Made by a program: the position numbers and the translations under genes
Notes under the pieces: generated by a model
What the model was told of the DNA's origin: nothing
Database searches by the model: none
Seen by the model: only the letters and a program-made list of their open reading frames with translations
Part shown: positions 1 through 33,289 of the stretch, in pieces
How positions within the stretch are numbered: the first letter of the stretch is position 1
How the letters are laid out: each line of letters begins with the position of its first letter
NCBI GenBank assembly: GCA_026416975.1
Contig: JAOAEC010000008.1
Coordinates: forward strand, 1-33,289
Origin: Patescibacteria group bacterium
GTDB lineage: Bacteria > Patescibacteriota > Microgenomatia > UBA1406 > GWC2-37-13
Direction of reading: 5' to 3'
Length of the DNA: 33,289 bases

Positions 1-287
1 GGATTATGTTGTCCATCAGCATCAAAAGTAATAATAATTTCAGGATTTTTTAATTTTGCATATTCAACACCAGTCTTTACAGCTGCTCCTTTGCCACGAT
101 TTAAAATATGTCTTAAAACTATTACTTTTTCTCTTTTTGCTTTTTCAAAAGTTTCATCTTCTGAGCCATCATCAACGACGATAATATTTTTCCAGCCTTC
201 TTTTTTGATAGAAGCAATAACCGATCCGATAGCTTTTTCTTCATTAAAAGCAGGTATGATGATAAAGACTTTGTCTTTTTTGATCAT
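1..287 (-). CDS. Glycosyltransferase family 2 (DPM1-like), N-terminal part, truncated by window edge
   Basis: Minus-strand translation MIKKDKVFIIIPAFNEEKAIGSVIASIKKEGWKNIIVVDDGSEDETFEKAKREKVIVLRHILNRGKGAAVKTGVEYAK..ITFDADGQHN; typical GT2 motifs (IPAFNEE, VVDDGS, DADGQ). Confidence 0.93.
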   Translation of the reverse strand, partial: MIKKDKVFIIIPAFNEEKAIGSVIASIKKEGWKNIIVVDDGSEDETFEKAKREKVIVLRHILNRGKGAAVKTGVEYAKLKNPEIIITFDADGQHN

Positions 288-310
288 TGAATTTTTTTAA
301 CTAAAAAAAT

Positions 311-422
311 TCTCTTTTATTTTACCAAAAAAAACTAAAACTCTCTTATAAACTCTTTAAAAAATTTTTCTAGCTTTCAATTGCTATTTTTTCCCATGAT
401 TTGACTTTTACATTTTTAAAAA
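311..422. repeat. Direct repeat copy 1 (3' end of AAA ATPase gene plus downstream)
   Basis: Near-identical to 1931-2038 ('ctagctttcaattgctatttttt..catgattt..acatttttaaaaac'). Confidence 0.85.
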
Positions 423-1521
423 CAAAATCTTCTTTGTCGGTAAAATATAGCTGATAAACCGCAGATTTTTTAGTCAATTTTTGAAAATATAAAAGATTTT
501 TGATTAAATCTTCGTTAAAAGTTGAGGAAACTTTAAATTCAATCGCATGAATTTTATTGTCCAGTTCATAAATGAGATCAATCTCTCTTCCTGTTTTATC
601 CTGCCAGAAATAAAAATTTATTTTCAGATTTTGATAAAAATTTTGTTTTAAAAACTCGGAAACACAAAAATTCTCATAAATATTTCCGTATAAAGGATGG
701 GTTTTTAGGTGAATAATGTTTTTAATATCTAATAAAGCACAAAGCAGACCCGAATCTAAAAAATAAATTTTTGGTGATTTTATAATTCTTTTATTAAAAT
801 TTTTATAGTATGGAGGAATTAAAGTGATAATATAAGTCGCCTGAAGAATGGATAACCAATTTTTGATTGTGTTAACCGACACTCCCACATCGCTGGCAAT
901 CGAGGATAAATTTAAAATCTGGCCGCTTCTTCCTGCCAAAAGTTTTAGAAATCTTTGAAAATCAAGAAGATTGCCGATATTTTTTATCTCTCTGACATCT
1001 TTTTCAATATAAGTCTGAAGATAGTCTTGAAACCATTGAAATGAGTTAAGATTTTTATCATAGATTCTGGGATAGAAACCTTTTAAAATAAGTCTGTCTA
1101 AATCGTTTGTCCAAAACTTTGTTTTTTTAAGCTCAACTATTGAAAAAGGCAAAAGAACAAAGATAGCCACTCGTCCTGCTAAAGTCTGAGAAACTTTTTG
1201 CGATAAAACAATATTTTGAGAGCCGGTAAGAACAAATCTTTTTTTTGGATTTTCATCAACAATTGTCTGAATATAGGAAAACATTTCCGGTAATCTCTGT
1301 ATTTCATCAATAATTAATTGATCGTTGCTCAGTAAAACTTTTTTTGGATCAGAAGCAAAAAGCAGACGGACATCCGGCGACTCTAAATTAAAATAAACAA
1401 AATCGGCAAAATATCTTTTTACTAACGTAGTTTTACCTGACTGACGAGGACCGGTAATAAAAATTACCGGATTTTTTTTAATTGTTCTAAAAATTAGGTC
1501 AATAACTTTTCTTTTTACCAT
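370..1521 (-). CDS. AAA+ ATPase with C-terminal DUF4143-type domain
   Basis: GPRQSGKTTLV Walker A, LIIDEIQ Walker B, FVLTGSQN, C-terminal nuclease-like 'WQDKTGREIDLIYE..HAIEFK'. Confidence 0.92.
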   Translation of the reverse strand: MVKRKVIDLIFRTIKKNPVIFITGPRQSGKTTLVKRYFADFVYFNLESPDVRLLFASDPKKVLLSNDQLIIDEIQRLPEMFSYIQTIVDENPKKRFVLTGSQNIVLSQKVSQTLAGRVAIFVLLPFSIVELKKTKFWTNDLDRLILKGFYPRIYDKNLNSFQWFQDYLQTYIEKDVREIKNIGNLLDFQRFLKLLAGRSGQILNLSSIASDVGVSVNTIKNWLSILQATYIITLIPPYYKNFNKRIIKSPKIYFLDSGLLCALLDIKNIIHLKTHPLYGNIYENFCVSEFLKQNFYQNLKINFYFWQDKTGREIDLIYELDNKIHAIEFKVSSTFNEDLIKNLLYFQKLTKKSAVYQLYFTDKEDFVFKNVKVKSWEKIAIES

Positions 1522-1528
1522 AATTTAT

Positions 1529-1557
1529 ATTATAAACTGGACAATTTTGCATTGCAA
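1529..1557 (-). promoter_or_regulatory. Promoter TTGCAA-N17-TATAAT, 7 nt from the ATG (leaderless); dyad ATTTGCA..TGCAAAAT overlaps -35
   Basis: Minus: ATTTGCAGTTGCAATGCAAAATTGTCCAGTTTATAATATAAATTATG. Confidence 0.65.
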
Positions 1558-1658
1558 CTGCAAATTAGTCCTATTAACTTCTTTATAATAATAACGTCTA
1601 ACTATCATTATAGACTTTAGACTTTAATTTTCAATTTCTAATTGTTAATTGTAATTTT

Positions 1659-1698
1659 TTTGCCCGCAATCGCTGAAGCGATAGCTTCTGCAGGCGGG
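1659..1698 (+). repeat. 40-nt palindromic REP-like element, copy 1
   Basis: tgcccgcaatcgctgaagcgatagcttctgcaggcggg; near-identical to 7316-7355 and diverged inverted copy at 5807-5846. Confidence 0.85.
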
Positions 1699-1768
1699 TA
1701 ACTTTTGACTTTTAACTTTTAACTATAGCTTTGATCTTTGATTTTTGATTTTTGATTTTTGATCTCTT
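1699..1768. repeat. Heptanucleotide-type short tandem repeat tract
   Basis: ttttgac ttttaac ttttaac ... ttgatct ttgattt ttgattt ttgattt, 7-nt period. Confidence 0.75.
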
Positions 1769-1930
1769 TTACCAACCGCTGATTTTTTATTAAATAGGAT
1801 AATTTTTAGATGACAAATAAAAATTTATTATTATTAAATAGCTAAGTTTTTATATTGATAATTTAAAAAAACGGTTTTGATTATTGCCGTAAATAAAAGA
1901 AGTCATAATAATTATGTCATGAAATCTATC

Positions 1931-2038
1931 CCTCTTATCTTACCAAAAAAAACCAAAATTCTCTTATGAACTCTTTAAAAATTTTCTAGCTTTCAATTGC
2001 TATTTTTCCCCGTGATTTAATTTTTACATTTTTAAAAA
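1931..2038. repeat. Direct repeat copy 2: relic of a DUF4143 ATPase 3' end abutting the P-type ATPase stop
   Basis: Minus translation KNVKIKSRGKIAIES* versus KNVKVKSWEKIAIES* in the intact gene. Confidence 0.8.
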
Positions 2039-4075
2039 CTCCTTCACCCCTCTGATTCCAACTAACACCAAGCTTGAAAAACCAATCAAAATGAAAAATG
2101 TTTGCCAATTAATTGGTTGGGTTTTGAAGATTTGTTGTAAAAAAGGTTGATGAAGTAATAGTGGTTGGAGAACAAAGGGAAATATAAAAGCGATAATAAA
2201 GATTGGTTTAAATAAAAGTTTATAGTTTGAAGCAATATGGCGGTGAGAAAGAAAAAGATCAATCAGAATAAACTGCTGGATAAAAATAATCGCTGAAAAA
2301 ACAACGGTCGTATTATTTTTTATAAAAAGAGAGAATCCGGCCAAAATCATTGTTAAAAAACCAACGGAAAAGATATAATGAAAATCAACTTTATCTAATA
2401 TCTCCAATGTTTTTCTTGGTGGTTTTTCAATAATTTTTTTATCATCAGGCGCAAAAGCTAAAGAGATTGCTGGTAAGCCGTCTGTGGCGATATTAATATA
2501 TAAAAGTTGAAGGGGAGTGGGGACAGGAAGTTTAAGAAGAAGAGCGCTGATAATGTAAATTACTTCACCAATATTGCATGATAATAAATATTTAATGGCA
2601 TTTTTTATGTGAATAAAAATATTTCTTCCTTGTTCAATAGCGTCAATTAGAGTGGCAAAGTTATCATCAGTGATGATAATATGAGCCGTATCTTTGGCAA
2701 CATCAGTGCCGGTTTTTCCCATGGCCACGCCGCAGTCAGCCTGTTTTAAAGCTAAAGCGTCATTAACGCCATCGCCAGTGACTGCCACTACTTCGCCTAA
2801 TTTTTGATAAAGTTTAACCAATCGATATTTATCTTCCGGAGAAGTGCGGGCAAAAATTTTTACCTTTGGCAAAATTTTTAAAAGTTCTTGATCTGAATAT
2901 TTGTTCAAAATTTTTCCTGACAAAATATCTTCTCCTTCTTGAATAATCCCAGTTTCAATACCAACGGCTTCAGCAGTTAGTTCATTATCGCCGGTAATCA
3001 TCACCACTTTAATTCCGGCTTTTTTTGCTTTTTCAACCGCTTCTTTGACTTCTACTCTGACTGGATCAGCGATCCCAACAAAACCTAAAAAGATCTGATT
3101 TTCTTCTAAATTTTTATCATCGGTTTTTTTATAAGAAAAAGCAATCATTCGAAGACCTTTTTGGGCAAATTTTTGAAACTCTTTCTCGATCTCCTTTCTT
3201 TTAGTTGGCGTTAAAGGTTTAATCTCTTCACCAATCTGAATAAAATTTGAGATTTCCAAAATTGCCTCTGGCGCTCCTTTAGAAAAAACTAAGTTTTGAG
3301 TTTTGACATTTGAGTTTTGAGCTTTGATACTCATCCTTTTTGTCACTGCTGAAAAAGGAATTTCTTCTTCAATCTGCCATTTTTTTCGTTCTTCCTCATA
3401 GTTTATTCCCAAATCTTTGGCCATTAAAAGCAAAGCACCTTCAGTGGTGTCGCCAATGACATCCATATCGCCATGGTCAACTTTAAAAACCAAAGAAGCA
3501 GTTGAGTTAAGACATGAGTTAAGAAGAATTTTTTGAAAAGGATGATTGTTAATGTGAGGAGGAGAAGAGATATCATACTCTTTTTCATCAAGCCAGATTT
3601 TTTTTACCCGCATCTGATTCGTGGTTAAAGTCCCGGTTTTGTCAGTGGCAACTAATGTTAAAGATCCCATTGTTTCAATCGCATTAAGTTTGCGGACAAT
3701 GGTTTTTCTTTTTGCCATCCGCTCAACACCAATTGAAAGAATAATTGTCATTACCGCCGGCAGTCCTTCAGGAACAGCAGCGACCGCTAAAGAAACTGCC
3801 AAAATAAAACTTTCAACCGTGTTTTTTTCTTTAATAAAAGACAAAAGAAAAACAATCAAAGAGGCAATAATTCCGATGATTCCCAATTGTTTAGTAAAAA
3901 CCTCTAATTTTTTTTGAAGAGGCGTTTTTGCTTCTTTAATTGAGGACAAAGTTTTGGCAATCTGACCAAAACGAGTGTTTGAGCCAGTTTTTGTCACCCG
4001 CATAAACCCTCGACCGCGGGAGACAATGGTGCCGGCGTATAATTGATTGTCCATAATTTTAAATTTAAAATTCAA
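2024..4075 (-). CDS. Cation-transporting P-type ATPase, C-terminal fragment (rest of A-domain, P, N and TM domains)
   Basis: DKTGTLTTNQM, MITGDNELTAEAVG, VAVTGDGVNDALALKQADCGVAMG; starts mid A-domain 'NQLYAGTIVSRGRGFMRVTKTGSNTRFGQIA'. Confidence 0.93.
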   Translation of the reverse strand: MNFKFKIMDNQLYAGTIVSRGRGFMRVTKTGSNTRFGQIAKTLSSIKEAKTPLQKKLEVFTKQLGIIGIIASLIVFLLSFIKEKNTVESFILAVSLAVAAVPEGLPAVMTIILSIGVERMAKRKTIVRKLNAIETMGSLTLVATDKTGTLTTNQMRVKKIWLDEKEYDISSPPHINNHPFQKILLNSCLNSTASLVFKVDHGDMDVIGDTTEGALLLMAKDLGINYEEERKKWQIEEEIPFSAVTKRMSIKAQNSNVKTQNLVFSKGAPEAILEISNFIQIGEEIKPLTPTKRKEIEKEFQKFAQKGLRMIAFSYKKTDDKNLEENQIFLGFVGIADPVRVEVKEAVEKAKKAGIKVVMITGDNELTAEAVGIETGIIQEGEDILSGKILNKYSDQELLKILPKVKIFARTSPEDKYRLVKLYQKLGEVVAVTGDGVNDALALKQADCGVAMGKTGTDVAKDTAHIIITDDNFATLIDAIEQGRNIFIHIKNAIKYLLSCNIGEVIYIISALLLKLPVPTPLQLLYINIATDGLPAISLAFAPDDKKIIEKPPRKTLEILDKVDFHYIFSVGFLTMILAGFSLFIKNNTTVVFSAIIFIQQFILIDLFLSHRHIASNYKLLFKPIFIIAFIFPFVLQPLLLHQPFLQQIFKTQPINWQTFFILIGFSSLVLVGIRGVKEFLKM

Positions 4076-4522
4076 AATGTAAAAATCAAAATGACAATGT
4101 AAAATGTAAAATTTTTTTATTTTTTACCTTTTAATTTTAATAAACTACTTGCTAAAATATTAGCGATTTCATTAACTTCTTTTAAAATTTCATTAGATTG
4201 TTTGACTAAATTTTCTTCATTTACAATGTTTTGAATAATATAAATCCAATATTTGGTTTCATTTGCTGATTTTAAAGCTGTTTCAAAATAATGAATATAG
4301 TCTTTAGTTGAACTTGATGATTTTGCCTCAATTACATTAGCTCCAATTGATGTTGTTGATCGAACTAATTGATCTAATATTGAGTAAAAAATAATGTGTT
4401 TTTTTATTGATTCTGAGAATTTAATAACTTTTATTGATAAATTAATCAATCTTTTTATAAATTCCTTTTTGAATTTTTCTCTGTCATTTTGCATTTTGAT
4501 TTTTGATTTTTGAATTTTTAGT
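4065..4522 (-). mobile_element. IVS-like insertion: four-helix-bundle ORF between complementary AT-rich arms, interrupting the P-type ATPase gene
   Basis: Arms AAAATTCAAAATGTAAAAATCAAAATGACAATGTAAAATG (left, + strand) and reverse complement of right arm AAAAATTCAAAAATCAAAAATCAAAATGCAAAATG; ATPase halves on both sides. Confidence 0.7.
4117..4494 (-). CDS. Four-helix-bundle protein, 23S rRNA-intervening-sequence protein family (PF05635/TIGR02436-like)
   Basis: MQNDREKFKKEFIKRLINLSIKVIKFSESIKKHIIFYSILDQLVRSTTSIGANVIEAKSSSSTKDYIHYFETALKSANETKYWI: characteristic 'QL.RS.TSIGANI.EA' and 'F...L..A..E..YWL'. Confidence 0.92.
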   Translation of the reverse strand: MQNDREKFKKEFIKRLINLSIKVIKFSESIKKHIIFYSILDQLVRSTTSIGANVIEAKSSSSTKDYIHYFETALKSANETKYWIYIIQNIVNEENLVKQSNEILKEVNEIANILASSLLKLKGKK

Positions 4523-5002
4523 TACTGGTAAAGATTCTCCAGTCAATATCGCTTCATTAACCTCTAAATTCATTGCCTGGAGAGCTTCGCCGTCAGCTGG
4601 GATTCTCGTTCCTTCTTCTAAATAAACAATATCACCAGGGACCAAGTATCGGCTATCAATTTCCTGCTCTTTGCCATCGCGGATTACTCGAACTTTAACG
4701 ACCGTCATTTTTTTTAAAGATTTTAAAGATTTTTCTGCCTGATATTCCTGATAAAGGCCAAAAAGAGCATTAAGAATAACAATCGCTAAAATAAAAATAG
4801 CATCTAAGATCTCGCCAATAAAAAAAGAAATTCCTGAAGCGGCAATTAAAAGCAAGATCAAAAAATTGTTAAATTGAGAAATAAAAGACTTTAACAGAGT
4901 AAATTTTTTTTCCTCTTTAATCTCATTAGCGCCATAGGTTTTAAGAAGTTTTTCTACCTGATGGGTAGTTAAAGACAAATTTTTAATTTTTTCCGGGTCC
5001 AT
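4484..5002 (-). CDS. Cation-transporting P-type ATPase, N-terminal fragment ending just after TGES
   Basis: MDPEKIKNLSLTTHQVEKLLKTYGANEI..VPGDIVYLEEGTRIPADGEALQAMNLEVNEAILTGESLPVTKNSKIKNQNAK*. Confidence 0.93.
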   Translation of the reverse strand: MDPEKIKNLSLTTHQVEKLLKTYGANEIKEEKKFTLLKSFISQFNNFLILLLIAASGISFFIGEILDAIFILAIVILNALFGLYQEYQAEKSLKSLKKMTVVKVRVIRDGKEQEIDSRYLVPGDIVYLEEGTRIPADGEALQAMNLEVNEAILTGESLPVTKNSKIKNQNAK

Positions 5003-5050
5003 AAATTAATTATAAATTAAAAATTCAAAATTCAAAATGAAAAATCTTTT

Positions 5051-5222
5051 CTTCTTCTTGTTAAGAGCAATTTAACAACTAACATCTAACATCTAACGTC
5101 TAACACTTAACATATAACATCAACTATTAATTTCTAATTTTCAATTTTTATTAAATTCAATTTATTAATTATTAATTTATTAACTATTGAATAAAAATTG
5201 ATTTATTAGTTTATTAAAAATT
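5051..5222. repeat. Long direct repeat copy A (flanks AbiE module)
   Basis: cttcttcttgttaagagcaatttaacaactaacatctaac...ttgaataaaaattgatttattagtttattaaaaatta, closely similar to 7211-7431. Confidence 0.88.
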
Positions 5223-5228
5223 ATATCC

Positions 5229-5272
5229 TTGACAAACAATAGTTATTCTATTATCCTGTACATATATGTACA
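5229..5272 (+). promoter_or_regulatory. Promoter TTGACA-N17-TATCCT plus perfect 16-bp palindrome TGTACATATATGTACA overlapping start codon (operator candidate)
   Basis: ttgacaaacaatagttattctattatccTGTACATATATGTACAaaa; ATG at 5266 lies inside the palindrome. Confidence 0.65.
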
Positions 5273-5799
5273 AAATAGATAAATTATTAAAGCAGGATGA
5301 GAAACTTTTTCATACCCAGGATTTACGATTAATCTGGGGGATAAGTAACAAGAATACTTTATATACAACTATTAAGCGTTATATTCAAAAAGGCATTCTT
5401 ATTCCTATTCACAAAGGCTTTTATTCAACTTTGCCTTTAGAGAAAGTTAATCCAGTAAGACTTGGAATCGGCTATCTTCATAGGTTTTCTTATTTAAGCG
5501 GCGAGAGTGTTTTGGTTAAAGAGGGAGTGATTTTTCAAAAAGAAAACTATATTACTTTAATGTCTTCAGTTTCCAAAAAATTCACGTTAGGAAAAAACAG
5601 TTTTTTAGTAAGAAAAATGAAGGATGATTTTTTATACAACGACGGCGGAATTGAGGAAAAAGAAGGAATAAAAACAGCCAGTTTAGAGCGGGCCGTGGCC
5701 GATTTGCTTTATTTTAACCCTAATTATTATTTTGATAATTCAAAGAAAATCAACTGGAAGAAAGTAAAGGAAATTAAAAAAATAGTATTTGGTAGTTAA
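5266..5799 (+). CDS. AbiEi-like antitoxin / transcriptional regulator of type IV toxin-antitoxin system
   Basis: N-terminal wHTH followed by 'GFYSTLPLEKVNPVRLGIGYLHRFSYLSGESVLVKEGVI...IKTASLERAVADLLYFNP'; adjacent AbiEii-like gene. Confidence 0.82.
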   Translation: MYKIDKLLKQDEKLFHTQDLRLIWGISNKNTLYTTIKRYIQKGILIPIHKGFYSTLPLEKVNPVRLGIGYLHRFSYLSGESVLVKEGVIFQKENYITLMSSVSKKFTLGKNSFLVRKMKDDFLYNDGGIEEKEGIKTASLERAVADLLYFNPNYYFDNSKKINWKKVKEIKKIVFGS

Positions 5800-5806
5800 A
5801 AATTAA

Positions 5807-5846
5807 CCGCCTGTAAAAGCTATTGCTTTAAGCGATTGCGGGCAGG
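5807..5846 (-). repeat. 40-nt palindromic REP-like element, copy 3 (inverted, diverged)
   Basis: ccgcctgtaaaagctattgctttaagcgattgcgggcagg flanked by AAAATTAA on both sides. Confidence 0.82.
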
Positions 5847-5857
5847 AAAATTAAAAA

Positions 5858-6586
5858 TTGATAAATATGCTTTTGCCGAAAAAAGAAGATACTTATCATA
5901 AAATCCAGCTTATCAGACTTTTGACTGAGATTTTAGACAGCGAAATCTCAAAAGATATCTATTTTAAAGGCGGAACTGCTGCTACTATGCTTGGTTTTTT
6001 AGACCGGTTTTCCTTAGATTTAGATTTTGATTTGTCAATTGGCGCCGATAAAAAGAAAATCGATAAAGTTTTGCGGATGATTTTCCAAAAACTTGATTTT
6101 AAAATTGAAAAAAAAGCCGGAAAGACTCTTTTTTATGTTTTAAAATATCCATCAAAGCCGGGTTTAAGAAATAGTTTAAAATTAAGCATTGTTGATAAAG
6201 CCTTAAAGTCTAATCAATATGATAGTTTTTATCTGCCTGATGTTGACCGGTTTGCTATTTGCCAGACCAAAGAGACAATGTTTGCTCATAAGTTAGTAGC
6301 AGCGACTGACCGCTACAAAAAATACCAGACGATTGCCGGTCGAGACTTATACGACATTCATTATTTTTTTCTTCAAGGGTATGAGTTTAATAGTAATGTG
6401 ATTATTGAGCGAACAGGCAAAAAACCAAAAGAGTATTTAAAAGAATTAGCTGATTTTATTGAGAAAAAAGTTAATGACAAAATAATTAATGAAGACTTAA
6501 GCTTTTTACTGCCTTATGAGAGATTTAAAACGATAAGAAAAGTTTTAAAAAGGGAAGTGGTGATGATGTTGAGGGGAAGAATATAA
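5858..6586 (+). CDS. Nucleotidyltransferase, AbiEii/AbiGii-like toxin
   Basis: 'IYFKGGTAATMLGFLDRFSLDLDFDL' nucleotidyltransferase motif; 'KETMFAHKLVAATDRYKKYQTIAGRDLYDIHYFF'. Confidence 0.86.
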   Translation: MINMLLPKKEDTYHKIQLIRLLTEILDSEISKDIYFKGGTAATMLGFLDRFSLDLDFDLSIGADKKKIDKVLRMIFQKLDFKIEKKAGKTLFYVLKYPSKPGLRNSLKLSIVDKALKSNQYDSFYLPDVDRFAICQTKETMFAHKLVAATDRYKKYQTIAGRDLYDIHYFFLQGYEFNSNVIIERTGKKPKEYLKELADFIEKKVNDKIINEDLSFLLPYERFKTIRKVLKREVVMMLRGRI

Positions 6587-6595
6587 AATATATTT

Positions 6596-7189
6596 TTAAA
6601 AAATACCAATTTTAATTGTTTCTTCTAATGTCCACGTATTTTGATTTACTTCTAATCTCATTCCAAATTTTTCAAAGACTATTTCTAAAATAGGATTGCT
6701 AAGATTTTCGAGTAGATCAGGTACTGTTTCTAGCTCCCAAGAATTAAATTCACAAATTTTATCAGGAGTATCTCCTGTTTTTCCCATCACCTTAATCTCT
6801 CTATTTCCCATAACCATAACTTTTAATGAAATTTGAGGATTTTCGTCGTCTGTGAACTCTATTTGATATAGAGGGTCAGTAAAACCATTAGCCGCTCTTT
6901 GTTGAGGACTTTGTAAAAAACTAGTATGTGTCACTTGGTACGGATTTCCTTCTTTAGTTTTTCCTTGATAATGATTAATAACAGCATTATATGGTCTTCC
7001 TAATCCAACCATAAATCTGTCAGTTCTTTCATTAGCAGTAAGAGTAAGTGGTAACTTAACAAAGACTGTTGAAAGTTCTTGTGCAAACCAAGCTGTGCGA
7101 GATAAAACATCTTTACGTCTTTCTAAATATTCGATCATTGTTTCTCTATTTGTTTTCATTTGGGATGCTTCTGGGGGTATAGTAGACAT
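6596..7189 (-). CDS. Hypothetical protein (orphan), driven by GAA-spacer promoter
   Basis: 197-codon ORF MSTIPPEASQMKTNRETMIEYLERRKDV..., preceded by -35/-10 at 7230-7199. Confidence 0.7.
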   Translation of the reverse strand: MSTIPPEASQMKTNRETMIEYLERRKDVLSRTAWFAQELSTVFVKLPLTLTANERTDRFMVGLGRPYNAVINHYQGKTKEGNPYQVTHTSFLQSPQQRAANGFTDPLYQIEFTDDENPQISLKVMVMGNREIKVMGKTGDTPDKICEFNSWELETVPDLLENLSNPILEIVFEKFGMRLEVNQNTWTLEETIKIGIF

Positions 7190-7198
7190 AGTAATTGA

Positions 7199-7230
7199 AT
7201 TTTACTTCTTCTTCTTCTTCTTCTTGTCAA
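7199..7230 (-). promoter_or_regulatory. GAA-spacer promoter: TTGACA-(20 nt, AGAAG tract)-TAAAAT
   Basis: Minus: TTGACAAGAAGAAGAAGAAGAAGAAGTAAAATTCAATTACTATG; seven CTT units on + strand. Confidence 0.7.
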
Positions 7231-7431
7231 GAGCAATTTAACAACTAATATCTAACGTCTAACACTTAACATATAACTTATAACATATAACATCAACTAT
7301 TAATTTCTAATTTTCCCTGCCCGTAATCGCTGAAGCGATAGCTTCTGCAGGCGGGTAATTTTCAATTTCTATTAAATTATTAATTTATTAATTATTGAAT
7401 AAAAATTGATTTATTAATTTATTAAAAATTA
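7211..7431. repeat. Long direct repeat copy B, interrupted by the 40-nt palindromic element
   Basis: Same sequence as 5051-5222 with an extra 'cttataacatataa' and the 7316-7355 insertion. Confidence 0.88.
7316..7355 (+). repeat. 40-nt palindromic REP-like element, copy 2, flanked by 8-bp direct repeat TAATTTTC
   Basis: TAATTTTC|cctgcccgtaatcgctgaagcgatagcttctgcaggcggg|TAATTTTC; copy A of the long repeat has TAATTTTC once. Confidence 0.85.
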
Positions 7432-7465
7432 GTTTAGCGGGTTTTGAGGGTTAAAATTATTATTA

Positions 7466-7505
7466 ATTTAGGATTTAGAATTTAGGATTTATGATTTATG
7501 ATTTT
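7466..7505. repeat. Heptanucleotide repeat tract (GGATTTA/GAATTTA/TGATTTA)
   Basis: aggatttagaatttaggatttatgatttatgattttt; reverse complement of the inserts in leuS/tyrS. Confidence 0.75.
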
Positions 7506-7510
7506 TAATA

Positions 7511-7975
7511 TTATTTTAATATCTGCTTTACTTTGTCAGTTATTTCGATAAGATCGTTTTTCGTCGGTTTTTCTTTATTTATTCCTCCAAAATACTTTAA
7601 GAAACCAAAGGTATCATAGCCAGGAAGAGAGAACTCACCAATAATTTTGAATCCTTTATTTTTTAACTTTTTTCTTAATGACAGATGCCAGAAAAATTTA
7701 AAGGAAGGTAAGCCGGCGGTTGAAAAAATAATTGCTTTCTTATTATTTAATTTCGGTATTTGATCAATTAATTTAAATAATAGTTGATGGTGTTTGCCAA
7801 AATAAATTCCTGAACCAAAGCCAATAATTGAGTATTTTTTAATTTCTTTTTTTATCTTTGAGAGAGAATTAGTTTGAAGATCAATAATTGAGGCTTTTAA
7901 TTTTTCTTTCAAATAAAAAGCCAATTTTTTAGTATTTTGATGGTGAAAAGAGAAATAAATAATTAAAATCTTCAC
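7511..7975 (-). CDS. Flavodoxin family protein
   Basis: MKILIIYFSFHHQNTKKLA...YSIIGFGSGIYFGKHHQ..FSTAGLPSF. Confidence 0.82.
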   Translation of the reverse strand: MKILIIYFSFHHQNTKKLAFYLKEKLKASIIDLQTNSLSKIKKEIKKYSIIGFGSGIYFGKHHQLLFKLIDQIPKLNNKKAIIFSTAGLPSFKFFWHLSLRKKLKNKGFKIIGEFSLPGYDTFGFLKYFGGINKEKPTKNDLIEITDKVKQILK

Positions 7976-8484
7976 TTTTTATTCTTTGTAATTTTAACGA
8001 CCGTGTTAATTTGTGAATTGGGAATATAAATCAGATTATTGTTTTTATCTTTTAAAATAATCATTCTCATGGTGATTTTTTTTACCTCGCCCTCGAAAGC
8101 GCCGATTTGAATGTGGTCTCCAACATTAAACTGATCTTCAACTAAGATAAAAAAACCAGAGATTAGATCTTTAATCAATGTTTGACTACCGAAAGAGATC
8201 GCTAATCCCAAGACACCAGCACCGGTGAGAATCGGTAAGATATTAATTCCATACAAAGAAAGAATCATTAGCAAAAGAATAATAAAAAGAGCAAAATCAA
8301 CAACGTTTTTTAAAAATCCTTTGATGGTTTGGGTTTTGGCAATTAATTTTTCTTTTGAAATCGTGTTTTTAATTTGAGCAAAGGTTTTATCGATTAATTT
8401 TTTAATTAAAAAAGAGAAAAAAAAGTAAAGAAAGATAATCATTGCTGAAACAATTATTTTATTTTGAAAATTTTTTTCTGTCAT
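7972..8484 (-). CDS. Mechanosensitive ion channel, MscS family (start set at MTEKNF)
   Basis: 'ILTGAGVLGLAISFGSQTLIKDLISGFFILVEDQFNVGDHIQIGAFEGEVKKITMRMIILKD'. Longer ORF start in the track (8523) would overlap the tRNA. Confidence 0.92.
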   Translation of the reverse strand: MTEKNFQNKIIVSAMIIFLYFFFSFLIKKLIDKTFAQIKNTISKEKLIAKTQTIKGFLKNVVDFALFIILLLMILSLYGINILPILTGAGVLGLAISFGSQTLIKDLISGFFILVEDQFNVGDHIQIGAFEGEVKKITMRMIILKDKNNNLIYIPNSQINTVVKITKNKK

Positions 8485-8493
8485 ATTTTTTTG

Positions 8494-8566
8494 GGTGATC
8501 GATGGAATTTGAACCCGCCACATACAGCTTCACAGGTTGTCGCTCTACCATTGAGCCACTATCACC
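8494..8566 (-). tRNA. tRNA-His (anticodon GTG)
   Basis: Minus: GGTGATAGTGGCTCAATGGTAGAGCGACAACCTGTGAAGCTGTATGTGGCGGGTTCAAATTCCATCGATCACC; D arm GCTC..GAGC, loop CTGTGAA, T loop TTCAAAT. A few stem mismatches. Confidence 0.85.
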
Positions 8567-8618
8567 AGTTTATTTTTATTTTATCATTTTTTAGATTTTT
8601 TGTTCAAGAAGGTTAAGA

Positions 8619-9257
8619 TTAATCAACTTTTTCTTTTTTTTTGATGACCTCTAAAATTATTGGTATCAATGAGATTAAAATAATAGCGATGACTACTAAA
8701 GAAAAATTTTTTTTAATAAAAGGGATATTGCCAAAAAAATAACCAGCGCCGATAAAAAGACTGCACCATAAAACTCCGCCAATAATGTTATAAAAAATAA
8801 ATTTTTTATAATCCATCTGACCAGTGCCGGCGACAAAAGGAGCAAAAGTGCGGATAATAGGGACAAAACGAGCCAAGATAATAGTTTTTCCGCCGTGTTT
8901 TTTAAAAAATTCATTGGTTTTTTTAATATGATTTTCATTAATAGGAATTTTTGGATGACCAACAATTTTTTCGCCAAAAAAATGACCAATCCAGTAATTG
9001 CTTGTGTCACCCAAGACAGCAGCCAAGATTAAAATTAAAAGCAGTAAAGGAAAGTTAAAAGCGCCAAGAGAGGCAAAAGCACCAGTGGCAAATAAAAGGG
9101 AGTCGCCTGGTAAAAAAGGAGTAAAAACAAGACCGGTTTCCAAAAAAATAATCACAAATAAAATAAAATATGATAAAGCGCCATAGGTTTGAATAATCTC
9201 TCCTAAATGTTTGTCAATGTGTAGAACAAACTCAAATAAAAATTTGATTACTTCCAT
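8619..9257 (-). CDS. DedA family membrane protein
   Basis: FLETGLVFTPFLPGDSLLFATGAFA; GKTIILARFVPIIRTFAPFVAGTGQMDYKKF. Confidence 0.94.
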   Translation of the reverse strand: MEVIKFLFEFVLHIDKHLGEIIQTYGALSYFILFVIIFLETGLVFTPFLPGDSLLFATGAFASLGAFNFPLLLLILILAAVLGDTSNYWIGHFFGEKIVGHPKIPINENHIKKTNEFFKKHGGKTIILARFVPIIRTFAPFVAGTGQMDYKKFIFYNIIGGVLWCSLFIGAGYFFGNIPFIKKNFSLVVIAIILISLIPIILEVIKKKEKVD

Positions 9258-9281
9258 AGAGTTAAAAAAATTATAACATTT

Positions 9282-10601
9282 TTAAAACTTAATTTTTCCA
9301 ATTAAAAAATTGTTTTTGATTTCTTCTATTTTAACATTAACAATCTTTCCCGGTGAAAGTTTTTCTTTTCTTATTAAAATCGGTAGCTGATTATCTAAAA
9401 GCCCCTCCCAAAAATCATCAGTTTTTTTATTTAGGATTAAAGTGGTGGTTATTCGATTTAAATTTTTTTCCAAAAAAAGTTGATATTTTTTTTGAGAGAG
9501 TTTTCTTAAAATTTGAGAGCGGATTTTTTTTGTTTTTTCCTCTGGTTCTTTAATGTTTTTTGTCATATAAAAAGCAGCAGTGTTTTTTCTTTTGGAAAAA
9601 CGAAAAATATGAAAGCGAGAAAGGGGTGATTTTTCTAAAAACTGATAGGTTTTTTCAAACTCTTTTTCTGTTTCTCCTAAAAAACCAACAATAATATCAG
9701 TAGCTAAGAAAGAAAAAGGATTAATTTTATAAAGACTATTTAACTTTTCCATTATTTCCTCTTTTTGATAACCGCGTTTCATTAAATTTAAAATGGTATT
9801 TGAGCCTGATTGAATGGGAATATGGAAGAAATTAACAAGCCGATTAGTTGTTAAAATTTTTTGATAAAAATTTAAGAATTGGAGATTAATTGACAAAGGA
9901 TGAATTGAACCAAAACTAATTCGGGGGATGGTAGTTTTTTGAATAATATTTTTAATTAAATCAATAAAAGTTTCTTTAGTATCATAGCCAAAAGCCTCGG
10001 TATTAATGGCGGTTAAGATTATTTCACTAACTTGTGATTGATTTTGGTTTATATAATCTACGATGTCATTGATTTTAATTGACTTAGGTAAACCGCGAAG
10101 ATAGGGGACAATACAATAAGAACAAAACCGTTGGCAGCCGTCTTGAATCTTTACCAAAAGCCGACCTGAGGATAAAAATTTACTAAAAACTGCTAGTTTT
10201 TGGCTTTTCCTAACAAGCCAATTCTGACCTACGAGGTCAGAATTGGCTTGATGGGATAAGCTTTTTTGAATGATTTTTATTAATTTTTCTTTGTTTTGAT
10301 TATTGATGAGAAGATCGATTGGCAAATCTTTTTTTAAATTATTGATTATGTTTGTTTTTTGCCAATAAGTAGCGACACAGCCAGTGATAATAATTTTTGT
10401 CTGGGGAAGTTTTTTTTTAATCTGATAGATTAAGTTGCGACACTCGCGTTCCGCTTTTTGAGTGACAGCACAGGTATTGATGATGTAAAACTGGGGATTT
10501 TTTTTATCATAAACAAAGCCTTTTTCAATCAGCTCTTTGTCAATTTTTTCTTTTTCCGCTTCATTAACCCGACAACCAAAAGCAAAAGAGCAAAATCTCA
10601 T
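9282..10601 (-). CDS. mtaB: tRNA (N6-threonylcarbamoyladenosine-C2)-methylthiotransferase, MtaB-type radical SAM
   Basis: FGCRVNEAE, INTCAVTQKAERECRNLI, GCQRFCSYCIVPYLRG, IQSGSNTILNLMKRGY. Confidence 0.9.
   Translation of the reverse strand: MRFCSFAFGCRVNEAEKEKIDKELIEKGFVYDKKNPQFYIINTCAVTQKAERECRNLIYQIKKKLPQTKIIITGCVATYWQKTNIINNLKKDLPIDLLINNQNKEKLIKIIQKSLSHQANSDLVGQNWLVRKSQKLAVFSKFLSSGRLLVKIQDGCQRFCSYCIVPYLRGLPKSIKINDIVDYINQNQSQVSEIILTAINTEAFGYDTKETFIDLIKNIIQKTTIPRISFGSIHPLSINLQFLNFYQKILTTNRLVNFFHIPIQSGSNTILNLMKRGYQKEEIMEKLNSLYKINPFSFLATDIIVGFLGETEKEFEKTYQFLEKSPLSRFHIFRFSKRKNTAAFYMTKNIKEPEEKTKKIRSQILRKLSQKKYQLFLEKNLNRITTTLILNKKTDDFWEGLLDNQLPILIRKEKLSPGKIVNVKIEEIKNNFLIGKIKF
10214..10250. repeat. 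Perfect 17-bp inverted repeat with 3-nt loop inside mtaB coding sequence
   Basis: CAAGCCAATTCTGACCT ACG AGGTCAGAATTGGCTTG. Confidence 0.95.
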
Positions 10602-10632
10602 TGAAAAATTATACTACAACTTTAATTAAACT

Positions 10633-10676
10633 TTAGTGAATTTTTTGGATGCGATCACATCCAAAAAATTCACTAA
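10633..10676. repeat. GATC-centred hairpin, perfect 19-bp stem
   Basis: TTAGTGAATTTTTTGGATG CGATCA CATCCAAAAAATTCACTAA. Confidence 0.92.
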
Positions 10677-10758
10677 TGATTTTTATTTAGATTGTTGAGA
10701 AGATATAAAAATTATTTTTTTTGATTTTATTTTTTGACATAAAATTTAACATAAAAAG

Positions 10759-10798
10759 CGTAGAATTTTGTATGCCGATCGCACCTAAAAATTCTACG
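10759..10798. repeat. GATC-centred hairpin, 11-bp outer stem
   Basis: CGTAGAATTTT gtatgccgatcgcaccta AAAATTCTACG; related loop to 10633-10676. Confidence 0.85.
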
Positions 10799-10866
10799 TC
10801 TTTAGGTAAAGAGCTAGAAAAGTTTAAGAAAAATTAATAAAGAGAAATTAGAGAAATTAGAAATTG

Positions 10867-11493
10867 TTATAAGAATAAGAAGCTGAAAAAGGCTGTTGAT
10901 AAGCCTAGAAGACTTCCGCCAATAATATCGGTTGTCCAATGTTCGCCTAAAGAAACTCGGGAGAAAAGCATTAAAAAATTAAAAACAAAAAGCAATATAA
11001 TTAAAAAAAATTTAAACACAGGCTTTATTTTTGATTTAAAAATTAAGTAGATAATTAAACTTACTACAAAAACAGTACGCAGCGAATGTCCAGATGGATA
11101 AGAATTTCCTGGTTGAATGTATGATGAAGGGAAGTTAAAAAGTAGTTTATAACGATGAAACATAAAAGGAGGACTTGGATGAGATAAAAAAGCTTTGCCA
11201 AAAACTTCGATAATATGAGCGCTTAAAAAAGGGAAAAAAATTAAGAATGAGATTATTTTTTTGCGAACGAGAATAATTAATAAAATTATTAAACTATAAA
11301 TTTCAAAACTACCAATCAGGCTAAAGTATGATAAAAAACAATCATATTTTTGTGGTAGATGATCTTGGATTTTAACAGTTAAATCAAAATCAAGCTGATT
11401 AAAAAAATCTTTTTTGACTAAATAAGAAAAGGCAAGAAAAAAAAGAAAAAACAAAAAAGAAAATTCCAAAAATAGCCAATTTTTCTTCTTCAT
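10867..11493 (-). CDS. PAP2 superfamily phosphatase
   Basis: 'SYPSGHSLRTVFVVSL' and 'SRVSLGEHWTTDIIGGSLLG'. Confidence 0.92.
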   Translation of the reverse strand: MKKKNWLFLEFSFLFFLFFLAFSYLVKKDFFNQLDFDLTVKIQDHLPQKYDCFLSYFSLIGSFEIYSLIILLIILVRKKIISFLIFFPFLSAHIIEVFGKAFLSHPSPPFMFHRYKLLFNFPSSYIQPGNSYPSGHSLRTVFVVSLIIYLIFKSKIKPVFKFFLIILLFVFNFLMLFSRVSLGEHWTTDIIGGSLLGLSTAFFSFLFL

Positions 11494-11541
11494 TTTTTAA
11501 TTTTAACAAAATATTGGTTTTATATTTTTTTTTGAAATTAA

Positions 11542-12399
11542 GAGTAATATCAAATTTTAGCCACTAAATTTAATAATTTGTTAATTTGTTCATTAATTGA
11601 TAACTCTATATTATTATACCGCCAGACATATTTAAGCAAGATAAAAAGATAATCTTTGTTTTCTAATATCACCTCTATCTGCTAATTGTCTTTTTAAATA
11701 ACCAAAGAATCCTTCTAAACCATTAATATGATTGTTTTTGTTTTTTTTATCAACATATTCTTTTTCATTATGTTTTACAGTTCGGTGAACATAACCTCTA
11801 GTTGCCAATCCTGTATATGCTCTCCAAGTATTATAACAGATAATAGTATCCTTTTTTACTTTCTTTTCTATAATAGGAATTAGATCTTTTGCTTCAACAT
11901 CAGGGACTAATTTAGCAAATACTTTACCAGAACGGGCTAAAATAACAAAGACAGGTTGTTTGGTAGTGCCAAAACCTCTTTTGCTTTCTTTACCTTTTAA
12001 TCCTTTCTTTATTAACTGTTTCCTCCTCTTATTTTTCTTTTGACCACCCAAATAGGTTTCATCAACTTCAACTATACCATCAAAAACATCAGGAATGTCT
12101 TTTGCCATAACTTGTCTTATTAGATTTAAAGCTTTAAGGACTTTATATTTGCTTATTCTTGTTTTTTTAATGATGATATTAATTGAATGGCATCTTAAAA
12201 ACCATTTTAAAAAAGCCTTCCATTTATACCTTGAAAGATTTATTCCACTCAATTTCAACTTAAATTCATAAAGGCAATTTTTACCCCTTATTTTGCCTCT
12301 TCTTACCTTTCAAAAACTATTTCTAGAACATCTTTTACATTTAGCTTGATACATTACCACGATTTTATCATAGTTAATGGCTATTTTTAAACATTACCC
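11542..12399 (-). mobile_element. Degenerate IS1595-family (ISXO2-like) insertion sequence with imperfect terminal inverted repeats
   Basis: Left end gagtaatatcaaattttagccactaaatttaataa vs reverse complement of right end gggtaatgtttaaaaatagccattaactatgataa; encloses transposase. Confidence 0.75.
11550..12354 (-). pseudogene. IS1595-like transposase pseudogene (in-frame TGA, lost zinc-ribbon Cys, C-terminal frameshift)
   Basis: MYQAKCKRCSRNSF*KVRRGKIRGKNCLYEFKLKLSGINL...VDETYLGG...NHINGLEGFFGYLKRQL...FYLA/KYVWRYNNIELSINEQ. ORF track entry 11632-12258 is the open central part. Confidence 0.82.
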
Positions 12400-12414
12400 A
12401 TATATATGTGAAAA

Positions 12415-15144
12415 GTGAAAAATAAAGAAAAATGTATTAAAATATTTTTTATGAGTACGATTTTTGGATATTTTTTAGGTTATAAAACTTTAGCGGAAAG
12501 AATTACAGAGTATAATGAAAAAATTAAACAAATTGAGTTTGCTCAAAAAAATCCAAAAATTCCTCCAAAAAAACAAGAAGAAATAATTACCGATATTAAA
12601 AAATATTCAAAAGCGACAATTGAGGATGTTTTTTATCAATTAGACACTTCTTTAGATGGTTTAAGTTTTTATGAGATAAAAAAAAGAATTTTTCAATATG
12701 GTCTAAATGAAGTAGAAGAAATTGAAAAAAACAATTTCTTTACTCGTTTAGGGAAAATTATTTTTAACCCATTAATTCTTTTATTTTTCTTTTTAATTTT
12801 TGTTTCTTATTTAACCCAAGATTATAAAACTGTTTTTGTTATTAGTTTTATGGTTTTAATAAGTGTTGTTTTGCGTTATATTCAAGAAACAAAAGCTTAT
12901 AATTCGGCCGCTGCTTTAAAATCTCGCATCAATACTACCTGTACGGTTATCAGGGGAGGTAAAAAAAGGGAGATTGATTTAAAAGATGTAACCCCTGGTG
13001 ATATTGTTGTTTTGTCCGCTGGTGATATTATTCCGGCTGATTTAAGATTGATTGAGGCAAAAGATCTTTATATTGATCAATCGTTTTTAACTGGTGAATC
13101 AGTGCCGGTGGAAAAAATTACCGATTTTAGTTTAGATGAAACAACTCATGTCATTGACTATAAAAACATCTGTTTTATGGGATCAAGTGTTTCTTCTGGT
13201 TATGGAAAAGGGGTGGTTTTTCAAACAGGAAAAAATACTTATTTTGGTAATTTAACTAAAAATATTAGCGGCAGGCGAACTGAAACAAGTTTTGATAAAG
13301 GAGTTGATAAATTTACCTGGTTGATGATTGCTTTTATGAGTGTGATGGCGCCAACGGTTTTTATTGTTAATGGTTTAACTAAAGACAATTGGTTTGAGGC
13401 TTTTCTATTTGGAATTTCCATTGCTGTTGGTTTGACTCCCGAAATGCTACCAGCAATTTTAACTTTTAACTTATCAAAAGGCACTGTTTCTATGGCAAAG
13501 AAAAAAGTGATTGTAAAACTTTTGAATTCAATGCAAAATTTAGGAGCAATGAATGTTGTCTGCACTGACAAAACCGGCACTTTAACTTTAAATAGAGTTA
13601 CAGTAATTCATAGTCTGGATGGAAATGGAAACGAAAATCCTAAAGTTTTAAAATTTGCTTATATTAACAGTTTTTTTCAAACCGGTTTTAAGAATTTAAT
13701 TGATACAGCTGTAATTTCTGAGGCAAAAAAAAGAAAAATTAATGATTTTATTTCTTCATATAAAAAAATAGATGAGTATCCTTTTGATTTTAAGAGAAAA
13801 AGATTGTCAATTGTTGTTGAAAATGAAAAAAAAGAGAAAATTTTAATCTGTAAAGGTGCGGTTGAGGAGGTGATGTCTGTTTGTCGTTTTTTAGAAACCA
13901 ATCAAAACAAGCAGGTTTTATTAAAAGAAACTGATTTAAATAATATTAAACAATTAAATGAAAACTATGCTAAACAAGGATATCGAACAATGGTTGTTGC
14001 TTATAAAAAGATTTCTGAAAGATATTATGGGCATGTTGATAAAGACGAAAAAGATTTAATATTTTTTGGGATTATTACTCTTCTTGATCCACCAAAGGAA
14101 TCAGCAAAAAAAGCAATAAGAAATCTAAGCGATTTAGGAATTACTGTTAAGATTTTAACCGGTGATAATGAACTGGTGACAAAAAAAATTGCCGCTGATG
14201 TAGGTTTGAACACGGAGAATATTTTATTGGGAGGGCAAATTCAACAAATGAGTGATGAAGAATTAAAAAAAATTATTGATAAAACAACAATCTTTGCTAA
14301 ACTTTCGCCTGAAGATAAAAAAAGGATTGTTAAAATTTTAAGAAAAAAAGGGAATGTGGTTGGATTTTTGGGTGATGGGATCAATGATGCGCCGGCGCTT
14401 CGTGAGGCTGATGTTGGTATATCGGTTGATGGTGGAGTGGATATTGCTAAAGAATCAGCCGATATTATTCTTTTAGAAACAAGTTTATCTGTTTTGGCTG
14501 ATGGGGTGGTTGAGGGAAGAAAAACTTTTGGCAATATTATTAAATATATCAGGATGGGAGCCAGTTCTAATTTTGGTAATATGTTTTCCGTTTTGGGACC
14601 AAGCATATTTTTACCTTTTTTACCAATGAGACCGGCACAAATTTTGGTTAATAATCTTTTATATGATATTTCCCAAACAGCCATTCCTCTTGATAGCGTT
14701 GATGAGGAATTTATGAAAAAACCTCGCCGTTGGCGGGTAAAAGACATTGCTCGTTTTATGATTTTTATTGGACCAATAAGTAGCATCTTTGATTATACGA
14801 CTTTTTTTGTTATGCTTTATGTTTTTAATTGTTGGAATAATCCAGCTCTGTTTCAAACTGGCTGGTTCGTTGAGTCTTTAATCACACAAACCTTAATTAT
14901 TCATGTAATAAGAAGCAAAAAAATCCCTATTCTTCAAACCATGGCTAGTTTACCATTAACCTTAATGACAATATTGATTATTAGTATTGGTGTATTTTTG
15001 GTTAATTCGCCTTTTGGCTATCTTTTTGGTTTTGTTAAACCACCTTTAATTTATTGGCCGATTTTAATATTAATTAATTTAAGTTATGTAGTCTTAACTC
15101 AAATCGTAAAGTACTTTTATATTAAAAAATTCGGTTATTATTAA
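12415..15144 (+). CDS. mgtA: Magnesium-translocating P-type ATPase (MgtA/MgtB-like, P3B); true start may be ATG 12451
   Basis: FLTGESVPVEK, VCTDKTGTLTLNRV, GDGINDAPALREADVGISVDGGVDIAKESADIILL; 'GLTPEMLPAILTFNLSKG', 'RMGASSNFGNMFSVLGPSIFLPFLPM' typical of MgtA. Confidence 0.9.
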   Translation: MKNKEKCIKIFFMSTIFGYFLGYKTLAERITEYNEKIKQIEFAQKNPKIPPKKQEEIITDIKKYSKATIEDVFYQLDTSLDGLSFYEIKKRIFQYGLNEVEEIEKNNFFTRLGKIIFNPLILLFFFLIFVSYLTQDYKTVFVISFMVLISVVLRYIQETKAYNSAAALKSRINTTCTVIRGGKKREIDLKDVTPGDIVVLSAGDIIPADLRLIEAKDLYIDQSFLTGESVPVEKITDFSLDETTHVIDYKNICFMGSSVSSGYGKGVVFQTGKNTYFGNLTKNISGRRTETSFDKGVDKFTWLMIAFMSVMAPTVFIVNGLTKDNWFEAFLFGISIAVGLTPEMLPAILTFNLSKGTVSMAKKKVIVKLLNSMQNLGAMNVVCTDKTGTLTLNRVTVIHSLDGNGNENPKVLKFAYINSFFQTGFKNLIDTAVISEAKKRKINDFISSYKKIDEYPFDFKRKRLSIVVENEKKEKILICKGAVEEVMSVCRFLETNQNKQVLLKETDLNNIKQLNENYAKQGYRTMVVAYKKISERYYGHVDKDEKDLIFFGIITLLDPPKESAKKAIRNLSDLGITVKILTGDNELVTKKIAADVGLNTENILLGGQIQQMSDEELKKIIDKTTIFAKLSPEDKKRIVKILRKKGNVVGFLGDGINDAPALREADVGISVDGGVDIAKESADIILLETSLSVLADGVVEGRKTFGNIIKYIRMGASSNFGNMFSVLGPSIFLPFLPMRPAQILVNNLLYDISQTAIPLDSVDEEFMKKPRRWRVKDIARFMIFIGPISSIFDYTTFFVMLYVFNCWNNPALFQTGWFVESLITQTLIIHVIRSKKIPILQTMASLPLTLMTILIISIGVFLVNSPFGYLFGFVKPPLIYWPILILINLSYVVLTQIVKYFYIKKFGYY

Positions 15145-15226
15145 GAAATTTTTTTTGTTTTTTAATATAAAATCATAAAAGTTTTAATTTGAAGAAGTAT
15201 TTTAAAAAGATTTATGATTATTTTTT

Positions 15227-15976
15227 ATGAATAAAAATATTATTGAAGTAGAAAATTTGATAAAAAAATTTAATGACTTCACTGCTTTTAATGATATATC
15301 TTTTTCAGTAAAAGAAGGAGAAATTTGCGCTTTTTTGTGGCCTAATGATGCTGGTAAAACAACCACAATCAAAATCTTAACTACTCTTTTAAAACCAACC
15401 AAGGAAAAAGTTCTTTTAAATAATTTTGATGTTATTTCTGATCCAAATAAAGTAAGAAAAAGTTTTGAAATTGTTTTTCAAGATCAAAGCCTGGATGATG
15501 AATTAACTGCTTTTCCGACTTCAGATAATGATCGGTCGGACGTTAGGTGGAGCAACAGTGGCAACAATTCAAGGATTAATTGTTTTTTTATTTCTTTTTT
15601 AGTTGGTTTTCGTTCGGCTAATATTTTATCATGCCTTTGGCTTTAATTTTTATTTTTTTAATTGCTATTTTTTTACCGCTTTAGGAACAGCAATTGCTTC
15701 GGTTTTAGAAGACATGCAGGGGTTTCAGTTGATTATAAATTTTTTGGTAATGCCGCCTTTTTCTTATCCGGCGCTTTGTTTCCCATTAAAAATCTACCAC
15801 CGGTTCTTTTTTTGATCACCAAAATGGATCCTTTATCTTATGGAATTGATGGATTAAGAGGCGCTTTAATTAATTAATCTTACTATAGTTTATTTTTAGA
15901 TTTTTCAGCCCTTTTTGTGTTAGTGGCATTTTTATTTATCCTGGGTTCTTGTTTATTTAGTAAAATTGAAATATAA
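15227..15976 (+). pseudogene. Chimeric ABC transporter pseudogene: ATP-binding N-terminus joined to ABC-2 permease C-terminus
   Basis: MNKNIIEVENLIKKFNDFTAFNDISF..WPNDAGKTTTIKIL..VFQDQSLDDELTA then GRTLGGATVATIQGLIVFLFLF../..ALGTAIASVLEDMQGFQLIINFLVMP.FFLSGALFPI..DPLSYGIDGLRGALIN*SYYSLFLDFSALFVLVAFLFILGSCLFSKIEI*. Confidence 0.88.
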
Positions 15977-15981
15977 AATTT

Positions 15982-16212
15982 ATGAAAAAATCAATTTTTT
16001 ATTGTTCTTCCTGCGGGCTTAAATTTGAAAATTTTGGTTTTAAAGTCTTCTGGCAGGATAAGATTTATGGTGCTTGCTGGAAGCGCTCAGCCATTTGTCC
16101 TAAGTGTAAAAAGCAAGTGGATGAGTATTTTCCCAAAAATAAACAGCAAAAAAATTTATCAAAAGGGGTTGTTCCAAGTTGTTCTTGTGGGGACGGAAGT
16201 TGTTACCATTGA
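15982..16212 (+). CDS. Small cysteine-rich zinc-ribbon-like protein
   Basis: MKKSIFYCSSCGLKFENFGFKVFWQDKIYGACWKRSAICPKCKKQVDEYFP...SCSCGDGSCYH; CxxC...CxxC plus Cys-rich tail. Confidence 0.7.
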   Translation: MKKSIFYCSSCGLKFENFGFKVFWQDKIYGACWKRSAICPKCKKQVDEYFPKNKQQKNLSKGVVPSCSCGDGSCYH

Positions 16213-16379
16213 TTTTAAATATGTTAACCAAAGAAAAATTAAAAAAAATTTTAAAAGAGCTATTTTTAGCCTTCAAAAAAGCTCTCCGCGATTTTTTACC
16301 GTGTTGTTTAAAACAACTTTAAAATTTACTTTATTTTTATTGCCTTTTTTTTTACAATTATTTATTTGACTTATTTAAT

Positions 16380-18470
16380 ATGAAAAACCTGGAAAATTTT
16401 TTTAATCCTCAATCAATTGTTTTGATTGGCGCTTCAGCCAATAAAGAAAAAGTTGGTTATAATATTGCTCTAAATTTAATAGAAAATTATCAAGGAAAGA
16501 TTTTTTTTGTTAATAAAAAAGGCGGTGAACTTTTTACTAAAAAACTATATAAAAAAATAACCGAAATTAAAGAAAAAATTGATTTAGTAGTTTTAGCAAT
16601 TCCAGCAGAAGCAGTAGTTGAAATTTTAGATGAAATTGGTGGACTCGGTATAAAAAATGTTTTAGTTTATGCAGCTGGTTTTAAAGAAACTGGTAAAGAA
16701 GGAGAAAAACTAGAACAACTTTTATGGGAAAAGACAAAAAAATATCAACTTAATTTATTAGGACCAAACTGTATTGGTTTTATTAATGGAGATAAAAAAA
16801 TCAACCTTACTTTTATTAAAGGAGTAAAAGAGATTTTTTCCGGTAACATTGGTTTTATTACTCAATCTGGGGCTTTAGGAAGCGTTTTAATTGATGTTTT
16901 TAACGAACATAAAAATCTTAATTTTTCTTATTTTATTTCTTTAGGTAATAAACTAATTATTAATGAAACAGACTGTCTTCAGTTTTTAAAAGATGATAAA
17001 AATACTGACGTGATTTTAATGTATTTAGAGAGCATAACTAATGGAAAAAATTTTTTAGATTTATTAAAAAAAACCACAAGAGAAAAACCCGTTATCATTC
17101 TTAAATCTGGTAGGACAAATGAAGGAGCAAAGGCGAGTTTAAGTCATACAGGTAGTTTAGCTGGTAACTATGAGATATATAAATCAGCTTTAGAACAAAA
17201 TGGAGCCATGGTGGTTGAGAATTTAGATGAGTTCTTTATGATAACTAAAATTTTAAGTTATAAGCGTCAGCCACAAACTAATAATTTTTTGGTAATTACT
17301 AATGGTGGTGGTATGGGTATTTTAGCGATTGATAGTTTAATTGAAAAAAATTTAAACTTAATTTTGCTTAATGAAAAAATTAGGAAAGATTTGTTTCAAA
17401 CATTAGGGCAGCGAAAAAAAATCAACTTAGTTAATCCTTTAGATATTTTAGGCGATGCAATAACACCAGATTTTAAAGATACATTTGAATCGATTTTAAA
17501 AAATATTAATGAAAAAGAACTAGGCGGAATAATAGTTTTAGTAACACCTCAATTTAATACTGATTTTCAAGCAATTGCCGAGTTAATTAATTTTTATCAA
17601 AAACAGACAAGTATTCCTTTTTATCCATTTTTTTTAGGAAAAAAATCAATTAAAGAACCTTTTAATTATTTAGAATCAAACAAGATTGGAGTTTTTACAA
17701 CCATTACTGATTTTGCTTGTGTTTTGAAAAAAATTTTAAGATGGATAGATTATAAAAATAAAAAGAATAATAATTTTGAAGAGATGTCGATTAATAAAGA
17801 GAAAATTAAAGAGATATTAGATTTGAATATTAAAAAAGGAATAGTTAATCTTAATGATTCTTTAAAACTGCTTGATGTTTTAAACATTAATCAACCTAGA
17901 TATTTTTTATATGACAGCAAGACTCAAAAAAATGAGGAATTGTTTGATAAGATAACATATCCTGTGGTAGTTAAAGTTTCTTCTGAAAAACACACTCACA
18001 AAACCGATGTTGGTGGTGTTATTTTAGATTTAAAAACAAAAGAGGAAACAAAGCAAAAAATTTTAGAAATTGGTGAAAAACTAAACGAGAAAAAATTTAT
18101 AGTTCAGGAAATGGTTAAGGGGGTAGAGATAATTATTGGCGGGAAAAAGGATGATGTTTTTGGTGAAGTGGTAGCTTTAGGATTAGGGGGAATTTTTACA
18201 GAAATTTTAAAAGAAGCAATAATTTTTACTTATCCTTTTAGCGAAAGCGATTTTTTAACAAAATTGGAAGAAACGAAAATTAATAAAATTATTAGCGGTT
18301 TTCGCGGTTTCAAACCAGTTGATAAGAAAAAGATTTATGAGATTTTAATAAAGATAAACTTGTTAATGAGTAGTTTTCCTCAGATAAAAGAACTTGATAT
18401 TAACCCATTGATTATAAACAAAAACGGCGAAATGTTTGCGGTTGATGGAAGGGTGATATTAAATGAGTAA
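16380..18470 (+). CDS. Acyl/acetyl-CoA synthetase (ADP-forming), fused CoA-binding/ligase and ATP-grasp domains
   Basis: 'NPQSIVLIGASANKEKVGYNI', 'LGPNCIGFIN', 'FITQSGALGSVLID', 'SHTGSLAG', C-terminal ATP-grasp 'YPVVVKVSSEKHTHKTDVGGVILDL'. Confidence 0.93.
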   Translation: MKNLENFFNPQSIVLIGASANKEKVGYNIALNLIENYQGKIFFVNKKGGELFTKKLYKKITEIKEKIDLVVLAIPAEAVVEILDEIGGLGIKNVLVYAAGFKETGKEGEKLEQLLWEKTKKYQLNLLGPNCIGFINGDKKINLTFIKGVKEIFSGNIGFITQSGALGSVLIDVFNEHKNLNFSYFISLGNKLIINETDCLQFLKDDKNTDVILMYLESITNGKNFLDLLKKTTREKPVIILKSGRTNEGAKASLSHTGSLAGNYEIYKSALEQNGAMVVENLDEFFMITKILSYKRQPQTNNFLVITNGGGMGILAIDSLIEKNLNLILLNEKIRKDLFQTLGQRKKINLVNPLDILGDAITPDFKDTFESILKNINEKELGGIIVLVTPQFNTDFQAIAELINFYQKQTSIPFYPFFLGKKSIKEPFNYLESNKIGVFTTITDFACVLKKILRWIDYKNKKNNNFEEMSINKEKIKEILDLNIKKGIVNLNDSLKLLDVLNINQPRYFLYDSKTQKNEELFDKITYPVVVKVSSEKHTHKTDVGGVILDLKTKEETKQKILEIGEKLNEKKFIVQEMVKGVEIIIGGKKDDVFGEVVALGLGGIFTEILKEAIIFTYPFSESDFLTKLEETKINKIISGFRGFKPVDKKKIYEILIKINLLMSSFPQIKELDINPLIINKNGEMFAVDGRVILNE

Positions 18471-18520
18471 AAAATAACATATCTTAACCTGGGCATAAAA
18501 TTTTATGTTAAAATACAAAA

Positions 18521-19858
18521 ATGAATCAGACCGAAGTAATAAAAAAATTTAGTCAATTAATTAGCTTTCAATCAGTTTCTACTGATTCAAAATATGCTAA
18601 TGAAATTAAAAAAACGGTTAATTTTCTAAAAAATTGGTTGGAAAGTTTAGATTTTAAGGTTAGGATAATTAGTAAAAACAATTCTTCTCCCTTAATAATT
18701 GGCTCTTTTTTTAAAAAGAAAAATCAATTAACAATAGGGATTTATGGCCATTATGATGTTCAGCCGGCTGATCCGATTTCTCAATGGCAGACCTCACCTT
18801 TTGAGCTAATTTTAAAAAACGGAAAGTTTTTTGGTCGGGGAGTGGCTGATAATAAAGGTCATATTATTCAAAATTTAGCAGCAATTACTTCTTTAATTAA
18901 GGAAAAAAAACTTAAGAACAACATTGTTTTTATCTTCGAAGGCGAGGAAGAAACAGGAAGTATTAATTTTGAGAGTTTAGTTGATAAAGCCAAAGATATT
19001 TTATCATTAGTCGATGTTTTTTATATTACTGATACCGGGATGCATCGAAAAAATCAACCTCAAATTTTCTATGGTTTAAGAGGGATTGTTTATTTTCAGC
19101 TGACAATCAAAATTGGCAGTCATGATCTTCATTCTGGTGTTTATGGCAATCGAGTTTATAATCCAATTAATGTTTTGGCTGATTTGATTGTGAAAATTAA
19201 AGATACTAAAACCGGTAAAATTAAGATTCCTCATTTTTATGACGATTTTAGAAAACCAGACAAAACCGAGTTTTTGTTTTTAAAAAAGACCTTAAAAACT
19301 AATAAGGAGGAGATTAATGAGGCCGGTGTTTTTGGTTTAACTGAGATTGAAAATTTTGGCAGCATATCTTCAAAAATTTTTCCTTCTTTTGATTGTCATG
19401 GAATTTTATCTGGTTATACTAAGGAAGGTTTGAAAACCATTATTCCTAATCAAGCGATGGTAAAATTTTCTTTTCGCTTGGTTGAAAATCAGGACCCAGA
19501 GAAAATAGAAAAATTAGTTTTTGATTTTGTTAAAAAAAATCTATCAAAAGAAGTTAAATGGGATTTAAGATGTTTAAGTAAATCATCTCCATTTTATACT
19601 GACGTTAATAATAAATTAGTAAAAAAGACAGCAGAGATCTTAAAAAAAGTTTTTAAAAATGAGGTGCTATTTAATCGCTCTGGTGGTTCAGTACCGGCCG
19701 CTGAAGTTTTTCAACGGTTATTTAAAAAACCAATAATTCTTACTGGTTTTACCTTACCAGACGATAACGTTCACGTGCCAAATGAAAATTTTGATAAAGA
19801 AATGTTTTGGATGGGGATTGAGGCGTTAAAAAAAATTTATAATTTTAATTATGAATGA
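18521..19858 (+). CDS. M20 family metallopeptidase (dipeptidase-like)
   Basis: 'IGIYGHYDVQPADP', 'FGRGVADNKGHIIQNLAAI', 'FIFEGEEETGS', 'NRSGGSVPAAEVFQ'. Confidence 0.94.
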   Translation: MNQTEVIKKFSQLISFQSVSTDSKYANEIKKTVNFLKNWLESLDFKVRIISKNNSSPLIIGSFFKKKNQLTIGIYGHYDVQPADPISQWQTSPFELILKNGKFFGRGVADNKGHIIQNLAAITSLIKEKKLKNNIVFIFEGEEETGSINFESLVDKAKDILSLVDVFYITDTGMHRKNQPQIFYGLRGIVYFQLTIKIGSHDLHSGVYGNRVYNPINVLADLIVKIKDTKTGKIKIPHFYDDFRKPDKTEFLFLKKTLKTNKEEINEAGVFGLTEIENFGSISSKIFPSFDCHGILSGYTKEGLKTIIPNQAMVKFSFRLVENQDPEKIEKLVFDFVKKNLSKEVKWDLRCLSKSSPFYTDVNNKLVKKTAEILKKVFKNEVLFNRSGGSVPAAEVFQRLFKKPIILTGFTLPDDNVHVPNENFDKEMFWMGIEALKKIYNFNYE

Positions 19859-20027
19859 ATTTACTGGTGATAATGCTGATTTATGTTAATTGTTGCGCGT
19901 TATATTAGGTTCGGTAACAATTACCAACACTTATATTGATTATCAATTAACTCCCAAAAACCCATAGATTATTTTTTTAAATTTACCCGGGCATTTATGA
20001 TTTATCGGTTAAAAAACAAGATGGTAA

Positions 20028-20061
20028 TTAAGATAATGAAAAATTTTTCATCATCTTTTTT
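20028..20061 (+). terminator. Candidate intrinsic terminator
   Basis: aagataATGAAAAATTTTTCATcatctttttta: dyad AAGAT-A-ATGAAAAATTTTTCAT-C-ATCTT followed by T run. Confidence 0.5.
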
Positions 20062-20100
20062 ATGATACCTTCTTTTTAAGGTGTTAACTCTTTTTTACTC

Positions 20101-20140
20101 GTTGTTTTAAAATAACGCGATCGCGTCAAAATATAACAAC
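20101..20140. repeat. GATC-centred dyad ACGCGATCGCGT within larger symmetric context upstream of tyrS
   Basis: GTTGTTTTAAAATA-ACGCGATCGCGT-CAAAATATAACAAC; perfect 12-bp core, GTTGTT/AACAAC outer arms. Confidence 0.75.
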
Positions 20141-20188
20141 ATTGGAAAATGTTTTTTAATTTAAAATCGGTGTGTTATAATTTTTTTT

Positions 20189-21325
20189 ATGACCACTCAG
20201 GAAAAATTTAATCTTATTAAACAAGTTGGGGAAGAGATTATTGAGGAGAAAGAATTAATTAGTTTATTGGAAAGTCGAGAAGAATTAATCGCCTATGATG
20301 GGATTGAACCATCAGGCCAGCTTCATATCGCTCAAGGACTGTTGCGGACGATTTATATCAATAAGTTGATAAAAGCCGGTATTAAATTTAAGATGCTTTT
20401 GGCCGACTGGCACGCGATGGCAAACAATAAGATGGGTGGTGATTTGAAAAAAATTCAAATAGTTGGCCGTTATTTTATTGAGATTTGGAAAGCTTGCGGA
20501 ATGGATCTGTCAAAGGTTGATTTTATCTGGACATCAGATTTAGCCAAAGATCCAAAATATTGGGAGTTGGTGATTAAAATTGGCCGTTCTAATGCTCTTC
20601 GGCGATTTATCCGTTGTGCTGAGATTATGGGAAGAGAAGAGAGTTTAGATAAGTTAACTGGCGCAATGATTATTTACTCTTGTATGCAGACAGCTGATAT
20701 CTTTTATTTAGGAGCAAAAATCTGCCAGCTTGGTATGGATCAGCGAAAAGTTAATATGCTGGCACGAGAAATTGGTCCGCAGCTTGGTCTACCATTTGGC
20801 GGATGGAAACCAGTTGTAGTCTCGCACCATATGTTAAGGGGACTACAAAAATCTGAAATTCTAAATTCCAAATCCCAAACAAATTCAAATGATAAAAATT
20901 CAAAAATTGAAAAAACAATTGCCTTAAAGATGTCAAAATCAAATCCAGACAGTGCTATTTTTATGACTGATACTTATGAGGATATTAAGCGAAAAATCAA
21001 TAAAGCTTATTGTCCTGAAGGAGTAGTTGAGGATAATCCGATTTTAGAGTATTACAAATATATTGTATTTGAGAGTTTAGCGAGTTTACGAGTTAAGAAG
21101 TTGTGCATTAAACGTCCGCAAAAATTTGGCGGCGATGTCACCTTGGACTCGTTTCAGGATTTAGAAAAAAAATTTATTAACAAAGAAATTCATCCGGCGG
21201 ATTTGAAAGTTAATTTAATTGAATATCTTAATCAGTTAATTGAGCCAGTCAGACGCCATTTTGAAGAAAATCAAGAAGCCAAAGCTCTTCTTGAAAAAGT
21301 CAAGGCTTATCAAGTTACCAGATAG
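20189..21325 (+). CDS. tyrS: Tyrosyl-tRNA synthetase, archaeal/eukaryotic-like type
   Basis: 'YDGIEPSGQLHIAQGLLRTIYINKLIKAGIKFKMLLADWHAMANNKMGGDL', 'QLGMDQRKVNMLAREIGP', 'KMSKSNPDSAIFM'. Confidence 0.92.
   Translation: MTTQEKFNLIKQVGEEIIEEKELISLLESREELIAYDGIEPSGQLHIAQGLLRTIYINKLIKAGIKFKMLLADWHAMANNKMGGDLKKIQIVGRYFIEIWKACGMDLSKVDFIWTSDLAKDPKYWELVIKIGRSNALRRFIRCAEIMGREESLDKLTGAMIIYSCMQTADIFYLGAKICQLGMDQRKVNMLAREIGPQLGLPFGGWKPVVVSHHMLRGLQKSEILNSKSQTNSNDKNSKIEKTIALKMSKSNPDSAIFMTDTYEDIKRKINKAYCPEGVVEDNPILEYYKYIVFESLASLRVKKLCIKRPQKFGGDVTLDSFQDLEKKFINKEIHPADLKVNLIEYLNQLIEPVRRHFEENQEAKALLEKVKAYQVTR
20855..20920. repeat. Heptad-repeat insert in frame within tyrS, just before KMSKS
   Basis: gaaattctaaattccaaatcccaaacaaattcaaatgataaaaattcaaaaattgaa encodes EILNSKSQTNSNDKNSKIE. 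Confidence 0.8.
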
Positions 21326-21351
21326 ATTATAGATAATAAATTGTATTTAAT

Positions 21352-21380
21352 TTGACATTTTTTTTTATTTTTGCTAAACT
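21352..21380 (+). promoter_or_regulatory. Promoter TTGACA-N17-TAAACT for RRM gene, with ~90-nt 5' UTR
   Basis: ttgacattttttttatttttgctaaact; SD-like aagggggtgag upstream of ATG 21480. Confidence 0.65.
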
Positions 21381-21479
21381 ATAGTTATTATTGTTTTTCG
21401 CGGAAAGGTTGATCTCGCAACGTTGCGTCTATCTGCCTTTATCTGCGTTAGAAAAATCCAAAGGGGGTGAGAAATTTTA

Positions 21480-21755
21480 ATGAATAAAAAGCTTTACGTT
21501 GGTAATCTTCTTTATGAGGTGACTGACGAGGATTTAAAAAACCATTTTTCCCAAGCAGGAAATGTTGTCTCTACCAATGTCATTCGTTTTCGCGATACCG
21601 GTCGATCAAAGGGCTTTGGTTTTGTGGAAATGGAAGACGAGGAAGGGGCAAAAAAAGCTGTTGATACCTTAAATGGCCAGGATTTTAAAGGAAGAAAGTT
21701 AGTTGTTTCTGAAGCCAGGCCGCCAAGAGAAAAAAAATTTGGCCAAAGAGGTTGA
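21480..21755 (+). CDS. RNA-binding protein, RRM domain
   Basis: KLYVGNLLYEVTDEDLKNHF (RNP2) and SKGFGFVEM (RNP1). Confidence 0.95.
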   Translation: MNKKLYVGNLLYEVTDEDLKNHFSQAGNVVSTNVIRFRDTGRSKGFGFVEMEDEEGAKKAVDTLNGQDFKGRKLVVSEARPPREKKFGQRG

Positions 21756-21787
21756 AAAAGAATGTTTTTATCTGCTAAGATAAGTTT

Positions 21788-22726
21788 ATGTTAGTTTTTT
21801 CTATCATATTTTATCTTTTGTCTTTTTTCATTCTTTGGTTTGGCGCTGGTTTGATTATTAAAGGGACAGATGATTTAGCAAAAAAAATCAACCTTTCATC
21901 TTTTTCTTTGTCTTTTTTTGTTTTAGGAATGTTAACCTCGATTCCAGAGTTTTCTTTAGGAATAAACTCAATTATTGCCAAACAGCCGGAGATTTTTGTT
22001 GGCAATTTAATTGGTGGAAGCGCGACACTTTTATTGTTGGTAATTCCGATCTTGGCATTTTTAAATCGGGGGATAAAAATCAGTCATCAGTTAGACGAAA
22101 AAAATCTTATCTTTTCTTTAGTAGTGGTTATTGCGCCGGTTTTTTTTATCGCTGATAATTTAGTGACCAGAACCGAAGGAGTGTTTTTAATGATGATTTA
22201 TCTGATTTTGGTTTACTTTATTGAAAAGAAAAAAGGGCTTTTGGAGAGAATAAAAGATGAGTTAAAAACTGAAAAAACTCATATTTTTGAGGACTGCTTA
22301 AAAATTTTTGTTGGCGTGGCGATTGTGTTTTTTAGCAGCAGATTTTTAGTGGAAAGGACTGTTTATTTTTCCCATCTTTTAAAACTACCGCTTTTTTTGA
22401 TCAGTTTTTTGGTTTTGCCCTTTGGGACAAATCTACCAGAGTTTTCTTTAGCGGTTCGGTCAGTGATTTCTAAAAAAAACGAGATCGCGTTTGGCGATTA
22501 TTTAGGGTCGGCAGCGGCCAATAGTTTTCTTTTTGGTTTTTTAACGTTAGTTAATGGTAAAAGGGTTAATGTTTCTCGCTACTCAATGATTACTTTGATT
22601 TTAATGATTTTTTCTTTTTTTCTTTTTTATCTTTTTTCTCGCTCAAAAAACAACATTTCTAAAGACGAGGCAAAGATTCTTCTTTTAATCTATTTACTTT
22701 TTGTTTTAGTAGAGATGATTATTTAA
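21788..22726 (+). CDS. Sodium/calcium exchanger (CaCA) family protein
   Basis: Two internal repeats: 'TSIPEFSLGINSIIAKQPEIFVGNLIGGSA' and 'FGTNLPEFSLAVRSVISKKNEIAFGDYLGSAAANS'. Confidence 0.88.
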   Translation: MLVFSIIFYLLSFFILWFGAGLIIKGTDDLAKKINLSSFSLSFFVLGMLTSIPEFSLGINSIIAKQPEIFVGNLIGGSATLLLLVIPILAFLNRGIKISHQLDEKNLIFSLVVVIAPVFFIADNLVTRTEGVFLMMIYLILVYFIEKKKGLLERIKDELKTEKTHIFEDCLKIFVGVAIVFFSSRFLVERTVYFSHLLKLPLFLISFLVLPFGTNLPEFSLAVRSVISKKNEIAFGDYLGSAAANSFLFGFLTLVNGKRVNVSRYSMITLILMIFSFFLFYLFSRSKNNISKDEAKILLLIYLLFVLVEMII

Positions 22727-22745
22727 TGATCATCTTTCTTTTTCT
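22713..22745 (+). terminator. Candidate terminator overlapping the exchanger stop codon
   Basis: AGATGAT tatttaatg ATCATCT ttctttttct. Confidence 0.55.
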
Positions 22746-22896
22746 ACCGGGCATAAGATATTTTTCGTTCCTTCTTCCGTTCCTTCTAAAGACTCTGCTT
22801 TTCTTCTTAAAAGCACCTAACAAATAGGTCCTAATAAAAAATCATTTTGGAAATGTCCACAATAATTTGTTTTTGTTTATGTCATTATATTTTTTT

Positions 22897-22916
22897 ATTT
22901 TACTTCTTCTTGTCAA
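22897..22916 (-). promoter_or_regulatory. Orphan GAA-spacer promoter-like element: TTGACA-(8 nt AGAAGAAG)-TAAAAT
   Basis: Minus: TTGACAAGAAGAAGTAAAATAAAAAAATATAATGACATAA; no downstream ORF. Confidence 0.5.
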
Positions 22917-22928
22917 TGAAAAAACATC

Positions 22929-22967
22929 TTGACAATAAAAATATTTTCTATTAATATAGAAAATTAG
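22929..22967 (+). promoter_or_regulatory. Promoter TTGACA-N17-TAATAT with palindromic operator candidate ATTTTCTAT-TAAT-ATAGAAAAT over the -10
   Basis: ttgacaataaaaatattttctattaatatagaaaattagc upstream of 23009. Confidence 0.65.
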
Positions 22968-23008
22968 CTATAGTTAAAATTATAAATTTTAGAAAATAGA
23001 CCTATTTT

Positions 23009-23599
23009 ATGTTAAAAATAGAATATATTTGGCGCGATCTGCTTGATAGAGTAATAGAAAATCAAAATCCTTATTTTACTATTTTAGAGCTTTCCAAAAA
23101 ATACCACTTTTCAACCAGTGTTGTTGATTATGCTCTAAGTCCTTTAAAAGAATTAAACATCATTAAGATCAAAAAGTTTTCCTCAAGAGTAATTGACTGG
23201 GAAAAACTATTGTTTTTTTGGGCGACAAGACGAAGCCTTACAAAAGATATTATTTATTCAACTTATTCCAGTCTGCCAGTTTTTGAAAGAGAGGCTTTGA
23301 TGCCTTCGGAGGTGATTCCAACAGGCTATACTGCCTTTAGGATTTTTTTTAAAAAAACACCCTCTGACTATGATTCTGTTTATTTTTATTCCCAAAAACC
23401 AGAAAAAGTCAAAAAAAGATTTCCTCCAAGCAAAAAAAAGCCAAATATTTTTATTCTTAAGCCAGATATATATTTAGCTAAAAAAAAGAAAATCAGTTTG
23501 TCTCAGCTTTTTGTTGATTTGTGGAATATGAGTCAGTGGTATGCAAAAGATTTTCAAGAAGCGCTTATTTTAGAAATTAAGAAAAAATTAAATCAATGA
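23009..23599 (+). CDS. AbiEi-like wHTH antitoxin/regulator (second pair)
   Basis: N-terminal HTH 'ILELSKKYHFSTSVVDYALSPLKELNIIKIKK'; ATGA overlap with nucleotidyltransferase gene. Confidence 0.65.
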   Translation: MLKIEYIWRDLLDRVIENQNPYFTILELSKKYHFSTSVVDYALSPLKELNIIKIKKFSSRVIDWEKLLFFWATRRSLTKDIIYSTYSSLPVFEREALMPSEVIPTGYTAFRIFFKKTPSDYDSVYFYSQKPEKVKKRFPPSKKKPNIFILKPDIYLAKKKKISLSQLFVDLWNMSQWYAKDFQEALILEIKKKLNQ

Positions 23600-24207
23600 C
23601 TGATTTTTACCAAAATTATTTAACTGACAAAAGCTATCAGCTTTTAATTAATTTAAGAAAAAAATACCAATTTGTTCTTATTGGTGGATGGGCAGTTTAT
23701 TTTTATACCCAGTCTCTTAAATCAAAAGATATTGATATGATTATTGATTTTTCTGAGCTTGAAAAAATTAAAAAAGAATTTTTTTTGGAAAAAAATGAAA
23801 GACTAAAAAAATACCAGATAAAAATTGAGGAAATTGATATTGATATTTATCTGCCTTTTTATTCTTTTTTAGGTTTGCCGGCTGAAGAAATAATTAAAAA
23901 AACAACGGTCGTTGACAATTTTTATTTAGCAGAAAAAGAGATTTTGCTGATTACTAAAATTTTTGCCTACAAAAACAGACGAGGAAGTATTAAAGGAGAA
24001 AAAGATTTGCTTGATATTTTTAGTCTTTTATTTTTAGATGATTTTGATTTTAAATATTTTTTGAAAGTTATAAAACAATATAAACTAAAAAATCTTTTGT
24101 TGATTTTAACTGATTTATTAAAAAAAACCAAAAGCCTTGAAGATTTAAACCTTAATCAGCATCAATTAGCCAAGAAAAAAAGAAAGATTTTAGAAAGATT
24201 GGTTTGA
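23596..24207 (+). CDS. Nucleotidyltransferase-fold protein, AbiEii-like toxin
   Basis: 'FVLIGGWAVYFYTQSLKSKDIDMIID' NTase motif; overlapping start with upstream gene. Confidence 0.75.
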   Translation: MTDFYQNYLTDKSYQLLINLRKKYQFVLIGGWAVYFYTQSLKSKDIDMIIDFSELEKIKKEFFLEKNERLKKYQIKIEEIDIDIYLPFYSFLGLPAEEIIKKTTVVDNFYLAEKEILLITKIFAYKNRRGSIKGEKDLLDIFSLLFLDDFDFKYFLKVIKQYKLKNLLLILTDLLKKTKSLEDLNLNQHQLAKKKRKILERLV

Positions 24208-24216
24208 TTATTAAAA

Positions 24217-24456
24217 TTAATTATTTCTTGCACTATATTCTATTCTTTTAGGACATGTTGCTTGTTGATATGTTTCTTTACAAAGGCACATACGAGGATG
24301 TTTTGAGTTAGCTAACCCACAAAAACCTACTAAAAGATCTCCATAAATTTTTTTATACTTTTCAGCAAGTATTTCAAATGCTCCATTTTCTCCATATCTT
24401 TCAACTGTTTCTTCTGGCGTTATTAAATGTACACATCCTTCACATCCATTTTTCAT
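24217..24456 (-). CDS. Small cysteine-rich hypothetical protein (start at MKNGCEGC; upstream codons in ORF track are promoter)
   Basis: MKNGCEGCVHLITPEETVERYGENGAFEILAEKYKKIYGDLLVGFCGLANSKHPRMCLCKETYQQATCPKRIEYSARNN; six Cys. Confidence 0.68.
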   Translation of the reverse strand: MKNGCEGCVHLITPEETVERYGENGAFEILAEKYKKIYGDLLVGFCGLANSKHPRMCLCKETYQQATCPKRIEYSARNN

Positions 24457-24466
24457 ATTATAGGAT

Positions 24467-24489
24467 ATTATACTTCTTCTTCTTGTCAA
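24467..24489 (-). promoter_or_regulatory. GAA-spacer promoter: TTGACA-(11 nt)-TATAAT
   Basis: Minus: TTGACAAGAAGAAGAAGTATAATATCCTATAATATGAAAAATGG. Confidence 0.6.
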
Positions 24490-24519
24490 AAGAAAGTTTT
24501 TATTTTAAAATTGAATGAT

Positions 24520-27234
24520 ATGATTGACAAATATCAACCGCAGGAATTTGAAAAAAAATGGGTGGAGATTTGGGAGAAAGAAAAAACTTATCAAACTCGA
24601 AAACTCGTTAACTTGTCAACTCAAAAACCTAAACAATATGTTTTATCAATGTTTCCCTATCTGTCTGGTGTTGGTCTTCATGTTGGCCATGTGCGAATTT
24701 ACACTGGCACTGATGTTTTAGCCCGTTTTTTTAGGATGAATGGTTATCCAGTTCTTCATCCGATGGGCTGGGATGCTTTTGGACTACCAGCTGAAAACGC
24801 AGCCATAAAAGCTAAAAAAAATCCAATGGATATGGTGCCGGAGAATATCAAAAATTTTAAGCGCCAGATGAAGATGCTTGGATTTTCTTATGATTGGGAA
24901 AAAGAATTTTCGACAACCGACCCAGAATATTATCGATGGACGCAGTGGCTTTTTATCCAGTTTTTTAAAATGGGTCTTTTGTATAAAAAAGAAATACCAG
25001 TTTATTACTGCCCATCTTGTAAAACTGGTTTGGCAGAAGAGGAAGTTTTGCCAGACGGCACTCATGAACGCTGTGGCAAACCAATCACCAGAAAAACTCT
25101 TCCTCAATGGCTTTTTAAGATTACTTCTTATGCTGATAAACTTTTGGAAGATCTAAAAGATTTAGACTGGCCTGAAGGAATTTTGGAGATGCAAAAAAAC
25201 TGGATTGGAAAAAGCGAAGGAACGGAAATTAAATTCGAAATTCTAAATCCTAAATCCGAAACAAATTCAAAATCAAAAATTAAAAATTCTAAACAATATA
25301 TTCGGGTTTTTACAACTAGGGCTGATACTTTATTTGGAGTAACTGCTTTGGTGGTGGCGCCGGAGCATTGGTTAATTGATGAAATCCTAAATCCTAAATC
25401 CGAAATCCTAAACAAATCCCAAATCTCAAATTCTAAAATAGAAGAAATTAAAAAATATGTTGAAGAAGCAAAAAGAAAGCTAGATTTGGCAAGAACTGAT
25501 TTAGCAAAAGAAAAAACCGGGGTTGATACTGGACTAAAAGCTGTTCATCCTTTAACTGAAGAAAAAATTCCCATTTGGGTAGCTGATTATGTGATTGGTT
25601 GGTATGGCGAAGGAGCAGTGATGGTGGTGCCTGGACATGATGAACGAGATTATGAGTTTGCGAAAAAATTTAATTTACCAATAAAACAAGTAATAATAAA
25701 CGCAAAACGCAATCCGCCAACTGGCGGACAAAACTCAAAACTAAATCAAAACTTAAGCAAAGCTTTTACTGATTATGGAATTTTGATAAATTCTGGTGAG
25801 TTTTCAGGATTGACTTCAAAAGAAGCCATAGAAAAAATAACAGAAAAATTACAATCGTTAAATTTAGGTCAAAAAAAAATAACTTATAAACTTCGCGATT
25901 GGATTTTTTCAAGACAACGCTATTGGGGTGAGCCGATACCGATGATTTTTTGCGCAAATTGCGCAAAAAATCAAGCTCAAAATTCAAAGTTCAAAGTTCA
26001 AAATAAAATGTATGGTTGGTTTCCTGTTTCAGAAAATGAGCTACCTTTAAAACTCCCTTATATCAAATCATACGAACCAACTGAGACCGGCGAGTCACCT
26101 CTGGCAAAAATTTCTGAGTTTGTTAATACTACCTGTCCAAACTGCGGTGGACCGGCCAAAAGAGAGACAGACACAATGCCAAACTGGGCTGGCTCCTGTT
26201 GGTACTTTTTAGCTTTTGCTTTTTCAAAAGCTTTAAATTCTAAATCCAAAATTCCAAATTCTAAACAATCTCAAAATTCTAATGACAAAAATTCAAAAAG
26301 TTTTGAAAATTTAAATTTTAAAAATTCGGATTTATTTAGGATTTGGAATTTAGAGTTTAGTGCTTCATTAAAACATTGGCTTCCGGTTGACTGGTATTTG
26401 GGAGGAGCAGAACATGCAGTTTTACATCTTTTGTATTCCCGCTTTTGGGTGAAAGCTTTGTATGATTTGGGGCTACTTGATTTTAAAGAACCGTTTTTAA
26501 GGTTAAGAAATGTTGGTATGGTTTTGGCTGAGGATCATCGGAAAATGAGCAAAAGTTTTGGCAATGTCATTAATCCTGATGATGTAGTTGCTGAGTATGG
26601 CGCTGATGCTTTGCGTCTTTATGAGATGTTTATGGCACCATTTTCATCTGAGATTGCCTGGTCAACAAAAGCTTTGCAGGGTTGTTATCGGTTTTTAAAA
26701 AGAGTCTGGGAGACATATCAAAAGTTAGAAGTTAAAAATCAAAAGTTAAAAGTTGAAGAAGATAAAGAGTTAGTGGCGAAATTAAACAAAACTATTAAAA
26801 AAGTGACTGAGGATATTGGACAGATTAAATTTAATACTGCTATTGCTTCAATGATGGAATTTTTAAATGAATATGAAAAAAAACCGCAAGAATTATCAAA
26901 AGAAAACGCAAAAAAGTTTTTGCAGATTTTAGCGCCGTTTGCGCCGTTTTTAACTGAGGAGATCTGGAGAGAAGTTTTTGGAGAAAAAGAGTCGATTCAT
27001 TTATCAAAATGGCCTCAGGCTGAAGAGGTAGAGGAGAGCGAGATTATTATTCCGGTGCAGGTGAATGGAAAATTAAGGGGTACAATAAAAGTCAAAAGTC
27101 AAAAGTCAAAAGTCAAAAGTTATATTGAAGCGGAGGTTCTTAAACAAGAAAAAATAAAAAAATATCTTCAAGGAAAAAAATACAAGATGATTTATGTTGA
27201 AGGAAAGGTGGTGAATTTGGTGGTTGGAAGTTAA
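24520..27234 (+). CDS. leuS: Leucyl-tRNA synthetase (start at MIDKYQPQEF)
   Basis: 'YLSGVGLHVGHVRIYTGTDVLARFFRMNGYPVLHPMGWDAFGLPAENAA', 'WIGKSEG', 'HRKMSKSFGNVINPDD'. Confidence 0.96.
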   Translation: MIDKYQPQEFEKKWVEIWEKEKTYQTRKLVNLSTQKPKQYVLSMFPYLSGVGLHVGHVRIYTGTDVLARFFRMNGYPVLHPMGWDAFGLPAENAAIKAKKNPMDMVPENIKNFKRQMKMLGFSYDWEKEFSTTDPEYYRWTQWLFIQFFKMGLLYKKEIPVYYCPSCKTGLAEEEVLPDGTHERCGKPITRKTLPQWLFKITSYADKLLEDLKDLDWPEGILEMQKNWIGKSEGTEIKFEILNPKSETNSKSKIKNSKQYIRVFTTRADTLFGVTALVVAPEHWLIDEILNPKSEILNKSQISNSKIEEIKKYVEEAKRKLDLARTDLAKEKTGVDTGLKAVHPLTEEKIPIWVADYVIGWYGEGAVMVVPGHDERDYEFAKKFNLPIKQVIINAKRNPPTGGQNSKLNQNLSKAFTDYGILINSGEFSGLTSKEAIEKITEKLQSLNLGQKKITYKLRDWIFSRQRYWGEPIPMIFCANCAKNQAQNSKFKVQNKMYGWFPVSENELPLKLPYIKSYEPTETGESPLAKISEFVNTTCPNCGGPAKRETDTMPNWAGSCWYFLAFAFSKALNSKSKIPNSKQSQNSNDKNSKSFENLNFKNSDLFRIWNLEFSASLKHWLPVDWYLGGAEHAVLHLLYSRFWVKALYDLGLLDFKEPFLRLRNVGMVLAEDHRKMSKSFGNVINPDDVVAEYGADALRLYEMFMAPFSSEIAWSTKALQGCYRFLKRVWETYQKLEVKNQKLKVEEDKELVAKLNKTIKKVTEDIGQIKFNTAIASMMEFLNEYEKKPQELSKENAKKFLQILAPFAPFLTEEIWREVFGEKESIHLSKWPQAEEVEESEIIIPVQVNGKLRGTIKVKSQKSKVKSYIEAEVLKQEKIKKYLQGKKYKMIYVEGKVVNLVVGS
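25234..25300. repeat. In-frame heptad-repeat insert 1 in leuS
   Basis: ttcgaaattctaaatcctaaatccgaaacaaattcaaaatcaaaaattaaaaattctaaacaa (FEILNPKSETNSKSKIKNSKQ). Confidence 0.85.
25381..25440. repeat. In-frame heptad-repeat insert 2 in leuS
   Basis: gaaatcctaaatcctaaatccgaaatcctaaacaaatcccaaatctcaaattctaaaata (EILNPKSEILNKSQISNSKI). Confidence 0.88.
25697..25760. repeat. In-frame insert 3 in leuS with hairpin TCCGCCA-AC-TGGCGGA
   Basis: aataaacgcaaaacgcaatccgccaactggcggacaaaactcaaaactaaatcaaaactt (NAKRNPPTGGQNSKLNQNL). Confidence 0.8.
25944..25972. repeat. Perfect 29-nt palindrome in leuS (14-bp arms, 1-nt centre)
   Basis: GATTTTTTGCGCAA A TTGCGCAAAAAATC. Confidence 0.95.
26230..26365. repeat. 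In-frame insert in leuS with inverted heptad arms
   Basis: taaattctaaatccaaaattccaaattctaaacaa ... ttcggatttatttaggatttggaatttagagttta. Confidence 0.8.
27088..27122. repeat. Tandem heptamer GTCAAAA in leuS C-terminus
   Basis: aaagtcaaaagtcaaaagtcaaaagtcaaaagtt (IKVKSQKSKVKS). Confidence 0.92.
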
Positions 27235-27260
27235 AAATTATAATTTTTAAAATTAATATA

Positions 27261-28204
27261 ATGAATGACGCCGAAGCATTATTATCATTTAATGATAAAA
27301 ATGAAGCTAGAAATTATATTATTGAAGGTGTTTTAAAAGTTGAGGCAAGAAAATCACCAGATCATCCACGCCAAGATTTTTGGGGATGTGCTTTAACTCA
27401 AAGTGGAGATACAATAGTTTTTGTTGCTGATGGAGTAAGTAGACCTTTTTCTGGAAGAAATAGATTATCGATCTTTAAAGATTGTGGATTATTTGATGTT
27501 TCTCCTGATGGGCGTAATTTACAATTTCCAAAAAGAGATGATAATGAAAATGATGAAGAAGAAGATAAAGAAGATTTTAAAAGATTTTCTAATAATATAA
27601 ACGAAAAAGCAATATCTTTAAATCCGCCTCGAGCTTTAGCAGAAAAGATTTTTTTAAAATTATCTCAAACGAGTGTGCCATTAACTCAAGAAAATATTAT
27701 TGATATTTTAAATAAAATTATGGAGGAGTTAAAAGAGGATCCATTATTAAAAAGAACACTAGATTTTTTTGCAGAAATAAATCCTATTTCAGTTGAATCT
27801 CGTAATAATCCTCTTTTAATTGCCAGTGCTTTAGGTTTAGTGGTAATACCAAAAGATGATGAACAAAATCTTTTGCTTTAACGATAGGCGATGTTAGAAT
27901 AAGTCAAAAAATTCAAGAAGAAGCAAAAGTAATTGTTGGTGGGCAACATAATAGTTTAGGTTATACTGAAGCTTTAGCTTTAATAAGTAAAAAGGGAGGC
28001 GAAATTGTTACGGGTGAATTTAAACCAAATATTGCGCCTATAATAATAAATAATCATCGTTTGTTAATTGACACAGATGGAGCTTATCTAAATGATTTAG
28101 GTGATGATGCTACTTTAGTTGAGGTTATTGATATTGAAAAATTAAGAGAAAGATTAGAAGAAAATGGTGGTATTATAAGTGAAGAATTAATTATTGATCA
28201 TTAA
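27261..28204 (+). pseudogene. PP2C-like Ser/Thr phosphatase family gene with a frameshift near 27865-27880
   Basis: 'TIVFVADGVSRPFSGR' in first frame; 'TIGDVRISQKIQ...LLIDTDGAYLNDLGDDATLVEVIDIEKLRERLEENGGIISEELIIDH*' in second frame. Confidence 0.65.
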
Positions 28205-28213
28205 TAGATTTAA

Positions 28214-28239
28214 TTTATACCTTTTCTTCTTCTTGTCAA
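28214..28239 (-). promoter_or_regulatory. Orphan GAA-spacer promoter-like element: TTGACA-(14 nt)-TATAAA
   Basis: Minus: TTGACAAGAAGAAGAAAAGGTATAAATTAAATC; no ORF downstream. Confidence 0.4.
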
Positions 28240-28288
28240 TTGGAAAAAATGTACTTAACAAGTACAAAGATTGAGTTTAAATGTATTT

Positions 28289-29423
28289 ATGTACTCCAGA
28301 TTGATTAGAATGCCGGAAAAAACCATTTTTTTTCTTTTTTGGTCCAAGAGGAACAGGAAAAACAACCTGGGTAAAAACAAATTTTCCTGAAAGCCTTTAT
28401 TTAGATCTTCTTAATGCTGAAAATTATACTTATCTTTTAGCTAATCCTTCTCGTCTTGAAGAATTAATTCCTCCAAATTTTTCCCAATGGATTATTATTG
28501 ATGAAATTCAAAAAATACCTTCTCTTTTAGATGAAGTTCACCGGCTAATTGAAGAAAAGCACTATAAATTTATTCTTACTGGTTCTTCTGCCAGAAAACT
28601 TCGCCGGGGCGGTTTTAATTTATTGGCCGGTCGGGCTTTAGTAAAAAATCTTTATCCTTTAATAGCTCAGGAATTAGGCAAAGATTTTAATTTTAACAAT
28701 TATCTTCGCTTTGGCGGACTGCCGGGAGTACTTTTTGCCGAAGACAAAAAAGCATTTTTAAAAAGCTATATCAAAACTTATTTAGAGCAGGAAATCATTT
28801 GGGAGGCAATTACAAGAAATTTATCAGCGTTTAGCCGTTTTTTGGAAGTGGCGAGTTTTTCTCAAGGATCAGTTTTAAATATGTTGGAAGTAGCTCGAGA
28901 AGCAAATTTAGGCAGAAGAATGGTAGAAAACTATTTTTCTGCTTTGGAGGATTTGTTAATTGGAGTAAGAATTCCGGTTTTTTCCAAAAGAGCCAAAAGA
29001 AGATTGGTAGCTCATCGAAAATTTTATTTTTTTGATGTTGGAGTTTATTAGATATTAAGACCGCGCGGTCCTTTTGATCAAGAAGAGTTTGTTGGCGGTG
29101 TTGCTTTAGAAACAGTTTTTTTGCAAAATTTGCAAGCTTTAATTGATTATTTAAATTTAGATTATCAACTATATTACTACCGGACTTTAAGTGGTAATGA
29201 GGTTGATTTTATTCTTTATGGGAAAAAAGGAATAAAAGCTTTTGAGGTCAAAAGCAAAAGAGAAATAACCCCCCTTGATTTAAAAGGACTAAAAAGTTTT
29301 TTAGCTGATTATCCAGAGGCGAAAGGCTATTTAATCTATGGAGGAAAAACAAAACGTTATTTTGAAAAAATTGAGGTTTGGCCGGCTGAAGAAGCATTAA
29401 AGTCGTTGAAAAAGATATTATAA
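28289..29423 (+). pseudogene. DUF4143-type AAA+ ATPase pseudogene (T-tract frameshift and in-frame TAG)
   Basis: MYSRLIRMPEKTIFFLF/GPRGTGKTTWVKTNFPESLYLDLL..WIIIDEIQKIPSLLDEVHRLIEE..FILTGSSARKLRRGG..LLAGRALVKNLYPL..FFDVGVY*ILRPRGPFD..GNEVDFILYGKKGIKAFEVKSKRE. Confidence 0.88.
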
Positions 29424-29549
29424 ATTTAAAAATTAAAAATCAAAAGTTAAAAATTCACTTACGAGGTAGAACCTTAAAAAAAGCCTTGGATACTTTTGAG
29501 AAGAAGAAATATAAAAAATTTATAAATTGGACACAAAATTGAGCATTGA

Positions 29550-30434
29550 TTAATTAAAAGCGTTAAGAAGAGCTTCTGCTTTCTTCTTTTTCCCTTCAGG
29601 TAAATAGGGTAAGTCCACAATTTCTTCTAATGCCGTTTTTATTTTGTCTCGATTATCCCCATTTATTCTAGAAATATTCCTACCGAAATCTGATGATAAG
29701 AAATCTTCTGCGGGTGTTACTGCGGCGCATTGTAAAAGAACTACTACTCTCTCAAACCATTCGTCAGCTCCCTGAGGTAATAATCCATTTTCAATCTTTC
29801 CTCTTATTTTCTCAAGCGCAATTGATATATTTGTTTCATGTTCTGAGGGTGAAAGTGTTTGTAGGTTTATTCCTTCTATTTCTTTTGTTTGCCTTGATAT
29901 TTCTAAGATTTTATTGATAGGTGTTCCTGAAGCAATTGAAGCACACAGGTAATCAAGAGATCTTGCTAAATCAAAGGTTTTTCCGTCGTTTACCTCTTTC
30001 ATTATTTTTCTGATAATAAAATTTGATGTCTCGAAGGCAGAATCGCCCGCAATATAACTGACCCCAGGCAAATAACCTCCTTTTCTCATCGTTTGTGGGT
30101 TATATTCAATTCCACAAAGTTCACATATACCAATAACTAATTCAGGCGCACCCCAATATGTTTTGTCAGCATAAGGAAATTCAAGCAATTTAGAATAAGG
30201 CGGTTTAATTTCAATTCCTGCCTCTCTCAATTTTTTTGCTTGTATTGCTGAATCCAAACTCCAGCTTGCAAGACCTGCTTCTTGAATAATTGCGTAACTA
30301 ACAGGGGTTCCTTCACCTTCAGAAGAAGGAAAAATTTCATTTACTCTTTCTATTAATTGTTTTTCAAAAGGATTCAGTTGAAAAGATGAAAGTTTTCTCC
30401 CATCTACTTTTACTTCATCTGGTGTGGGTTCCAT
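29550..30434 (-). CDS. Hypothetical protein (orphan); start at MEPTPDE
   Basis: Long ORF; the annotated 30506 start translates the promoter ('CIFFPLTRRRRRSK'). Confidence 0.75.
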   Translation of the reverse strand: MEPTPDEVKVDGRKLSSFQLNPFEKQLIERVNEIFPSSEGEGTPVSYAIIQEAGLASWSLDSAIQAKKLREAGIEIKPPYSKLLEFPYADKTYWGAPELVIGICELCGIEYNPQTMRKGGYLPGVSYIAGDSAFETSNFIIRKIMKEVNDGKTFDLARSLDYLCASIASGTPINKILEISRQTKEIEGINLQTLSPSEHETNISIALEKIRGKIENGLLPQGADEWFERVVVLLQCAAVTPAEDFLSSDFGRNISRINGDNRDKIKTALEEIVDLPYLPEGKKKKAEALLNAFN

Positions 30435-30441
30435 TTTTTTC

Positions 30442-30470
30442 ATTTTACTTCTTCTTCTTCTTCTTGTCAA
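30442..30470 (-). promoter_or_regulatory. GAA-spacer promoter: TTGACA-(17 nt)-TAAAAT
   Basis: Minus: TTGACAAGAAGAAGAAGAAGAAGTAAAATGAAAAAAATGGAA; six CTT units on + strand. Confidence 0.78.
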
Positions 30471-30487
30471 GGGGAAAAAAATACAAC

Positions 30488-30516
30488 TTGACTTTACTTT
30501 TGACAAGGGATAAAAT
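30488..30516 (+). promoter_or_regulatory. Promoter TTGACT-N17-TAAAAT, 9 nt from ATG (leaderless), divergent to the GAA promoter
   Basis: ttgactttacttttgacaagggataaaatataagtaatATG. Confidence 0.7.
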
Positions 30517-30525
30517 ATAAGTAAT

Positions 30526-31737
30526 ATGGAAGAAAAAATTTACAAAAGAAAAATTTTTGACGAGATTGTCCAATATCTGGAAACGCGAAATATTGTTGTC
30601 ATTCATGGAGCTAGACAAGTAGGCAAGACTTATCTTTTGTATGATATTGAGAAATATTTAAAGAAAAAGAATAAAAAAACATTTTATTTAGATTTAGAGG
30701 ATTCAAGGGTTTTGGAGATTTTAAATCAAGGAGTAGAGTCGTTTTTAAATTTTTTAAAGGCAGAGGGCGCCTCCTTTGATAAAAAAACTTATGTTTTAAT
30801 TGATGAGATACAATATCTTGAGAATCCGTCTTCCTTTTTAAAGTTAATTTATGATCATTATCCTTATCTTCAACTAATTGTTTCCGGCTCCTCAAGTTTC
30901 GAGATTAGATCAAAGTTTAAAGACAGTTTGGTTGGCCGGACCGTCAACTTTGAGCTTTTTCCTTTGAGTTTTCAAGAATTTTTAGTCTTTAAAGAAAAAA
31001 AAATTGACTTAAAAACAAAATTAACCACTTATCATCTAGATTTATTAATAAATTATTATCACGAATATTTATGGTATGGTGGTTATCCTAAAATAGTTTT
31101 AGAGCCTGATGTAAATAAAAAAGAAAAATATCTTCAACAAATCATTGATACTTATATCAAAAAAGATATTCGCGACTTAGCTAATATTAAAGAAATTCAT
31201 AAATTTAATCAGTTAATAAAAATTTTAGCTTCGCAAAGTGGCCAGCTATTAAACATTGCGGAAATCTCAAGGGTTATCAGCTTATCAAAACAAACAATAG
31301 AGAACTATCTTTTTCTTTTGGAAAACACTTATATTATTAAACTTATCTCTCCTTACTCAACCTCAGCTAAAATTGAGGTTTCAAAAAAACCAAAGATATT
31401 TTTTTATGACAGCGGCATCTTACAAATGCTGGTTTTTAAAAAATTAACCCAGAGCTTTTTAGGAAGTGTTTTTGAAACCAGTATTTTCTCTCAATTGGTA
31501 AAAAAATACGGAAGGAAAAATATCTTTTATTGGCGGAATAAAAATCAAAAAGAGGTTGACTTTATTATTCACAAAAAAGATAAGTTAATACCGGTAGAAG
31601 CAAAATTAAATTTTACTGGCTTTAATTTGAGGACGATGGGGGCTTTTTGTCGGAAATACAAAATTAAAGATTTTGTTATTGTTGGTTTAGGAAAAGAAAA
31701 AGATAGAGAGTATTATAAATGGCCGTGGGAGATTTAA
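30526..31737 (+). CDS. AAA+ ATPase with DUF4143-type C-terminal domain
   Basis: VIHGARQVGKTYLL, YVLIDEIQYLENP, LIVSGSSSFEI, 'YWRNKNQKEVDFIIHKKDKLIPVEAK'. Confidence 0.94.
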   Translation: MEEKIYKRKIFDEIVQYLETRNIVVIHGARQVGKTYLLYDIEKYLKKKNKKTFYLDLEDSRVLEILNQGVESFLNFLKAEGASFDKKTYVLIDEIQYLENPSSFLKLIYDHYPYLQLIVSGSSSFEIRSKFKDSLVGRTVNFELFPLSFQEFLVFKEKKIDLKTKLTTYHLDLLINYYHEYLWYGGYPKIVLEPDVNKKEKYLQQIIDTYIKKDIRDLANIKEIHKFNQLIKILASQSGQLLNIAEISRVISLSKQTIENYLFLLENTYIIKLISPYSTSAKIEVSKKPKIFFYDSGILQMLVFKKLTQSFLGSVFETSIFSQLVKKYGRKNIFYWRNKNQKEVDFIIHKKDKLIPVEAKLNFTGFNLRTMGAFCRKYKIKDFVIVGLGKEKDREYYKWPWEI

Positions 31738-31775
31738 AATAAATTTTATTTTAAAATTATTTAAAATTATTTAAT

Positions 31776-32426
31776 ATGTCAGAATCAGAAGCTCAATTGA
31801 CAAATCAAAATAATATTATCTTTGATTTAAACCAAGATTATGGTTTCTTAAGAAATATAAGAGATCTGGATAGAAGAAGAAAATTTGCTTTTTCTCCAAA
31901 TTTAACTGGTTTCTTTCAAAAACAGATAATAGAAAGATTGCGTGATTTAGGTTTTAATGACACTCAAACAAAATGGTTGTCTTTGTTTTTAGCACCAGAT
32001 TTAAATATTGAGTGTTCGATATCTGATGCTAGGTTTCTTATAGATGCCTTAGGAGAGATAAGGGAATTAACGGAGTTTTCAACGGGTAACAAATTATTAA
32101 TTAAGGGATTTCTTTCTAATCTTATTTCTGCTGCGAGAAAATTTTCTATTAATTTAGGATATTATAAAGATGATAATCATAGAATTGGAGCGTTTTTCGA
32201 TGATAAAAATCTATATGTAAATCCCCCCAATGGATTGAATGGAAGACAATTAATGATGAATTTTATACGAAAGAAATTAATGGAAATAGATATAGATTTA
32301 GAAAGACTTTTAAGCTCTAATTCTTATTTTTTATTTAAAGAAAAGATTGAGGAATTTAAAACTCTTTTATTAAATCGAGCTTGTCTAAAGTCTTTATATG
32401 CTTTATTGAGATTTAAATCTAATTAA
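31776..32426 (+). CDS. Hypothetical protein
   Basis: 216-codon ORF, no recognisable motif. Confidence 0.65.
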   Translation: MSESEAQLTNQNNIIFDLNQDYGFLRNIRDLDRRRKFAFSPNLTGFFQKQIIERLRDLGFNDTQTKWLSLFLAPDLNIECSISDARFLIDALGEIRELTEFSTGNKLLIKGFLSNLISAARKFSINLGYYKDDNHRIGAFFDDKNLYVNPPNGLNGRQLMMNFIRKKLMEIDIDLERLLSSNSYFLFKEKIEEFKTLLLNRACLKSLYALLRFKSN

Positions 32427-32598
32427 AAATCTTTTATATAAACTTAGATTTTATTTTTTTGATTTTGATATTTTCAATTTTAATGTTTTTTTGAGTAAGG
32501 TTTGAAAAAAACTTAAGAAAATACCTGATTTTTTAATTTTCTGCTTGATTATTTTTTTGTGATAAATTTAATACAGAATTTTACCCATATTTTTTAAC

Positions 32599-32627
32599 TT
32601 GCGCAAGAGAAAATGAGGGTTTATAAT
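32599..32627 (+). promoter_or_regulatory. Promoter TTGCGC-N17-TATAAT for tRNA-Gly
   Basis: ttgcgcaagagaaaatgagggtttataat, 23 nt upstream of tRNA. Confidence 0.6.
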
Positions 32628-32650
32628 TTGTTTATAATTAAAGTAAATTT

Positions 32651-32722
32651 GCGGTGGTAGTTCAGTGGTAGAATGTCTCCTTGCCAAGGAGAAGGTCGTG
32701 GGTTCAAATCCCATCCACCGCT
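32651..32722 (+). tRNA. tRNA-Gly (anticodon GCC)
   Basis: GCGGTGGTAGTTCAGTGGTAGAATGTCTCCTTGCCAAGGAGAAGGTCGTGGGTTCAAATCCCATCCACCGCT; complete cloverleaf. Confidence 0.97.
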
Positions 32723-32726
32723 CTAA

Positions 32727-32780
32727 ATGAGTTATTATGTTTATATTTTACAGTCGATTAAAAAAAGGATGATACTATGA
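32727..32780 (+). pseudogene. Short ORF MSYYVYILQSIKKRMIL*, relic of GIY-YIG endonuclease N-terminus or leader peptide of pheS
   Basis: YYVYILQS is the typical GIY-YIG/UPF0213 start; stop overlaps pheS start (ATGA). Confidence 0.55.
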
Positions 32781-33289
32781 TTAAACAGATTGAAGATTGG
32801 AATTATAAAAAAATAATTCAAGAAGTAAAAAATATCCAAGAATGGGAAAAAGTTTTTATTGATTTTTTAGGAAAAAAGGGGAAAGTAAACAAATTATTTA
32901 GTCAAATTAAGACTTTAAAACCAGAAGAAAGAAAAATTTTTGGTCAAAAGTTAAATGAGATAAAAAAAGAGATTGGAAGATTATTAGAAATTAAGAAATT
33001 AGAAATTAGAAATTTAAAAAAAGACAGGTTTTTTGATCCAACATTACCAGGAAAAGTTTATCCAAAAGGTAGTCTTCATCCATTAACATCAGTTATTGAG
33101 GAAATCGTTTCCATTTTTTCTTCGATTGGTTTTATTCGAGTTTCTTATCCAGAAGTTGAGTGGGAGTATTTTTCTTTTGAGGCTTTAAATATGCCAAAAG
33201 GTCATCCAGCTAGAGATGATTTTGAGACTTTTTTTATGGATTATCCTGAAAACAAAAAATACGGACGGATGGTTTTGTCTCCTCATACC
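32777..33289 (+). CDS. pheS: Phenylalanyl-tRNA synthetase alpha subunit, N-terminal part, truncated by window edge
   Basis: 'FLGKKGKVNKLF', 'DPTLPGKVYPKGSLHPLTSVIEEIVSIFSSIGF', 'EVEWEYFSFEALNMPKGHPARDDFETFF'. Confidence 0.95.
   Translation, partial: MIKQIEDWNYKKIIQEVKNIQEWEKVFIDFLGKKGKVNKLFSQIKTLKPEERKIFGQKLNEIKKEIGRLLEIKKLEIRNLKKDRFFDPTLPGKVYPKGSLHPLTSVIEEIVSIFSSIGFIRVSYPEVEWEYFSFEALNMPKGHPARDDFETFFMDYPENKKYGRMVLSPHT

Follow-up and report, generated by a model that had tools for sequence, protein, structure and literature searches.

A PF05635 hairpin element of a mobile family lies inside a P-type ATPase gene of a Patescibacteria genome

Intervening sequences (IVSs) have so far been studied as rRNA oddities, and Rickettsia palindromic elements (RPEs) are selfish palindromic inserts in protein genes. 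IVSs of bacterial 23S rRNA from Coxiella and Leptospira carry an S23p/PF05635 ORF and are cut by RNase III with religation absent (PMC4990558), and PF05635 has also been described in CPR 16S and 23S rRNA inserts (PMC11270868). The Avd proteins of diversity-generating retroelements are four-helix-bundle relatives of S23p (PMC10053308); no reverse transcriptase was found among the element neighbours scanned with Pfam in the present study. For Beggiatoaceae, the available text of one report describes TAACTGA heptanucleotide arrays that are intergenic and lie just upstream of start codons (PMC4679880). A literature search whose scope mostly excluded subscription journals turned up no account of PF05635 hairpin elements in places other than rRNA.

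The window, meaning the whole stretch of DNA that was analysed, is 33,289 nt of contig JAOAEC010000008.1 (GCA_026416975.1; Patescibacteriota; Microgenomatia; UBA1406; GWC2-37-13). It carries an element (Table 1) that resembles the 23S rRNA IVSs in its PF05635 ORF, complementary ends and sense orientation, and members of its family were found within 16S (L213) and 23S (L220) rRNA, both with heptad arms. It differs from those IVSs in that the window copy interrupts a P-type ATPase gene rather than an rRNA gene, while the surveyed relatives lie mostly between protein genes and the arms are arrays of ~7-nt repeats. The Beggiatoaceae arrays are similar in having a period of 7 and in ending near start codons, but they are mostly direct repeats and the available text mentions neither an IVP ORF nor a complementary arm (PMC4679880). 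In one Patescibacteria class, PF05635 proteins flanked by complementary heptad arms are widespread at gene junctions as a mobile family, with recent transposition visible and one copy inside a pump gene. This family offers a tractable setting for the role of S23p and for IVS movement, and the window copy provides a natural experiment on whether a P-type ATPase can function with its A domain cut.

Table 1. Features of the interrupted ATPase gene and of the element within it (window positions).
Feature	Position	Strand	Evidence or remark
ATPase N-terminal piece	4484..5002	-	PF00690, PF00122 profile 2-66
ATPase C-terminal piece	2024..4075	-	PF00122 67-181, PF00702, PF13246, PF00689; alignment
Whole element (left arm, IVP ORF, right arm)	4055..4514	-	Homology to two G138 copies; uninterrupted orthologues
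Left arm	4485..4518	-	Heptad-like AAAATTC/AAAAATC/AAAATGC; holds IVP start codon
Four-helix-bundle IVP (S23p-like) ORF, 125 aa	4117..4494	-	PF05635 E 2e-17; PDB 2rld E 5e-11
Right arm	4067..4099	-	Complementary to left arm
Heptad array in ATPase N-domain loop (AQNSNVKTQN)	3287..3331	-	In frame; length-variable site in relatives

A sequence-only reading of the window had described three ORFs at this locus, with a PF05635-type four-helix bundle between two ATPase halves and the bundle ATG overlapping the N-half stop. The coordinates and frames of this layout, all on the minus strand, were confirmed, as were the nature of the bundle (by its profile and structure matches) and the overlap of the IVP ATG with the N-half TGA (ATGCAAAATGA). 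The N-terminal piece contains Cation_ATPase_N and the first third of the A domain, and ends with TGES(LPVTKN), 9 arm-encoded residues and then the TGA at 4486-4484, which shuts the host frame in the ORF reading of the minus strand. The C-terminal piece contains the remaining A domain, DKTGT, the N and P domains and the TM domain, and likely starts at the ATG at 4054, which is absent from uninterrupted relatives.

PF00122 is divided between the two pieces with zero profile positions lost (Pfam). Four relatives, 75–81% identical, carry an uninterrupted ATPase (L005/G021 and, from three Patescibacteria MAGs, L064, L065 and L066; with the C-half as query, identity was 81% for the G021 orthologue and 81, 78 and 76% for those of the MAGs). 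At the insertion site these orthologues have loops of the K-x(4-6)-(L/I/V)(Y/F)AGT type (KNLSDANLLYAGT, KNKNDQLYAGT, KNLNNENLVFAGT and KATSDKIFAGT) whose length differs between relatives in the alignment, and the window reads KN-[element]-(M)DNQLYAGT, with 0–3 residues lost in comparison to them. The earlier suggestion that little ATPase sequence is missing was borne out by the intact profile and by this comparison with uninterrupted alleles, in which large missing segments were not seen. Across ~830 aligned ATPase codons there were zero stops, frameshifts or lost motifs. In the ATPase tree the branch leading to the window gene was of ordinary length (0.144, with the four relatives at 0.08–0.20), and a codon model gave an omega of 0.037 on the window branch versus 0.026 elsewhere (2dlnL 1.3, not significant), with synonymous sites saturated. 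Branch length and omega show that strong decay of the ATPase is absent and nothing beyond that. A second P-type ATPase in the window (12415-15144, +) is uninterrupted and ~32% identical to the split one. A two-gene pair (5266-6586, +) adjoins the split ATPase; its second gene encodes an AbiEii-type nucleotidyl transferase (PF08843) and the pair possibly forms a type IV toxin-antitoxin system.

Homology to the G138 copies gives an element length of 460 nt, or 463 nt with the ATG, neither of which is a multiple of 3. Its left end is uncertain by a few nt, and its right end by the ATG (4052-4054). Complementarity of the flanks over about 35 nt had been proposed, and we found arms of 34 nt upstream and 33 nt downstream with a local complementarity score of 41 (z 7.5 against dinucleotide shuffles), better than all 100 shuffles, in comparison to a median arm score of 17 across 142 control ORFs. 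On repetition for the window element (L274), 0/60 plain shuffles were as good. Folding of 501 nt gave a z of -2.2, and 0/100 shuffles were equally stable. The element is in sense orientation in the ATPase gene. Rfam over the whole window gave only two tRNAs and no group I or group II intron. A transposase-type insertion sequence was rejected: Pfam detected only the PF05635 ORF within the element, and no target-site duplication was evident by eye at the element copies compared. An RPE-like in-frame element was also rejected for the ATPase copy, which, unlike RPEs, carries an ORF of its own in a frame other than the host's and closes the host frame at the TGA. A scan of viral contigs with the window IVP protein found no relatives.

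PF05635 genes were present in 116 of 144 related genomes, and our survey within the host's class comprised ~224 PF05635 loci (136 with usable flanks, then 28, then 60). Arms were better than all 100 shuffles in 100 of the 136 first-survey elements and better than all plain shuffles in 24/28 and 53/60 of the later sets, while only 3 of 142 control ORFs had arms beating all shuffles (60 per control). The best arm period was 7 or 14 in 64 of 91 elements, and arm sequences differed greatly from element to element. The usual location was between co-directional genes with the element in the same orientation, a modest bias (++ 78 and -- 4, with controls at 74 and 14; p 0.02). At the thyA-dfrA junction the genes mostly overlap or lie close together where the element is absent, and the arrangement is stop-[arm-IVP-arm]-start where it is present. 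A single junction was occupied by sister IVPs in some cases and by unrelated IVPs in others, and this suggests long residence together with repeated arrival.

An IVP element was found exactly between thyA and dfrA in L148, L165, L051, L161 and L147, and some proteins downstream of thyA-dfrA elements have arm-encoded N-termini such as MIHNT. The DHFR encoded by dfrA of L051 has ~45 extra residues, inserted in frame and without heptad-like character, and the match was also gapped for the DHFR of G005 and G026. The host genome has two further IVP elements with arm periods of 7 and 10 (L001; G000:C8), and the first of these host-genome junctions is also occupied by an IVP in G060 (L282).

Two G138 copies within one genome were 97.1% identical over 444 bp, with abrupt ends and unrelated surroundings, and L212 and L215, from two species, were 89.8% identical over 451 bp, again in unrelated surroundings. 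The PF05635 hairpin elements are therefore a mobile family, the near-identical copies being those of relatives rather than of the window element. Nearest to the window IVP were the G138 copies, at 59%, from another family of the same class. The window element and the G138 copies share the ends TTCAAAA... and ...CATTTTGATTTTT. The proposal that an IVS-like element had moved into a protein gene is supported: the host gene lost almost no sequence, and relatives are mobile and also found in rRNA genes. Among the ~224 elements a split protein gene was found only in the window, by a test that looked for elements whose two neighbouring ORFs match consecutive stretches of the same protein. This test covered the 124 of 166 places, and the 41 of 60, for which the local protein set contained homologues, and a split gene without such a homologue would escape it. 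The idea that PF05635 ORFs might be met inside coding genes elsewhere thus led to many elements but to no further split gene.

We consider it probable that a mobile copy was inserted and stays in the RNA, and an element that is not removed from RNA leaves an ATPase that is either made in two pieces or inactivated; on present comparisons the gene is most likely a split or inactivated one, read as three ORFs. The copy landed in sense in the length-variable A-domain loop just past TGES of this P2-type ATPase, at a cost of 0–3 codons to the host, and would be retained in the RNA. Ribosomes from the ATPase start would then enter the left arm, read 9 codons and halt at the TGA, where the overlapping ATG of the IVP ORF could allow translational coupling, and the C-half could initiate at ATG 4054, where the element ends on the right and the codon follows an A/T-rich leader similar to those of native genes. 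The arms may close into a hairpin, with a possible RNase III cut as in known IVSs. A Shine-Dalgarno motif was present in only 1 of 23 window genes and A/T-rich leaders precede the starts, ATG 4054 included, so that this ATG would be no worse than other starts and the C-half plausibly initiates there.

The fate of the ATPase itself can be interpreted in two ways. Simple disruption, in which the insertion is recent and inactivated an ATPase whose pieces have yet to decay, is a serious candidate to which we give somewhat less than an even chance; one split gene among ~224 elements would be expected if most insertions of this kind disappear, and the intact second ATPase may make the loss tolerable. 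The absence of stops, frameshifts and motif loss over ~830 codons, the ordinary branch and the low omega count against disruption, although missing decay is weak evidence because the insertion may be recent. Alternatively, both pieces could be translated and assembled into a working pump, cut in a flexible A-domain loop, which we regard as a real prospect, if one short of even probability; it is consistent with the variable length of this loop among relatives, with an ATG that follows a native-like leader at the element's right end and with the undecayed ATPase sequence. The A domain of P-type ATPases moves as one unit in the pump cycle, however, and a cut through it may do harm. The locus comes from a single MAG, yet an assembly or binning artefact is extremely improbable, as the flanks come from neighbouring portions of a single gene, at a site 4 kb into a 33-kb contig, and the element ends are homologous to independent copies.

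Excision of the element at the RNA level with rejoining of the flanks would yield one ATPase mRNA and make the element an intron-like IVS, and the sequence-only reading had offered this as an outcome on the grounds that both halves share one frame. The difference of 927 between 5002 and 4075 is correct, but it was rejected as evidence because a shared frame arises by chance in 1/3 of cases and splicing has no need of it. Arms that pair and draw the ends together, intact ATPase pieces on which selection is not relaxed, and the sense orientation are all compatible with excision. Against these stand the absence of an Rfam intron family from the window, an element length set by homology that is not a multiple of 3 (though a shift of 1–2 nt would suffice) and the lack of religation in known IVSs (PMC4990558, PMC11270868). 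An RNase III gene is present in the host genome and the RtcB ligase was not found there, an absence that is weak given a genome 78% complete. No other protein gene was found to contain a related element, and a sole interruption among ~224 elements would be odd for a splicing element. The heptad inserts kept in frame in LeuRS (below) also argue against removal, as nothing would require an excised insert to preserve the reading frame. Taken together, RNA-level excision and religation is not supported, and we hold it to be very unlikely.

Within the preferred reading of an element retained in RNA, we tentatively suggest that the element brings its own stop on the left and its own start codon on the right and so could turn one gene into two translated pieces around the IVP. 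It is likewise possible, though doubtful, that the arm heptads would supply both codons, with the element landing between or inside operon genes. Hints of an own start codon are the right-end ATG in the window, ATTATG at the right end of one G138 copy and the MIHNT... N-termini.

Heptad arrays also occur apart from IVP elements. The LeuRS gene of the window (24427-27234, +) encodes several in-frame peptides from heptad arrays, and includes a complementary heptad pair without an IVP (26227-26269 / 26334-26368) that is in frame, as if an IVP-less heptad hairpin were translated; at the LeuRS heptad sites relatives have other inserts or none. This IVP-less hairpin, kept in frame, is the feature that resembles RPEs. 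Period-7 arrays numbered 23 in the 33-kb window versus ~0.5 in block-shuffled sequence, and their density was 2–6 per 10 kb in several related contigs, with none in most of the distant taxa. At G020:C2:36460-38041 (L304), LeuRS appears as two pieces that overlap, one of which contains a TAA.

Follow-up and report, generated by a model that had tools for sequence, protein, structure and literature searches.

The minus-strand promoter at positions 30442-30470 of the window (the whole analysed stretch of 33,289 nucleotides) belongs to what is, judged from sequence, a real, conserved and lineage-specific family of predicted sigma-70-type promoters in which a GAA microsatellite forms the entire spacer between the -35 and -10 boxes. 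The best reading of this family, and in our view a reasonably probable one, is a set of phase-variable promoters of the spacer type, i.e., similar to Haemophilus hif with a trinucleotide unit. A phase-variable promoter family had been proposed in an earlier note on this DNA. The anatomy of the sites, the orphan genes behind them, the length differences between homologous loci and the failure to find a true MutS in carrier genomes all speak for that proposal, while its attribute 'genome-wide' did not hold.

For the focal site, the described minus-strand promoter with its all-GAA 17-nt spacer and near ATG is found in the sequence as claimed. TTGACA (30470-30465) is preceded by CCCC and followed by the spacer AGAAGAAGAAGAAGAAG, i.e., (AGA)5AG, at 30464-30448 and by TAAAAT at 30447-30442. 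After gaaaaaa, an ATG follows at 30434, and a second in-frame ATG overlaps the end of the -10 box. An ordinary promoter of normal architecture (TTGACT-17-TAAAAT, 30488-30516, plus strand) lies divergently and serves a DUF4143 ATPase gene at 30526-31737. The related copies with spacers of 20, 14, 11 and 8 nt are present as well, and all five window sites are on the minus strand. They are located at 7199-7230 (20-nt spacer (AGA)6AG, TAAAAT), 28214-28239 (degenerate, spacer 14, AGAAGAAGAAAAGG with TATAAA), 24467-24489 (11-nt spacer, TATAAT, divergent from leuS with its true start at 24520) and 22897-22916 (two units left, spacer 8). The copies at 22897-22916 and 28214-28239 look decayed, and there is no ORF behind either. 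In SKW283, the counterpart of the former has a spacer of 20 nt (six units) and an intact 98-aa ORF; loss of the gene after the tract had shrunk beyond recovery would account for the two units without a gene. The latter copy is downstream of leuS, and its position matches promoters in G030 (spacer 20) and G067 (spacer 23). Both the hexamer plus AG (TTGACAAG, 7 vs. 1.2 expected) and the AGA tract (AGAAGAAGAAG, 8 vs. 0.02 expected) occur more often than in shuffled sequence, from which the expectations were taken.

Within the window's family of genomes, we searched for the tract plus -10 box (AGAAGAAGAAGTAWAAT; (AGA)nAG-TAWAAT) without requiring a -35 box, which yielded 67 sites. A -35 box is found flush against the tract start in 62/67 of them (TTGACA 40, TTGAAA 12, TTGCAA 9, TTGATA 1), and for four of the remaining five, TTGACA is visible a few bases further out. 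An ORF of at least 40 aa follows 64/67 sites, compared to 17% of random places in the same loci, and an ATG is located 6-12 nt past the -10 box for 49/67 (random places 2%). The spacers are nearly all pure GAA over 3-8 units, although the scan would have accepted any bases there. Ordinary promoters of the genome show YCNC, TTGACA, TAAAAT and an ATG 6-9 nt later, i.e., they belong to leaderless genes. The GAA sites, usually with a YCNC block ahead of the -35 box, share all features of this ordinary leaderless promoter of the lineage (YC-rich block, TTGACA-like -35, TAWAAT, ATG at 6-12 nt) except the spacer. At a few sites, a 30-40 nt leader with AGGAGG takes the place of the near ATG, as expected if transcription starts just past the -10 box. 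Upstream of the GAA sites no conservation is found beyond the YCNC block, and downstream there is little. The flush -35 boxes and the near-zero counts of reversed-pattern controls support the claim that these are true promoters of one family whose entire spacer is a GAA microsatellite.

The draft genome of the source organism (671,785 bases, 43 contigs, 78% complete) contains six TTGACAAGAAGAAG sites, of which five are in the window contig and one, with spacer 23, is on contig C20. The term 'genome-wide' is wrong because the draft has just this one site beyond the window contig; the trait is lineage-wide instead. A broad scan over 264 Gb of species genomes (pattern TTGACAAGAAGAAGAAG-N0-12-TAWAAT) returned 44 stretches, nearly all from Ca. 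Roizmanbacteria or unnamed Microgenomates, with a few matches in Woese- and Shapirobacteria; about three isolated matches elsewhere look like chance. Among the 73 genomes of the window's family, the TTGACA form and the tract-plus-minus-10 form are each found in 24, and 26 carry either form, while the reversed-pattern controls gave 0 and 1 matches, respectively. In a sample of the class, 13/385 genomes show matches, all but two from the window's family. The GAA-spacer promoter is a feature of Ca. Roizmanbacteria and of Microgenomates close to them. On the coding strand the repeat unit is GAA throughout, and no spacers built from other repeat units were found in the sequence searched. A phage origin was considered and rejected, i.e., the scan of viral contigs gave only one family of (marine) phage coding sequence.

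We also compared spacer lengths. Ordinary promoters closely before an ORF (from G000 and G080) have spacers of 16-19 nt in 18/22 cases with a peak at 17-18. For 65 GAA sites, we observe lengths of 11 (12 sites), 14 (15), 17 (19), 20 (14), 23 (3), 26 (1) and 38 (1), such that 19/65 are within 16-19 (Fisher p = 3e-5 vs. ordinary promoters). Tract length should matter because the ordinary promoters of the host prefer one spacing. The multiples of three carry no weight on their own, since fixed tract ends already produce the mod-3 pattern, as the note correctly remarked. Several interrupted spacers, a small sample, total 17 nt (AGAAAA+11, AAAAAA+11 and AAA+14, among others) and are presumably locked. 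Among TTGACA sites with spacer 11, the ORF is still present in 8/8, and the window copy with two units has lost its gene. The longest tract (G074:C10:12322, L323) has a spacer of 38 nt (12 units) and an ORF 38 nt downstream. At G058:C51:12444-15041 (L311), three genes in one orientation, spaced by about 1.3 kb, have their own GAA promoters with spacers 14, 17 and 17; their N-termini look similar, yet stay below the BLAST cut-off.

Between homologous downstream genes, which stem from different species, paralogues or bins, the spacer differs in 6/7 pairs, namely 23/17, 11/14, 14/20, 17/11 (downstream proteins 60% identical), 14/17 (paralogues within one genome) and again 11/14; one of the two 11/14 pairs is the window vs. 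SKW283, and the seventh pair is equal at 14/14. For ordinary orthologous promoters of G000 and G080, the spacing agrees within about 1 nt in those few cases that can be read. A search with the C-terminal domain MutS_V gave true MutS ORFs in 8/73 family genomes and none in the 26 carriers, the genomes being incomplete drafts. The probability of no overlap is 0.023, uncorrected for phylogeny, by which the association is confounded. The MutS_V match of G063, a 1183-aa ORF with two matches, is probably UvrA and not MutS.

With regard to the genes behind the promoters, the note's statement that they encode orphan proteins is borne out by 34/36 tested downstream proteins for which no convincing family was found (E 0.01). 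The exceptions are two radical SAM proteins; otherwise there are marginal matches only. The 67 downstream proteins have a median length of 95 aa and form 61 clusters, 55 of which are singletons. Behind the focal promoter, the orphan gene at 29550-30434 (minus strand) encodes 294 aa without a match in Pfam, PHROG or NCBIfam. Its product is found full-length only in this genome (1/73 family genomes), with one weak 50-residue match besides. The 197-aa product of the orphan gene at 6596-7189 (minus strand, behind the 7199-7230 promoter) has one weak homologue, in G030 (30% identity). Single-sequence structure models of these two proteins are unusable (mean pLDDT 41). The promoter at 24467-24489 precedes an orphan gene of 79 aa (MKNGCEG..., 24217-24456, minus strand), whose SKW283 homologue is 65% identical and has a promoter with spacer 14. 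For this gene, dN/dS is about 1.3 (few sites), compared to 0.13-0.32 for its AbiE-like neighbours and 0.1 for leuS; it would thus appear to evolve fast while its ORF is kept open. Elsewhere in the window, two adjacent ORFs in different frames at 28623-29423 both match DUF4143, i.e., they are a broken ATPase gene, with intact relatives at 370-1521 and 30526-31737.

The gene behind a GAA promoter seems exchangeable between relatives because homology often breaks at the promoter. The segment 22882-24495, which holds an AbiE-like pair plus the 79-aa gene, corresponds to C50:359-1975 of SKW283. We take it as a sign of recent horizontal transfer because its identity is 92% (core 94%) vs. a genome median of 72%. 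Both of its ends are at GAA promoters, and on one side it is flanked by leuS here and by murI in SKW283. The leuS-side promoter has different genes behind it in C42 vs. C20/G030, and G030 and G067 differ in the gene behind the promoter downstream of leuS. Three SKW283 contigs have a transposase remnant plus promoter in common (97-98%) and continue with three unrelated genes; two of them branch after exactly 141 shared bases, which is the assembler's k-mer. In the comparison with integron-like systems, this IS-type remnant in SKW283 is all that was seen: no recombinase lies beside the window sites, and there is no conserved cassette end. The simplest account of the breaks is homologous recombination through the promoter repeats of 30-40 bp together with horizontal transfer, and bin contamination and assembly effects may contribute to them. 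At a contig end (G000:C20:5346-5618) there is another 5' end of leuS, with 86% identity to the one in the window; the bin probably contains a second species.

Among known systems, the (TA)n promoter of Haemophilus influenzae hifA/hifB (PMC3899988) and the poly-G spacer of Neisseria meningitidis porA (PMC2651432) are the closest in layout, i.e., a simple repeat is placed between -35 and -10 and its length sets the spacing. The GAA sites share this placement, in a host whose polymerase prefers one spacing (16-19 nt, peak 17-18, at ordinary promoters). They differ in the trinucleotide unit, which fills the whole spacer and gives 3-nt steps, and in the dozens of unrelated leaderless genes they precede in many species of uncultured Patescibacteria. 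The vlhA genes of Mycoplasma gallisepticum have the GAA unit in common, and their repeat number varies among orthologues and strains (PMC6258824). However, the vlhA repeats sit some 40 nt ahead of the transcription start, are active with 12 units and govern a single surface lipoprotein family, whereas here the tract is between the boxes and precedes 67 proteins in 61 clusters. Changes in the number of TAAA repeats of Neisseria meningitidis nadA also alter the spacing of promoter elements (PMC2791445, PMC3899988), but there the TAAA tract precedes the core promoter, and the NadR repressor mediates its effect. Ordinary leaderless promoters of the same genomes have, in contrast, arbitrary-sequence spacers of 16-19 nt. 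In the open-access literature searched, we found no report of phase-variable promoters in the Candidate Phyla Radiation and nothing relevant on phase variation or promoters in the Roizmanbacteria lineage. A variable repeat gene in a Gracilibacterium was discarded as a precedent since it is a different phenomenon.

Under the phase-variable reading, the sites would be sigma-70-type promoters of the leaderless class (YCNC-TTGACA, spacer, TAAAAT, ATG about 6-12 nt later) with a spacer of GAA units. Polymerase slippage on the pure tract, in cells without MutS, would add or remove units and move the spacer in 3-nt steps through 8, 11, 14, 17, 20, 23 and 26. With five units the spacer reaches 17 nt, as in ordinary promoters of these genomes; four or six would result in weak, other numbers in little or no transcription. 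Each site would thus switch one small lineage-specific gene on its own, and over evolutionary time the promoter would stay while the gene behind it is replaced. Slippage within a population, length-dependent transcription, reversibility and a benefit of the variation are what we infer. Against phase variation, only 19/65 sites are at 17, i.e., spacing might matter less than assumed, and a tract of 3-4 units offers little length for trinucleotide slippage to work efficiently.

One rival idea is that of a co-regulated family (regulon), which we consider unlikely. Here, the GAA tract would be the recognition element of a regulator or a matter of DNA shape, and different spacer lengths would be tolerated or compensated, with length drifting neutrally. 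It would fit that the tract is kept over large divergence before 61 different protein clusters, that most sites are not at 17 and those at 11 keep their ORFs, and that only coding-strand GAA is used with no other repeat-built spacer seen in the sequence searched. On the other hand, the ordinary promoters in these genomes keep closely to 16-19, no candidate regulator was identified, and we know of no length-tolerant mode from 11 to 26 nt for sigma-70 with unchanged -35 and -10 boxes. Even less probable, given the flush -35 boxes (62/67) and the near-zero reversed controls, is that a microsatellite arisen by chance, or a feature of coding sequence or of translation initiation (purine-rich leader), has been taken for a promoter. 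GAA tracts do also occur in coding sequence and one phage coding sequence matched the pattern, but this explanation is refuted in the main and has hardly any probability left. A Shine-Dalgarno role of the tract was dismissed since it is at least 14 nt from the ATG, which is too far, and some sites have a separate AGGAGG. The coding reading CTT GAC AAG AAG ... TAA (LDKKKK-stop) was dropped as well: the upstream sequence is coding only in the transposase-remnant copies of SKW283 and elsewhere is non-coding or contains divergent genes.

A further explanation, compatible with phase variation though improbable in itself, treats the sites as junctions of recombination and gene exchange, i.e., near-identical short promoter repeats would swap segments by homologous recombination and offer a ready promoter to incoming genes. 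The segment 22882-24495, bounded by GAA promoters on either side and set among different neighbours (92% vs. median 72%), the three SKW283 contigs with the same remnant and promoter before unrelated genes, and the differing genes at the two promoters around leuS are in accordance with it. Promoter pairs within contigs are co-oriented in the window, G030, L101 and L107, but G058:C54 has both orientations. Furthermore, neither a recombinase nor a conserved end or cassette boundary came to light, contigs of MAGs may be chimeras, C20 may come from another species of the bin, and the excess of contig ends near the sites is modest (12 observed vs. 5.5 expected).

Returning to phase variation, a tentative and rather doubtful extension is a contingency system across the lineage in a likely episymbiotic candidate phylum. 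Standard promoters with a trinucleotide tuning tract would serve as a fixed landing place, such that exchanged lineage-specific small genes become phase-variable on arrival. If phase variation itself is confirmed, it would amount to bet-hedging gene expression in very small genomes. With the tag of tract, -10 box and ATG, one could then recognise dozens of small genes that would otherwise escape notice and that perhaps act towards a host or rival, and the spacers from 8 to 38 nt would provide a natural promoter series for how polymerase reads spacing.

Beside the GAA sites, short tandem arrays with a 7-base period are numerous in the window, most of them between genes (e.g., 1701-1763, 4055-4114, 5073-5121, 7239-7293, 25382-25437 and 27087-27120), some of which are common to other contigs and SKW283.
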